DNA of 64,000 nucleotides from the NCBI RefSeq assembly GCF_024748615.1, contig NZ_CP087168.1:4526001-4590000 (forward strand). Reading direction: 5' to 3'. Both the position numbers and the translations under genes were made by a program. Position 1 is the stretch's first letter; the number at the start of each line of letters is the position of its first letter. Under the pieces are notes generated by a model. It saw only the letters and a program-made list of their open reading frames with translations. It made no database searches and had not been told where the DNA came from. Shown one piece after another: positions 1 through 64,000 of the stretch. This DNA is from Pseudomonas sp. B21-048 (GTDB lineage Bacteria; Pseudomonadota; Gammaproteobacteria; Pseudomonadales; Pseudomonadaceae).

Positions 1-440
1 GTGAAACCGATCGTCTGGGCCTGGAGATGACAGCCCAGCAAATCCACGCGCTGCTGCACAGCGAGTACTTGCAGGCCAACACCCCGTACGCGCTGGTCAG
101 CCATCGCTTGCAGGAAGAAAACGGTCACAGCGCCGTGGAAGTGGAAGTCTCCAGTAAAGGCCAGGGCGAAACCAACCTGCACTGGCGTGGCAAGGGCAAC
201 GGCGCGCTGGAAGCGCTGGTGGCCGGTCTGCCGATTCCGGTGGAAATCATGGACTACAACGAACACGCCATCGGCGCGGGCACCAATGCCAAGGCTGCGG
301 CCTATATTGAACTGCGGGTGAATGGTGAGCGTGCGGTGCACGGCGTCGGTATCGATGAAAACATCACCACCGCCAGCTTCAAGGCTCTGTTCAGCGCGCT
401 GAACCGCTCCCTGAGCCAGCCGGAAGCAAAAGCGGCGTAA
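1..440 (+). CDS. leuA: 2-isopropylmalate synthase, C-terminal part
   Basis: This is the 3' end of leuA; the reading frame is already open at the window edge (codons begin at base 3). LeuA condenses acetyl-CoA with 2-oxoisovalerate, the first committed step of leucine synthesis. The visible ~146 residues correspond to the C-terminal regulatory (leucine-binding) domain, with the family-typical stretch on [10 protein letters not shown] and the glycine-rich [14 protein letters not shown] near the end. The catalytic TIM barrel lies outside the window. A GC-rich hairpin follows 23 bases after the stop. The assignment rests on recognition of this domain. Confidence 0.9.
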
Positions 441-463
441 AGAGCCCTGCGCTGTAATGCAAA

Positions 464-491
464 AGGCCCCGGGGTGTGAACCACGGGGCCT
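464..491 (+). terminator. hairpin after leuA
   Basis: An 8-bp stem, AGGCCCCG against CGGGGCCT, with a 12-base loop lies 23 bases after the leuA stop. There is no clear U-tract, so termination here would be weak or assisted. It runs directly into the repeat that begins at 492. Confidence 0.5.
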
Positions 492-593
492 GATCGTTCC
501 CACGCTCTGCGTGGGAATGCAGCCCGTGACGCTCCGCGTCACTGGACGCGGAGCGTCCCTTGAGGCATTCCCACGCAGAGCGTGGGAACGATC
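492..593. repeat. REPIN-type inverted repeat, family A copy 1
   Basis: The outer arms GATCGTTCCCACGCTCTGCG and its near-perfect complement close a ~100-base unit, with inner GACGCTCCGCGTC-type arms forming a second stem. Closely similar copies occur at 2634-2744 and 28169-28274, and a broken one at 32958. It lies in the convergent gap between leuA and the omega-amidase gene and ends three bases from that gene's stop. REPIN units of this kind are typically mobilised by RAYT transposases; no RAYT gene is present in this window. Confidence 0.85.
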
Positions 594-595
594 GG

Positions 596-1387
596 TTACG
601 TGAACTCGAAGGTATCCGCATCCAGATTTGCCGGGAACCGTGCGCGATAAGCCGCCAGTTCCGCCGCGTCCAGAACGACCTTGAAGACCCCATCGGCATC
701 GCCTGCGCTGAGCAATGTCTCACCCTGAAAATCCAGCACCTGACTGTCTCCGGTATACGCAAAGCCTTTGCCATCGATACCGATGCGGTTCACCGCCGCC
801 ACATAGCAGAGGTTTTCAATCGCCCGGGCAGGCAGCAAACGGTTCCAGTGCTGGCGCCGGGCGCCCGGCCAATTGGCGGTGTACAACAGCAAATCGGTAT
901 CTTGCGGGTCGCGGCTCCAGACCGGGAAACGCAGGTCGTAGCAAATCAGCGGCCGTACTCGCCAACCCTTCAATTCGAACTGCACTTGACGCTCGCCCGG
1001 GGTGAAATGGTTGTGCTCGCCCGCCATTCGGAACAGATGACGCTTGTCGTAGTGCCACACCTCCCCGTCTGGCCGCGCCCACAACAGACGATTGCGATGG
1101 CTACCGTCAGGCACCTGAACGATGATGCTGCCGGTGATCACCGCATCCAGTTTCGCCGCCTGAACCCGCAACCATTTACTGGTGGGGCCATTTTCCGGCT
1201 CGGCAAGGGTTTCCGATTCCATGGAGAAACCGGTGGTGAACATCTCCGGCAGGATGATCAGGTCCGCGCCGCGAGCCTGCTCCAGCAAGGGCTCGAAATG
1301 CTGCAGATTGGCCTGACGATCATGCCAGGCCAAGGTGGTCTGGATCAGCGCAACATTCAGATTGGGCAGAGTACTCAGATCACGCAT
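596..1387 (-). CDS. omega-amidase / Nit2-type carbon-nitrogen hydrolase
   Basis: A 263-residue member of the nitrilase superfamily. The Glu-Lys-Cys triad is visible: E48 in LPEMF, K115 in YDKRHLF and C149 in ICYDLRFP. Length and motifs fit the YafV/Nit2 group, which hydrolyses 2-oxoglutaramate and 2-oxosuccinamate to the 2-oxoacids plus ammonia. The gene starts inside the last 13 bases of an upstream aminotransferase gene. This pairing suggests the glutamine transaminase / omega-amidase route used in methionine salvage and nitrogen recovery. Substrate is inferred from family and context. The 3' end abuts a REPIN. Confidence 0.88.
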   Translation of the reverse strand: MRDLSTLPNLNVALIQTTLAWHDRQANLQHFEPLLEQARGADLIILPEMFTTGFSMESETLAEPENGPTSKWLRVQAAKLDAVITGSIIVQVPDGSHRNRLLWARPDGEVWHYDKRHLFRMAGEHNHFTPGERQVQFELKGWRVRPLICYDLRFPVWSRDPQDTDLLLYTANWPGARRQHWNRLLPARAIENLCYVAAVNRIGIDGKGFAYTGDSQVLDFQGETLLSAGDADGVFKVVLDAAELAAYRARFPANLDADTFEFT

Positions 1388-2523
1388 AGTTTTGCCGCTG
1401 CTTCACGCAGGGTCTCCTCGCGTTTGGCAAAGCACAGACGCACCAGGCGCTGGCCTGCGGGTGGCGTCTGGTAGAACACCGAGATCGGAATGCTCGCGAC
1501 GCCATGTTCGCGGGTCATCCACAGCGCCATCTCGACGTCATTGAGGTCCGGGCGAATCTGCGAATAATCGACCAGCTGGAAATACGTACCGGCCACCCGG
1601 GTGAAACGGAAGCGCGATGGTGTCAGCAGATCGCAGAACAGATCGCGCTTGGCCTGATAGAAGTCCGGCAACTCTTCGACGTGTTCCGGGTGCTCGGCCA
1701 TGTAATCGGCCAACGCGTATTGCAACGGCGTCACGCCGCAGAAACTGACGTACTGGTGAACCTTGCGCAGCTCGGCGGTAAGGGCTGGCGGAGCCACCAC
1801 GTAACCGGTTTTCCAACCGGTGACGTGGTAAGTCTTGCCAAATGAACTGACCACAAATGCGCGCTGATAGAGTTCTTCGTGGGCCAATACGCTGACGTGA
1901 GGCACACCGTCGAACACCAGGTGCTCGTAGACCTCATCACTGATCACATAGATGTCGCGGTCGCGGATCAACGCCGCCAGTTGATCCAGCTCGGCACGGC
2001 TGACCAGTGCGCCGCTGGGGTTGTGCGGGGTGTTAAGAATGATCATCCGCGTACGCGGGCTCAGCGCATCGGCAAGCTTCTGGAAGTCGATGCTGAAATC
2101 GTTGAGGCCCAGTTGCACATGCACGCAACGACCACCGGCCAGCTCCACCGAAGGTTCATAACTGTCATAGGCCGGATCAAACACGATGACTTCGTCACCG
2201 CTGTGGATCACCGCCTGAATGGCGCAGAAGATCGCCTGAGTTGCGCCGGGGGTGACCGTCACTTCGCTGTCGGCATCGACATGGGCGCCGTAGCTGCGAG
2301 CGATCTTCGCCGCAATCTGCTGACGCAACACCGGCAGACCAGTCATCGGCGAATACTGGTTGTGGCCAATGGCGATATGCCGACCGACCGCATCGCGCAG
2401 GGCCTGAGGGCCGTCGAAATCGGGAAACCCCTGAGACAGATTGATCGCCCCGGTTTGCGCCGCGAGCTGAGACATCTGCGTGAAGATGGTGATGCCGACA
2501 TTCGGCAGCTTACTGGTGATCAT
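1375..2523 (-). CDS. class I/II PLP aminotransferase (YbdL-like methionine/glutamine transaminase)
   Basis: 382 residues, fold type I aminotransferase. The motifs are complete: TPGATQAI in the cofactor loop, NTPHNPSG (about 164-171), DEVYEHL and the Schiff-base lysine K230 in SSFGKTYHVTGWKTG. It most resembles the YbdL / kynurenine-oxoglutarate transaminase branch that uses methionine or glutamine as amino donor. It overlaps the following omega-amidase gene by 13 bases, so the two are probably translationally coupled. The omega-amidase would remove the 2-oxoglutaramate formed by glutamine transamination and pull the reaction forward. The exact substrate cannot be read from the sequence. Confidence 0.85.
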   Translation of the reverse strand: MITSKLPNVGITIFTQMSQLAAQTGAINLSQGFPDFDGPQALRDAVGRHIAIGHNQYSPMTGLPVLRQQIAAKIARSYGAHVDADSEVTVTPGATQAIFCAIQAVIHSGDEVIVFDPAYDSYEPSVELAGGRCVHVQLGLNDFSIDFQKLADALSPRTRMIILNTPHNPSGALVSRAELDQLAALIRDRDIYVISDEVYEHLVFDGVPHVSVLAHEELYQRAFVVSSFGKTYHVTGWKTGYVVAPPALTAELRKVHQYVSFCGVTPLQYALADYMAEHPEHVEELPDFYQAKRDLFCDLLTPSRFRFTRVAGTYFQLVDYSQIRPDLNDVEMALWMTREHGVASIPISVFYQTPPAGQRLVRLCFAKREETLREAAAKLCVI

Positions 2524-2596
2524 CGGTGATTCCCTGCGCTACACCCGGCTCTAACGGCGGCACGGGAGAGCCCGAGGATAGCCCAAACGGCGCCCA

Positions 2597-2627
2597 TAAA
2601 AAAAGGGCGCCCATGGGCACCCTTCTT
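2597..2627 (-). terminator. intrinsic terminator downstream of der
   Basis: Read on the minus strand, a GC-rich stem (AAGGGTGCCCATGGGCGCCC core) is followed by a run of T. It sits about 130 bases past the der stop, on the far side of the REPIN copy, and probably ends the long rlmN-to-der transcript. Confidence 0.75.
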
Positions 2628-2633
2628 TAATTT

Positions 2634-2744
2634 GATCGTTCCCACGCTCCGGCGTGGGAATGCATCCCGTGACGCTCTGCGTCACATTCGCGGTGGACGC
2701 AGAGCGTCCATGGCAGCATTCCCACGCAGAGCGTGGGAACGATC
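2634..2744. repeat. REPIN-type inverted repeat, family A copy 2
   Basis: Same outer arms as the copy at 492-593 (GATCGTTCCCACGCTC at the left, its complement at the right). The inner part differs at several positions and is a few bases longer. It lies between the der stop and its terminator. Confidence 0.85.
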
Positions 2745-2758
2745 AATATCCACCTGAA

Positions 2759-4228
2759 TCAGCGCTTGTCGCGGCGCTTTTTGTCGGCCTTTTTGTGGTG
2801 TGACATCATGCGGCGCTTCTTGTTGACCTGACGGTCGGTGAGCGAGTTCTTGTTGCCTTCGTACGGGTTCTCGCCGCCCTTGAACTCGATGCGGATCGGC
2901 GTACCGACCAGCTTGAGCACACGACGGTAGGTGTTTTCCAGGTAACGGACGTAAGACTTCGGCACCTTCTCGATCTGGTTACCGTGGATCACGATGATCG
3001 GCGGGTTGGCACCACCCAAGTGGGCATAACGCAGTTTGATCCGGCGGTTGTTGACCATCGGTGGCGCGTGCTCGCCGACCGCATCTTCCAGAATCTGGGT
3101 CAGGCGGTTGGTCGGCCAGCGGGTGACCGCGGACTTGAACGAGTTCTGTACCGACGCGTAGAGGTTGCCTACGCCGGTGCCGTGCAGCGCCGAGATGAAG
3201 TGGATGTCGGCGTAGTCAACGAAGAACAGTCGACGTTGCAGCTCGACCTTCACGAAGTCGCGCTCGCTCGGCGTCATGCCGTCCCACTTGTTGATCGCGA
3301 TGACCAGCGCACGACCCGATTCAATGGCGAAGCCCAGCAGGTTGAGGTCGTGGTCCACCACGCCTTCGCGGGCATCCATCACGAAGATCACCACGTTGGC
3401 GTCTTTGATCGCCTGCAGGGTTTTGACCACGGAGAACTTTTCGACTTCTTCGTGGATCTTGCCGCGCTTGCGCACACCGGCGGTGTCGATCAGCGTGTAC
3501 TTCTCGTCGTTACGCTCGAACGGGATGTAGATACTGTCGCGGGTGGTGCCGGGCTGGTCATAAACGATTACCCGGTCTTCACCGAGCATGCGGTTGACCA
3601 AGGTCGATTTGCCAACGTTCGGACGGCCGATAATGGCGATCTTGATACCGTCTTTTTCGCTCGGGCCAGGAATGCGCTTGGCTTCCTCACCTTCGGCAAC
3701 GATCTCTTCTTCGCCTTCTTCCGGTTCTTCTTCGTCTTTCGGGAAGTCGCTCAGGGCGATTTCCAGCATCTGGGTGATGCCACGACCATGAGCACCGGCG
3801 ATCGGGATCGCGTGGCCCATGCCCAACGGGGCGAATTCGGCGCGGGCCATTTCAGGGTCGATGTTGTCGACCTTGTTGGCAACCACGTATGAACGCTTGT
3901 TACGCTTGCGCAAGTGCTCGGCGATCATCTGGTCGGCCGCGGTGAAACCGGCCTTGGCATCTACCAGAAACAGAACGACATCCGCTTCTTCAATGGCCAG
4001 CAGCGACTGCTCGGCCATTTTTTCGTCCATACCGTGCTCGTCACCGGAGATACCACCGGTGTCGACCAGAATGTAGGAACGCCCTTGCCACTTGGCCTCA
4101 CCGTACTGGCGATCACGGGTCAGACCAGACAAGTCGCCGACGATGGCGTCGCGAGTCCTGGTCAGGCGGTTGAACAAGGTGGACTTGCCGACGTTCGGTC
4201 GGCCCACCAGGGCGATTACGGGAACCAT
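2759..4228 (-). CDS. der: ribosome biogenesis GTPase Der (EngA)
   Basis: 489 residues with two tandem GTPase domains, each with a [10 protein letters not shown]-loop (residues 9-17 and about 201-209), DTGG / DTAG switch motifs and NKxD specificity motifs. A KH-like domain and a lysine/arginine-rich tail complete the protein. Der is needed for maturation of the 50S subunit. An acidic linker rich in glutamate (about 165-182) separates the GTPase domains. I chose the ATG at 4228, preceded by GGAGAG, over an in-frame GTG at 4240. It is the last gene of the rlmN-to-der run, separated from bamB by a hairpin-containing gap. Confidence 0.97.
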
Positions 4229-4261
4229 GCGGCTCTCCACTTCGTTATTTCAGAAAATACA

Positions 4262-4350
4262 AAAGCCGCTGCGAGGCAGCGGCTGGTGCTCGGGGCAGCG
4301 CCTGTAAGCACTGCGAGCCCCGCAGAACGGGGCCGCTTGGGGGTTAAACC
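4262..4350 (-). promoter_or_regulatory. tandem hairpins between bamB and der
   Basis: On the minus strand the 135-base bamB-der gap holds three stems: CTTGGGGTTTAACCCCCAAG, GCCCCGTTCTGCGGGGC and AGCCGCTGCCTCGCAGCGGCT. The last is followed by TTTTGTATTTT, like an intrinsic terminator, only about 35 bases before the der start. This could be an attenuator lowering der expression relative to bamB, or an RNA-processing site. No experimental evidence is available here. Confidence 0.5.
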
Positions 4351-4363
4351 CCAAGCATAGTCT

Positions 4364-5515
4364 TTACTTAATGGTCAGGGCTTCCAGTTTGCCACTGTTG
4401 CCATACAGATAAATCGTGTCACCCACCACCAGCGGACGGGCGCGCAGGCCGTCGCTGTCGATGCGCTCGCGGCCGACGAAACGACCGTCCACCTGACTCA
4501 GCAGGTGCAGGTAACCTTCCATATCACCGACTGCAACATAGCTGGAAAACACTTCCGGAGCCGACAGTTGACGGCGGGCCAGCGAATCGTTGCTCCACAA
4601 CGCAGTGGTAGAACGTTCGTCGACGCCTTCAACGGTGCCTGCGGACAGGCTCACGTAGACGCTGCCAAAACCCTGAGCAACGCCGGCATAGCTGGAAGCA
4701 TCACGCTGCCAGAGCTGACGACCGCTTTCCAGGTCCAGTGCCGCGACACGCCCCTGGTAGCTGGCGACATACAGTGTACCGCCGGACAGCAGCAAGCCAC
4801 CGTCGATATCGACCACACGCTCCAGCTCCGAACGACCTTGTGGAATCGCTACGCGTTGTTCCCATACCGGCACGCCGTTGGAAACATCCAGAGCGACCAC
4901 TTTACCAGTCGACAGGCCAGCCACCGCGAGGCGGTTGGTGACGATCGGTGCGCTGGTGCCGCGCAGGGTCAGAACCGCTGGCGTGCTGTCATACAACCAG
5001 CGCTGGTTGCCGGTAGCGGCATCCAGACCGATCAGACGGTCATCCTGGGTCTGAACCACAACAACGTCACCGTTGGTGGCCGGCGGCGCGAGCACTTCAC
5101 TGGTCACGCGGGCGCGCCATTTCTCTTCACCGCTGCTGGCATCCAGGGCAACGATTTCGCCCTTGAGCGTGCCGATCATGACCAGACCGTACCCCACGCC
5201 AACGGCGCCGGAGACAGGCAGTTCGAGATCCTTCTTCCATTTGACGTCGCCATTGCTGCGATCCATCGCCATCACCACGCCGGTGACGTCGGCGGCATAG
5301 ATGGTATCGCCATCGATCGCCGGAACCAGCATGTTGTAGGTTTCGCCCTGACCGTTACCGACCGAACGACTCCACTGCTTTTGCAGAACCACTTCTTCTT
5401 TGAAGTCGGTCAACTCGGCCGGTGGCAATTCTTTTTTGCTGTTGCTGCTGCAACCCGCGGCCATTATGGCCAGAGCCAGCAATGCTGCATGTTTCCAACG
5501 GATCACGTCACGCAT
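4364..5515 (-). CDS. bamB: outer membrane assembly lipoprotein BamB
   Basis: 383 residues. The N-terminus is a lipoprotein signal peptide ending in the lipobox MAAGC (Cys22). The rest is a PQQ-like eight-bladed beta propeller with repeated VVALDxxxGxxxW-type strands. BamB is an accessory subunit of the BAM complex that inserts beta barrels into the outer membrane. An open frame extends upstream to 5695, but the ATG at 5515 gives the proper signal peptide. It overlaps the yfgM stop by 8 bases, implying translational coupling. Confidence 0.95.
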   Translation of the reverse strand: MRDVIRWKHAALLALAIMAAGCSSNSKKELPPAELTDFKEEVVLQKQWSRSVGNGQGETYNMLVPAIDGDTIYAADVTGVVMAMDRSNGDVKWKKDLELPVSGAVGVGYGLVMIGTLKGEIVALDASSGEEKWRARVTSEVLAPPATNGDVVVVQTQDDRLIGLDAATGNQRWLYDSTPAVLTLRGTSAPIVTNRLAVAGLSTGKVVALDVSNGVPVWEQRVAIPQGRSELERVVDIDGGLLLSGGTLYVASYQGRVAALDLESGRQLWQRDASSYAGVAQGFGSVYVSLSAGTVEGVDERSTTALWSNDSLARRQLSAPEVFSSYVAVGDMEGYLHLLSQVDGRFVGRERIDSDGLRARPLVVGDTIYLYGNSGKLEALTIK

Positions 5516-6149
5516 CCCCTTTGGCCAGGTCGTCCAGCTTGATTTGTAGGCCACCGACCGCCGCTTCATCCGACAGTGCCGCCTTGGCTTTTTGATACGC
5601 CGTGTTCGCTTCGTCGGTACGACCCAACTGCACCAGCAGGTCGCCTTTGAGTTCTTCGCGAGTGGCCAGGAAAGCTTTGTCGGCATCGCCTTCAAGCAGT
5701 TTCAGGGCTTCGTCGACCTTGTTCTGCGCGGCCAGTACCTGCGCCAGGCGCTGACGGGCAATTTCGCCGAGTGCCGGGTTGGCCGGTTTGGCGACAATGG
5801 CTTTCAGCTCGCTGACTGCGTCGTCCAGCTTGGCGCTGTCGACCGCAACTTTCGCCACGAACAGGCTGCCATATTGTGCGTAAGCGGTGCCGCCGAATTC
5901 GCTGTTGAGCTTGCCAGCCAGATCCGAAACACGTGCGGCATCAGGCTTGCCATCAGGCGTCAGCGTGGTTTCGAGCAATTGTTGATAGAGAATCGAGGCG
6001 CCTTGCGACTGATTGCTCTGATACTTCTGAAAGGCCTGCCAGCCGAACACGATGACCAGCGCCAACAGGCCGCCAGTGACCAGGGGCTTGCCGTTGCGTG
6101 TCCACCAGTCCTTCAACTCCGCCAGATGTTCGTCTTCGGTACTCGACAC
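5508..6149 (-). CDS. yfgM: YfgM family tetratricopeptide membrane protein
   Basis: 213 residues, GTG start preceded by AAGGAG. A short cytoplasmic N-terminus (MSSTEDEHLAELKDWW) is followed by one membrane segment at about residues 22-40 and a periplasmic TPR-like helical domain rich in alanine. In E. coli YfgM associates with the SecYEG translocon and periplasmic chaperones. The hisS-yfgM-bamB-der order is conserved across gammaproteobacteria and supports the call. Confidence 0.93.
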   Translation of the reverse strand: MSSTEDEHLAELKDWWTRNGKPLVTGGLLALVIVFGWQAFQKYQSNQSQGASILYQQLLETTLTPDGKPDAARVSDLAGKLNSEFGGTAYAQYGSLFVAKVAVDSAKLDDAVSELKAIVAKPANPALGEIARQRLAQVLAAQNKVDEALKLLEGDADKAFLATREELKGDLLVQLGRTDEANTAYQKAKAALSDEAAVGGLQIKLDDLAKGDA

Positions 6150-6189
6150 CCCAATACTCCTTAATCGCTAAATCGGCTGTTTGACAGCT

Positions 6190-7479
6190 TCAACCCTGCA
6201 CGACGCAGGTGGCCAGGTGTGCAGCAAGCGCATCCCAGGCAATGCTTTGTTGTTCGCCCTGGCCACGCAGGGGTTTGAAACCTACCACTTGCTGGGCCAT
6301 TTCGTCCTCACCGAGAATCAATGCGTACAGCGCACCGCTCTTGTCGGCTTTCTTGAACTGGCTTTTGAAGCTGCCGGCACCGGCATTGACCTGCAGGCGC
6401 AGGTTGGGCAACTGATCACGAACACGCTCGCTCAGGGCCAGACCGGCGAGTTCGGCGGCTTCACCGAAGGCGCAGAGGTAGACATCGACCTGACGGGAGA
6501 TTTCTTCGGGAATCTGTTCCAGGGTTTCAAGCAGCAGCACCAGACGCTCGATGCCCATGGCGAAGCCAACGCCCGTGGTCGGCTTGCCGCCCATCTGCTC
6601 CACCAGACCGTCGTAACGACCGCCGGCACAGACGGTGCCCTGGGCGCCCAGCTTGTCGGTGACCCATTCGAAAACGGTCTTGCTGTAGTAATCCAGCCCG
6701 CGAACCAGCTTCGGATTGATCACGTAAGGAATGCCGGCGGCGTCCAGACGAGCCTTGAGGCCGTCGAAGTGCGCGCGGGATTCCTCGTCGAGGTAGTCGG
6801 CCATTTTTGGCGCGTCGGCCAACGCCGCTTGAGTGTCGGGGTTCTTGGTATCCAGAACCCGCAGCGGGTTGGTCTTCAGGCGGCGTTGGCTGTCTTCGTC
6901 CAGTTGATCCAGGCGAGCAGACAGGTATTCGACCAGGGCTTCACGATAACGACCACGGGACTCGCTGGTGCCCAAGCTGTTGAGTTCGAGCTTGACCGCA
7001 TCGCGGATACCCAGCTCGCCCCAGAGGCGCCAGGTCAGCACAATCAACTCGGCGTCGATGTCCGGACCGTCGAGATTGAAGACTTCGCAGCCGATCTGGT
7101 GAAACTGGCGATAACGACCTTTCTGCGGACGTTCGTGACGGAACATCGGACCGATGTACCAGAGTTTCTGCACTTGGCCGCCGCCGGTGATGCCGTGTTC
7201 GAGCACCGCGCGCACGCAGGCCGCCGTGCCTTCAGGGCGCAGGGTCAGGGAATCGCCGTTGCGGTCGTCGAAGGTGTACATCTCTTTTTCGACGATGTCG
7301 GTCACTTCACCGATGGAGCGTTTGAACAGCTCGGTGAACTCGACGATTGGCATGCGAATCTGCTTGTAACCGTAGTTATCCAGCAGACGCGAAACAGTGC
7401 CCTCGAAATGACGCCACAGGGGGGTCTGCTCGGGCAGGATGTCGTTCATGCCACGAATGGCTTGCAGAGACTTGCTCAC
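6190..7479 (-). CDS. hisS: histidyl-tRNA synthetase
   Basis: 429 residues, class II synthetase. The N-terminal region carries IRGMNDILP, motif 2 with the [18 protein letters not shown] stretch, the HisRS-specific [14 protein letters not shown] and motif 3 [13 protein letters not shown]-terminal anticodon-binding domain follows. It attaches histidine to tRNA-His. The start is GTG at 7479 with an AAGGA Shine-Dalgarno site. It lies 37 bases after ispG and 40 bases before yfgM on the same strand. Confidence 0.97.
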
Positions 7480-7516
7480 TTTAAATCCTTAAATTCATTC
7501 GGCTCTTTAGTCAGAG

Positions 7517-8626
7517 TCAGCCGCGAGCGATTACAGCTGCGTCGGCTTCGACCTTTTCGGCCGCTTTCTGGCGGATCAAACGTTCAAGCTCATCCACCAG
7601 ATTGTCATTCGTCAGTTTCTGCGACGGCTTGCCGTCGATGTAAATCAGGTTTGGCGTGCCGCCGGTCAAGCCGATATGGGCTTCCTTGGCTTCGCCCGGC
7701 CCGTTGACTACGCAACCGATTACCGCGACATCCAGCGGCACCAGCAGGTCTTCGAGGCGCCCTTCCAGCTCGTTCATGGTTTTGACCACATCGAAGTTCT
7801 GCCGCGAGCAGCTCGGGCAGGCGATGAAGTTGATGCCACGGGAACGCAGGTGCAGGGATTTGAGAATGTCGTAGCCGACTTTCACTTCCTCGACCGGGTC
7901 GGCCGCCAACGAGATGCGAATAGTATCGCCAATCCCTTCGGCGAGCAGCATACCGAGGCCCACGGCGGATTTCACCGTGCCTGAACGCAAACCACCGGCT
8001 TCAGTGATGCCCAAGTGCAGCGGCTGGACGATTTCCTTGGCCAGCAGGCGGTAGGCGGCGACGGCCATGAACACGTCGGAGGCTTTCACGCTGACCTTGA
8101 AGTCCTGGAAATTCAGGCGCTCAAGGTGTTCAACGTGACGCAAGGCGGACTCGACCAGCGCAGCGGGAGTCGGCTCGCCATATTTCTTTTGCAGGTCTTT
8201 TTCCAGGGAACCGGCGTTGACGCCGATGCGGATCGGAATCCCGCGATCACGGGCAGCATCGACCACCGCACGCACGCGATCTTCACGACCGATGTTGCCT
8301 GGGTTGATCCGCAGGCAATCCACACCCAGCTCGGCGACGCGCAAAGCGATCTTGTAGTCGAAGTGGATGTCGGCCACCAATGGTACTTTGACCAATTGCT
8401 TGATCTTGCCGAAGGCTTCGGCGGCGTCCATGTCCGGCACGGAAATCCGCACGATATCGACGCCAGCGGCTTCCAGACGATTGATCTGGGCCACGGTGGC
8501 GGCCACGTCATTGGTGTCGCTGTTGGTCATGCTCTGCACAGCGATAGGCGCATCGCCGCCCACGGGCACGTTGCCGACCCAGATCTTGCGAGATTCGCGA
8601 CGTTTGATTGGAGATTCGCCGTGCAT
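7517..8626 (-). CDS. ispG: 4-hydroxy-3-methylbut-2-enyl diphosphate synthase IspG
   Basis: 369 residues. IspG reduces methylerythritol cyclodiphosphate to HMBPP in the MEP isoprenoid pathway, using a [4Fe-4S] cluster. The cluster ligands are visible in the C-terminal CPSCSRQ motif and in [10 protein letters not shown]. The N-terminal TIM barrel begins at about residue 10 ([16 protein letters not shown]). It starts three bases after the rodZ stop. The cluster would come from the isc operon about 4 kb upstream. Confidence 0.97.
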
Positions 8627-8629
8627 GAC

Positions 8630-9664
8630 TTATTGACCCAACTTCAGGCGAGCAGTCTCGCCACTGGTGAACGGAGCGACATCAACCACCTGCCCGTTGT
8701 AGCTGACCTGCGCGCCACGGGCGAAGCCCAGACGCACGGAAAAAGGCGGTTTGCCGCTGACAGTAACATTTTCGCCTTTACGCTTGAGACCACTCAACAG
8801 CACCTTACCCGTGCCATCGGTCACTTGCGTCCAGCAATCGGCGGTGAATTGCAGTTGAACCTGGCCTTGGCCGGCCACCGGAGTTGCTGGAGCTGAAGCC
8901 GGGGCGGTCGGAGCAATCGGAGCAGTGATAACCGGTGCCGGTACAGCGGGAACAGCCGGGGCTGGTGTCGCCAGTGTCGCGACCACCGGAGCAGTGCTGT
9001 GGGCCGCAGCCGCAGGCGTTACAGCTGGAGCCGCTGGCGCTGGAACCGGTGCGCTCGTTTCGGCACTGACTGGCTCCTCGGTCGAAGACTCGGCCTGAGG
9101 CAGCGCAAGAGGTGTTTCACCTTCAGCCTGCCCCTGGGCGACGGCCTGATCTTCCGGCTCGTCCAGCGGATGGATCTGGGTGGTGCCGTCGGCACCTTCG
9201 ACTTCAACGTGTTCCGGGCTCAGGCCGACCAGGTCCTTGGTACGCGAGGAAGTTTGATCCTGCCACCAGACAAAACCACCGCCAATCACCGCGAGCAGCA
9301 ACAACAGGCTGACAATTCGCAAAATGGTGTGGGAAACCCGAACCGGCTCTTCGATACGCCCCAGGCTGTGAACGTTGCTGCCCTGGGAGTCGGTGCCGGT
9401 GGATTGGTCGAACTGCTGGACCAGAACGGCCTGGTCCATGCCGAGCAATTTGGCATACGCGCGAATATAGCCACGAGCAAAGGTGTGCCCAGGCAGCTTG
9501 TCGAAAGCGCCGGCTTCCAGATGATTCAGGGAATTGACGGTGAGGTTGAGCTTGAGGGCCACTTCGGCCAGCGACCAGCCATTGCTTTCGCGGGCCTGGC
9601 GCAAAGTCTCACCGGGGTTAACGCGATTCGCTGCTACAACTTCGGGATGCGCCGCTTTCATCAT
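8630..9664 (-). CDS. rodZ: cytoskeletal protein RodZ
   Basis: 344 residues. An N-terminal Xre-like helix-turn-helix domain (about 15-90), one membrane segment (about 115-134), a long alanine/proline-rich periplasmic linker (about 200-265) and a C-terminal DUF4115 beta domain define RodZ. It links MreB filaments to the elongasome and sets rod shape. ATG at 9664 overlaps the pilF stop in an ATGA; a second in-frame ATG follows immediately. The low-complexity linker is likely to vary in length between strains. Confidence 0.94.
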   Translation of the reverse strand: MMKAAHPEVVAANRVNPGETLRQARESNGWSLAEVALKLNLTVNSLNHLEAGAFDKLPGHTFARGYIRAYAKLLGMDQAVLVQQFDQSTGTDSQGSNVHSLGRIEEPVRVSHTILRIVSLLLLLAVIGGGFVWWQDQTSSRTKDLVGLSPEHVEVEGADGTTQIHPLDEPEDQAVAQGQAEGETPLALPQAESSTEEPVSAETSAPVPAPAAPAVTPAAAAHSTAPVVATLATPAPAVPAVPAPVITAPIAPTAPASAPATPVAGQGQVQLQFTADCWTQVTDGTGKVLLSGLKRKGENVTVSGKPPFSVRLGFARGAQVSYNGQVVDVAPFTSGETARLKLGQ

Positions 9665-10419
9665 TGCTCCGACAGGTATTGCTGATATTCCGGCGTACCG
9701 GGATAGAGTCGTTTTAATTGCAGGCCAAAACTGGCGGCCTTGTCGCGATCTTCGAACACTTTTGCCAGCCGAACGCCGAGCAATAGACTACGTGCATTTT
9801 GTTCGGTGAGCAGGCTAAAACGGTCGTAATAGTCACGCGCTGGCACATAATGCCTGTCTTCGTAAGACAACTCAGCCATTTCCAGCAATGCACGTGGCTG
9901 TTGGCGATTCAAACGCAGGGCTTTTTCCAGTTGCTGGCGGGCCAGATCACGCTGGCCAAGCTTTGAAGCGGTCATGCCCAGGTTTTCGAAAACCCGCGAA
10001 CGCTCAGGATACAGGGTATCGCCGGCGGCCTGTTCGAAGCGTTCGTACGCCTCTTTGTAACGTTTCTCTTCGAAAAGAAAACTGCCGTAGTTATTCAGGA
10101 TTCGTGCATCGGCGGGGCGAGAAGACAGCGCCTTGCGAAAATGCTGATCGGCCAGTTCCGGCTCCATCTCGGCCTGGAACACCAGCCCCAGTGCCGCGTT
10201 GGCGTCAGGATCCGAGCTGTCCAGGTCCAAAGCCTTCTTCAGCGGGACTTTGGCGCGCTCGGTCATGCCTTGCTGCAGATACCCCAGGCCCAGCTGCACG
10301 TAGGCGGCACGCGCTTCATCACGGCCCTTGCTGGTCTTCATCGGATTGAAATCGCCCGACAGGACACAACCAGCACAAAGGCTGGCCAACAGCACAAGCA
10401 GCGCGAAGCGCAGGGACAT
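9661..10419 (-). CDS. pilF: type IV pilus assembly lipoprotein PilF (PilW)
   Basis: 252 residues. A lipoprotein signal (lipobox LCAGC, Cys18) is followed by about six tetratricopeptide repeats, recognisable by repeated A-x-x-LG-x-x-Y patterns. PilF is the outer-membrane pilotin needed for PilQ secretin multimerisation. The gene lies 12 bases after rlmN and overlaps rodZ by four bases, which is its usual place in Pseudomonas. Confidence 0.93.
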   Translation of the reverse strand: MSLRFALLVLLASLCAGCVLSGDFNPMKTSKGRDEARAAYVQLGLGYLQQGMTERAKVPLKKALDLDSSDPDANAALGLVFQAEMEPELADQHFRKALSSRPADARILNNYGSFLFEEKRYKEAYERFEQAAGDTLYPERSRVFENLGMTASKLGQRDLARQQLEKALRLNRQQPRALLEMAELSYEDRHYVPARDYYDRFSLLTEQNARSLLLGVRLAKVFEDRDKAASFGLQLKRLYPGTPEYQQYLSEQ

Positions 10420-10431
10420 AGAGATCCTCTC

Positions 10432-11580
10432 TTAATTATTGTTCGCGGCGTTTGTGGCGATATCGTTTTCGGCGCTCAACTCGCGCACGGCGATATAACG
10501 TTCGCTGCGACGGGTGCGATCCAGCACCTGCCCTACCAATTGGCCACACGCGGCATCGATGTCTTCACCGCGGGTGGTGCGTACGGTGACGTTGAAGCCT
10601 GCATGGTGAAGCTGATCCTGGAACCGGCGAATCGCGTTGTTGCTCGGGCGCTCGTAACCGGAATGCGGGAACGGGTTGAACGGAATCAGGTTGATCTTGC
10701 ACGGGATGTTCTTGAGCAACTCGATCATCTCAACGGCATGTTCAACCTTGTCGTTGATGTCCTTGAGCAAGGTGTACTCGATAGTCAGCACGCGCTTTTC
10801 GCCCAGGGACGACATATAGCGCTGGCACGACTCGAGCAGCATCTTAAGCGGATATTTCTTGTTGATCGGCACCAATTGGTTACGCAATGCGTCATTGGGT
10901 GCGTGCAGCGACAACGCCAGGGACACGTCGATGTGCTTGGACAGCTCATCGATCATCGGCACCACGCCCGAAGTGGACAGGGTCACGCGGCGCTTGGAGA
11001 TCCCGTAGCCCAGGTCATCCATCATCAGATGCATGGCGGCCACGACGTTGTCGAAGTTAAGCAGCGGCTCACCCATGCCCATCATCACCACGTTGGTGAT
11101 GGCACGGTCGGCGGTCGCCGGGATGCTGCCAAACGATTTATTGGCAATCCACACCTGACCGATCACTTCGGCGGCGGTGAGGTTGCTGTTGAAACCTTGC
11201 TTGCCGGTGGAGCAGAAACTGCAATCCAGGGCACAGCCTGCCTGGGACGAAACGCACAGAGTGCCGCGTTTGCCCTGGGGAATGTACACGGTCTCGACGC
11301 AGCTACCGGACGCCACGCGCACCACCCACTTACGGGTGCCATCGGTGGAAATGTCCTCGCTGACCACTTCGGGGCCGCGGACTTCAGCAATGGCCTTGAG
11401 CTTGTCGCGCAAGGCCTTGCTGACGTTCGTCATGGCGTCGAAATCATCAACGCCAAGGTGGTGAATCCATTTCATTACCTGACCGGCACGGAAACGCTTC
11501 TCCCCGATTGAGTCGAAGAATTTTTCCATTTCCTGTTGAGTCAGACCCAGCAGGTTGGTTTTTACAGTCGATGTAGTCAT
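10432..11580 (-). CDS. rlmN: dual-specificity 23S rRNA / tRNA adenine-C2 methyltransferase RlmN
   Basis: 382 residues, radical SAM enzyme. The cluster cysteines are C116, C120 and C123 (CALDCSFC) and the methyl-carrying cysteine is C345 in DAACGQL. Other family motifs are MGMGEPLLN and SLHAPND. It methylates A2503 of 23S rRNA and A37 of some tRNAs. It heads the tightly spaced pilF-rodZ-ispG run and lies 28 bases after ndk. Confidence 0.97.
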
Positions 11581-11608
11581 GGATTCACCTTCACTCTTAA
11601 GCCAATGC

Positions 11609-12034
11609 TTAGCGAGTGGTTACTTCAGTAGCTGCGAAGAAGTACGAGATTTCGCGAGCAGCAGCGGCTTCGGAGTCCGAACCGTGTACAGCGTTGGCGT
11701 CGATGGAATCAGCGAAGTCAGCGCGGATGGTGCCGGCAGCAGCTTCTTTAGGGTTGGTAGCGCCCATCAGCTCACGGTTCAGAGCGATAGCGTTTTCGCC
11801 TTCCAGAACCTGAACGACAACCGGACCGGAGATCATGAAAGCAACCAGGTCGCCGAAGAAACCACGGGCGCTGTGCTCAGCGTAGAAGCCTTCAGCTTCA
11901 GCTTTGGACAGTTGCTTCAGTTTCGAAGCTACAACGCGCAGGCCAGCTTTTTCGAAACGAGTGGTGATCTCGCCGATAACGTTTTTTGCAACAGCGTCAG
12001 GCTTGATGATGGAGAAAGTACGTTGAACAGCCAT
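11609..12034 (-). CDS. ndk: nucleoside diphosphate kinase
   Basis: 141 residues, the usual bacterial length. The phospho-accepting histidine is H117 in NAVHGSDS, and the N-terminus [18 protein letters not shown] is typical. It balances nucleoside triphosphate pools. It is separated from iscX upstream by a hairpin at 12071-12093 and is followed closely by rlmN. Confidence 0.97.
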
Positions 12035-12070
12035 GGTGTAACTCCAGAAACGGTAATTTGCGAAAAATTA

Positions 12071-12093
12071 AACCCGCGAATTATACGCGGGTT
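12071..12093 (-). terminator. hairpin between iscX and ndk
   Basis: AACCCGCG and CGCGGGTT form an 8-bp stem around a 7-base loop. On the minus strand it is followed by TAATTTTT. It lies between the iscX stop and the ndk start, so it probably ends the isc transcript. Confidence 0.65.
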
Positions 12094-12126
12094 CTTGGGT
12101 ATTGCCTAACTGCGTACGGCGCAGAC

Positions 12127-12327
12127 TCAGTCTGCTTCTTCGATCCAGGCGGCCTGAATGGCTTCAAGCACCTTCTCGCCACCGCGGGTCGGATCATCAC
12201 TGAACTCCGGCAATGCCAGCACCCATTTGTGCAGATCGACGAAGTTCACGTAACGCGGGTCCACATCTGGCTTGGTTTCAGCCAGCTGGATCGCGATTTC
12301 AAGCACATCAACCCATTTCAGACTCAT
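12127..12327 (-). CDS. iscX: Fe-S cluster assembly protein IscX
   Basis: 66 residues, rich in acidic and aromatic residues (KWVDVLEIAIQLAE, DPRYVNFVDLHKWV). IscX binds IscS and iron and modulates cluster assembly. It is the last gene of the isc operon, 14 bases after fdx. Confidence 0.95.
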   Translation of the reverse strand: MSLKWVDVLEIAIQLAETKPDVDPRYVNFVDLHKWVLALPEFSDDPTRGGEKVLEAIQAAWIEEAD

Positions 12328-12341
12328 GTCGATTCCTTGAA

Positions 12342-12683
12342 TCAGTGCGGCGCTTCGGCTGCATGGTTGAGCGAGTATTTCGGAATTTCGACGGTCAGGT
12401 CTTCAGTCCCGACGATCGCCTGACAGCCTAGACGCGATTGCGCTTCCAGACCCCAGGCCCGATCAAGAAAGTCTTCTTCCAGCTCATCCGCCTCTTCCAG
12501 CGAATCAAAACCTTCGCGGATGATGCAATGGCAGGTAGTGCAGGCGCAGACGCCGCCACAGGCGCTTTCCATCTCGATATGGTGTTCGTGGGCCAGTTCG
12601 AGAATGGAAATACCGGGCTCAGCCTCTACAACCATGCCTTCCGGGCAGAACTTCTCGTGTGGCAGAAAAATGACCTGCGGCAT
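12342..12683 (-). CDS. fdx: ISC-type [2Fe-2S] ferredoxin
   Basis: 113 residues. Cluster ligands are C42, C48, C51 and C87, with the ISC-specific extra C46 in CGGVCACTTC. Fdx supplies electrons for cluster assembly on IscU. Its ATG overlaps the hscA stop in TGATG, so its translation is likely coupled to hscA. Confidence 0.96.
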   Translation of the reverse strand: MPQVIFLPHEKFCPEGMVVEAEPGISILELAHEHHIEMESACGGVCACTTCHCIIREGFDSLEEADELEEDFLDRAWGLEAQSRLGCQAIVGTEDLTVEIPKYSLNHAAEAPH

Positions 12684-14548
12684 CAGTTATCCTCGATTTC
12701 ATTCAGGTTGCGCCCCGCCAGAGCGGCTTTCACCGTCGAATTCAGGCGGCGGGCAGCAAAGGCATCGGTCACCTGCGACAAACGCTTGGTCTGCTGCTCG
12801 ATGGCGTAACCATCGGTGCCTTTCATCAATTCGGTCAGTTCCTGCATCTGCAATTCGATGACCATGCGCTCTTCGGCGTCGAGCAGGCGTTCGCCGTCAA
12901 CTTCCAGAGCGCCCTGCACCGCCTCGATCAGGCGCTGGGCATCGACTTGCTGCTCACGCAATACGCGGGCGACTTTGTCGTCGTTGGCATGCTGGAACGA
13001 ATCCTTGAGCATTTTGGCAATTTCGCCGTCGGTCAGGCCGTAGGACGGTTTGACCTGGATGCTGGCTTCGACGCCCGAACCCAATTCGCGGGCCGAGACA
13101 CTGAGCAGACCGTCGGCGTCGACCTGGAAGGTCACGCGAATCTTCGCCGCGCCGGCCACCATCGCCGGAATACCACGCAATTCGAAGCGCGCCAGGGAGC
13201 GGCAGTCGCTGATCAACTCACGCTCGCCCTGCAATACATGAATCGCCATGGCCGACTGGCCATCTTTATAAGTCGTGAAGTCCTGGGCCCGGGCGACGGG
13301 GATGGTGGTGTTGCGTGGAATCACCTTCTCCATCAGGCCGCCCATGGTTTCCAGCCCCAGGGACAACGGAATCACGTCGAGCAACAGCAGCTCGCCGCCG
13401 TCACGCTTGTTGCCGGCCAGGGTATCGGCCTGGATCGCGGCACCGATGGCCACGACTTGGTCCGGATCGATTTCAGTCAGCGGTTCGCGACCGAAGGCGT
13501 GCGCAACGGCTTCGCGGACGCGAGGCACGCGCGTCGAGCCGCCGACCATGACCACGGCGTGTACGTCTTCCAGCTCGACGCCGGAATCACGCACCGCGCG
13601 GCGGCAGGCTTTCAGGCTGCGAGCAACCATCGGCTCGATCAGCGCATTGAAGGCTTCACGGGTCAACTCGGCCTTCCAGTCGCCATAAGCAACTTCGACG
13701 GACGAGCAATGGGTCAGGGCTTCTTTGGCCGCACACGCGGTTTGCAGCAGATTACGTTGCGTACCCGGATCGAGGTCGGCCGACAAACCGGCGCTCTCGA
13801 TGATCCAGCCAGCAATAGCATGGTCAAAGTCATCGCCACCCAGGGCGCTGTCGCCCCCGGTAGCCAGCACTTCGAAGACACCGCCGGTCAGGCGCAGAAT
13901 CGAAATATCGAAGGTGCCGCCGCCCAGGTCATAAATCGCGACCAGGCCTTCGGCGTGCTGATCCAGACCATATGCGACCGCGGCGGCGGTTGGCTCATTG
14001 AGCAAACGCAGCACGTTCAGACCGGCCAGCTTGGCCGCATCCTTGGTGGCTTGACGCTGGGCATCATCGAAATAGGCCGGAACGGTAATCACTGCGCCAA
14101 CCAATTCGCCACCCAAAGTCGCTTCAGCGCGCTGACGCAGTACCTTGAGGATATCGGCGGAGACTTCGACCGGGCTTTTCGGGCCTTGCACCGTGTCGAT
14201 GAACGGCATGTGCGATTCGCCGTCGACAAAACGGTACGGCAGCTGATCGCCCAATTGCTTGACGTCGGACAGACCACGACCCATCAAGCGCTTGACCGAC
14301 AGCACAGTATTCAAAGGATCGGAGGCGGCAGCCAGTTTGGCCGACTCGCCAACTTCGACGCGATCGGCGTGATAACGCACGGCAGACGGCAGGATGACCT
14401 GCCCTTGCGCGTCGGCCAGAGGCTCGGAAAGACCACTGCGCAACGCAGCGACCAGCGAATTGGTAGTGCCCAAGTCGATCCCCACAGCCAGACGACGCTG
14501 GTGCGGTTGAGGACTTTGGCCGGGTTCGGCGATCTGCAGTAGGGCCAT
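12683..14548 (-). CDS. hscA: Hsp70-type chaperone HscA
   Basis: 621 residues, shorter than DnaK as expected. The ATPase domain begins with [13 protein letters not shown] and includes [12 protein letters not shown] and [11 protein letters not shown]; the substrate-binding domain occupies the C-terminal third. HscA binds the LPPVK motif of IscU and drives cluster transfer with ATP. It lies 51 bases after hscB. Confidence 0.97.
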
Positions 14549-14599
14549 CGTGATCAGGACTTATCTGTATATCAGGCGTGCGACCGGAGCGGCACTGGG

Positions 14600-15121
14600 T
14601 TAATCGTCGAGGCGCTCTTCTAACTGGCGCACTTCGTAGGTGAGCTTGTCGAGGAACTGCATGCGCCGCATCAGGCGTTCGGCCTGCTCACGTTGCGCAG
14701 CATCATTCCAACAGGCTGCGAAGCTTTCGTTCAGTTCATCCTGCGCAGTCTTCAGGCGACGCTTGAACACTGCGACACCCGCCAGGTCGGCGCTGTCTTG
14801 CAGGTCTTCGAGCTCTTCACGCAGCTCCATCTGCTGCAGAAGAAACTCCGGATCATGCACCGTGACCTCCAGCGGCAGCTCGCGACCGCCCATGGCGAGC
14901 AAATATCGCGCGCGTTTGGGGGGGCTTTTGAGCGTCTGGTAGGCCTCGTTGAGGCTCGCGGATTGCTCGAGCGCCAGCCGCTGCTCACGCTCGGAAGCGT
15001 CGGCAAAGCGGTCCGGATGAACACCGCGCGCCAACTCACGGTAGCGCGTGGCCAGCTGATCGAGATCCAGATTGAAACTCGGTCGCAGCTCAAATAAAGC
15101 GAAATGACAAGGAGTACCCAC
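14600..15121 (-). CDS. hscB: J-domain co-chaperone HscB
   Basis: 173 residues. The N-terminal J domain has the HPD motif ([10 protein letters not shown]), followed by a three-helix IscU-binding domain. It recruits IscU to HscA. I chose GTG at 15121 ([12 protein letters not shown]) because it gives the standard length and has TGAGGC six bases upstream; the frame stays open to 15160 but would run into iscA. A run of seven C (SPPK) is in frame. Confidence 0.94.
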
Positions 15122-15129
15122 AAGAAGCC

Positions 15130-15453
15130 TCAGATGTTGAAGCTTTCGCCGCAGCCACATTCACCGCGTACGTTGGGATTGTTGAACTTGAAGCCTTCGT
15201 TCAACCCTTCCTTGACGAAATCGAGTTCGGTGCCGTCCAGGTAGGCCAGGCTTTTCGGGTCGATGATCACTTTCTCGCCGTGACTTTCGAACACTTGATC
15301 CTCTGCCACCACCTCGTCGACAAACTCCAGCACGTAGGCAAGGCCGGAACAGCCTGTGGTGCGAACACCCAGACGAATCCCTTCACCTTTGCCGCGCCCG
15401 TTGAGGGAGCGTCGCACGTGTTGAGCAGCCGCTTCTGTCATGCTGATAGCCAT
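15130..15453 (-). CDS. iscA: A-type Fe-S carrier IscA
   Basis: 107 residues. The three conserved cysteines are C35 (TTGCSG), C99 and C101 (GECGCGESF). IscA binds iron or clusters and delivers them to apoproteins. ATG at 15453 has TAAGGAG upstream and gives the standard IscA length; the frame extends 24 bases further without good support. Confidence 0.96.
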
Positions 15454-15487
15454 CGGTGACTCCTTACTCGTCGCCAAATCTTGAAAG

Positions 15488-15874
15488 TCAGATCAAGCCT
15501 TTCTTCTGCTTGTAGTCGCGAACGGCCGCTTTGATAGCGTCTTCAGCGAGTACGGAGCAGTGAATTTTCACTGGCGGCAGGGCCAGTTCTTCGGCCAGCT
15601 GGGTGTTCTTGATGGTCTCTGCTTCATCCAGAGTCTTGCCTTTCATCCACTCGGTCGCCAGGGAGCTGGAGGCGATCGCCGAACCGCAACCGTAAGTCTT
15701 GAACTTGGCGTCTTCGATGATGCCTTGCTCGTTGACCTTGATCTGCAGGCGCATCACGTCGCCGCACGCCGGAGCGCCGACCATGCCGGTGCCGACATCA
15801 GGATCTTCCGCGTCCATCTTGCCGACGTTGCGCGGGTTCTCGTAGTGGTCGATGACCTTTTCGCTGTAAGCCAT
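15488..15874 (-). CDS. iscU: Fe-S cluster scaffold IscU
   Basis: 128 residues. Cluster-building cysteines C37, C63 and C106 plus D39 are all present, and LPPVK (99-103), the HscA recognition motif, is intact. IscU accepts sulfur from IscS and iron to build [2Fe-2S] clusters. It lies 34 bases before iscA and 85 bases after iscS. Confidence 0.98.
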
Positions 15875-15959
15875 GATTCTTAATCCTCACTCATCAGGAG
15901 TCGCTCTTGAAGCCCTGCCAATCGTGGATTCGCAGGGCCCGGTTGCGGCGACTTGAATA

Positions 15960-17174
15960 TCAGTGCGCCGCCCACTCGATTTTCGAAATGTCGACGCCAT
16001 CTTTGTACATGTCCCACAGCGGCGAGAGAGTGCGCAGCTTGGTAACGGCCTCGCAGACTTTCTGCGCGGCGTAGTCGATTTCTTCTTCGGTGGTGAAGCG
16101 GCCGAAGGTGAAGCGAATCGAGCTGTGTGCCAGTTCGTCGTTGCGGCCCAAGGCGCGCAGGACATACGAAGGCTCAAGCGAGGCCGAGGTGCAGGCCGAA
16201 CCGGACGAAACCGCCAGATCCTTGAGCGCCATAATCAGCGACTCGCCTTCAACGTAGTTGAAGCTCAGGTTCAGGTTATGCGGTACGCGGGCGGTCATGC
16301 TGCCATTGACGTACAGCTCTTCCAGGCCTTCAACCTGCTTGAAGAAACGGTCGCTCAAGGCTTTGATGCGGACGTTCTCGGCAGCCATGTCTTCCTTGGC
16401 TACACGGAAAGCTTCACCCATGCCAACAATCTGGTGGGTCGCCAGGGTGCCGGAACGCATGCCACGTTCGTGACCGCCGCCGTGCATGGTCGCTTCGATG
16501 CGAACACGCGGCTTGCGGCTGACGTACAACGCGCCGATGCCTTTAGGGCCGTAGGTCTTGTGGGCAGAGAACGACATCATGTCGACTTTCAGTTTCGACA
16601 GGTCGATCTCGACCTTGCCGGTGGACTGAGCAGCGTCAACGTGGAACAGAATACCCTTGGAGCGGGTCAGTTCGCCGATGGCTGCGATGTCGTTGATGGT
16701 GCCGATTTCGTTGTTCACATGCATGATCGACACCAGGATGGTGTCGTCGCGCAGGGCAGCTTCGACCATCTCTGGCGTGACCAGACCATCTTCGCGAGGA
16801 TCGAGGTAGGTCACTTCGAAACCTTCACGCTCCAGTTGGCGCATGGTGTCGAGGACAGCCTTGTGCTCAATCTTGGTGGTGATCAGATGCTTGCCTTTGG
16901 TGGAGTAGAAATGCGCCGCACCCTTGATTGCCAGGTTGTCGGACTCGGTGGCACCGGAGGTCCAGACGATTTCACGCGGGTCGGCGTTAACCAGGTCAGC
17001 GACCTGACGACGAGCGTTCTCGACAGACTCTTCAGCTTTCCAGCCGAATACGTGGGAACGGGACGCCGGGTTACCGAAGTTTCCGTCGACCAACAGGCAT
17101 TCACTCATCTTTTGCGCGACACGTGGATCAACCGGGGTCGTCGCAGAGTAATCAAGGTAAATCGGCAATTTCAT
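15960..17174 (-). CDS. iscS: cysteine desulfurase IscS
   Basis: 404 residues, PLP enzyme. The Schiff-base lysine is K206 ([12 protein letters not shown]) and the persulfide-forming cysteine is C328 in [12 protein letters not shown]. It supplies sulfur for Fe-S clusters and for thionucleosides. It sits 50 bases after iscR in the operon. Confidence 0.98.
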
Positions 17175-17224
17175 GGACTATCTCCTAAATCAGGCTGGCT
17201 GGCGTGCCGCTAGCTCTTTGGCTG

Positions 17225-17716
17225 TCATTCGACGGCGGACGCTTCAATCTTGTCCAGGCGTGGCGCCTTGCTGTTGCAACGACGCTGGTCCTGACGCTGG
17301 GCTACTTCTTGTACCTCACGGCGAGTGACAAGATCAGCCAAGCTGATACCGCTCAGAAATTCGTGAATCTGCAGGCTCAGATCGCACCACAAGTGGTGAG
17401 TCAGGCAGGTGTCGCCTTGATGGCAATCGCCCTGGCCCTGGCACTTGGTAGCATCGACCGATTCGTTTACCGCATCGATTACCTGGGCGACCTGGATGCC
17501 CTGCATGTCGCGGGACAGCTGGTAGCCGCCGCCCGGGCCACGGACGCTGGAGACCAGATTGCTGCGGCGCAATTTGGCGAACAGCTGTTCGAGGTAGGAC
17601 AGGGAGATGCCTTGGCGCTCGGAGATATCGGCCAGGGACACCGGCCCGTGCTGCGCGTGCAATGCCAGATCAAGCATGGCGGTCACGGCGTATCGGCCTT
17701 TTGTAGTCAGTCGCAT
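17225..17716 (-). CDS. iscR: Fe-S dependent transcription regulator IscR
   Basis: 163 residues, Rrf2 family. An N-terminal winged helix ([19 protein letters not shown]) is followed by the cluster-binding cysteines C92, C98 and C104 with H107. With a [2Fe-2S] cluster IscR represses its own operon; the apo form acts at other sites. I prefer ATG at 17716 over an in-frame TTG at 17722. A type 1 IscR site overlaps the promoter just upstream. Confidence 0.96.
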
Positions 17717-17747
17717 GGACAATTACCACGGAGTTCGGAATGGGGCG

Positions 17748-17780
17748 AGTATGCAATTCCCGAGTATTTAAGTCAACTAT
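17748..17780 (-). promoter_or_regulatory. isc promoter with type 1 IscR operator
   Basis: On the minus strand, TTGACT (17771-17776) and CATACT (17748-17753) are 17 bases apart. A 25-base site with arms ATAGTTGACT and ACTCGGGAAT (17756-17780) overlaps the -35 box and closely matches the E. coli iscR type 1 operator. This predicts repression of iscRSUA-hscBA-fdx-iscX by holo-IscR. The 5' UTR would be about 25 bases. Confidence 0.85.
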
Positions 17781-17881
17781 AAGACCTAGTGCTTTACTCA
17801 GGTTTACCCGCAAACGAGCGCGCGCATCATAACAAAGGCCGGCCATGTACAGCCAGCAATTGCACGTTATCGTTGCACGAC

Positions 17882-18661
17882 CTAGCTGGCCTGGCTCTGA
17901 TCCTTGTCCTTCACACAGGCAAAGTCTTCTTCGCGCAGCTCAGGCAGATCTTTCGCACAGTAATTGCTACCCAGGTCCTTCAGCGCCCCGCACATCCCTT
18001 CAAGCCGACCATCTACAGCCTGCAGATGATCGAGCAATTGGTTAATGGCTCGGGCCACCGGGTCTGGCATGTCTTCGCCAACACCATAGGCATCGAAACC
18101 GATTTTCTCGGCCATGGCCTTGCGCCTGGCATCCTGCTCATCGTCGGACTTGACGATGATCCGCCCTGGAATCCCCACCACTGTTGCCCCGGGTGGAACC
18201 GCCTTGGTGACCACGGCATTGGAACCCACCTTGGCCCCGGCACCCACCGTAAACGGACCGAGCACCTTGGCGCCCGCCCCGACCACCACGCCGTCTTCCA
18301 GAGTCGGGTGACGCTTGCCCTTGTTCCAGCTGGTGCCGCCAAGGGTCACGCCTTGATACAGGGTGACGTCGTCGCCGATCTCGGCGGTCTCACCAATAAC
18401 GATGCCCATGCCATGGTCGATAAAGAAGCGACGACCAACCTTGGCACCCGGATGAATCTCGATCCCGGTCAACCAGCGACCGAAGTTCGACACCATCCGC
18501 GCCAGCCATTTCCAGCCCATACCCCACAACGCTGACGACAGGCGATGGATCCAGATGGCATGCATGCCCGGGTAGCACGTCAGAACCTCAAAAGCATTGC
18601 GCGCCGCCGGGTCACGATGGAAAACACTTTGGATATCTTCACGCAAACGCTCGAACATCAT
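17882..18661 (-). CDS. cysE: serine O-acetyltransferase CysE
   Basis: 259 residues. An alpha-helical N-terminal domain (about 1-60) is followed by a left-handed beta helix of hexapeptide repeats ([18 protein letters not shown] and on), with the catalytic His in DHGMG. It makes O-acetylserine, the carbon skeleton of cysteine. The start is ATGATG at 18661/18658, overlapping the trmJ stop. Its place between trmJ and iscR links cysteine supply to the desulfurase operon. Confidence 0.96.
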
Positions 18662-19431
18662 TAATCCTTCCGTTTTAGAAGCTCGCCACGGGCCGCTTTC
18701 TGGGTTTCCGTGAGGATGCCACGCAATATATTCATTTCCGCCCGACTGACCGAGCTGCGCCCGTACAACCGGCGAAGGCGCGCCATCAAGTGCCGTGGCT
18801 TTTCCGGGTCGAGGAATTCGATGGCCACCAGGGTTTGCTCCAGGTGCTCATAGAATCGCTCCAGCTCATCCATGGTCGCCAGCTCACCACTTTTGGTGGA
18901 CGCCACTTCTTCCTTCTCGACCTTGCTCGGCTGACCTGCAGCCGCCAGCCAGGACATGCGCACTTCATAGCTCAACACCTGCACCGCCGCCCCAAGATTC
19001 AACGAACTGAACTCAGGGTCTGATGGGATGTGCACGTGATAATGACATCGCTGCAGCTCTTCGTTGGTCAGGCCGGAGTCTTCACGACCGAACACCAATG
19101 CGATCTCGGCACCCTGCTCCGCCTCCTCGACCACCTTTACACCGCATTCGCGGGGATCGAGCAATGGCCAGGGAATACGACGATCACGGGCACTGGTACC
19201 GAGCACCAGATTGCAGCCGACCAAGGCATCTTCCAGAGTGGCGACGACCTGAGCGTTTTCAAGGATGTCACCCGCGCCGGACGCACGCGCATCGGCCTCG
19301 TGATGCGGGAACAACCGCGGCTCGACCAGCACCAGCCGCGACAGCCCCATGTTCTTCATGGCACGCGCAGCCCCGCCGATATTTCCGGGGTGGCTGGTAT
19401 TGACCAGGACGACACGAATGTTTTGCAGCAA
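18661..19431 (-). CDS. trmJ: tRNA (Cm32/Um32) 2'-O-methyltransferase TrmJ
   Basis: 256 residues, SPOUT fold. The N-terminus reads [19 protein letters not shown] after a TTG start; the knot region includes [15 protein letters not shown] and [18 protein letters not shown]. It methylates position 32 of several tRNAs. The frame is open to 19575, but those extra ~48 residues lack family similarity, and GAGAG lies eight bases before the TTG at 19431. It shares its stop with the cysE start (TAATG). Confidence 0.88.
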
Positions 19432-19577
19432 GGGAGGCGCTCTCGAACACTTTAATAGGGAGCAGAATCTTACAGCTCTACCTACCGTTAAGCTATGAAA
19501 GCGAACACCGACCTTCACCTGTAGAAACTTTCTGATAGAATGCCCGGCTTTCTTTAACAACCTTAGGTGACACATCC

Positions 19578-20396
19578 ATGCAGCCCATGCTGAATATCGC
19601 GCTGCGCGCCGCCCGCAGCGCCAGTGAATTGATTTTCCGCTCCATCGAGCGCCTGGATACCATCAAGGTCGACGAAAAAGACGCCAAGGATTACGTATCC
19701 GAGGTGGATCGCGCCGCCGAACAGAAAATCATCGATGCGCTGCGCAAGGCCTACCCTAATCACTCGATCATGGGTGAAGAAACCGGCATGCACGCCGGTA
19801 GCGGCATCGAAGGCGAAGAATACCTGTGGATCATCGATCCGCTGGACGGCACCACCAACTTCCTGCGCGGTATTCCTCACTTCGCTGTCAGCATTGCCTG
19901 CAAATACCGTGGCCGCCTGGAGCACGCTGTTGTTCTGGACCCGGTTCGCCAGGAAGAATTCACCGCCAGCCGTGGTCGCGGCGCCCAACTGAACGGTCGT
20001 CGCCTGCGCGTCAGCGGCCGCACCAGCCTGGACGGCGCCCTGCTGGGTACCGGCTTCCCGTTCCGCGACGACCAGATGGACAACCTCGACAACTACCTGG
20101 GTATGTTCCGCGCCCTGGTTGGCCAGACCGCCGGCATCCGCCGCGCTGGCGCAGCGAGCCTGGACTTGGCCTACGTGGCTGCCGGCCGTTTCGATGCTTT
20201 CTGGGAATCGGGCCTGTCCGAGTGGGACATGGCTGCAGGCGCCCTGCTGATCCAGGAAGCTGGCGGCCTGGTGAGCGACTTCACCGGCGGTCACGACTTC
20301 CTTGAGAAAGGCCACATCGTCGCCGGCAACACCAAGTGCTTCAAAGCAGTACTGACGGCGATCCAGCCGCACCTGCCGGCTTCGCTGAAGCGCTAA
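19578..20396 (+). CDS. suhB: inositol-1-monophosphatase SuhB
   Basis: 272 residues. Metal-binding motifs are GEETG and WIIDPLDGTTNFLRGIPHF; the C-terminal SEWDMAAGALLIQEAGG is also typical. SuhB is an IMPase that in E. coli and Pseudomonas also acts with the Nus complex in rRNA transcription and regulates virulence traits. A -10 box TAGAAT lies at 19536-19541, 37 bases before the ATG. It is divergent from trmJ and followed by a strong terminator. Confidence 0.96.
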   Translation: MQPMLNIALRAARSASELIFRSIERLDTIKVDEKDAKDYVSEVDRAAEQKIIDALRKAYPNHSIMGEETGMHAGSGIEGEEYLWIIDPLDGTTNFLRGIPHFAVSIACKYRGRLEHAVVLDPVRQEEFTASRGRGAQLNGRRLRVSGRTSLDGALLGTGFPFRDDQMDNLDNYLGMFRALVGQTAGIRRAGAASLDLAYVAAGRFDAFWESGLSEWDMAAGALLIQEAGGLVSDFTGGHDFLEKGHIVAGNTKCFKAVLTAIQPHLPASLKR

Positions 20397-20414
20397 ACGC
20401 AAAAGCACCTCAAG

Positions 20415-20446
20415 AAAACGCCCCGACTTGTTCGGGGCGTTTTTTT
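20415..20446 (+). terminator. intrinsic terminator of suhB
   Basis: The stem AAACGCCCCGA / TTCGGGGCGTTT is followed by seven T, 19 bases after the suhB stop. Confidence 0.9.
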
Positions 20447-20521
20447 GTGTGCAGAAAAAATCCCCCAACGTCGCACTGACTGACCGGCATTGATCGACCG
20501 CCTTTTAGATGCACCCATAAC

Positions 20522-20556
20522 GAAAAATGCCCCGTATCTTTCGATACGAGGCATTT
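20522..20556 (-). terminator. intrinsic terminator of rplS
   Basis: A 13-bp stem (AATGCCCCGTATC against GATACGAGGCATT, one mismatch) closes a four-base loop. On the minus strand it is followed by TTTTT. It ends the rpsP-rimM-trmD-rplS operon. Confidence 0.88.
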
Positions 20557-20607
20557 TCTTGAATCACCAACCTGAACAGGCTGGCGATTCGGCATCGGAA
20601 GCTGGAC

Positions 20608-20958
20608 TTAAGCCAGTTTTTCCTTGATGCGAGCTGCTTTACCGGACAGATCACGCAGGTAGTACAGCTTGGCTTTACGCACGTCACCGCGACGCTTAAC
20701 GGCCATGCTGTCGATTTGCGGGCTGTAGGTCTGGAAAGTACGCTCTACGCCAACACCGTTGGAGATTTTACGAACGGTGAAAGCACTGTTTACGCCGCGG
20801 TTACGCTTGGCGATAACGACGCCTTCGAACGCTTGCAGACGCGAACGATCGCCTTCCTTCACTTTCACCTGAACGACAATGGTGTCGCCCGGGGCAAAGG
20901 TAGGGATCTCTTTGGTCATCTGCTCTGCTTCGAGTGCAAGGATGATTTTGTTAGTCAT
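20608..20958 (-). CDS. rplS: 50S ribosomal protein L19
   Basis: 116 residues, with the typical [14 protein letters not shown] start and [13 protein letters not shown]; the L19 signature region [14 protein letters not shown] is near the C-terminus. It lies at the 30S-50S interface. It is the last gene of the conserved rpsP-rimM-trmD-rplS operon, 45 bases after trmD. Confidence 0.98.
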
Positions 20959-21003
20959 GCTGTGCTCCTAAGGTAGATCGTCGGATCTACCATCGATACG
21001 TTG

Positions 21004-21756
21004 TTAACTATCGTCCCGCTCGCGGATGTATTCCTCGAGCAGCTTCTTCTCTTCTCCAGAAAGCGAGCGGCTTTCCAGAAGATCGGCGCGTCGTTCAAAG
21101 GTCCTACCAAGGGACTGCTGTAAACGCCAACGCCGGATGTGCGCGTGATTGCCACTTAGCAATACGTCGGGAACACGCTGATCCGCATACACCTCCGGTC
21201 GGGTGTAGTGCGGGCAATCCAGCAAACCATCCGTAAAGGAATCTTCCTCGGCGGAGTCCGCATGCCCTAAAGCTCCAGGCAGCAGTCGTGTAACCGCATC
21301 GATCAGGACCATCGCCGGCAGCTCGCCGCCAGACAGTACATAGTCGCCAATCGACCACTCTTCATCGACATGAGCATCAATAAAACGCTCGTCAATGCCT
21401 TCATAGCGGCCGGCAATCAGGATCAATGCATCCAGATTCGCCAACTCGCGCACCGCCGACTGAGTCAGTTGACGGCCTTGGGGGGACAGGTAAATTACCT
21501 TCGCCGCCTCCCCGACTGCTGCCTTGGCCTGAACCAGAGCATCTTCCAGGGGCTTGATCTTCATCACCATGCCCGGACCACCGCCAAATGGGCGATCGTC
21601 CACAGTGTGATGTCGATCCGTCGTGTAGTCTCGCGGATTCCAACAGGTGAGCTGTAACAGCCCCTGCTTCACCGCACGACTGGTGATGCCGTACTCGCTG
21701 ATGGCGGAGAACATCTCGGGAAACAAACTGATCACTTCTACGCGCAGGTTAGCCAC
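21004..21756 (-). CDS. trmD: tRNA (guanine-37-N1) methyltransferase TrmD
   Basis: 250 residues, SPOUT knot methyltransferase. Motifs are [34 protein letters not shown] and [15 protein letters not shown]. It makes m1G37 and prevents +1 frameshifting. GTG at 21756 gives the standard length and starts two bases after the rimM stop; the longer frame to 21822 would overlap rimM and adds unrelated residues. Confidence 0.96.
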
Positions 21757-21758
21757 GT

Positions 21759-22295
21759 TTAGAAGTCCGCATCCCATTCCACCTTCATCTCGCCCGCGGC
21801 AAGGCCGACAGCCAACACGCATTGCTCCGTATAGGGCAACAGGCGTTCGCGATCATCCAGGCTGCCAGCGCAAGGCTTGACCACCATTACATCATTGGCG
21901 CCGGTTTCCAGAAGATGATCGATTTTCCCGAGCAATTGCCCGAGTTGATCAATAACCTTCAGACCTTCCAGCTGGTACCAGTAGTACTCGCCGTCAGTCA
22001 ATTCAGGGAACAGGTTGCGCGGCACACAGATCTCATAACCAGCCAGAAGACGTGCTTCTTCACGATCATCAAGACCCTTGAGCTTTGCGACCAGGAACTT
22101 GTCGTTCCCACGCCCGCTGACCAGCTCGACCTGTTTCACGTTGCCTTCGCGCTTGAGCGTCCAGGTTTTGTACTGCAACAGGTTTTCAGTCGGATCAGTA
22201 AAGGAATACACCTTCACTTCGCCGCGAACGCCATGAACCGAATAAATTTTGCCGATAACGATCAAATCATCAGCAACAGCTGGCGTCGCGTTCAT
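21759..22295 (-). CDS. rimM: 16S rRNA processing protein RimM
   Basis: 178 residues. An N-terminal barrel ([20 protein letters not shown]) and a C-terminal PRC barrel ([14 protein letters not shown]) are visible. RimM binds ribosomal protein S19 and helps mature the 30S head. It lies five bases after rpsP and two bases before trmD. Confidence 0.96.
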
Positions 22296-22300
22296 ATTGC

Positions 22301-22552
22301 TCAGGCCGCAGCCTTAGCCGCGTCCTTCAACAACTGAGCAACACGCTCAGAAGGTTGTGCACCAACGCTCAGCCAGTAGGCTACGCGCTCTTGGTTCACG
22401 GACAGACGAACTTCCTGACCACGAGCAACAGGGTTGAAGAAACCAACCTGTTCCTTGTGCGAACCGTCGCGCGGGTTGCGGCTGTCGGTTACGGTCAAGT
22501 GGTAAAACGGGCGCTTTTTGGAGCCGCCAAGGGCAAGACGGATTGTTAGCAT
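22301..22552 (-). CDS. rpsP: 30S ribosomal protein S16
   Basis: 83 residues with the canonical N-terminus [20 protein letters not shown]. It is the first gene of the rpsP-rimM-trmD-rplS operon, 249 bases after ffh on the same strand. Confidence 0.98.
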
Positions 22553-22723
22553 GTGAACATCGTTCCTGTAGTCGGTGCTGCAAATCTAAAGGCACAGCGG
22601 GCATAGGTGCCCGAAAGGCCGCATATTCTAAGGAATATCCGGACTTTTGCAAATGTCTTTTTCCGGCGACCTTTCAGTCGCCATCCAGATTTGCTATAGA
22701 GCCGTCGTTGAAAACGGCCAGTC

Positions 22724-22795
22724 AGCTCCCGCCAAGTGCGGGTTTGCTGGAGATCCCACTTCCATGTGGGAGATGCAAGGGCAAGCCCTTGCGTG
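22724..22795. repeat. REP-like inverted repeats between rpsP and ffh
   Basis: Short palindromes CTCCCGCCAAGTGCGGG, CCCACTTCCATGTGGG and GCAAGGGC/GCCCTTGC occur in tandem. The last has the GGGCTTGCCC core of the family B REPs elsewhere in the window. There is no U-tract, so these look like REPs rather than a classic ffh terminator. Confidence 0.6.
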
Positions 22796-22801
22796 AATAC
22801 T

Positions 22802-24178
22802 TTACATTTTCGGCATGCCGCCGCCGGGCAACATACCGCCCATGCCGCGCATCATTTTGGCCATTCCGCCTTTCGCGGAGAATTTCTTCATCATCTTCTG
22901 CATCTGCTTGTGCTGCTTGATCAAGCGACCGATGTCCTGCACCTGAGTGCCGGAACCCATGGCGATCCGACGCTTGCGCGAACCACTGATCAGCTCAGGG
23001 TCGCGGCGCTCGGCCGGGGTCATGGAGTTGATGATGGCTTCCATCTGCTTGAACTGCTTCTCTGCCGCACCCTGGGCGCTGCCCATTTGCGCCAGGTTCA
23101 CGCCGCCGATGTTAGGCAGTTTGTCCATGAGGCCGCCGAGGCCGCCCATGTTCTTCATCTGTTGCAGCTGATCGCGGAAGTCTTCGAGATCGAAGCCCTT
23201 GCCCTTCTTCAACTTTTTAGCAAGCTTGTCGGCTTTGTCCTTGTCGAGCGTCGCTTCGGCCTGCTCGATCAGGCTGAGCACATCGCCCATGCCGAGGATG
23301 CGCGAAGCAATACGCTCAGGGTGGAACGGTTCGAGCGCTTCGCTCTTCTCGCCCATACCGATGAACTTGATCGGTTTGCCGGTGATGGCACGTACCGACA
23401 GCGCGGCACCGCCACGGGCATCGCCGTCGACCTTGGTCAAAATCACACCGGTCAGCGGCAGTGCATCGCCGAACGCCTTGGCCGTATTGGCGGCGTCCTG
23501 GCCGGTCATGGCATCAACCACGAACAGGGTTTCGACCGGGTTGATCGCGGCGTGCAGCGCCTTGATCTCGCCCATCATCTCTTCGTCGATGTGCAGACGA
23601 CCGGCGGTATCGACGATGACCACGTCGATGAATTTCAGTTTGGCTTCTTTAATAGCGGCTTGCGCGATGTCGACCGGCTTCTGGCTCAGGTCGGACGGGA
23701 AGAACGTCACGCCGATGTCGTTGGCCAGGGTTTCCAGCTGCTTGATCGCCGCTGGACGGTAAACGTCCGCGGACACGACCATGACCGACTTCTTCTTGCG
23801 CTCTTTAAGGAAGCGCGCGAGCTTGCCGGCGGTGGTGGTTTTACCCGCACCCTGCAAACCGGCCATCAATACGACAGCAGGAGGAACGGCGCTCAGGTTC
23901 AAGTCTTCGTTGGCCGCGCCCATCAGGCTTTCGAGTTCGGCCTGGACGATTTTCACGAAGGCCTGGCCCGGCGTCAGGCTGCGCGACACCTCGGTGCCAA
24001 CAGCGCGTTCCTTGACCGAGTTGACGAAGTCTTTGACCACCGGCAAGGCGACGTCGGCTTCGAGCAACGCCATGCGCACTTCGCGCAGGGTGTCTTTGAT
24101 GTTGTCTTCGGTCAGCTTGGCCTTGCCGGTGACATGGCGCAGCGTCTGCGAGAGACGGTCGGTTAAGTTTTCAAACAT
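22802..24178 (-). CDS. ffh: signal recognition particle protein Ffh
   Basis: 458 residues. An N domain, a G domain (GLQGAGKTTTAGKLA P-loop, DTAGRL, TKVDGDARGG) and a methionine-rich M domain are present; the C-terminus ends in GGM repeats (MRGMGGMLPGGGMPKM). With 4.5S RNA it targets inner-membrane proteins to FtsY and SecYEG. It is divergent from the CcsA-like gene. Confidence 0.98.
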   Translation of the reverse strand: MFENLTDRLSQTLRHVTGKAKLTEDNIKDTLREVRMALLEADVALPVVKDFVNSVKERAVGTEVSRSLTPGQAFVKIVQAELESLMGAANEDLNLSAVPPAVVLMAGLQGAGKTTTAGKLARFLKERKKKSVMVVSADVYRPAAIKQLETLANDIGVTFFPSDLSQKPVDIAQAAIKEAKLKFIDVVIVDTAGRLHIDEEMMGEIKALHAAINPVETLFVVDAMTGQDAANTAKAFGDALPLTGVILTKVDGDARGGAALSVRAITGKPIKFIGMGEKSEALEPFHPERIASRILGMGDVLSLIEQAEATLDKDKADKLAKKLKKGKGFDLEDFRDQLQQMKNMGGLGGLMDKLPNIGGVNLAQMGSAQGAAEKQFKQMEAIINSMTPAERRDPELISGSRKRRIAMGSGTQVQDIGRLIKQHKQMQKMMKKFSAKGGMAKMMRGMGGMLPGGGMPKM

Positions 24179-24388
24179 TGCGCGATCCTTTCAGGCCCTG
24201 TGTAGACCGGGATAATGGCGGCCCAGACCGGAATAAACATGTGCTCGGCGAGCCTGCGGCGTGGGCAGGTCGCGGATTATAGCGAAGACTGCGCCTGGCG
24301 GACACCTCGCCGTCAGGTTGCATGGTCTTTCGTGCCGTGGGGGTTCTATGCCAAACTCAGCGCCTTTCGGGCTTGCCTAACAGGATTT

Positions 24389-25201
24389 ATGCTCCCCTTG
24401 TCACCCAGTTTGCTTACCACCCTCGCCGCCGCCTGCTTATATGCCGCTGCGACCCTCTATCAGGGCACTCGTCTGGCCACCGGCGCCAAGGCGAACAAGC
24501 GCCTGCTGGTCACGCTCGGCGTGCTGGCCTTGCTGGCCCATAGCGCCAGCCTGATTAGCTATCTGCTGACACCGATCGGCCTGGCCCTGGACTTTTTCAG
24601 CGCCGCCAGCCTGATCGCCGCGGCGGTCATTGCCCTGACCCTGCTGGCCTGCTCGCGGATTCCGGTGGAAAACCTGCTGCTATTACTGTTCCCGCTGGGC
24701 GCCGCCACCGTGCTGCTGGCACAGTTCGCCCCCGCCGGCACGGTGCAGATCATTGATGAAGAGCCGGGCATTCTCGCCCACATCCTCTTGTCGATCCTCG
24801 CTTACGGCATGTTTACCATCGCGGTGTTCCAGGCGTTGTTGCTGCTGGTTCAGGACCATCAGCTCAAGCACAAGCATCCGTCCGGGCTGATCAAGAACTT
24901 CCCGCCGCTGCAAACCATGGAGAGCCTGCTGTTTGGCTTTCTCTGGGCCGGCTGGAGCCTGCTGTCGTTGTCGTTGATCTCCGGCTGGCTGTTCGTCGAG
25001 AACCTGTTCGCCCAGCACCTGGTGCATAAAACCCTGCTGGCGTGCCTGGCCTGGATCGTATTCAGCGTGCTGCTTTGGGGGCGCAACCGCCTCGGCTGGC
25101 GCGGACACAAAGCCATCCGCTGGACCCTTGCCGGTTTCTGCCTGCTGATGCTGGCGTATTTCGGCAGTAAGCTGGTCCGCGAATACATTCTGCATATCTG
25201 A
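24389..25201 (+). CDS. CcsA-like inner membrane protein (YpjD family)
   Basis: 270 residues, almost entirely hydrophobic, with about eight membrane segments starting at residue 5. It matches the cytochrome c assembly (CcsA/CcmC-like) family, including a tryptophan-rich stretch WAGWSLLSLSLISGW near residue 180. In Pseudomonas this gene regularly lies opposite ffh and next to a CorC-like gene, which agrees here (12-base gap). Function is unproven; a role in heme or c-type cytochrome handling is only a family-level guess. The ATG at 24389 was chosen because the frame upstream to 24215 lacks family features. Confidence 0.85.
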   Translation: MLPLSPSLLTTLAAACLYAAATLYQGTRLATGAKANKRLLVTLGVLALLAHSASLISYLLTPIGLALDFFSAASLIAAAVIALTLLACSRIPVENLLLLLFPLGAATVLLAQFAPAGTVQIIDEEPGILAHILLSILAYGMFTIAVFQALLLLVQDHQLKHKHPSGLIKNFPPLQTMESLLFGFLWAGWSLLSLSLISGWLFVENLFAQHLVHKTLLACLAWIVFSVLLWGRNRLGWRGHKAIRWTLAGFCLLMLAYFGSKLVREYILHI

Positions 25202-25213
25202 CGGGCGGCATTA

Positions 25214-26455
25214 ATGGACGACTTGCCCATAGGGCCGATGCTCGCGGTGCTGGCCCTGCTGATTTTATGGTCAGGGCTGTTTACCGCCATCGAAGTTGCG
25301 CATCAGCACTTGCTGGCCCAGCGAACAGCCTCGCGCTCGAGCGACAAACCCGTGGTCAAACTGAGTTTCCCACTCAGCAGCCTGATCCTCTGCAACACCC
25401 TGTGCCGCGCACTGGTGGTGGTCATCAGCACCTTGCTGGCGATTTTCACCTGGGCACAAAACGGTCCATGGATTGCCTGCCTCGGTGCCAGCGCGGTGCT
25501 GCTGGTGTTCGCCGACTATCTGCCGCGCACCCTTGCCGTGCGCTATCCGGATGCCGTCCTGACCCTGGGTAATACACTGCTCGGCATACCCTTGAAGATT
25601 GTCTACCCGGCTGCCTGGCTCCTCAATGCCATCAGCCAACTGCTGATGCGACCATTCGCCCGCAAAATCAATGTGGTGCAGCAAAGCGAAGACGAGGCAC
25701 CGGCAAATCGGCACGACGATCACGAACACGCGGCTTGCCGCCCGCATTCGCTGTCAGGTATCCACGCGCTGGATAACATCACGGTCAACGATATTCTGGT
25801 GCCGCGCAGTGAGGTCGCTGGAATCAACCTGGACGACCCCCTCGAAGAAATCATCGAGCAACTGCGCCACAACAGGCGCACCCGCCTGCCGGTCTTTCAC
25901 AGCGACATCAACCAGGTCGAAGCGGTGCTCAACACCCGGCAGATCCGTCATTTGCTGCCGGATTCAAGCCTGACCCTGGAAGCGCTGCTGGCAGCCAGTC
26001 ACGAACCGTACTTCGTACCGGAAAGCACGCCGTTGCAACTGCAATTGTTGAACTTCCACAAACAGCAGCGGCGTTTGGGCATGGTGGTCGACGAATACGG
26101 CGAAGTGCTGGGCATCGTGACCCTGGAAGACATTCTCGAAGAAATCGTCGGCGAGTTCGAAAGCCAGCACAGCCTGGATAACCCGCACATCCACCCGCTG
26201 GCCGATGGGCGTTTGGTCATCGAGGGTGCGGCGTCGATTCGCGAGCTGAACAAAAGCCTTGGCTGGCACCTGCCCAGCGATGGCCCGAAAACCCTCAACG
26301 GGTTAGTGACCGAGGCGCTGGAAACAATTCCGGACAGCGCGGTGTGCCTGAAGATCGGGCGTTATCGGCTGGAGATTTTGGAGACGGAAGACAATCGCGT
26401 CACGCGGGTGCTGATCTGGCATACCAGCTCAGCGCCTGCCCTTTCCAAAATCTGA
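25214..26455 (+). CDS. CorC/HlyC-type CNNM membrane protein with CBS domains
   Basis: 413 residues. An N-terminal DUF21 membrane domain (about 1-150), a CBS pair (about 185-310, with VPRSEVAGINLDDPLEEI and VVDEYGEVLGIVTLEDILEEIVGEF) and a C-terminal CorC/HlyC domain are in the usual order. Family members are linked to Mg2+/Co2+ efflux. A His-rich patch near residue 165 (HDDHEHAACRPH) precedes the CBS pair and may bind metal. Confidence 0.88.
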   Translation: MDDLPIGPMLAVLALLILWSGLFTAIEVAHQHLLAQRTASRSSDKPVVKLSFPLSSLILCNTLCRALVVVISTLLAIFTWAQNGPWIACLGASAVLLVFADYLPRTLAVRYPDAVLTLGNTLLGIPLKIVYPAAWLLNAISQLLMRPFARKINVVQQSEDEAPANRHDDHEHAACRPHSLSGIHALDNITVNDILVPRSEVAGINLDDPLEEIIEQLRHNRRTRLPVFHSDINQVEAVLNTRQIRHLLPDSSLTLEALLAASHEPYFVPESTPLQLQLLNFHKQQRRLGMVVDEYGEVLGIVTLEDILEEIVGEFESQHSLDNPHIHPLADGRLVIEGAASIRELNKSLGWHLPSDGPKTLNGLVTEALETIPDSAVCLKIGRYRLEILETEDNRVTRVLIWHTSSAPALSKI

Positions 26456-26850
26456 CACGATCGCTGTGGCGAGCGAGCTTGCTCCCGCTGGGCTGCGAAG
26501 CAGGCCCGATCACAGACATCGCGATTATCCTGAAAGAATGCATTCAGCCGTTTGCGGCCGCTACGCGCCCGAGCGGGAGCAAGCTCCCGCGCCACAAAAG
26601 CCATCGCATCCTTCAAGTTGCTTGTTGAATCATTAGCCGCCTTCCTATAATCAAGTCGCTTACCCAAGCTCCCGGCCGAATCACGTGCTTACCCCGCATG
26701 CAGCAGGTTCCGGCTAGTTCATCGACAATATCCGCACCATTGCGACGACTGTTCCTACCTTGAACAGCGACCGTGTCTCCACCCACATCCCTGGGTATTC
26801 GACCATAATAATTCGCTCCACTGGGGCACATGACTGTCAGGGATTACCGC
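26456..26850 (+). promoter_or_regulatory. intergenic region with REP pair and MFS promoter
   Basis: This ~395-base gap has no credible gene. Its first part (26465-26598) is a REP pair. A promoter follows, TTGTTG (26622-26627), 18 bases, TATAAT (26646-26651), facing the MFS gene. That leaves a 5' UTR of about 190 bases in which I see no recognised riboswitch. Confidence 0.55.
26465..26598. repeat. REP pair, TGTGGCGAGCGAGCTTGCTC type
   Basis: Two inverted copies of the motif TGTGGCGAGCGAGCTTGCTC / GAGCAAGCTCCCGCGCCACA flank about 90 bases. It belongs to the same broad class as the elements at 30089-30253 and 40697-40787, with a diverged core. Confidence 0.75.
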
Positions 26851-28167
26851 ATGACGACCAGCACGACGTATACCGAAACCACGCCTGCACAACCGACCAA
26901 CTCCGCCACCCGAGTCGCCACCGCGAGCTTCATCGGCACGGCTATCGAGTTCTACGACTTCTACGTCTATGCCACTGCGGCAGCGCTGGTGATCGGGCCG
27001 GTGTTTTTTCCGCAAACCTCCGGCACCGCCCAGATGCTGTCGGCGTTCCTCACCTTCGGTATCGCCTTCCTTGCGCGGCCACTGGGTTCGGCGCTGTTCG
27101 GCCACTTCGGTGACCGCATCGGGCGTAAATCGACACTGGTCGCTTCCCTGCTATTGATGGGCGTGTGTACCACGCTGATTGGCGTGCTGCCGGGTTACGA
27201 CAGCATTGGCGCCTGGGCGCCGATCCTGCTTTGCGTGCTGCGCTTCGGCCAAGGCTTGGGGCTCGGCGGTGAATGGGGCGGCGCCGCATTGCTGGCCACG
27301 GAGAACGCGCCCAAAGGCAAGCGCGCCTGGTACGGCATGTTCCCGCAACTCGGTCCATCGATCGGGTTTCTAGCGGCCAACGGCCTGTTTCTGATCCTGG
27401 CCATGAGCCTGAACGACGAGCAATTCCGTTCGTGGGGCTGGCGGATTCCGTTCCTGCTCAGTGCCGCTCTGGTAATGGTCGGCCTGTATGTGCGCCTCAA
27501 GCTCCACGAAACCCCGGTGTTCGCCAACGCCATGGCTCGCCAGGAACGGGTGAAGATTCCGTTGGTCGAGCTGTTCAGCCAATACTGGGCGCCTATGTTG
27601 CTGGGTGCCGGGGCGATGGTGGTGTGTTATGCGCTGTTCTACATCTCGACGGTGTTTTCGCTGAGCTACGGTGTGTCGACGCTCGGCTACACCCGCGAAA
27701 CCTTCCTCGCCCTGCTGTGTTTCGCCGTGCTGTTCATGGCGGCCGCAACACCGTTGTCAGCTTGGGCGAGTGATCGTTTCGGGCGTAAACCGGTGCTGAT
27801 CATCGGTGGCGCGTTGGCGATTCTGTCCGGATTCCTGATGGAGCCGCTGCTGACCCAAGGCTCGACCTGGGGCGTGGCGCTGTTCCTGTGCATCGAACTG
27901 TTTTTGATGGGCGTGACGTTTGCGCCGATGGGCGCGCTGCTGCCAGAGCTGTTTCCGACCCACGTGCGCTATACCGGCGCATCGGCCGCCTACAACCTGG
28001 GCGGTATTGTTGGGGCCTCGGCCGCGCCGTTCTTTGCGCAAAAACTGGTGGCGATGGGCGGTTTGAGTTATGTCGGCGGGTATGTTTCGGGAGCGGCAGT
28101 GTTGAGTTTGATCGCGGTGCTGTGCCTGAAGGAGACGCGGCATAACGATTTGAATCGAGTCTCATAA
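26851..28167 (+). CDS. MFS transporter, metabolite:H+ symporter (MHS) type
   Basis: 438 residues and about 12 membrane segments. The MHS hallmarks are the early SFIGTAIEFYDFYVYATAAAL, the loop motif GDRIGRKSTL, the mid-protein FGQGLGLGGEWGGAALL and a second SDRFGRKPVL. This subfamily takes up proline/betaine, citrate, shikimate, 2-oxoglutarate and similar compounds; the substrate is not evident. I chose ATG at 26851 with AGGG eight bases upstream; an ATG at 26830 is also possible. It stands alone between two repeat clusters. Confidence 0.85.
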   Translation: MTTSTTYTETTPAQPTNSATRVATASFIGTAIEFYDFYVYATAAALVIGPVFFPQTSGTAQMLSAFLTFGIAFLARPLGSALFGHFGDRIGRKSTLVASLLLMGVCTTLIGVLPGYDSIGAWAPILLCVLRFGQGLGLGGEWGGAALLATENAPKGKRAWYGMFPQLGPSIGFLAANGLFLILAMSLNDEQFRSWGWRIPFLLSAALVMVGLYVRLKLHETPVFANAMARQERVKIPLVELFSQYWAPMLLGAGAMVVCYALFYISTVFSLSYGVSTLGYTRETFLALLCFAVLFMAAATPLSAWASDRFGRKPVLIIGGALAILSGFLMEPLLTQGSTWGVALFLCIELFLMGVTFAPMGALLPELFPTHVRYTGASAAYNLGGIVGASAAPFFAQKLVAMGGLSYVGGYVSGAAVLSLIAVLCLKETRHNDLNRVS

Positions 28168-28168
28168 G

Positions 28169-28274
28169 CTCGTTCCCGCGCTCTGCGTGGGAATGCCTCA
28201 ACGGACGCTCCGCGTCCGCTTTGGGGACGCAGAGCGTCCCGGGCTGCATTCCCACGCAGAGCGTGGGAACGATC
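28169..28274. repeat. REPIN-type inverted repeat, family A copy 3
   Basis: Outer arms CGTTCCCGCGCTCTGCGTGG and CCACGCAGAGCGTGGGAACG and inner GGACGCTCCGCGTCC arms match the copies at 492 and 2634. It fills the convergent gap between the MFS gene and purT. Confidence 0.85.
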
Positions 28275-28285
28275 AGAGAGGAAGT

Positions 28286-29467
28286 TTACAGCTCTACAAC
28301 AACAGCCTGAGAAGCACGGGTCGCTTTCGCCCGTGCGGCCTCGATCGACTCATCACGCGCCAACGCCACACCCATCCGGCGCTGGCCATTGACCTCAGGC
28401 TTGCCGAACAGACGCAACGCCGTATCCGGCTCGCTCAGCGCAGCGCCTAAATTGGCGAATGCGGTCTGAGTCGACTGCCCTTCCACCAGAATCACCGCCG
28501 AAGCCGAAGACCCGAACTGACGAATCAATGGGATCGGCAGGCCCAGGATTGCCCGTGCGTGCAGCGCGAACTGCGACAGGTCCTGGGAAATCAGGGTCAC
28601 TAGACCGGTGTCATGCGGGCGCGGCGATACTTCGCTGAACCAGACCTGATCACCTTTGATGAACAGTTCGACGCCAAACAAACCACGGCCACCCAAGGCT
28701 TCGGTCACCGCTTTGGCAACGCGCTCGGATTCAGCCAGCGCAACCGGGCTCATGGCTTGTGGCTGCCAGGATTCCTGGTAGTCACCTTTTTCCTGGCGAT
28801 GGCCAACCGGTGCGCAGAACGTGGTACCGCCAACGTGACGCACGGTCAGCAGGGTAATTTCGTAGTCGAAGTCGATGAAGCCTTCGATGATCACGCGGCC
28901 TTTACCGGCGCGGCCACCTTCTTGAGCGTAATCCCAGGCCTTCTGAACGTCATCGACGCTGCGCAGCAGGCTCTGGCCTTTGCCCGAGGAACTCATGACC
29001 GGTTTGACCACGCATGGGAACCCCAGATCTTCGACAGCCTTGTTGTAGTCCTCGAAGGTGTCGGCGAAGTAGTACGGCGACGTCGGCAGGCCCAGCTCTT
29101 CAGCGGCCAGGCGACGGATGCCTTCGCGGTTCATGGTCAGCTGTGCGGCGCGAGCGGTCGGGATCACAGTGAAGCCTTCGGACTCCAGCTCCACCAGGGT
29201 CACGGTGGCGATGGCTTCGATTTCCGGCACGATGAAGTGCGGTTTCTCGGCTTCGATCACGGCACGCAGGGCTGCGCCGTCGAGCATGTTGATCACATGG
29301 CTGCGATGGGCGACTTGCATGGCCGGCGCATTGGCGTAGCGATCGACGGCAATCACTTCAACGCCCAAGCGTTGCAACTCGATCACCACCTCCTTGCCCA
29401 ACTCACCACAGCCACACAGCAATACGCGGGTCGCGGTTGGCGACAATGGAGTTCCGATACGGGTCAT
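28286..29467 (-). CDS. purT: formate-dependent GAR transformylase PurT
   Basis: 393 residues, ATP-grasp enzyme. The N-terminal dinucleotide-like fold ([13 protein letters not shown]), the glycine-rich [11 protein letters not shown] loop and the SPRPHDTG motif near the C-terminus are all present. It converts GAR to formyl-GAR using formate and ATP, an alternative to PurN in purine synthesis. It is flanked by a REPIN on its 3' side. Confidence 0.96.
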
Positions 29468-29558
29468 CTCAGGTCCTCAAAGAAGCGGATCATCGAGGGA
29501 AGCGCGCTTCCCATGGGGGAGAAAGCGCGGCATTTTACATGAACCTGAGGGTTTGGCT

Positions 29559-30026
29559 TCAGCTGACGACGGCCTGATTACGCAAGCGCCAGGCCATGAT
29601 CAACCATACGACTGTCACACCGGCGAACTTCGAGCCCATGGCGGTGAGGATCACGGCCGGAGTGAATGCATCGATCATGCCGAAGAAGATGAAGGTGTCC
29701 AGCGGGATGCTCAGCGCCGAACTTATCCACAGGCGATCATGCAATGGACGCTTGGAAATGCTGAACACCAGCCAGTCGATGCCCTCGGACACGGCGAATG
29801 CGATGGCACTGGCCAGTGCGATGGACGGGTCGGAAGTGACGTAGGACAGTATCAACGCCACCAACATCGCCGCGATCGCGCCGTGGCCAAAGCGGGTTTG
29901 CACCATGTCGCGCAGCACGAACACCAGACCACCCCAGGCCGACCAGATGATGTCCAGGTGCGGGGCGGAGGAAAAAGCGTAGTTGATCAGCACGACGCTG
30001 CTGATGTAGGCGATCAGGAAGAACAT
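29559..30026 (-). CDS. VUT family (queuosine-precursor transporter-like) membrane protein
   Basis: 155 residues from the ATG at 30026 (162 from a TTG at 30047). Five or so hydrophobic segments are visible, with conserved ISEGIDWLVFS-like sequence (SEGIDWLVFSISKRPLHDR) and DTFIFF. These are features of the Vut_1/YhhQ family, whose E. coli member imports the queuosine precursor preQ0/preQ1. This copy is shorter than YhhQ and its substrate is uncertain. Neither start has a strong ribosome binding site. Confidence 0.72.
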   Translation of the reverse strand: MFFLIAYISSVVLINYAFSSAPHLDIIWSAWGGLVFVLRDMVQTRFGHGAIAAMLVALILSYVTSDPSIALASAIAFAVSEGIDWLVFSISKRPLHDRLWISSALSIPLDTFIFFGMIDAFTPAVILTAMGSKFAGVTVVWLIMAWRLRNQAVVS

Positions 30027-30088
30027 GGGGCGGGGGATACCTGTCAATTTGGGGCTCAGGGTACTTCATCTTCAGCACACAGATCACC

Positions 30089-30253
30089 TGTGGCGAGGGA
30101 GTTTTGTGGCGAGGGGGCTTGTCGGAACGCCGCATCGCCCCGTTCGGCTGCGCAGCAGTCGTAAAATCGCCAAACGCCATACGACTGAAAGAATGAGGTC
30201 GCAGGTTTAGCGCCGCCTCGCAACGCAACGGGGGCAAGCCCCCTCGCCACAAA
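30089..30253. repeat. REP cluster upstream of the VUT gene
   Basis: Two direct REP heads (TGTGGCGAGGGAGTTTTGTG and TGTGGCGAGGGGGCTTGTC) face one inverted REP (GGGGGCAAGCCCCCTCGCCA). The three-unit arrangement lies in the gap between the DUF1289 and VUT genes and would separate their transcripts. Confidence 0.75.
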
Positions 30254-30274
30254 AGCCGCGCTAACCACAAAAAT

Positions 30275-30490
30275 TCAGGAATCGGACTTGGAAGGCAACA
30301 TCCAGATCAACCCACTCGACTTCGCCCGCTCATGACACAACCCCAACACCTTGCGCCGCTCTGCGTTGTCCATCCGGCTCCAACGGGTGATTTCTTCCAC
30401 CGTGCGCTGACACCCGGTGCAAATGTCATCCTCATCCAGCGCACAAATGCTCACGCACGGCGACGGGACGGGTCGTTCAATGATGCTCAT
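30275..30490 (-). CDS. DUF1289 family small cysteine-rich protein (YdhL-like)
   Basis: 71 residues. Four conserved cysteines, C12, C16, C24 and C27 (PCVSIC, CTGC), are followed by [12 protein letters not shown]. The spacing suggests an Fe-S or zinc site. Function is unknown. Its ATG overlaps the stop of the gamma carbonic anhydrase gene in ATGA, so the two are probably co-translated. Confidence 0.88.
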
Positions 30491-31011
30491 TCTTCCTGCT
30501 CGACCAGATCGCGGGCATAACGCTGCGAGTTATGCACATAGTGCGCAGCGCTGGCTTCGAGCATCTTCTTTTGCGGCTCGGTCAACTCACGTACGACTTT
30601 GCCCGGTGAGCCCATGACCAGCGAACCATCCGGAATCTCCTTGCCCTCGCCGATCAGCGAGTTGGCGCCGATAATGCAGTTCTTGCCGATTTTCGCGCCG
30701 TTGAGAATCACCGCGTTGATACCGATCAGGCTGTAATCGCCCACCGTGCAGCCGTGGAGCATGGCGTTGTGGCCGATGGTCACGCCAGTGCCAATGGTCA
30801 GCGGGTAGCCCATGTCGGTGTGCATCACGGTGCCGTCCTGCACGTTGCTGTTCTTGCCGATCAGGATCAATTCGTTGTCGCCACGCAACACGGCGCTGAA
30901 CCAGACGTTGGCGCCCTCTTCCAGCTTGACCTTGCCCACTAGCACGGCATTGGGTGCAACCCAACTCTGCGGATGGGTGTCGACGCGGGCGTCGCCCAGG
31001 CGGTATTTCAT
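30487..31011 (-). CDS. gamma-class carbonic anhydrase family protein (YrdA-like)
   Basis: 174 residues, left-handed beta helix made of hexapeptide repeats. Candidate zinc histidines are in VMHTDMGYP and GHNAMLHGC. The conserved N-terminal [24 protein letters not shown] and the C-terminal [11 protein letters not shown] fit the YrdA/PaaY group. Many members lack measurable anhydrase activity, so activity is not assumed. Confidence 0.9.
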
Positions 31012-31074
31012 CTTATTGTCCTCAGGGCTCAGACTGCCGTGGGTTCACGGGTTCATGCCATACGCGCGATGGCT

Positions 31075-31674
31075 TCAAGTTTTGATAAAACTTTTGGGCG
31101 GCTGATGCAGACTGATTTTCGTGTCATAGAGCAGGTTGATCAATTCGACGATCATGATCGCCGTCAGCCCCCAGATCTTGTACTCGCCATAGCGGTAGCT
31201 CGGCACGTACCAACTGTGGCCCTGGTAATCGATGCGGTGGGTGTGCTCGCGCGGGTCCTTGCGAAAGAACTCCAGCGGCACGCTGAACACCGCGGCGATC
31301 TCGGCATCGTTGGCTTGGTATTCGACGAAATCCGGAATGACGCCAACATAGGGCGTGACCTTGATGCCGTGCAGGGAGATCAGCGGGCTCAGCGGGCCGA
31401 TCACTTCGACCAGCCCCGGCGGCAGGCCGATTTCTTCTTCGGCTTCGCGCAGGGCGGTAAAAATCAGGTCAGGGTCTTCGGGGTCGCGTCGACCGCCGGG
31501 GAAGGCGACTTCGCCGCCATGGGTCGAGAGCCCGCTGGCGCGAAGGGTCAGGACCAGCTCCGGTTCGTCACTGCGCGTGATGGGCAACAATACCGCGGCC
31601 TCGGGGAAACGTCGGTCGGTTTCCAGCGTACGCGGCGTGTGATTGCTTACCCGGTGCAGTAGCTCGTCCAGCAT
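31075..31674 (-). CDS. Nudix CoA pyrophosphatase
   Basis: 199 residues. The Nudix box is GGRRDPEDPDLIFTALREAE and continues EEIGLPPG; the upstream LLPITRSDEPELVLTLR and the UPF0035-type region match the CoA pyrophosphatase (NudL/YeaB) subgroup. It would cleave CoA to phosphopantetheine and 3',5'-ADP. It is divergent from a second Nudix gene at 31821. Confidence 0.87.
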   Translation of the reverse strand: MLDELLHRVSNHTPRTLETDRRFPEAAVLLPITRSDEPELVLTLRASGLSTHGGEVAFPGGRRDPEDPDLIFTALREAEEEIGLPPGLVEVIGPLSPLISLHGIKVTPYVGVIPDFVEYQANDAEIAAVFSVPLEFFRKDPREHTHRIDYQGHSWYVPSYRYGEYKIWGLTAIMIVELINLLYDTKISLHQPPKSFIKT

Positions 31675-31820
31675 GAGTCTTCTCGATCTGTGCCTTACCC
31701 TGCATCATGCACCAATCGCATCGGCCGCCCAAGCCCCGAACAGCCTCATGTCGCGAAACGACAACTTGCCGACCGACACCGCTGCACGCCAAGATAGGCG
31801 CAGCATTCAGGAACCCAAGC

Positions 31821-32372
31821 ATGAAATTTTGCAGCCAATGCGGCAACCCGGTGACCCAGCGCATTCCCGAAGGCGATTCGCGCCTGCGTTTTGTCTGCGA
31901 TAGCTGTCATACCATCCATTACCAGAACCCCAATATTGTCGCCGGTTGTGTGCCGACCTGGGGTTCGAAGGTGTTGCTGTGCCGTCGCGCCATCGAGCCA
32001 CGGCTCGGTTACTGGACCCTGCCCGCCGGGTTCATGGAAAACGGTGAGACCATCGAGCAGGCCGCCATTCGCGAGACTGCCGAAGAAGCCTGCGCCCGGG
32101 TCCGCAACCTGAGCATCTATACGCTGATCGACGTGCCACACATCAGCCAGGTGCATGTATTTTTTCGCGCAGAGCTGGTGGACCTGGATTTTTCCGCGGG
32201 CCCCGAGAGCCTGGAAGTGCAGCTGTTCGAAGAAGCCGATATTCCTTGGAGCGAACTGGCTTTCCGTACAGTGGGCCGTACCTTAGAATACTTCTTCGCA
32301 GACCGGCGGACCGAGGTCTACCCCGTGCGGTCCGAATCGATCCCGCCGCTGGTCCAGCCTGCCATCATTTAA
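31821..32372 (+). CDS. NudC-like Nudix hydrolase with zinc ribbon
   Basis: 183 residues. A zinc ribbon (CSQCGNPV and CDSCHTIHYQNP) precedes the Nudix domain, whose box is GFMENGETIEQAAIRETAEE. The arrangement resembles NudC, but the N-terminal NADH-specific domain is missing and the SQPWPFPxS motif is not seen, so NAD is not a safe substrate call. The ATG at 31821 starts the zinc ribbon directly. The intergenic region to the divergent Nudix gene is about 146 bases. Confidence 0.86.
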   Translation: MKFCSQCGNPVTQRIPEGDSRLRFVCDSCHTIHYQNPNIVAGCVPTWGSKVLLCRRAIEPRLGYWTLPAGFMENGETIEQAAIRETAEEACARVRNLSIYTLIDVPHISQVHVFFRAELVDLDFSAGPESLEVQLFEEADIPWSELAFRTVGRTLEYFFADRRTEVYPVRSESIPPLVQPAII

Positions 32373-32437
32373 AGCTCCTCCCCATAAAAGCACCTATAAA
32401 ATAAATAGTCGCGACACCTCTTAGGGATATCGTTTCA

Positions 32438-32941
32438 ATGCGCTGGTTGCTTGCTCTTTTTTGCTTATCGTTCGTCGCTGTCACCCAGGCTTCCTCCGCG
32501 GAAACGCTGGACGGCAGGGTCATCGAAAAAGTTCTGGTTCTCAAATCAGCCCATCAATTGCAATTGATCAATGATGGCAAGCCGATCAAGACCTATCGCA
32601 TTTCCCTGGGCAAACGCCCCAAGGGGCCGAAGCTGATGGAGGGCGACAAACGCACCCCCGAAGGCTTCTATTGGGTGGACTGGCGCAAGATCAGCGACCG
32701 TTTCAACCTGGCGATGCACATTTCCTACCCTAATATCAGCGACTCCGCCCGCGCCCGGCGCGAAGGCGTCGAGCCTGGCGGCATGATCATGATCCATGGC
32801 ACACCGGACACTGAAGACAACCCCGAAGACTTGTTCCATACGCTGGACTGGACTGACGGCTGCATCGCCATGCGCAACATGGACATGCGCGAGGTTTGGG
32901 GGTTGGTACCGGATGGGACGATGATCGAGATTCGTCCGTAA
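32438..32941 (+). CDS. L,D-transpeptidase (YkuD family), periplasmic
   Basis: 167 residues. A signal peptide (MRWLLALFCLSFVAVTQASS, cleavage near residue 20) is followed by a YkuD domain. The catalytic region reads MIMIHGTPDTEDNP then DWTDGCIAMRN, with the nucleophile in DGCIAM. Such proteins form 3-3 crosslinks in peptidoglycan or attach lipoproteins to it. The protein is short and lacks a LysM domain, like the ErfK/YafK-type single-domain members. Confidence 0.88.
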   Translation: MRWLLALFCLSFVAVTQASSAETLDGRVIEKVLVLKSAHQLQLINDGKPIKTYRISLGKRPKGPKLMEGDKRTPEGFYWVDWRKISDRFNLAMHISYPNISDSARARREGVEPGGMIMIHGTPDTEDNPEDLFHTLDWTDGCIAMRNMDMREVWGLVPDGTMIEIRP

Positions 32942-32957
32942 ATCTCCCAGATTCGTT

Positions 32958-33095
32958 GATCGTTCCCACGCTCTGGGGTGAGTGCCAAGGTTTGGATTTT
33001 TGGCGGCTGAGAGTCAGTCTTCGCGGGCAAGCCTCGCTCCTACAAATGGAGCCAGGATCAAAAGATCGCAGCCTTCGGCAGCTCTTACGGGGGGC
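32958..33095. repeat. mosaic of broken repeats
   Basis: The left part (32958-32977) is the first arm of the family A REPIN, GATCGTTCCCACGCTCTGGG, then decays. It is followed by half a family B REP (CGCGGGCAAGCCTCGCTCC, about 33029-33047) and by GATCGCAGCCTTCGGCAGCT, a motif I associate with other Pseudomonas repeats. No partner arms are present. Confidence 0.6.
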
Positions 33096-33110
33096 AAATC
33101 CAGCACAACA

Positions 33111-33145
33111 AAAAACCCGCTGAAATCACTTTCAGCGGGTTTTTC
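33111..33145. terminator. bidirectional terminator
   Basis: The stem AACCCGCTGAAA / TTTCAGCGGGTT has A-tract and T-tract on the two sides. It sits between the convergent L,D-transpeptidase and NIF3-like genes and could serve both. Confidence 0.88.
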
Positions 33146-33165
33146 ATTTCAGCGGTCCAGAAAGA

Positions 33166-33477
33166 TCAGAAATCCTCCAACCGCCACACCTCGTAAGCCG
33201 GCGTCTCATAGGGATGGCTCTCTTTGAGAGCCACCACCACCGCCCGAATCAACTCATCGCTGACCACAAGCTCAACCTTCCATTCCTCAACCTGCTCGAC
33301 CTGCCCCGCTTCACCAATAAACGGCTGACTGCCATCCAGTGGACGAAACTGACCCAACCCGAACACCTGCCACGCACAGTGATCATAAGCCCCGATCCGC
33401 CCGCCACCGGCAGCGAACACAGCACTCTTGACCACCTCGACATGACTGGCCGGAACAAAAAAACTGAGCTTGTACAC
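33166..33477 (-). CDS. NIF3-like / YqfO family small protein
   Basis: 103 residues matching the small YqfO C-terminal-type domain: MYKLSFFVPASHVEVVKSAV, AGGGRIGAYDHCAW and HPYETPAYEVW. The domain occurs as an insertion in NIF3 metal-binding proteins and alone in proteobacteria. Function is unknown. In Pseudomonas it normally lies next to purL, as here (5-base gap). Confidence 0.85.
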   Translation of the reverse strand: MYKLSFFVPASHVEVVKSAVFAAGGGRIGAYDHCAWQVFGLGQFRPLDGSQPFIGEAGQVEQVEEWKVELVVSDELIRAVVVALKESHPYETPAYEVWRLEDF

Positions 33478-33482
33478 GGCGC

Positions 33483-36400
33483 TTAGTTAACCCACACGCG
33501 AGCATTACGGAACATACGCATCCAAGGTGCGTCTTCGTTCCAGTCTTCCGAACGCCACGAGTTCTGCACGGCGCGGAATACACGCTCCGGGTGCGGCATC
33601 ATGATGGTCACGCGACCGTCACGGCTGGTCAAACCGGTGATCCCGCGCGGCGAGCCGTTCGGGTTGGCCGGGTAGTTTTCGGTGACCTTGCCGTGGTTGT
33701 CGACGAAACGCATCGCCACGCAACCCGACAGATCGGCTTCCAGCAGCGCTTCTTCGCTAGCGAATTCGGCATGGCCTTCACCGTGCGCGATGGCGATCGG
33801 CATGCGCGAACCGGCCATGCCTTGCAGGAAGATCGAGTTCGACTCCTGGATCTGTACCATCGCCACGCGAGCTTCGAACTGCTCGGAACGGTTACGCACG
33901 AAGTGCGGCCAGAACTCGCTGCCCGGGATCAGTTCGTGCAGGTTGGACATCATCTGGCAACCGTTGCACACGCCGAGGGTGAAGCTGTCGTTACGCTCGA
34001 AGAAACCCTGGAAAGCATCGCGAGCGCGGCTGTTGAACAGCGCGGACTTGGCCCAGCCTTCGCCGGCACCCAGTACGTCGCCGTACGAGAAACCGCCGCA
34101 AGCCACCAGACCTTTGAACTCGTTCAGGTCGACACGGCCGGCCAGAATGTCGCTCATGTGCACGTCGATCGCGTTGAAACCGGCGCGATCGAACGCGGCC
34201 GCCATTTCCACCTGACCGTTGACGCCCTGCTCACGCAGTACGGCAACCTGTGGGCGAATGCCTTTCTTGATGTAAGGCGCGGCGACGTCCTGATTGACGT
34301 CGTAGCTGAGCTTGACGCTCAGGCCCGGGTTGTCTTCTTCCAGCAGCACGTCGAACTCTTGTTCGGCGCAGTCGGCATTATCACGCAGACGCTGGATCTG
34401 GTAGCTGGTCTCGGCCCACTGACGTTGCAGCAGACGACGCTGACCTTCAAACACGGTATCGCCGTTGAAAGTGATGCTGATCTCGCCGTTGTTCATTGGC
34501 TGACCGATCACCGACACGCAGTCGCCCAAACCGGCAGCGCTGAACTGCGCGAGGATGTCTGGAGTGGCGTCCTGGCGAACCTGGATCACGGCACCCAGCT
34601 CTTCGTTGAACAGGATCGCGGCGATGTCGGCGGAGGTTTCTGCCAGACCGTCGAGGCTCAGGCTCAGACCGCAGTGGCCGGCAAAGGCCATTTCCACCAC
34701 GCTGGTCAGCAGACCACCGTCGGAACGGTCATGGTAAGCCAGCAAGTGACCGTCGGCGTTGAGACCCTGGATCACGGCGAAGAAGGCTTTCAGGTCTTCG
34801 GCGTCATCGACGTCCGGTGCCTGCTTGCCGAGCTTGCCGTGAACCTGAGCGAGGATCGAAGCGCCCATACGGTTCTGGCCACGACCGAGGTCGATCAGGA
34901 TCAGGTCGGTGGTGCCTTTGTCCATGCGCAGTTGCGGGGTCAGGGTCTGACGGATGTCCGCCACCGGCGCAAAGCCGGTCACGATCAGCGACATCGGCGA
35001 AGTCACAGTCTTGTCGACGCCTTCGTCGCTCCAGCGGGTGGCCATGGACATCGAGTCCTTGCCCACCGGAATGGTGATGCCCAGCTCAGGGCACAGTTCC
35101 ATGCCGACCGCTTTCACGGTGTCGTACAGACGCGCGTCTTCACCCGGGTGACCGGCGGCGGACATCCAGTTCGCCGACAGTTTGATGTCGGAGATCTTGG
35201 CGATGCGCGAGGCGGCGATGTTGGTCAGGGTTTCGCCGATGGCCATGCGGCCCGACGCCGGAGCGTTCAGCAGTGCCAGCGGAGTCCGCTCGCCCATGGC
35301 CATGGCTTCGCCGGTGTAGACGTCGAAGCTGGTGGCGGTGACGGCAACGTCGGCCACCGGAACCTGCCACGGGCCGACCATCTGATCACGGGCCACGAGG
35401 CCGGTGATGGTGCGGTCGCCGATGGTGATCAGGAAGCTTTTGCTGGCCACGGCCGGGTGATGCAGAACGCGCTCGACGCAGTCGGCGATCTCAAGGGTCG
35501 ACGGATCGAAATCGTCGCCCAGCTCGTTTTCGCGAACGGCCGAACGGTGCATGCGCGGGGCTTTGCCCAGCAGCACTTCGAGCGGCATGTCCACCGGGCT
35601 GTTGCCGAAGTGGCTATCGGTCACGGTCAGTTGCGGTTCGGCAGTGGCTTCGCCGACCACGGCAAACGGGCAACGCTCACGTTCGCAGATCGCCTGGAAG
35701 CGCTCGAAGTCCGCCGGGCCGACTGCCAGAACGTAGCGTTCCTGGGATTCGTTACTCCAGATTTCGTGCGGGGCCATGCCCGGTTCGTCGTTTGGAATGT
35801 TGCGCAGTTCGAAGCGACCGCCACGATTGCCGTCGTTGACCAGTTCCGGGAAGGCGTTGGACAGACCGCCCGCGCCAACGTCATGGATGAAGCTGATCGG
35901 GTTGTGTTCACCCAACTGCCAGCAACGGTCGATGACTTCCTGGCAGCGACGTTCCATTTCCGGGTTTTCGCGCTGTACGGATGCAAAGTCCAGATCCGCC
36001 GAACTGGTGCCGGTGGCCATGGAGGAAGCCGCGCCGCCGCCCAGGCCGATGAGCATGGCCGGGCCGCCGAGCACGATCAGCTTGGAGCCAACGGTGATCT
36101 CGCCTTTCTGCACGTGTTCGGCACGGATGTTACCCATACCGCCAGCCAGCATGATCGGCTTGTGGTAACCGCGAACTTCGTCGCCACGCGGGGTGGTGAT
36201 CGATTGTTCGAAGGTACGGAAGTAGCCGGTCAGGGCCGGACGGCCGAATTCGTTGTTGAACGCGGCGCCACCCAGTGGGCCTTCGATCATGATGTCCAGC
36301 GCGGTAACGATGCGCTCAGGCTTGCCGTACGGCACTTCCCACGGCTGTTCGAAGCCCGGGATTTGCAGGTTGGACACGGTGAAACCCGTCAGGCCAGCCT

Positions 36401-37379
36401 TTGGCTTGGCGCCGCGACCGGTTGCGCCTTCGTCGCGAATCTCGCCACCAGAACCGGTGGACGCGCCCGGGAACGGGGCAATCGCGGTCGGGTGGTTGTG
36501 AGTTTCGACTTTCATCAGGATGTGCACCGGCTCCTGTACCGCGCCGTACTGGCGGGTTTCAGGGTCCGGGAAGAAACGGCCGGCGACGTTACCGACGATC
36601 ACCGAAGCGTTGTCCTTATAAGCCGACAGAACGCCTTCGCTGTGCATCACGTAGGTGTTCTTGATCATGCCGAACAGGCTTTTTTCCTGGCTCTGACCGT
36701 CGATGTCCCAACTGGCGTTGAAGATCTTGTGACGGCAGTGCTCGGAGTTCGCCTGGGCAAACATCATCAGTTCGATGTCGTGCGGGTTGCGCTTCAAGCC
36801 GACGAAGGCTGCGACCAGATAGTCGATCTCGTCTTCGGCCAGGGCCAGGCCCAGCTCGGTGTTGGCTTTTTCCAGCGCGGCGCGGCCGCCCCCCAACACG
36901 TCGATCGCGGTCAGGGGCTTGGGTTCGGCGTGGCTGAACAGGCCGGCGGCTTGTTCGAGGTTACCGAGGACGATCTGGGTCATACGGTCATGCAGCGCGT
37001 CCGAGATCAGCTGCGCTTCGGCGTCGCTGAACTGGCCGGCGACGTAGAACGCGATACCGCGCTCCAGGCGCTGGATCTTGGTCAGGCCGCAGTTGCGAGC
37101 GATATCGCTGGCTTTACTGGACCACGGCGAGATGGTGCCAAAACGTGGCAACACCAGAAACAGACGACCGGTTGGCTCTTGTACTGGAACGCTTGGGCCG
37201 TACTTCAGAAGGCGCGCGAGCACCTGCTGTTCGTCGCCGGTCAGGACGCCGGTCACTTCGGCGAAGTGAGCGAATTCAGCATACAGGCTGCTGACAGCCG
37301 GGACCTTCTGGCTCAGTTGCTCAAGGAGTTTGCTGTGGCGAAAGGCAGAAAGGGCAGGAGCGCCGCGCAGGATCAACAT
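33483..37379 (-). CDS. purL: phosphoribosylformylglycinamidine synthase PurL
   Basis: 1298 residues, the large single-chain form. It contains the FGAM synthase domains ([35 protein letters not shown]) and a C-terminal class I glutaminase with nucleophile C1138 in GVCNGCQMM. It makes FGAM from FGAR, glutamine and ATP in purine synthesis. A -10 box TAGAAT (37422-37427, minus strand) lies about 45 bases upstream of the ATG. It is divergent from mltF. Confidence 0.98.
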
Positions 37380-37428
37380 CTTCGGGACAGCCTCGGGAAG
37401 GGGTGTGCTTTGAGGCCGTGCATTCTAG

Positions 37429-39114
<1,686 letters not shown>

Positions 39115-39125
39115 AGCAAAAGATC

Positions 39126-39872
39126 TTAAGCCTTGGAAGCGGCAGCCAGAATCAGCGCCTTCATCTCCGACACCGCCGACTTGAACCCGACGAACAACGC
39201 ATGAGCCACCAATGCATGGCCGATGTTCAGTTCGTTGATGCCCTTGATCGCCGCAACAGCCTCGACGTTGTGGTAATGCAGACCGTGACCGGCGTTAACG
39301 ATCAGGCCTTGGGCCAGGCCGAATGCCACGCCATCGGCCACGCGCTTCAGCTCCTCGGCCACTGCAGTCGGCGTGTCGGCATCCGCATAACGTCCAGTGT
39401 GCAATTCAATGGCTGGCGCACCGACGCGGCGGGAGGCTTCGATCTGCCGCTCGTCCGCGTCGATGAACAGCGACACCTCACAGCCGATCTTCGCCAGGCG
39501 ATCCACCGCTGCCTTGATTCGCGCCTCCTGCCCTGCCACGTCCAGACCGCCTTCGGTGGTCAGTTCCTGACGGGTTTCCGGCACCAGGCAAATGTGCGCC
39601 GGGCGAATGCGTTCGGCGAACGCCATCATTTCTTCGGTAACGCCCATTTCGAAGTTCATGCGGGTTTGCAGCACGTCCTTGAGCAGCAGTACATCGCGCT
39701 CCTGAATGTGTCGGCGGTCTTCGCGCAGATGCACGGTGATGCCATCAGCGCCCGCCTCTTCCGCATCCAGCGCTGCCTTGACCGGATCCGGGTAGCGAGT
39801 GCCCCGGGCCTGACGCAGGGTGGCAACGTGGTCGATGTTCACGCCAAGAAGAATGCGATTGCTGGTGGTCAC
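39126..39872 (-). CDS. pdxJ: pyridoxine 5'-phosphate synthase PdxJ
   Basis: 248 residues. The TIM barrel carries [31 protein letters not shown] and [11 protein letters not shown]. It joins 1-deoxyxylulose 5-phosphate and amino-acetone phosphate to make PNP. GTG at 39872 has AGGAG 7 bases upstream; the longer frame to 39941 would begin near the recO stop. It is the last gene of the lepA-lepB-rnc-era-recO-pdxJ run. Confidence 0.96.
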
Positions 39873-39953
39873 GGAAGCGCTCCTGAAGAAGGGAAAGTTC
39901 GGTGCACAGCATACACGGGGAGACAGGGTCTGTTGACGCAAGCATCAACAGTT

Positions 39954-40643
39954 CTACGGCTTGCGAAACAACTCGCGACTGACGAGAGGGCGCCCGCCCA
40001 GATGAACGGCCAATGCCTGACGCATTAGGCGCTTGGCAGCGGACAACGCACCGGGCGCGGACCAGTCGGCATCGGCCATGGCCAGCAGTTCAGAGCCGTT
40101 GAACAGACCCGGTTGCAGCAGATAGACCCGCTCCAGGCCTGCATCCACTTGCAAGCGATAGAGGCCATCCGGCGCAATGGGGTCGCCGTGGATGTCGGCG
40201 TTCAGCGCGAAACCGTAACCAAGGTCGTCAAGCAGACGCCATTCGAAGGAGCGCAGCAACGGCTCCAGCGGACGGCCTTCGGCCAGGGCGAGCAAGGTCG
40301 CGGCGTAGTGATCGAAGACCGCGGGATGAGGGTCTTCAGCGGGCAACAGGCGAATCAGCAATTCATTGAGGTAGAGGCCGCTGAACAGCGCCTCGCCGTT
40401 GAGCCAGGTGGAAACACCGGCGCTTTCCATGCGACCGACATTCTTCAGTTCACCCCGCCCCCGAAACTCGACTTCGAGCGGCACGAACGGCCGTGCCAAC
40501 GTCCCGGCCTTGCCCCGCGCGCTACGCAACACCGCTCGCAGCCGACCTTGCGGCGTAAGGAAATCCACTAGCGCGCTGCTTTCGCGGTAGGCGCGGGAGT
40601 GAAGGACGTACGCGGGTTGGCCGATGGGTTGGGTTGGGGACAT
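39954..40643 (-). CDS. recO: DNA repair protein RecO
   Basis: 229 residues. The N-terminal OB fold ([32 protein letters not shown]) is followed by a helical domain. RecO works with RecR and RecF to load RecA onto SSB-coated DNA. ATG 40643 gives the familiar N-terminus; an in-frame TTG at 40661 is less likely. The zinc-finger cysteines found in many RecO proteins are not present, which is usual in this lineage. Confidence 0.94.
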
Positions 40644-40696
40644 GGAAATCGCAGTTCTCAATGAAGGAGCGCAGTTCTACAAACAACCAAAACCAA

Positions 40697-40787
40697 TGTG
40701 GGAGCGGGCTTGCCCGCGATGGCGGACTTACATTCAACATCTCTGCTGAATGCTACATCCTCATCGCGGGCAAGCCCGCTCCCACAG
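40697..40787. repeat. REP pair, family B copy 1
   Basis: TGTGGGAGCGGGCTTGCCCG and CGGGCAAGCCCGCTCCCACA are near-perfect complements at the two ends of a ~90-base unit. It sits in the 171-base gap between era and recO, inside what is normally a close operon. Confidence 0.85.
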
Positions 40788-40814
40788 GGTTCGACGGTGC
40801 AGCGCAGACCGGGT

Positions 40815-41717
40815 TTACAGGTCGCCGTAACCCAGCGAACGCAACGCACGCTCGTCATCGGACCAGCCGCCCTTAACCTTGACCCACAGGTTAAGCATGA
40901 TCTTGGAGTCGAACAGCAGCTCCATGTCTTTGCGCGCCTCGGTGCCGATGCGTTTGATGCGCTCGCCCTTGTCGCCAATGATGATTTTCTTCTGGCCGTC
41001 ACGTTCGACGAGGATCAAGGCATGGATGTGCAGGGTTTTGCCCTGCTGCTTGAACTCTTCGATTTCCACAGTGATCTGGTACGGCAGCTCGGCGCCCAAC
41101 TGGCGCATGATTTTCTCGCGCACCAGTTCGGCGGCGAGGAAGCGGCTGCTGCGGTCAGTGATCTGATCTTCCGGGAAGAAGTGATCGTTTTCCGGCAGGT
41201 GCTCGGCGATCACTCGTTCCAGCGTGTCCAGGTTATGCCCGTGCTGGGCCGAGATCGGCATGATCTGCGCGTTCGGCAGCTGCTCCTGCAACCAGGTCAG
41301 GTGCGGCATCAGCTCGGCTTTGTCTTCGATGCGGTCGGTCTTGTTCAGCGCCACGATCAGCGGGCCGGTCACGTACTGAACGCGCTCGAGGACCATCTGG
41401 TCTTCGTCGGTCCACTTGGTGCGGTCGACCACGAAAATCACTACGTCAACGTCTTTCAACGCCGCCGAAGCGGTCTTGTTCATGTAACGGTTCAGGGCCT
41501 TTTCGCCGCCCTTGTGCATGCCCGGGGTGTCGACGTAGATCGCCTGCACGGTGCCTTCGGTCTTGATGCCGAGCATGTTGTGACGGGTGGTCTGCGGCTT
41601 GCGCGAGGTGATCGCCAGCTTCTGGCCGAGGATGTGGTTCAGCAGCGTGGACTTGCCCACGTTGGGACGGCCGACGATGGCAACATAGCCACAGCGCGTT
41701 GCGGTTGTTTCAGTCAT
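40815..41717 (-). CDS. era: ribosome assembly GTPase Era
   Basis: 300 residues. The G domain has [20 protein letters not shown] and ALNKTDRI; the C-terminal KH domain includes [13 protein letters not shown]. Era binds 16S rRNA near its 3' end and aids 30S maturation. ATG 41717 overlaps the rnc stop by eight bases and has GGAG seven bases upstream. Confidence 0.97.
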
Positions 41718-42399
41718 TGCCATTCTCCACACCCAGGGCAATCAGTGCTGCGGCGGCCGCTACCTGTTCGGCAATACGACGACTCACACCCTGACCTCGG
41801 CTTTTTTCATTCAGTAAGATGATTTCACATTCGACGAAGAACGTTCGGCAATGCGGCTCACCCTGGATATCCACCACTTCGTAACGCGGCAGCTCACAAC
41901 CACGCGACTGCAGGAATTCCTGCAGGCGGGTTTTCGGATCTTTGTTGGTGTCGACCAGTGTCAGGCCTTCGAACTCTCCGGCCAGCCAGGCCAGCACGCG
42001 CTCGCGCGCCATGTCCATGCCGGCGTCCAGATAAATCGCACCAATCAGCGCTTCCAGGGCATCGGCCAGAATCGACTCGCGACGGAAACCGCCGCTTTTC
42101 AATTCGCCGGAGCCCAGGCGCAGGTATTCACCCAGGTCGAAACCACGGGCCAGTACGGCCAGAGTCTCACCTTTCACCAGGCGTGCGCGCAAACGCGACA
42201 ACTGGCCTTCGCGGGCCAGCGGGAAGCGATCGAACAGCGCCTCGCCAGCGACGAAGTTGAGGATGGCATCACCGAGGAACTCCAGGCGTTCATTGTTGCG
42301 CCCGGCAAAGCTGCGGTGAGTCAAGGCCAGGACCATCAGCTCCTGGTCTTTGAAGGTGTAGCCGAGCTGACGCTCTAGACGGCTTAAGGAAACGCTCAC
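41710..42399 (-). CDS. rnc: ribonuclease III
   Basis: 229 residues. The RNase III signature [14 protein letters not shown] contains metal-binding E40 and D44; a double-stranded RNA-binding domain occupies the last ~70 residues. It processes rRNA precursors and mRNAs. GTG at 42399 overlaps the stop of a small upstream ORF (CCGTGAGC). Confidence 0.97.
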
Positions 42400-42515
42400 G
42401 GTTTACCCACGCTGAGTTCGTGGCTGGATTCCACCGCCATCGCCGTGGTGCGGCGCAGGCTTGGGACAATTAACGCTGTGTTCAAAAATAACGTCCTGAA
42501 TATCGTTGTTTTCAT
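42396..42515 (-). CDS. 39-codon ORF between lepB and rnc
   Basis: An uninterrupted frame runs from ATG 42515 to a TGA that overlaps the rnc start by four bases. The predicted product begins [19 protein letters not shown] and ends HELSVGKP, giving a basic start, a hydrophobic stretch and a polar tail, like a poor signal peptide. The Shine-Dalgarno is weak (AGAAG). It occupies the place of the PA0769-type gene of P. aeruginosa but does not resemble it. It may be a coupling leader for rnc, a gene remnant or chance. Confidence 0.3.
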
Positions 42516-42583
42516 GCTTCTGTCGCCGATTATGCCGGTTCCAGAAATGCATTCGGCGCTGTGTTCAACAGCGCCGTGGGTGA

Positions 42584-43438
42584 TTACTTGATCAGGCCAA
42601 CCCGCGAGAAATTCGGCAGGTGACTGAGTTTGGGTTCCGGCCAGCTCATCCAGACTGCGAAGGCCTTGCCGACAATGTTCTTGTCGGGAACCATGCCCAG
42701 CAGATCCTTGGGAATACTCGGATCATCCCAGTAGCGACTGTCGTTCGAGTTGTCGCGGTTGTCGCCCATCATGAAATAGTGCCCGGCAGGCACGGTCCAC
42801 GAATGATCCGGCGTTGCGCGGTAGCGGCTCATTTCCTTGCGGATAAGGTGCTCGGCGGCGCCGAGTTTTTCCTTGTAGAGCTCGGCACTGCCCAACGTGC
42901 CCGGCTCGGAGCCGACCAGTTGTTCGGCAATCGACTCACCGTTGACGAACAGACGCTTGTCCGCGGTATAGCGAATCTGGTCACCCGGCAGGCCGACCAC
43001 ACGCTTGATGTAATTGACGTTCGGGTCGCTCGGGTAGCGGAACACCATGACATCGCCGCGCCGCGGATCACCGATTTCGATGACTTTCTTGTCGATCACC
43101 GGCAGGCGGATCCCGTAAGAAAATTTGTTCACCAGAATGAAGTCGCCGACGTCCAGGGTCGGTTTCATCGAACCGGAAGGAATCTGGAACGGTTCCACCA
43201 GGAACGAACGCAGCACCAGCACGATGAACAACACCGGGAAGAACGACTTGCCGTATTCGACCAGCAACGGCTCTTTGTTCAGTTTCTCGACCACCACCAT
43301 GTCAGCCTGGCTGACGCTACCCTGGTAAGAGTTAATGGCAGCCCGGCGCCGTGGCGCCAGGAACAGCAGATCGAGCAACGCCAGCAGGCCGCAGACGAAC
43401 ACGGCGATGACCAGCAACAGCGGGAAATTTAGTGACAT
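42584..43438 (-). CDS. lepB: signal peptidase I LepB
   Basis: 284 residues. Two N-terminal membrane segments (about 4-27 and 66-80) are followed by the catalytic Ser90 in PSGSMKPTL and Lys145 in NYIKRVVGLPGD. The GDNRDNSNDSR box is near the C-terminus. It removes signal peptides on the periplasmic side of the inner membrane. It lies five bases after lepA with AGGT upstream of its ATG. Confidence 0.97.
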   Translation of the reverse strand: MSLNFPLLLVIAVFVCGLLALLDLLFLAPRRRAAINSYQGSVSQADMVVVEKLNKEPLLVEYGKSFFPVLFIVLVLRSFLVEPFQIPSGSMKPTLDVGDFILVNKFSYGIRLPVIDKKVIEIGDPRRGDVMVFRYPSDPNVNYIKRVVGLPGDQIRYTADKRLFVNGESIAEQLVGSEPGTLGSAELYKEKLGAAEHLIRKEMSRYRATPDHSWTVPAGHYFMMGDNRDNSNDSRYWDDPSIPKDLLGMVPDKNIVGKAFAVWMSWPEPKLSHLPNFSRVGLIK

Positions 43439-43443
43439 AGGAC

Positions 43444-45243
43444 CTAACTATCCAACCTGAGCACTGCAAGGAAGGCTTCTTGTGGAATCTCCACGTTACC
43501 GACCTGCTTCATGCGTTTTTTACCGGCCTTTTGCTTTTCCAGCAGCTTTTTCTTACGGCTGACGTCACCACCGTAGCATTTGGCCAATACGTTCTTTCTG
43601 AGTGCCTTGACGGTTGTACGCGCCACAATCTGACCGCCAATGGCGGCCTGGATTGCCACGTCGAACATCTGGCGCGGAATCAGTTCTTTCATCTTCTCGG
43701 TCAACTGGCGACCTTTGTAGTGCGCATTGTCGCGGTGCACGATCAGCGCCAGGGCGTCGACCTTGTCACCGTTAATCAGCACATCCAGTTTCACAAGATT
43801 AGCTGATTGATAACGATCGAAATGGTAATCCAGCGAAGCGTAGCCACGGCTGGTGGACTTCAGACGGTCGAAGAAGTCGAGGACCACTTCGTTCATCGGC
43901 AAATCGTAGGTCACTTGAACTTGCGTACCGAGGAACAGCATGTCGTGCTGCACGCCACGCTTTTCGATACACAGGGTAATGACGTTACCCAGGTGTTCTT
44001 GCGGTACAAGGATATTGGCCCGCACGATCGGTTCACGCATGTCTTCGATCGACGACAGGTCCGGGAGCTTCGACGGGTTGTCGACGTAAATCGTTTCACC
44101 GGTTTTCAGCAACAACTCGAAAATTACCGTCGGCGCAGTGGTAATCAGGTCCAGGTCGTACTCGCGCTCCAGGCGCTCCTGGATGATTTCCATGTGCAGC
44201 ATGCCGAGGAACCCGCAACGGAAGCCGAAGCCCAGTGCGTCGGAGCTTTCCGGGGTGTACTGCAGAGACGAGTCGTTGAGGGTGAGCTTTTGCAGCGCTT
44301 CACGGAAATCTTCGAAGTCGTCGGAGCTGACCGGGAACAGACCGGCGTACACCTGCGGCTGAATGCGTTTGAAGCCTGGAAGCACATCAACGTCTGGCGT
44401 GGAGCTCAAGGTCAGGGTGTCACCGACCGGTGCACCGTGAATGTCCTTGATACCGGCAATGATAAAGCCCACTTCGCCGGCCTTCAGGTCAACGGTGGCG
44501 GTGTGTTTCGGGTTGAAAACGCCGACGCTGTCCACCAGGTGGATCTTGCCGGTGGACTTGACCAGAATCTTGTCGCCCTTCTTTACGCGACCGTGACGCA
44601 CGCGTACCAGGGAAACAACGCCCAGGTAGTTGTCGAACCAGGAGTCGATGATCAACGCTTGCAGCGGATCTTCGATGTTGCCGGTCGGCGCGGGAATGGT
44701 GGTCACCAGACGCTCGAGCACTTCGTCGACGCCCAGACCGGTCTTGGCGGAGCACTCGACCGCGTCAGTGGCATCGATGCCGATGATTTTTTCGATTTCT
44801 TCTTTGACGCGCTCTGGATCGGCCTGTGGCAGGTCGATCTTGTTCAGGACTGGCATGACTTCCAGGCCCTGCTCAATCGCCGTGTAGCAGTTGGCAACCG
44901 ACTGCGCCTCAACGCCCTGACCGGCATCGACCACCAGCAACGCACCTTCACAGGCCGCCAGCGACCGGCTGACTTCGTAGGTGAAGTCAACGTGGCCGGG
45001 GGTGTCAATGAAGTTCAGCTGGTATTTGATGCCATCGCGAGCGGTGTAATAAAGGGTAACGCTGTGGGCCTTGATGGTGATCCCGCGTTCACGCTCCAGG
45101 TCCATGGAGTCCAGTACCTGGGCTTCCATTTCGCGCTCGGCAAGGCCGCCGCACATCTGGATGAAGCGATCGGCCAGCGTCGACTTGCCATGGTCAATGT
45201 GGGCGATGATGGAGAAATTGCGGATATGACTCAAATCACTCAC
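43444..45243 (-). CDS. lepA: elongation factor 4 (LepA)
   Basis: 599 residues, the standard length. The GTPase domain starts [19 protein letters not shown]; the unique C-terminal domain includes [19 protein letters not shown] and the basic tail [18 protein letters not shown]. It acts on ribosomes in initiation and stalled complexes. The start is GTG at 45243. A promoter with a terminator before it separates it from lptG. Confidence 0.98.
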
Positions 45244-45295
45244 GGATCAACACTCAAAAAGGCTGCAGGCATAGCCCGCCGAAAAATAGCCGGGA

Positions 45296-45325
45296 ATTGT
45301 ACCTGATCCACGGCGCAAGCGTCAC
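45296..45325 (-). promoter_or_regulatory. predicted lepA promoter
   Basis: On the minus strand GTGACG (45320-45325) and TACAAT (45296-45301) are 18 bases apart. The site follows the lptG terminator and precedes the lepA GTG by about 52 bases, so it could drive lepA-lepB-rnc-era-recO-pdxJ. Confidence 0.55.
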
Positions 45326-45350
45326 GTTCGCAGGTCAGACGGCGCGTACA

Positions 45351-45382
45351 AAAACGCCCCGGTCTTGCGACAGGGGCGTTTT
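45351..45382 (-). terminator. intrinsic terminator of lptFG
   Basis: The stem AAACGCCCC / GGGGCGTTT around a 13-base loop is followed on the minus strand by TTTTTG. It lies 33 bases after the lptG stop. Confidence 0.85.
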
Positions 45383-45414
45383 GAGTGACAAGCAATGTCG
45401 GGAATAACCCGCGA

Positions 45415-46476
45415 TCAACCGGCCCGGCGCAACAACCAGACCCCGGCCAGGGCACAGACTCCAGCCGGTACCAGCACCGCAAACAGCGGCGAGAAACCGA
45501 ATACCAGGCTCGATGGCCCCAACAAATCCTGGACGATGCGGAAGGTGAAGCCCACCAGCACACCGGTAAAGACCCGCTGACCGAGGGTCACCGACCGCAG
45601 CGGGCCGAAGATGAAGGAAATCGCCATCAACACCAATGCAGCGGTCACCAGTGGCTGCAACACCTTGACCCAAAACGCCAGCCAGTAACGACCGTTGCTC
45701 AGGCCCTGGTCAGCCAGGTAGTGGATGTAACTCCACAGACCGGTGATCGAGAGAGACTCAGGCGCCATCACCACAGTGCTCAGCAGTTGCGGGCTCAGGG
45801 CCACCTCCCAGCGCTCGACCGGGGCTGTCACCACTTCGGTGCTCTTGTCATGGAACAACGTGGTCGTGACGTCGCTCAGTTGCCAGTGATCCGTGTCGAA
45901 TTCCGCGCGCTTGGCGAAGCTCGAAGACAGCATGTGGCGTTGATCGTCGAAGCGATAACGGGTCACGCCGTACAGCAGACCATTGGGTTGTACGGAGTTG
46001 ACGTGAATGAACTCGTCACCCTGACGGTGCCACAGACCGTGCTTGGCGCTTTGCGCGTCACCACTGCCCTGGGCCAGTGAACGGTTTGCCTGAGCGGTAA
46101 CTTCCGTGGCTGGCGCGACGTATTCGCCGATCAACAGCCCCACCGCCATCAAAAGCAGCATCGGCTTCATGACGGCCCAGACGATTCGACCGAGCGACAC
46201 GCCCGCGGCGCGCATGATGGTCAGCTCGCTGTGGCTGGCCAGGCTGCCGAGGCCGATCAGACAACCGATCAGCGCCGCCATCGGCAACATGTCGTACAGA
46301 CGGCGTGGTGCAGTCAGCAAGACGTAGCTCAAAACGTCCATCAAGGTGTAGGTATCGCTGACTTCGCTCATCTCATCGATGAAGGCAAACAGCGTGGCCA
46401 GACCGAGGATGATTCCGAGTACGGCCAGGATCGCGATGAATACGCTGCTACCAATGTAGCGGTCGAGCTTATCCAC
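45415..46476 (-). CDS. lptG: LPS export permease LptG
   Basis: 353 residues, YjgP/YjgQ family. Membrane segments lie near both ends, with a periplasmic beta-jellyroll between them. With LptF and the LptB ATPase it extracts LPS from the inner membrane. GTG 46476 (VDKLDRYIGSSVFIAIL) overlaps the lptF stop by eight bases; the frame upstream to 46494 overlaps lptF further without benefit. Confidence 0.95.
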   Translation of the reverse strand: MDKLDRYIGSSVFIAILAVLGIILGLATLFAFIDEMSEVSDTYTLMDVLSYVLLTAPRRLYDMLPMAALIGCLIGLGSLASHSELTIMRAAGVSLGRIVWAVMKPMLLLMAVGLLIGEYVAPATEVTAQANRSLAQGSGDAQSAKHGLWHRQGDEFIHVNSVQPNGLLYGVTRYRFDDQRHMLSSSFAKRAEFDTDHWQLSDVTTTLFHDKSTEVVTAPVERWEVALSPQLLSTVVMAPESLSITGLWSYIHYLADQGLSNGRYWLAFWVKVLQPLVTAALVLMAISFIFGPLRSVTLGQRVFTGVLVGFTFRIVQDLLGPSSLVFGFSPLFAVLVPAGVCALAGVWLLRRAG

Positions 46477-47596
46477 GGGCCACCTCCAACGCACTGCGGC
46501 GACTCGCCATCTTCAAGCGCAGCGGCTCCCAATAGAGCAAGCCCAGGCCAATGACCAGGAAGATCGCATGCACCCACCACAAGCCCAATGCCGGCGGGAT
46601 CTTGCCCTTTTCGAGGGCACCGCGAGCGGCAATCAGGATGGTCAGGTAAGCCATATAAAGAAGAATCGCCGGCAGCAGCTTGAGGAAACGGCCCTGTCGC
46701 GGATTAACCCGCGACAGCGGCACCGCCATCAGGGTCACGATGAAGACCAGCAACGGCAGAGACAGACGCCATTGCAGTTCGGTGCGCGAGCGGATGTCGT
46801 CGCTGCCCAGCAAGGAGCCAGTGGTCATCGCGTCGCGGTCGGTCACTTCGTCGCTGACATCAGGCTTGGGTAGCAATACGCCGTATTCCTCGTATTTGAT
46901 GGCGCGGTAATCGGCCTGACCTGGATTACCATCGTAGCGGTAGCCGTTGTCGAGGATCAGATACCGATTGCCGTCTGGGCGAATTTCCTGACGGCCCTTC
47001 TCGGCCACCAGTACGGAAATCCCCCGATCCTTTTTGTCGGAATTAACATTTTTTTGCGAAATGAACACGCCGCCCAGATTGATGCGGTCATCCGACAATT
47101 GTTCGGTGTAGGTCACCCGGGTACCGTCGCGCAAAGCCTGGAAGCGGCCTGGTTCGAGGGTATCGAACTCAGTCAGTGCGTCCTGTTTGTTCAGCAGCAG
47201 CTGGAACTGGTTGGCACCTTGTGGCGCCAGGCTCAGGCTCAGCCAAGCCACCACCAGCGCAACCAGCGTGGCCGGAAACAGGGTGATCCGAAACAGCCGC
47301 TGCTGGCTCATGCCGGTGGCCGACAACACGGTCATTTCGCTGTCGAGGTACAGACGACCGTAGGCCAGCAGGATGCCGAGAAACAGCCCCAAAGGCAGGA
47401 TCAACTGCAGGAAACCTGGCAGACGAAAACCCATGATCAGGAACAGCGAGCCCGGATCCAGGGCGCCAGCGGCTGCTTGGGCGAGGTATTTGATGAAGCG
47501 TCCGCTCATGATGATGACCAGCAGCACGGCGCTGACGGCGCTCAAGGTCAACAGGACTTCGCGGGATAGATAACGGAAGACAATCAAACCAGACAC
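46469..47596 (-). CDS. lptF: LPS export permease LptF
   Basis: 375 residues, same family as LptG. It starts MSGLIVFRYLSREVLLTLSAV, has three N-terminal and three C-terminal membrane segments and a periplasmic domain. It pairs with LptG in the LptB2FG transporter. It is divergent from pepA, and a good promoter lies upstream at 47678-47706. Confidence 0.95.
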   Translation of the reverse strand: MSGLIVFRYLSREVLLTLSAVSAVLLVIIMSGRFIKYLAQAAAGALDPGSLFLIMGFRLPGFLQLILPLGLFLGILLAYGRLYLDSEMTVLSATGMSQQRLFRITLFPATLVALVVAWLSLSLAPQGANQFQLLLNKQDALTEFDTLEPGRFQALRDGTRVTYTEQLSDDRINLGGVFISQKNVNSDKKDRGISVLVAEKGRQEIRPDGNRYLILDNGYRYDGNPGQADYRAIKYEEYGVLLPKPDVSDEVTDRDAMTTGSLLGSDDIRSRTELQWRLSLPLLVFIVTLMAVPLSRVNPRQGRFLKLLPAILLYMAYLTILIAARGALEKGKIPPALGLWWVHAIFLVIGLGLLYWEPLRLKMASRRSALEVARG

Positions 47597-47677
47597 TCCA
47601 GGGTTGTCAGGCTAAGCGGCCAAACAAACAAACGTATCGGTCGGCCCGCAGGGCAGAGCCGCCGAGAAAGATGGCGC

Positions 47678-47706
47678 ATTATCCTGTGATTGGGTGCGCC
47701 TGTCAC
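47678..47706 (-). promoter_or_regulatory. predicted lptFG promoter
   Basis: On the minus strand GTGACA (47701-47706) and GATAAT (47678-47683) are separated by 17 bases, each one mismatch from the sigma-70 consensus. The 5' UTR to lptF would be about 75 bases. The rest of the 293-base lptF-pepA gap shows no gene or repeat that I can recognise. Confidence 0.6.
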
Positions 47707-47874
47707 TGCGCATGCTCAAGCAGACACCTGAACCACCGAAGTTCGCACGACCGAGGGTTGTCAGGCGCCAGTAGCGAGGTTCAAACTGCGGCCTTTGTCG
47801 CTGGCACTGCTCCGGCGTCTTTCTACTTATTTTATTAAGCAAGCCCTCTGCGCGTCGCGCATTTTGACCATTAA

Positions 47875-49380
<1,506 letters not shown>

Positions 49381-49440
49381 AACCGATGACCTGGGGTGGC
49401 GTTGCTTTCGGGTAACGCCGCTCAAGGCTCAGGAACCGCA

Positions 49441-49869
49441 ATGACCAAAGTCGACTTCTACATCCTGCCCAGCGCCGACCCTTCGGCACGGCTGAATTTC
49501 GCCTGCAAACTCACGGAAAAAGCCTGGCGCATGGGCCACCGTATTTACCTGCACTGCGGCGATGCCGCCCAGCGTGATGACCTCGATGCGCGTTTGTGGG
49601 CCTTCAAGGGCGAAAGCTTCGTGCCCCACGGCCCCGCCGAAAGCGAGCCGGAGGGTTTGATTGTCCTGGGTCTTGGCGATGACTGCGGCCAGCATCAGGA
49701 CCTGTTGGTCAATCTCGACCTCAAGGTGCCGGTATTTGCCAAACAGTTCGCCCGCGTGGCGGAAGTGGTGGTGGAAGATCCGACGATTCGTTCGGCTGCG
49801 CGGGAGAGTTTCCGTTTCTACCGCGAACAGGGCTATCCTCTGCAAGATCACCGTTTACAGCGACTCTGA
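49441..49869 (+). CDS. holC: DNA polymerase III chi subunit
   Basis: 142 residues: MTKVDFYILPSADPSARLNF, LTEKAWRMGHRIYLHCGD and RFYREQGYPLQDHRL are typical. Chi links the clamp loader to SSB. ATG 49441 has CAGGAA upstream; the frame extends to 49396 without support. Confidence 0.95.
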   Translation: MTKVDFYILPSADPSARLNFACKLTEKAWRMGHRIYLHCGDAAQRDDLDARLWAFKGESFVPHGPAESEPEGLIVLGLGDDCGQHQDLLVNLDLKVPVFAKQFARVAEVVVEDPTIRSAARESFRFYREQGYPLQDHRLQRL

Positions 49870-49877
49870 GCCTTCCG

Positions 49878-50279
49878 ATGGACACTCCAAAACTGCCGCA
49901 AAAGTCCGCGCACCTGCTGGATGACCTCGAGTCGATCCGCCAACTGCTCGGCGATGACAACCTGCAACCGCCCTTGCTGACCGACACGGTCATTGAAAGT
50001 GATCAGGAACAGATTCCCATGCTGTTCGACACGGTCGGTAATGCGCCGCAGCCGGTCGAAACGACACCACCACCCGCCCCGGCTGCGCAACCGTCGCCTG
50101 CGGCCAGCAAAGGTCCCGACGCCCTGCTGCACCTGGACAGCGAACTGCGCGCCGCCGCGCAATTGATCATGCAAGACGTGATCGACGACTTCGCCCCGCA
50201 CATCGAAACTGAAATCAAACGCCGTCTTGATGCGCGGATGGAGCGGCTACTCGCCGCAGCTACAAGCGGCAAGCCTTAA
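49878..50279 (+). CDS. conserved hypothetical protein between holC and valS
   Basis: 133 residues. The N-terminus (KSAHLLDDLESIRQLLGDD) looks helical; a proline/alanine-rich middle (about 60-80) is followed by a predicted helix LDSELRAAAQLIMQDVIDDF. I do not recognise a functional domain. A gene of this type regularly lies between holC and valS in Pseudomonas. The last codons (AAATSGKP) lie inside an inverted repeat that continues into the intergenic region, so the natural C-terminus may have been replaced. Confidence 0.8.
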   Translation: MDTPKLPQKSAHLLDDLESIRQLLGDDNLQPPLLTDTVIESDQEQIPMLFDTVGNAPQPVETTPPPAPAAQPSPAASKGPDALLHLDSELRAAAQLIMQDVIDDFAPHIETEIKRRLDARMERLLAAATSGKP

Positions 50280-50342
50280 GCTGCAAGTAAAAGCAAAGCC
50301 GACGCGTACTTCTTGTGGCTTGTGACTTGTGGCTTGTAGCTG
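50257..50342. repeat. inverted repeat at the end of the holC-valS ORF
   Basis: CAGCTACAAGC (50257-50267) and GCTTGTAGCTG (50332-50342) are exact complements, and the intervening bases contain further imperfect pairing (TTGTGGCTTGTGACTTGTGG). The left arm lies inside the upstream ORF and the right arm ends 11 bases before a TATACT -10 box (50354-50359) for valS. Confidence 0.7.
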
Positions 50343-50402
50343 CCCCCCTCCGCTATACTTGCCGGCTTTTCTTCAGCAAATGCCAATAGGGTCCCGCCGC
50401 GC

Positions 50403-53249
50403 ATGGATAAGACCTACCAGCCGCACGCCATTGAAACTTCCTGGTACAACACCTGGGAGTCTGAGAATTACTTCGCCCCGCAAGGCGCGGGCGAGTCCTA
50501 CACCATCATGATCCCGCCGCCGAACGTCACCGGCAGCCTGCACATGGGTCACGGCTTCAACAACGCGATCATGGACGCCCTGATCCGTTTCCGCCGCATG
50601 CAGGGTCGCAACACCCTGTGGCAGCCGGGTACCGACCACGCCGGTATCGCCACGCAAATGCTGGTGGAACGCCAACTCGAAGCCCAAGGCCAGAATCGCC
50701 ATGATCTGGGCCGCGAAAAATTCCTCGAGAAAGTCTGGGAGTGGAAGGATCAGTCCGGCGGCAACATCAGCCGTCAGATCCGCCGCCTCGGCTCGTCCGT
50801 GGACTGGAGCCGTGAGCGCTTCACCATGGACGACGGCCTCTCGGAAGCGGTTAAAGAAGCGTTCGTGCGCCTGCACGAAGACGGCCTGATCTACCGCGGC
50901 AAGCGTCTGGTCAACTGGGACACCAAGCTGCACACGGCGATTTCCGACCTCGAAGTGGAAAACCACGACGAGAAAGGTTTCCTGTGGAACCTGAAGTACC
51001 CGCTGGCCGACGGCGCCAAAACCGCTGAAGGCAACGATTACCTGATCGTCGCGACCACTCGCCCGGAAACCATGCTCGGCGACGCCGCCGTGGCGGTTAA
51101 CCCGAACGATGAACGCTACAAAGCCCTGATCGGCAAATTTGTCGAGTTGCCGCTGGTTGGCCGCCGCATTCCGATCATCGCCGACGATTACTGCGACCCT
51201 GAGTTCGGCACCGGTTGCGTGAAAATCACCCCGGCCCATGATTTCAACGACTACGAAGTCGGCAAGCGCCACAACCTGCCACTGCTGAACATCTTCGACA
51301 AGAATGCTGACGTACTGCCAGCGGCCCAAGTGTTCAACCTAGATGGCAGCGTCAACGAGCAAATCGACGGCACGCTGCCTGCCGAGTTCGTCGGCCTCAA
51401 CCGCTTCCAGGCCCGCAAGGAAATTGTGGCAGCGTTCGAAGCCGCCGGCCTGCTGGTCAGCGTCGACGATCACGCCCTGAAAGTGCCAAAAGGCGACCGC
51501 TCCGGCACCATCATCGAGCCATGGCTGACCGACCAGTGGTACGTCTCCACCAAGCCATTGGCCGAGCCGGCCATCGCCGCCGTTGAAGACGGCCGTATTC
51601 AGTTCGTGCCAAAGCAATACGAAAACATGTACTTCTCATGGATGCGCGACATCCAGGATTGGTGCATCAGCCGTCAGCTGTGGTGGGGCCACCGGATTCC
51701 GGCCTGGTACGACGAGTCGGGCAAGGTCTATGTCGGTCGCGACGAAGCCGAAGTGCGTGCCAAGAACAACCTCGGCCCGGACGTTGCGCTGCAACAGGAC
51801 AACGACGTTCTCGACACCTGGTTCAGTTCGGGCCTGTGGACTTTCTCCACGCTCGGCTGGCCGGAGCAGACCGAATTCCTGAAGAAATTCCACTCCACCG
51901 ACGTGCTGGTGACCGGTTTCGACATCATTTTCTTCTGGGTTGCCCGGATGATCATGCTCACCATGCACTTGGTGAAAAATGAAGACGGTACACCGCAGGT
52001 TCCGTTCAAGACCGTTTACGTGCATGGTCTGGTGCGTGATGGCCAGGGCCAGAAGATGTCCAAGTCCAAGGGCAACGTCCTGGACCCGCTGGACATCATC
52101 GACGGCATCGAGCTGGAAGAGCTGGTGCAGAAACGCACCTCCGGCATGATGCAGCCAAAACTGGCGAAGAAGATCGAGAAGCAGACCCGCGACGAGTTCG
52201 CCGACGGCATCGCCAGCTACGGCACCGACGCTCTGCGCTTCACGTTCTGCTCGCTGGCATCGACCGGTCGCGACATCAAGTTCGACATGGGCCGCGTCGA
52301 AGGCTATCGCAACTTCTGCAACAAGATCTGGAACGCTGCGCGCTACGTGCTGGATAAAGGCGAAGATTGCGGTCAGAACGGTGAAGCCTACGAGCTGTCC
52401 CTGGCGGATCGCTGGATCATTTCGCAGTTGCAACGCACCGAAGCCGAAGTGACTCGTCAGCTCGATCAGTTCCGTTTCGACCTGGCCGCACAAGCCTTGT
52501 ACGAGTTCATCTGGAACCAGTATTGCGACTGGTACCTGGAACTGTCCAAGCCTGTGTTGTGGGACGAAAATGCACCTGTTGAACGTCAGCGCGGCACCCG
52601 CCGTACCCTGGTTCGAGTGCTGGAAGTCGCGCTGCGTCTGGCGCACCCGTTCATGCCGTTCATCACCGAAGAAATCTGGCAGCGCGTCGCGCCGCTGGCC
52701 GGTATCGAAGGCAAGACGATCATGCTGCAACCTTGGCCAGTGGCCGTTGAGGCACGCATCGATCAGGGCGCCGAAGACGACATCGAATGGCTCAAGGGCC
52801 TGATGCTCGGCACGCGTAACATCCGTGGCGAAATGAACATCGGTCCGGGCAAGCCGCTGAACCTGTTCCTGAAAAACGTCAGCGCCGAAGACCAGCGTCG
52901 TCTCACCGAGAACGAAGCGCTGCTGAAGAAGCTGGCGCGTCTGGAATCGATCACCGTTCTGAAGGCCGGTGAAGAAGCACCGCTGTCCGCCACCGCACTG
53001 GTCGGCGAGATGGAAGTGCTGGTGCCAATGGCTGGCCTGATCGACAAGGACGCCGAACTGGCCCGTCTGGACAAGGAAATCCTGCGTCTGCAGGGCGAAG
53101 TTCAGCGCGTCGGCGGCAAGCTGTCCAACGCCGGTTTCGTTGACAAGGCCCCGGCCGAAGTCATCGAGAAGGAACGTGCCAAACTGGCTGAAGCTGAACA
53201 GGCTTTGGGCAAGCTGGCCGAGCAACATGCGCGGATTGCCAGTTTGTAA
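50403..53249 (+). CDS. valS: valyl-tRNA synthetase
   Basis: 948 residues, class Ia. The HIGH motif is HMGH at 47-50, KMSKS is at 551-555, and an editing (CP1) domain lies between. The C-terminal ~70 residues form the expected coiled coil ([20 protein letters not shown]). It charges tRNA-Val and edits Thr. The terminator follows 20 bases after the stop. Confidence 0.98.
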
Positions 53250-53268
53250 CGGGTAAATCGTAATGAAA

Positions 53269-53298
53269 GAGGGAGGCCCGTGCGGTCTCCCTTTTTTA
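53269..53298 (+). terminator. intrinsic terminator of valS
   Basis: AGGGAG and CTCCCT pair around a GC-rich loop, followed by T6, about 20 bases after the stop. Confidence 0.85.
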
Positions 53299-53403
53299 TG
53301 ACACGCCAAACACCAAAACCCGCTTTTTGTAGGATCCCCCGCGCTGCCATTGTCTGTGGGACAATACCCGCCACTTTTAGCCATACCCGAATCGACAACG
53401 CCC

Positions 53404-54426
53404 ATGAACGCCCCCCGCACACCAAGACCTGCGCGCAAGAAGCCTGACTCCGCTACCCCGGCCAAAGCCGTGGAGCCCCGCGAGAAGGCCAGCCTGCACC
53501 CGCGCAATCGCCACCAGGGTCGTTATGACTTCCCGGCGCTGATCAAAACCACGCCGGAACTGGCGCAGTTCGTGATCATCAACCCGTATGGCAAGGAAAG
53601 CATCGACTTCGCCAGTCCGGACGCGGTTCGGGTGTTCAACCGGGCGCTGCTCAAGTCGTTCTACGGCATCGCCCATTGGGACATTCCGGCTGATTACCTG
53701 TGCCCACCGGTGCCGGGCCGCGCTGACTACGTGCACTTCCTGGCCGACCTGCTGGCCAGCGTCAACGACGGCGAGATTCCTCGCGGTGCACCGGTCAAGG
53801 TGCTCGATATCGGCATGGGTGCCAACTGCGTCTATCCGTTGATCGGCTACAGTGACTACCGCTGGCACTTCCTCGGCTCGGAAATCGACCCAACGGCGGT
53901 GGCCGCCGCCAAAGCCATCGTGCAATCCAACGGGCTGAACAAAGCGATCCAGCTGCGCCAGCAAAGCAATCCCAAGCACATTCTGCTGGGCCTGCTTGAG
54001 CCCGGCGAACGCTTTGACCTGACCATGTGCAACCCACCGTTCCACGCCTCGATGGACGAGGCAACCAAGGGCAGTGAGCGTAAATGGCGCGCACTGGGCC
54101 GCGCCGATCCGAAACGCAAACTGCCGGTGCTGAACTTTGGCGGTCAATCGGCCGAACTGTGGTGCGAAGGCGGGGAAGCACGGTTTGTGACGCAACTGAT
54201 CGCCGAGAGCGCGCATTTTCAACACAAAGTGCTTTGGTTCAGCACCCTGGTCTCGAAAGCCTCAAACCTGCCTGCGATCCAGACGGCGCTGAAAAAGGCT
54301 GGCGTGCTGGAAAGCCAGGTCGTGGAAATGTCGCAAGGGCAGAAGCAAAGCCGCTTCGTCGCCTGGACGTTCCAGACTAAAAGCGAGCAGCAGGTCTGGC
54401 GCGAACGTTGGGCGCGTAAAAGCTGA
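53404..54426 (+). CDS. rlmF: 23S rRNA (adenine-1618-N6) methyltransferase RlmF
   Basis: 340 residues. After a basic N-terminus (about 1-35) comes [13 protein letters not shown], the SAM-binding [16 protein letters not shown] and the catalytic NPPF motif in MCNPPFHAS. It methylates A1618 of 23S rRNA. ATG 53404 was chosen as the start of the basic leader; the open frame to 53350 covers the promoter region. Confidence 0.94.
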
Positions 54427-54465
54427 GTAATTGCTGACAAGCCAAATTACTGAGTGCTGAAATCC

Positions 54466-54572
54466 CTGTGGGAGCGGCGGTGCGACGATTCGACTTGCCC
54501 GCGAAAGCAGTGTGCCAGGCGTCAAAGAAGGCGACTGACACGCCGCCATCGCGGGCAAGCCCGCTCCCACAA
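54466..54572. repeat. REP pair, family B copy 2
   Basis: The left arm CTGTGGGAGCGGCGGTGCGA is partly diverged, and the right arm CGGGCAAGCCCGCTCCCACA is canonical. It lies between the convergent rlmF and hup genes. Confidence 0.78.
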
Positions 54573-54603
54573 GGATCGGCGGTGTTTGAAGAATTTATGG
54601 CAC

Positions 54604-54646
54604 AAAAAAACCGTGCCCGGATTACTCCGGAGCACGGTTTTTTTTT
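54604..54646. terminator. terminator between rlmF and hup
   Basis: AAACCGTGC / GCACGGTTT with an inner CCGGATTACTCCGG stem has seven A on one side and nine T on the other. It can act for hup (minus) and probably for rlmF (plus). Confidence 0.88.
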
Positions 54647-54654
54647 AACAAGTC

Positions 54655-54936
54655 TTACTTGTTAACAGCGTCGGTCAGGCCTTTGGCCACAACCAGCTTG
54701 ATAACTTTCTTGGCAGCGATTTCGATGGCAGCGCCAGTCGAAGGGTTGCGGCCGGTACGGGCAGGACGCTCAGTCACTTTCAGCTTGCCGATACCTGGCA
54801 GGGTGATTTCGCCGCCGTTTTCCAGCTGATCGGCAACGATTTGGCCCAGTTGGTCCAGAGCGTTACGCGCGGTGGTTTTTGGCGCGTCGATAGCTTCAGC
54901 GATGTCGGCGATCAGTTGGTCTTTAGTAAGAGCCAT
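54655..54936 (-). CDS. hup: HU family nucleoid protein
   Basis: 93 residues: MALTKDQLIADIAEAIDAPK, GGEITLPGIGKLKV and the DNA-binding arm around RPARTGRNPSTGAAIEIAAK. HU bends and compacts DNA. It lies opposite yejK, another nucleoid protein. The adjacent yejK suggests the hupN/hupA paralogue of Pseudomonas. The frame is open to 55317, but HU length fixes the start at 54936. Confidence 0.95.
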   Translation of the reverse strand: MALTKDQLIADIAEAIDAPKTTARNALDQLGQIVADQLENGGEITLPGIGKLKVTERPARTGRNPSTGAAIEIAAKKVIKLVVAKGLTDAVNK

Positions 54937-55332
54937 GTAATGTTCCTTCCCTATCAAATTCATATGGATTGCAGAGTGCAGTGTCAGCCATCGAGCCCGA
55001 TCTTCTGGATCTGGCACCCTCGGCCATAACCACGACGAGTCGGGGTTATAGATACCGAAATCAGGGTTTGGTTCGACCTGACAAATGCTGAATGCACGCT
55101 TAACGCAGTGACTTCGCGTAAGACCGGGCAAAACTAGCACAGAGACGGGGAAATATCCGCCTCTAGCTACCCATTTGGTCAGCTTTATTGCTCTAAATCG
55201 GCAAAAAACTGCATAAGGGCCGGCGGACGGCTGCAAATTGCCCTTGGCACCACGCCAAAACCAGTGGTTGCGGTACACTGAGCGCTTTTTCGGAGGAGCA
55301 CGCCCTCCTCTCTTCAATCAGCCGAGAAGCCC
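54937..55332. promoter_or_regulatory. divergent hup-yejK intergenic region
   Basis: This 396-base gap has no credible gene. A possible yejK -10 box TACACT is at 55274-55279, followed by a small hairpin with arms GGAGG / CCTCC (about 55291-55307) in the yejK leader. On the hup side TATAAC (minus strand, near 55048) could be a -10 box, without a clear -35. Confidence 0.4.
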
Positions 55333-56337
55333 ATGCCGATCCGTCATTGCATCGTCCACCTGATCGACAAAAAACCCGACGGCACACCCGCAGTTCTTCA
55401 TGCCCGCGATTCCGAACTGGCCGAGTCCAGCGCCATCGAGTACATGCTTGCCGATCTCAACGAGAGCTACAACGCCAAACAAGGCAAGGCCTGGGGTTTC
55501 TTCCATGCCGAGTCCGGGGCGCATCCGTTCAGCGGCTGGCTGAAGGAATACCTCGACGGCGGGAAGGACTTCACAGCCTTCAGCCGGGTGGCGGTGGAAC
55601 ATCTGCAAAAGCTGATGGAAGAGTCGAACCTCTCTGTGGGCGGCCACGTGCTGTTTGCGCATTACCAACAGGGCATGACCGATTACCTGGCCATCGCCCT
55701 GCTGCACCACAGTGAAGGCGTGGCAGTGACCGATCAGCTGGACGTGACCCCTTCACGACACCTGGACCTTGGCCAACTGCACTTGGCAGCGCGGATCAAC
55801 GTCTCCGAGTGGCAGAACAACAAGCAGTCCAAGCAGTACATTTCGTTTATCAAAGGCAAGAACGGCAAAAAGGTTTCGGAGTACTTCCGCGACTTCATCG
55901 GCTGCCAGGAAGGCGTCGACGGCCCCGGCGAAACCCGCACCCTGCTCAAGGCCTTCAGTGACTTCGTCGAAAGCGAAGACCTGCCGGAAGAGTCCGCGCG
56001 CGAAAAGACCAAGACCTTGGTGGATTACGCCAGCAGCCAGGCAAAAATGGGCGAGCCCATGGGCCTGGAAGAATTGTCCGGACTGATTGACGAAGAACGC
56101 CCGAAAGCCTTTTACGATCACATCCGCAATAAAGACTACGGCCTGTCGCCTGAGATCCCGGCGGACAAGCGCACCCTGAACCAGTTCCGCCGTTTCACCG
56201 GCCGTGCCGAGGGCTTGTCCATCAGCTTCGAAGCCCACCTGCTGGGCTCGAAGATCGAATACGACGAAGAAGCCGGCACGTTGATCATCAAAGGCCTGCC
56301 GACCCAATTGACCGACCAGCTCAAGCGACGCAACTGA
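55333..56337 (+). CDS. yejK: nucleoid-associated protein YejK (NdpA)
   Basis: 334 residues, close to the E. coli length. It begins [20 protein letters not shown] and contains [20 protein letters not shown] and the C-terminal [17 protein letters not shown]. It binds the nucleoid; biochemical function is poorly known. Its stop overlaps the next ATG in TGATG, so the glutaredoxin-like gene is translationally coupled. Confidence 0.94.
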
Positions 56338-56687
56338 TGCTCGGCGGCGTATTGAAGAAATGCCTGCTGATCTTGCTGGTGGTCGTGGTTTACCAGAACT
56401 GGGGCAAGATCGAGCGCGTGTTTCACCCCTCGCAAGTGGTGTCCGAGCAGACTCAGGCCAAGGCCAATGTCGTGCTCTACGCCACCGATTGGTGCGGCTA
56501 CTGCAAGCTGACCCGACGCTTTCTCGACCAGAAGGGCATTCCGTACAAGGAATTCGATATCGAGAAAGATGCGCAGGCGCGCACGGCCTATGAGGCGCTG
56601 GGAGGACGCGGGATTCCGCTGATCGATGTCAACGGAACGTTGATACGCGGGTATGACCCGGACAAGGTTCTTGCGGCGCTGGAATAG
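56337..56687 (+). CDS. membrane-anchored glutaredoxin-like protein
   Basis: 116 residues. An N-terminal hydrophobic segment (about 5-19) is followed by a glutaredoxin/NrdH-type domain with CGYC at 53-56 (TDWCGYC) and the GGRGIPLIDVNG cis-proline region. The membrane anchor puts the redox domain at the inner membrane, probably on the periplasmic face by charge distribution, although this is uncertain. It is coupled to yejK by a one-base overlap. Confidence 0.86.
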   Translation: MLGGVLKKCLLILLVVVVYQNWGKIERVFHPSQVVSEQTQAKANVVLYATDWCGYCKLTRRFLDQKGIPYKEFDIEKDAQARTAYEALGGRGIPLIDVNGTLIRGYDPDKVLAALE

Positions 56688-56710
56688 CTCTTCAGGCCCG
56701 ACCCCGTCCC

Positions 56711-56801
56711 TTGTGGGAGCTGGCTTGCCTGCGATAGCGCAGTGTCAGGCAACATCAATATTGCTGGGCTGACCTCATCGCAGGCAAGCCAGCTCCCACA
56801 G
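56711..56801. repeat. REP pair, family B copy 3
   Basis: TTGTGGGAGCTGGCTTGCCT and AGGCAAGCCAGCTCCCACA face each other. It has a variant core (GCTGGCTTGCC) and lies in the convergent gap between the glutaredoxin and GST genes. Confidence 0.82.
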
Positions 56802-56835
56802 GTTAGTGCATGGCCAGAAAATCAGTGGTTAGCAC

Positions 56836-57771
56836 CTAGAGCGCTTCGATGCGAAACCCGAACCGCGGAAAGTGCACATGCACCACGCCGGCCCGCTCGT
56901 CCTCGCGACGCAAAATCAATTCTTCGCTACCCGCAAACAACAATTCACCCGCCACCGGATCAACCCCATAATCAGTCGCGGCAATCACCACCTGCTGACC
57001 AACCTCGAACCCGTTCGGCTCCTCAAACTGCTCATCCGGCAACGCAGCCGGTGTGGCGTTGCGCGCGACTTCAAGCGCTTCCTCAGAAGTCATCTCGCTG
57101 AACGCGCCATGACCAAACCCCATCACACGGCCAAACCACGCCAAAACCGCCGGATAAGCATCCACCAACGGTGATGTCACGTGCGTCGCTTTGAGGAACC
57201 ACAACGAGTGGGCCAGGGCAAAGTCGGCAATCGATGGCTCACCGAACAGGAAGTCCCCCTGCTCACGCTGAAGTTGCTGCTCCAGACGCGCCATGATCGT
57301 TGGCCATTGATGCCGAGCCTGTTCGGCAGACGGCCGTGTGGCACTGCCACCGCTGAATAATCCGGCGCGATCGGCCAGGAAGGCCTTGATCGCTTCCGGT
57401 GACAACTTGCCAAAGCGCACCGCCACCGACGCCGGCTGGAACACCAGGCTGACCGCATGCTGGAACACCACCGAATCGGCCCACGCCGCGAAGGTTGCGG
57501 TAATCATTTCCTGACCTTCCGGGAAGAACGCCGGCAAGGCTTTTTCCTGCTCCAGACGACGAGCCATCAGCGCGGTGTCGCAATAGACATCAGCACCAAT
57601 CTGCAACACCGGCGTCTTGCGGTAGCCGCCGGTCAGGGCAGTCAGATCGGGTTTTGGCATCACTGGCGAGATGTTCACCGAGCGCCAGGACAGCCCCTTG
57701 AAGCCCAGCAGCAAGCGGGCCTTTTCGGCGAAAGGGGACGTCGGGTAGTGATGAAGAATCAACTCGGACAT
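56836..57771 (-). CDS. glutathione S-transferase-like protein with C-terminal extension
   Basis: 311 residues. Residues 1-75 form a thioredoxin-like GST N-domain (LILHHYPTSPFAEKARLLLG, RKTPVLQIGADVYCDTALM), and about 85-225 the helical GST C-domain (FGEPSIADFALAHSLWFL). The last ~75 residues are outside the normal GST length and look beta-rich (GFEVGQQVVIAATDYG, GVVHVHFPRFGFRIEAL). The role of this extra domain is unknown to me. Start ATG 57771 was chosen at the beginning of the thioredoxin fold. Confidence 0.82.
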   Translation of the reverse strand: MSELILHHYPTSPFAEKARLLLGFKGLSWRSVNISPVMPKPDLTALTGGYRKTPVLQIGADVYCDTALMARRLEQEKALPAFFPEGQEMITATFAAWADSVVFQHAVSLVFQPASVAVRFGKLSPEAIKAFLADRAGLFSGGSATRPSAEQARHQWPTIMARLEQQLQREQGDFLFGEPSIADFALAHSLWFLKATHVTSPLVDAYPAVLAWFGRVMGFGHGAFSEMTSEEALEVARNATPAALPDEQFEEPNGFEVGQQVVIAATDYGVDPVAGELLFAGSEELILRREDERAGVVHVHFPRFGFRIEAL

Positions 57772-57859
57772 GCTCGGCTCCGCCGCTCGGATAAGGAGCT
57801 CGCAGCTTAACGCGCAATCCACAAGCAGCCTACCCATCTGCCTGATGGGCGCTTATCAG

Positions 57860-58180
57860 TCAGATTGATAAGCCCGCAGCCGCGCTCGCGACCAGACATT
57901 CCTTGGCGCTTTTCTTGAGTTTTTTGATCAGTCGTTCCTGGCGCAGTGCTTCGCTTTTATCGCGGCAGATTTCGGTGTAGACCAATGCCACAGCCGGGCT
58001 GGACAGGAAGAAGCGTGCGCCTTTGCCACTTTGGTGGGTGGCGAAACGGCGGACGGGGTCGTCGCTGATCCCGCAGTAGAGCGAACCATTGGCCGCGCGA
58101 ACGAGGTAGACGAACCAGGGTTTGCTGACGGGCAGCGGCGGTTCGGCGGCAATGACGGAAGATTCGCTCGAGGTGTTCAC
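57860..58180 (-). CDS. GIY-YIG domain protein (UPF0213-like)
   Basis: 106 residues from GTG 58180 (115 from TTG 58207). The domain reads [20 protein letters not shown] then [14 protein letters not shown], with the family-typical [16 protein letters not shown]. The YhbQ/UPF0213 group may be small nucleases in DNA repair, but activity is unproven. Neither start has a strong Shine-Dalgarno. Confidence 0.82.
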
Positions 58181-58219
58181 GTGACGATCAAGGCTTGTAG
58201 GAAACAAGCCGTGATCTTA

Positions 58220-58690
58220 TCAGCGACTGGCCTGGAATGCCTTCAGCCCCTTCAGCGCCTGAGCACGAACGGCGTTTCTCACCACCGGCGTCCAGCCCAA
58301 CAACAACCCTTTGAAACCCAGCGCCTGACGCGACCAGCGCCACAGATCAAAGCTGTCGTGATGCTCGCAGATCTTGCCGTCGCGAAAGACGAAACGCGCT
58401 TGAATATCATTGACCACGGTGTTGCCGGTCTGACTGAACAAATAAGTCGCGACCCAATGAGCCCCACCGGTGCGCTCGTCGCTGCGCACATTGTCGAAGG
58501 TCAGGGAGAAATCCTTCGCTCGGGTGGTCAGCATGCGCCACATGTCGCCGGCGTCGCGCCCGCGCAGTTCGCCGAATGCCGGATCACTGAACACCACGTC
58601 GTCGGTGTAGCAGGCGCTCATGGCCTCGGCATCCAGGCGCTGGAAGGCTTGGTAGAACCGGGTGATCAAGGCGTTGTGGGCATCACTCAT
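58220..58690 (-). CDS. NTF2/SnoaL-like protein
   Basis: 156 residues. A cone-shaped SnoaL/ketosteroid isomerase-like fold is indicated by LITRFYQAFQRLDAEAMSAC, YTDDVVFSDPAFGEL and FVFRDGKICEHHDSFDLWRW. Members include isomerases and proteins of unknown role. Start ATG 58690 has a GAGAGCC-like sequence upstream; the longer frame to 58771 lacks family sequence. Confidence 0.8.
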   Translation of the reverse strand: MSDAHNALITRFYQAFQRLDAEAMSACYTDDVVFSDPAFGELRGRDAGDMWRMLTTRAKDFSLTFDNVRSDERTGGAHWVATYLFSQTGNTVVNDIQARFVFRDGKICEHHDSFDLWRWSRQALGFKGLLLGWTPVVRNAVRAQALKGLKAFQASR

Positions 58691-58803
58691 GGGCAGGCTC
58701 TCTGGGTTGCAAAGTGGCGTCGAAAGATTGCCTGCACGATAGTCAACAAATGCGCAGAACACTATCGGCATTCGTGGCCCGAATACCGACAGTGCGCAGA
58801 ACG

Positions 58804-60114
58804 TCAGACTTTCTCGCTTTGAACCTGAACGTACAACGAACGCCCGGCACCGAGGCCGGCGATGATCGCGCCGAGGCCGATGACGCCGAAGATCCAGCCC
58901 AGGGAACTCCAGCCGCCGGTCCAGTCATGCACCACGCCGACCGCGAACGGCCCCATGGACGCCAGGGTGTAACCGAAGCCCTGAGCCATGCTCGACAGAT
59001 TGGCCGCGACATGAGCATCCCGCGAGCGCAGCACGATCAGGGTCAACGCCAGGCTGAACGTGGCGCCCTGCCCCAACCCCAGCAGGATCGCCCAGCCCCA
59101 CAAGCCATCAATCGGCGCATAAAGGCAACCGAACAAACCGCCGAGGGTCATTGCCATGACGATCACGATTGCCAGCCGCTGATCCTTGCCGCGCGTCGCC
59201 AGCCAGGGTGCTGCCAGCGAGCTGATCAACTGGACAATCACCGAACCCGACAACACCAGCCCAGCCTGGGTTGGCGTCAGACCGCGGCCGATCAGAATCG
59301 ACGGCAGCCAGCCAAACACGATGTAGGCCAAAGACGATTGCAGACCCATGTACAAGGTCACTTGCCAGGCCAGCGAATCACGCAGCAGGCCTCGGACCCG
59401 ATAGGCAACATGATGCGCGCCGTGCTTCTGACCGACTTGCGGCAGCCAGAAAATCGCCGCGACCAACGCTGGAACCACCCAGAAGCCGAGACCCAAGGGC
59501 CAGCTTTTGTCGAAATGTTCGCTCAACGGCACGGTTGCCCCTGCCGCCATGGCCGCGCCCAGGCACAGTGCCATGGTGTAGACACCGGTCATGGTGCCGG
59601 CCTGTTTCGGGAAGTCGCGTTTGACAATGCCGGGTAGCAACACGCCGATCACCCCGATGCTGGCGCCGGCCAGCACGCTGCCGGCGAACAGGCCGACCTC
59701 GCCGAATGAACTGCGCAAAATGATCCCGCCGGCCAGCATCAGAAGAATCCCCAACACCACTCGCTCGGCACCAAAACGTCGTGCCAGCACCGGCGCCAAT
59801 GGCGCGAACAGACCGAGGCAGAGTACCGGCAAGGTCGTCAGCAACCCGGCTTGGGCGGCCGATAGCCCCAGCGTCTTCGAGATTTCGCTGAGCATCGGCG
59901 CCATGCTCGACAACGCCGGACGCAGGTTCAGCGCCACCAGAATCAGGCCGAGCAACAACAGCCATGGCCGCCGCAGGACCGGGTGAGTTTGCTGAACCTG
60001 TTCGTCATCGGCCTCGGCGTCGATCAACAGCTCTTCGAGCTCCGCCGTACGCTTGAGCTCAGTGATGCTGCTGACCTGCTGGGTGGACATGGGGTTCTCG
60101 GTTTCAAGGTTCAT
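58804..60114 (-). CDS. MFS transporter, CynX/NimT type
   Basis: 436 residues, about 12 membrane segments after an ~48-residue hydrophilic N-terminus. LILVALNLRPALSSMAPMLSEI is the hallmark of the CynX/NimT (cyanate / 2-nitroimidazole) subfamily. The substrate is not evident. Its start overlaps the last 11 bases of the upstream GntR gene, so the regulator probably controls it. An alternative ATG at 60090 would give a product eight residues shorter. Confidence 0.85.
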   Translation of the reverse strand: MNLETENPMSTQQVSSITELKRTAELEELLIDAEADDEQVQQTHPVLRRPWLLLLGLILVALNLRPALSSMAPMLSEISKTLGLSAAQAGLLTTLPVLCLGLFAPLAPVLARRFGAERVVLGILLMLAGGIILRSSFGEVGLFAGSVLAGASIGVIGVLLPGIVKRDFPKQAGTMTGVYTMALCLGAAMAAGATVPLSEHFDKSWPLGLGFWVVPALVAAIFWLPQVGQKHGAHHVAYRVRGLLRDSLAWQVTLYMGLQSSLAYIVFGWLPSILIGRGLTPTQAGLVLSGSVIVQLISSLAAPWLATRGKDQRLAIVIVMAMTLGGLFGCLYAPIDGLWGWAILLGLGQGATFSLALTLIVLRSRDAHVAANLSSMAQGFGYTLASMGPFAVGVVHDWTGGWSSLGWIFGVIGLGAIIAGLGAGRSLYVQVQSEKV

Positions 60115-60763
60115 TGATCAACTGCCTCGACAGGGCTTTGGCCCGTTCCGGGTCGCGTTGCTCGACGGCATCGAGCAGTTCGACATGAAGGTCGAACACC
60201 GCTTGGCGTCGGGGTGAGATGTTCAGGGTCTGGCGCAAGTGCGCGCCGACGATGCTGGAGAAATAGCGATACAGCTCGCTGAGTGTCGGGTTGTGCGCCG
60301 CATCCACCAGTCGACGGTGAAACACCAGATCGCAGGCGATGTAGGTGTCGAGATCGCCGTGGTAATGACTGCCACTGACACCTAGCGCCTCGCGCAATGC
60401 CACCAGGTCTTCATCGGTGCGGCGTAACGCCGCGAGGCCGATGGCTTCGACTTCCAGAATGTGCCGGGTTTCCCGAGCCTGTTCCTGAGTACAACGGGAC
60501 AGCGCCTTCATGGTGTCCAGCGGATCAATCACCGCCCGCAGATAACTGCCGTCGCCCTGGCGAATCTCGATTAACCCGGAAAACGCCAACACGCGCATGG
60601 CTTCGCGCACCGTGTTGCGGCTGATGCCCAACTCAGACGCCAGTTCCGGCTCGGTGGGCAAGCGCTGGCCGACCGTCCAGACGCCTTCGGTGATGCGCAG
60701 GCGTAACTGATCCAAGGCCTGATCGACCAGGGATCGTTTAATTAATGGAGAAATGTCTGACAT
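60104..60763 (-). CDS. FadR-type GntR transcription regulator
   Basis: 219 residues. The winged helix is in the N-terminal ~70 residues (GQRLPTEPELASELGISRNT then VREAMRVLAFSGLIEIRQGDGSYL) and an all-helical FCD effector domain follows. These regulators usually bind small organic acids and repress neighbouring genes. ATG 60763 is preferred over TTG 60784. Two palindromes just upstream are candidate operators. Confidence 0.88.
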   Translation of the reverse strand: MSDISPLIKRSLVDQALDQLRLRITEGVWTVGQRLPTEPELASELGISRNTVREAMRVLAFSGLIEIRQGDGSYLRAVIDPLDTMKALSRCTQEQARETRHILEVEAIGLAALRRTDEDLVALREALGVSGSHYHGDLDTYIACDLVFHRRLVDAAHNPTLSELYRYFSSIVGAHLRQTLNISPRRQAVFDLHVELLDAVEQRDPERAKALSRQLINEP

Positions 60764-60777
60764 AGGATTCGCCCTTT

Positions 60778-60816
60778 CATCCAATCATAGGATGAATTTT
60801 CTGACATGTTAGTCAG
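60778..60816. promoter_or_regulatory. candidate GntR operators
   Basis: CATCC-N7-GGATG (60778-60794) and CTGAC-N6-GTCAG (60801-60816) lie 15-53 bases upstream of the regulator's ATG. Their position fits autoregulation of the regulator-transporter pair. The second resembles the spacing of FadR-subfamily half sites less well than a TNGTNNNACNA core would. Confidence 0.5.
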
Positions 60817-60875
60817 CTCCATGTAGGACGACAACCGCCTAGGGTCAAGTGAGAGGAATGGAGCGGGATTTTCGA

Positions 60876-60906
60876 TTGGTCAAAATTACCCTTTAAGGGT
60901 AATTTT
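60876..60906 (+). promoter_or_regulatory. mqsRA promoter and operator palindrome
   Basis: AAAATTACCC-N5-GGGTAATTTT (60882-60906) is an exact 10-bp inverted repeat. It fills the spacer and overlaps the -10 of a candidate promoter, TTGGTC (60876-60881), 18 bases, TAATTT (60900-60905). MqsA antitoxins repress their operon from such palindromes. Confidence 0.72.
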
Positions 60907-60929
60907 AGGGATGGGATTCACAGTTTCTT

Positions 60930-61242
60930 ATGGAAAAGAACACACCCCACTACAACTTGGCGGTGATCAAGGCAGATGTCAGGCGACTTGGAAGAAAAGC
61001 ATTCACCAAGACCGCAGAAAAAAACGGCATGGATCTCGGCTTTAGCCTCAGAGAGATGCAAGAGGTCGTTTTCGAGTTGCAAAACAAGATGTTGTACAAA
61101 TCGATGCCCCCCCCATGACGATCATCGAGTCTGGCAGGACGTGTATCACATCAATTCACAAGATCTGGAGATTTACATCAAGGTGACGTACCGCCCTGCC
61201 GGCGGCCCACCCGTAATCTCCTTCAAGGAGAAAAACCCATGA
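60930..61242 (+). pseudogene. mqsR: frameshifted MqsR toxin
   Basis: The first frame begins MEKNTPHYNLAVIKADVRRL and runs through NKMLYKSM, then a run of eight C (61107-61114) leads to a TGA at 61116. Skipping one base resumes in another frame with DDHRVWQDVYHINSQDLEIY and ends ISFKEKNP. Together these give a ~103-residue MqsR, a RelE-like mRNA interferase that cuts at GC(U/A); E. coli MqsR has YKSMTTYSDHTIWQDVY at the same place. The stop of the second frame overlaps the mqsA ATG. It may be a pseudogene, a phase-variable tract or a sequencing error. Confidence 0.85.
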
Positions 61243-61723
61243 AAACCCAGCAATGTTTCAGCTGCGGTGCACGTGAGGGAATGAGGCATTTCGAAGGGCG
61301 CGGTGAAACCCTGAGTGTCAAGGCATGGAGCGCCGTGTAGATGATCTTTCTGGCTGGGAATGCCAGCAGTGCGGGGAAATCGAGTGGGCCCCCGATAGTG
61401 CAGAGCGTTATGGGGAAGCAGGTGATGCGCTGGTCATCGCTGCCAAGCAAATGATCGGCGCCGAGATGAAGCGCATCCGCCGCAAGTTGCACCTTACGCA
61501 AAAAGAAACGGTGCAACTGCTGTCAGGCGGCGGGCACAACGCGTTTTCACGGTACGAGCGCGGCGAAGTGCTTGCGCCGAAGGCGTTGATGCTGCTAATG
61601 CGCCTGCTGGATCGCTACCCGCACTTGCTCGCCGATGCGAAAACCTTGGGCGAAGGGGCAGATTTGAGGGGGGGGTTCAAATATACCGAGCATAAGGAAC
61701 ATGAAACCCTCACCGTTTCCTGA
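61239..61723 (+). pseudogene. mqsA: frameshifted MqsA antitoxin
   Basis: ATG 61239 has AAGGAG nine bases upstream and encodes MKTQQCFSCGAREG, the first zinc CxxC. The frame ends early at a TAG (61338-61340) after ETLSVKAWSAV. One frame over, from about 61325, the protein resumes as MERRVDDLSGWECQQCGEIE with the second CxxC and an Xre-type HTH (LTQKETVQLLSGGGHNAFSR). The reading is restored by one extra G near AAGGCATGG (61318-61326). The native protein would be about 161 residues. Without the fix the DNA-binding half could only be made by reinitiation. Confidence 0.83.
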
Positions 61724-61730
61724 GCCACAT

Positions 61731-61764
61731 AAAACAAACCCGGCGCGAGGCCGGGTTTGTTTTT
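61731..61764. terminator. terminator between mqsA and aapP
   Basis: ACAAACCCGG / CCGGGTTTGT around a short loop is flanked by A and T runs. It separates convergent mqsA and aapP and can serve both strands. Confidence 0.87.
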
Positions 61765-61780
61765 GCGAGTCAGTCCGGTA

Positions 61781-62545
61781 TCAATGCAGAATCTGGCTCA
61801 GGAACAGCTTCGTACGCTCATTCTGCGGGTTGTCGAAGAAGTCGTTCGGCGCAGCCTGTTCGACGATTTCACCCTTGTCCATGAAGATCACGCGGTTGGC
61901 CACGGTACGGGCGAAGCCCATTTCGTGGGTTACGCAGAGCATGGTCATGCCGTCTTCGGCCAGGCCGATCATGGTGTCCAGAACCTCTTTCACCATCTCT
62001 GGGTCGAGTGCCGAAGTCGGTTCGTCGAACAGCATGATTTTCGGTTTCATGCACAGGGCACGGGCAATCGCCACACGCTGTTGCTGGCCACCGGACAATT
62101 GCCCCGGGAATTTATGCGCCTGCTCCGGAATGCGTACGCGTTCCAGGTAATGCATGGCGATTTCTTCGGCCTTGCGCTTGGGCATCTTGCGCACCCACAT
62201 CGGTGCCAGCGTGCAGTTCTGCAGGATGGTCAGGTGCGGAAACAGGTTGAAGTGCTGGAATACCATGCCGACTTCGCGGCGGATCGCTTCGATCTGCTTG
62301 AGGTCGTTGGTCAACTCCACGCCATCGACCACGATGCGGCCTTGCTGGTGTTCTTCCAGACGATTGAGGCAACGGATGGTGGTGGATTTGCCGGAACCCG
62401 ACGGGCCGCACAAAACGATACGCTCGCCTTGCTTGACGTTCAGGTTGATGTCTTTCAACACGTGGAACTGGCCGTACCACTTGTTCACGCCCTGCATCTG
62501 AATAATGCCTTCAGGGCTCACAGGCTGTTTGATCGCTTCACTCAT
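61781..62545 (-). CDS. aapP: general L-amino acid ABC transporter ATPase AapP
   Basis: 254 residues. Walker A is [10 protein letters not shown], the signature [15 protein letters not shown], and Walker [13 protein letters not shown]. It matches the ATPases of polar amino acid transporters and follows its two permease genes (11-base gap from aapM). TAGGAG precedes the ATG. Confidence 0.93.
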
Positions 62546-62556
62546 AAACTACGCTC

Positions 62557-63654
62557 CTAACGCTTGTGGCCAGTGTCCAGCTTACGTTCCAAATGCATGG
62601 AGTAGCGGGACATACCAAAACAGAAAATCCAGAACACCAAGGCCGCGAACACATAGCCTTCAGTGGCCATGCCCAACCATTTCGGGTCGGCGGCGGCTTG
62701 CTTGACGCTGTTGAGCAGGTCGAACAGGCCGATGATGATCACCAGGCTCGTGTCCTTGAACAGCGCAATGAAGGTGTTGACGATGCCAGGGATCACCAGC
62801 TTCAGGGCTTGCGGCAAAATCACCAGGCCCATGCTGCGCCAGTAACCGAGGCCCATCGCCGCTGCCGCTTCGTACTGACCTTTAGGGATCGCTTGCAGAC
62901 CGCCACGCACCACTTCAGCGATGTACGCCGACTGGAACAGGATCACGCCGATCAGCGCCCGCAGCAGTTTGTCGAAGTTCATGCCTTCGGGCAGGAACAA
63001 CGGCAACATCACCGAAGACATGAACAGCACCGTGATCAACGGCACGCCGCGCCAGAATTCGATGAAGGTCACGCAGACCACACGAATCGCCGGCATGTTC
63101 GAACGACGGCCCAAGGCCAGAACGATACCCAGCGGCAATGCGCCGACGATACCGACGGTAGCGATCACCAGGGTCAGCATCAGGCCACCCCACTGGCTGG
63201 TCGCCACTTCGGTCAGACCGAACCAGCCACCGTGCAACAAGGTGTAGGAAATGATCGGATAAAGCACCAGAAAGCTCAGCCCGTAGACCGCCTTGCGCGG
63301 GAAGCGCGAGATGAACAACGGCGCCACGCCAATCACCGCCAGCCACACGGTCAGGTCCACGCGCCAGCGCAAGTCTGTCGGGTAGTAGCCGTACATGAAC
63401 TGGCCAAAGCGTTGCTGGATGAACACCCAGCAGGCGCCTTCCTTCGTGCAATCGGCGCGAGTAGTCCCGACCCAGTTGGCGTCGAGAATCGCCCAGCTCA
63501 AGATAGGCGGAATTATCAGATAAATCAGATAGAACGCGAACAGCGTCAGCAGGGTGTTGATCCAGCTGGAGAACATGTGCGCCCGCATCCACGCCACGAC
63601 ACCAATGCTACTGCTCGGTGGTGGCATGTCGGGTTTGAAAGTATGAGTCGTCAT
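62557..63654 (-). CDS. aapM: general L-amino acid ABC transporter permease AapM
   Basis: 365 residues. An extended N-terminus with extra membrane segments precedes the HisM-type permease domain, whose EAA loop is EAAAAMGLGYWRSMGLVILP. The long periplasmic insertion (DANWVGTTRADCTKEGACWV) is typical of AapM rather than shorter HisM proteins. AAGGAAAAG precedes ATG 63654. Confidence 0.93.
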   Translation of the reverse strand: MTTHTFKPDMPPPSSSIGVVAWMRAHMFSSWINTLLTLFAFYLIYLIIPPILSWAILDANWVGTTRADCTKEGACWVFIQQRFGQFMYGYYPTDLRWRVDLTVWLAVIGVAPLFISRFPRKAVYGLSFLVLYPIISYTLLHGGWFGLTEVATSQWGGLMLTLVIATVGIVGALPLGIVLALGRRSNMPAIRVVCVTFIEFWRGVPLITVLFMSSVMLPLFLPEGMNFDKLLRALIGVILFQSAYIAEVVRGGLQAIPKGQYEAAAAMGLGYWRSMGLVILPQALKLVIPGIVNTFIALFKDTSLVIIIGLFDLLNSVKQAAADPKWLGMATEGYVFAALVFWIFCFGMSRYSMHLERKLDTGHKR

Positions 63655-63664
63655 GCGCTTTTCC

Positions 63665-64000
63665 TTACCGCTCGATCAGCGCAATGCGCTTGTTGTACCA
63701 GTTCATCAGCAGGGAAATGCTGATACTGATCGCCAGGTACACACTCATGGTAATGGCAATCACCTCGATGGCCTGCCCAGTCTGGTTCAGCACCGTACCG
63801 GCAAACAACGAGACCATCTCCGGATAACCGATACCGGCCGCCAGCGAGGAGTTTTTCGCCAGGTTCAGGTATTGGCTGGTCAGCGGCGGAATGATCACGC
63901 GCAGGGCTTGCGGGATGATCACCTTGCGCAGGGTCGGACCGTTACGCAATCCCAACGAGCGGGCCGCTTCGGTCTGGCCATGGCTGACCGACTTGATCCC
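63665..64000 (-). CDS. aapQ: general L-amino acid ABC transporter permease AapQ, C-terminal part
   Basis: The window ends inside this gene. The visible 111 residues include the EAA loop (EAARSLGLRNGPTLRKVIIP) and two or three membrane segments, ending LLMNWYNKRIALIER. It lies 10 bases before aapM, giving the order aapQ-aapM-aapP; the binding protein aapJ would be expected just outside the window. Confidence 0.92.
   Translation of the reverse strand, partial: GIKSVSHGQTEAARSLGLRNGPTLRKVIIPQALRVIIPPLTSQYLNLAKNSSLAAGIGYPEMVSLFAGTVLNQTGQAIEVIAITMSVYLAISISISLLMNWYNKRIALIER

What the first reader, a model, noticed from the sequence alone, without database searches (positions are those of the whole stretch)
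60882..61723. mqsRA toxin-antitoxin locus with a single-base frameshift in each gene
Both halves of MqsR and of MqsA are recognisable and collinear with the family, but each is split between two frames by one base: an extra C in a C8 run in mqsR and a missing G near 61318-61326 in mqsA. The operator palindrome, the mqsA Shine-Dalgarno and the ATGA junction are intact. The likely order is toxin loss first, then relaxed selection on the antitoxin. Two independent hits in 800 bases, beside ~65 intact genes, also raise sequencing error, programmed shifting or phase variation.
Basis: partly seen in the sequence, partly recalled or inferred. Interest (0 to 1): 0.75.

Follow-up and report, generated by a model that had tools for sequence, protein, structure and literature searches.

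The report
Recently broken mqsRA toxin-antitoxin genes
A Pseudomonas chromosome carries a common toxin-antitoxin gene pair in which each gene has been knocked out of frame by one base while its control site is still perfect; this looks like ordinary, recent gene decay.

Summary
The two frameshifts are really in the sequence. MqsR (PF15723) is matched by two adjacent pieces in different frames, profile 1-56 and 57-95. MqsA (PF15731) is split near residue 28. Operator, mqsA Shine-Dalgarno and ATGA junction are intact. Two details change. The C8 tract (61107-61114) is not a slipped ancestral C7: relatives have a mixed stretch one base shorter there. The three closest relatives have both genes in frame. 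In a 304-kb control, 174 genes of one relative were compared; 11 were flagged, and only mqsR and mqsA proved to be plain internal one-base frameshifts, so sequencing error is unlikely. Of 132 related loci, 13 have mqsR disrupted or incomplete with mqsA in frame and none the reverse, by a piece test. Best reading: a recently dead mqsRA locus, toxin probably first. A 132-aa frame still encodes the MqsA DNA-binding domain and might act as a leftover autorepressor. Low novelty.

The parts
60882..60906 (.). MqsA-type operator: inverted repeat with 10-bp arms and a 5-bp centre, intact
   Evidence: Sequence. A palindrome of this type lies within 900 bp upstream of the MqsA C-part in 135 of 155 loci scanned, copies of the window included. 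Its 17-bp core occurs at one place in the whole genome.
60930..61118 (+). mqsR N-terminal piece, 62 aa, ends early at TGA 61116-61118
   Evidence: PF15723 positions 1-56, E 3.3e-11; E. coli MqsR 3hi2, weak, E 0.01
61107..61114 (+). C8 tract where the mqsR frame breaks; relatives have a mixed stretch one base shorter
   Evidence: Alignments
61115..61242 (+). mqsR C-terminal piece in another frame, to the native TGA 61240-61242
   Evidence: PF15723 positions 57-95, E 1e-10, for query 61099-61242
61225..61230 (+). Shine-Dalgarno of mqsA (AAGGAG)
   Evidence: Sequence, by eye
61239..61340 (+). mqsA N-terminal piece, 33 aa with the first Cys-x-x-Cys, to TAG 61338-61340
   Evidence: no Pfam hit on its own; aligned to relatives
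61318..61323 (+). site of the one-base loss in mqsA
   Evidence: Alignments
61325..61723 (+). mqsA C-terminal piece, 132 aa from an internal ATG: second Cys-x-x-Cys and the HTH domain
   Evidence: PF15731 positions 30-129, E 1.9e-22; TIGR03830 99.9 bits; E. coli MqsA structure 3fmy, E 5e-11
61736..61764 (.). terminator-like hairpin after mqsA
   Evidence: Read by eye from the sequence; not tested

Best explanation
This is a chromosomal mqsRA type II toxin-antitoxin locus of a Pseudomonas that has recently become a pseudogene pair. Shown: each gene carries a net one-base change that shifts its frame, the control elements are intact, the closest relatives have both genes in frame, and the own-genome search finds no other MqsR. 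Inferred: the toxin died first; that removed the need for neutralisation, so loss of the N-terminal (toxin-binding) half of MqsA was tolerated. The C-terminal half, with the DNA-binding and dimerisation domain, is still encoded from an in-frame internal ATG 13 bases upstream of the early stop. If it is translated it could still repress the one remaining operator, but by analogy with E. coli it should not neutralise toxin.
For: Adjacent, collinear Pfam halves in different frames. Own-genome search finds only these two MqsR halves. L056, L057 and L058 (94, 94 and 90% identical at the locus) have both genes in frame. Control: of 183 genes called in 200 kb of QTF5, 174 had a homologue in 304 kb of this genome; 161 were scored intact, 2 partial, 11 flagged. 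Of the 11, mqsR and mqsA are internal one-base shifts, one is a truncated and rearranged gene, seven differ only near an over-extended start, and one looks like a wrong-frame call. Disrupted or incomplete mqsR beside an in-frame mqsA recurs in 13 of 132 loci. Of 14 hand-picked genomes, 12 have an mqsR lesion. G008 shows a second double break with an AACCT-N3-AGGTT palindrome intact. In E. coli, MqsA-C binds the promoter but does not protect from MqsR; MqsA-N does protect (PMC2791442, passages).
Against: Most pieces still look constrained (dN/dS of mqsA-C against L056 0.14; mqsR-C 1 synonymous and 0 nonsynonymous; mqsR-N is the exception with 1 and 5). So decay is very recent, or one lesion could be an error. 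The order of events is not resolved by substitutions. No reads and no other strain of the same species were available.
Confidence: 0.86

Rival explanations
1. Sequencing or assembly error in one or both genes.
For: Two lesions about 210 bases apart in a gene pair that otherwise looks mostly constrained; one lies in a homopolymer.
Against: No other internal one-base frameshift among 174 compared genes, 55,240 aa (flags followed up). The C8 site differs from relatives by substitutions as well as length. The mqsA site is not a long homopolymer. One contig, 99.95% complete.
Confidence: 0.08
2. Phase variation: slippage of the C8 tract switches mqsR on and off.
For: A run of 8 is a plausible slippage length; only 4 G/C runs of 8 occur in 304 kb of this genome and none is longer.
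Against: No aligned relative that covers the site has a C tract there. The antitoxin's toxin-binding half is broken by a separate lesion outside any long tract, so an 'on' state would be unopposed.
Confidence: 0.03
3. Programmed ribosomal or transcriptional frameshifting makes full-length proteins.
For: C8 could act as a slippery site in mqsR.
Against: Intact relatives read straight through both sites. Breaks in other genomes lie at different places.
Confidence: 0.02

Closest known systems
MqsR/MqsA of E. coli K-12 (structures 3HI2, 3GN5, 3FMY; PMC2791442)
   Same: Toxin-first order (recalled for E. coli), Cys-x-x-Cys pairs, C-terminal HTH, palindromic operator; Pfam families PF15723 and PF15731.
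   Different: Both genes are out of frame here. The palindrome is of the TACCC-N5-GGGTA type, not ACCT-N3-AGGT (the latter as given in PMC5422877, passages).
MqsR/MqsA of Pseudomonas putida KT2440 (PMC5422877)
   Same: Same genus and family; there MqsA represses its own operon through a palindrome before mqsR (passages).
   Different: KT2440 has a functional pair with the palindrome TTAACCTGGAAGGTTAA; the window's pair is broken and its palindrome differs.
mqsRA of Pseudomonas sp. QTF5 (L057) and A-RE-19 (L056)
   Same: Same site, 94% identical over the queried 1.1 kb, identical operator core.
   Different: Both genes are in frame.
Decayed TA loci with a broken toxin, e.g. yacAB of Shigella flexneri and parDE of Caulobacter (PMC7354431, passages)
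   Same: Toxin inactivated by a frameshift or listed as a pseudogene.
   Different: There an antitoxin is left; here the antitoxin gene is broken too.

Membership tests
MqsRA type II toxin-antitoxin system | MqsR sequence family (PF15723) | tested here: met
   Two pieces over cut-off, positions 1-56 and 57-95
MqsRA type II toxin-antitoxin system | MqsA sequence family (PF15731 / TIGR03830) | tested here: met
   C-terminal piece, 80.2 bits and 99.9 bits, both over cut-off
MqsRA type II toxin-antitoxin system | Toxin gene first, antitoxin gene directly after | tested here: met
   Sequence; ATGA overlap
MqsRA type II toxin-antitoxin system | Palindromic operator before mqsR | tested here: met
   binding by MqsA not tested
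MqsRA type II toxin-antitoxin system | Whole reading frames able to make toxin and antitoxin | tested here: not met
   Each gene split between two frames
MqsRA type II toxin-antitoxin system | mRNA cleavage by MqsR and neutralisation by MqsA | not testable with these tools
   Needs the bench
Pseudogene pair | Intact orthologues in close relatives at the same site | tested here: met
   L056, L057, L058 in frame, aligned through the flanking GntR gene
Pseudogene pair | Relaxed selection in the window's lineage | tested here: inconclusive
   3 window-branch changes counted in mqsR pieces, 4 in mqsA pieces; Fisher p 0.49 and 1.0

The most novel reading that the evidence does not exclude
The locus is not simply dead. 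The 132-aa frame starting at ATG 61325, 13 bases before the early stop at 61338, may be translated by termination-reinitiation. It would give a free-standing MqsA DNA-binding domain that still represses the single intact operator: an orphan autorepressor. A second genome (G008) with the same double break and an intact palindrome would then mark a repeatable route of mqsRA decay.
Probability: 0.12. Interest if true: 0.4.

Novelty: new member of a known kind. Interest (0 to 1): 0.2.

Why it matters
It is a snapshot of a chromosomal toxin-antitoxin pair soon after inactivation, with control elements still perfect. Set beside its relatives (mqsR disrupted or incomplete and mqsA in frame in 13 of 132 loci) it supports the view that mqsRA can be lost in Pseudomonas and that the toxin goes first. 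This is expected rather than surprising.

Tried and rejected
Rejected: a simple C7-to-C8 miscount, because the aligned relatives have no C7 there. Three apparent broken genes inside the window besides mqsRA, at genome positions 4527378-4528637, 4579350-4580584 and 4581264-4582334, differ only near over-extended starts; an open frame reaches the relative's C-terminal end in each. A first frameshift control with a naive ORF caller against G036 gave many false alarms and was replaced. The pattern with a 4-base centre found nothing because the true centre is 5 bases. Plasmid search: one weak match, 6% of the query. No Rfam match at gathering threshold and no tRNA in the window.

Further flags, followed up: against Irchel 3A7, 6 of 91 compared genes were flagged: mqsA (fused in that call to the end of mqsR), four that differ only near the start (one of them checked base by base, where QTF5 agrees with this genome), and one that matches over only 9% of its length. 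Against G036, 4 of 53: mqsR, mqsA and two that differ only near the start. In the opposite direction 4 of 173 and 5 of 92 genes were flagged; I did not follow these up.

Papers: searches. The listings (15 of 133 shown, 1, 5, none) showed no title about a double-broken mqsRA in Pseudomonas; this is not proof of absence. I read passages only, of PMC5422877, PMC2791442, PMC7354431, PMC13048404 and PMC6918082.

Limits: the 80 named loci were picked by an MqsA query, which favours loci with mqsA. The 132 loci hold some genomes twice (L014 and L089 look like one genome, so the 13 are at most 12 genomes), and the piece test was not checked by eye in each. The 14 genomes were hand-picked for weak, split or stopped MqsR matches, plus two whose match was whole (G103, G004). 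In one search the alignment held 104 rows, the window included, after identical ones and those without a suitable stretch were dropped; some rows do not cover the C8 site.

Full report
What is there. The window is a stretch of a 5.71-Mb single-contig chromosome, 99.95% complete. The nearest named relatives at this locus are Pseudomonas sp. A-RE-19, QTF5 and Irchel 3A7; that they belong to the fluorescens group is my recollection, not a result. Between a GntR-family regulator (60104-60784, minus strand) and a convergent ABC transporter ATPase (61781-62545, minus strand; recognised by eye from the translation) lies an mqsRA locus. It has a perfect palindrome (60882-60906), mqsR, a Shine-Dalgarno at 61225-61230, an ATGA junction at 61239-61242, and mqsA.

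The breaks. mqsR starts at ATG 60930 and runs into a stop at 61116-61118, just after a C8 tract at 61107-61114. The rest of the gene continues in another frame to the native stop at 61240-61242. The two pieces match PF15723 at positions 1-56 and 57-95 with E-values of 3.3e-11 and 1e-10, both over the curated cut-off. mqsA starts at ATG 61239 and stops at 61338-61340; the rest lies in the frame of ATG 61325 to 61723, matches PF15731 positions 30-129 and carries the second Cys-x-x-Cys and the HTH, which aligns to E. coli MqsA structures (3fmy, E 5e-11). The own-genome search finds only these two MqsR halves.

Against relatives, the C8 tract stands where they have a mixed stretch one base shorter that codes for Thr-Thr or a similar pair in the close relatives; the window carries substitutions as well as a net gain of one base. 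So it is not a slipped C7.

Are the breaks real? I compared 304 kb of this genome around the window with 200 kb of the QTF5 contig that carries the locus. Of 183 genes called in QTF5, 174 had a homologue; 161 were scored intact, 2 partial, 11 flagged. Two of the 11 are mqsR and mqsA. One is a gene that I take for a PTS phosphotransferase (by eye), of which only two stretches and an inverted scrap are found in the 304 kb. Seven differ only near an over-extended start, with an open frame in this genome to within 3 residues of the relative's C-terminal end. The last has four scattered stops, no gap in the DNA alignment, and lower protein than DNA identity (85 against 94%), as expected of a wrong-frame call. 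Flags against Irchel 3A7 (6 of 91) and G036 (4 of 53) led to no further internal one-base shift. Flags in the opposite direction (4 of 173 and 5 of 92) were not followed up. Together with the substitutions at the C8 site this makes a sequencing artefact unlikely, though not impossible.

How recent? Against L056, mqsA-C has 10 synonymous and 5 nonsynonymous changes (dN/dS 0.14), mqsR-C 1 and 0, mqsA-N 1 and 0; mqsR-N is the exception at 1 and 5. Changes assigned to the window branch alone, leaving out codons with gaps, number 3 in the mqsR pieces (1 synonymous, 2 not) and 4 in the mqsA pieces (3 and 1). Their make-up does not differ from the two sister branches (Fisher p 0.49 and 1.0); the intact neighbour GntR has 5 and 4 on the window branch. 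So the breaks are young, and the order cannot be read from substitutions.

Relatives. Of 135 loci tested, 3 are copies of the window. Of the other 132, 109 have both genes in frame; 13 have mqsR with an in-frame stop, a frame change or a half not found while mqsA is in frame; 10 show no mqsR and at most an MqsA C-part. None has mqsA split with mqsR whole. The set is biased towards loci with mqsA and holds some genomes twice. Across the genus draw, 179 of 398 genomes have an MqsR match at E 0.001 and 200 of 398 an MqsA match over the cut-off. Of 14 genomes picked mostly for weak, split or stopped MqsR matches, 12 have an mqsR lesion, at differing places. One of them, G008, has mqsR split near residue 50 and mqsA split near residue 24, with an AACCT-N3-AGGTT palindrome intact. 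G404 has a split mqsR and no MqsA over the cut-off. In G030 about 100 bases matching mqsA lie between the same flanks. These look like stages of decay.

Mechanism. In E. coli, MqsA-N (residues 1-67) binds zinc and neutralises MqsR, while MqsA-C (69-131) dimerises and binds the promoter; MqsR with MqsA-C alone arrests growth (PMC2791442, passages). In P. putida, MqsA represses mqsRA through a palindrome (PMC5422877, passages). In the window MqsA-N is destroyed and MqsA-C is left. Losing MqsA-N beside an active toxin should be harmful, so the toxin most likely died first. This step is inference, supported by the pattern in relatives. The C-terminal frame begins with an ATG 13 bases upstream of the early stop, so reinitiation is possible; the operator core occurs at one place in the genome. 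Whether this product is made is unknown.

Verdict.

Noticed in passing
G000:C1:4509233-4510677, outside the window (in L141): A PTS phosphotransferase-like gene, whole in QTF5, is found in the 304 kb searched only as two stretches and an inverted scrap.
   Followed up: partly
G008:C1:761671-762345 (L202, L213): A second mqsRA locus with a frame change in each gene and an intact palindrome of another type.
   Followed up: partly
genus draw: Several genomes have a strong MqsA match but no MqsR row (for example G025, G123, G144, G294, G303): candidate orphan antitoxins.
   Followed up: partly
window about 491-597, 2632-2750 and 56700-56810: Short sequences found in many copies in relatives, perhaps REP-type repeats; not identified by any tool.
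   Followed up: no
window 61107-61114: Net insertion and substitutions are packed into eight bases, which might be one complex mutation rather than several.
   Followed up: no
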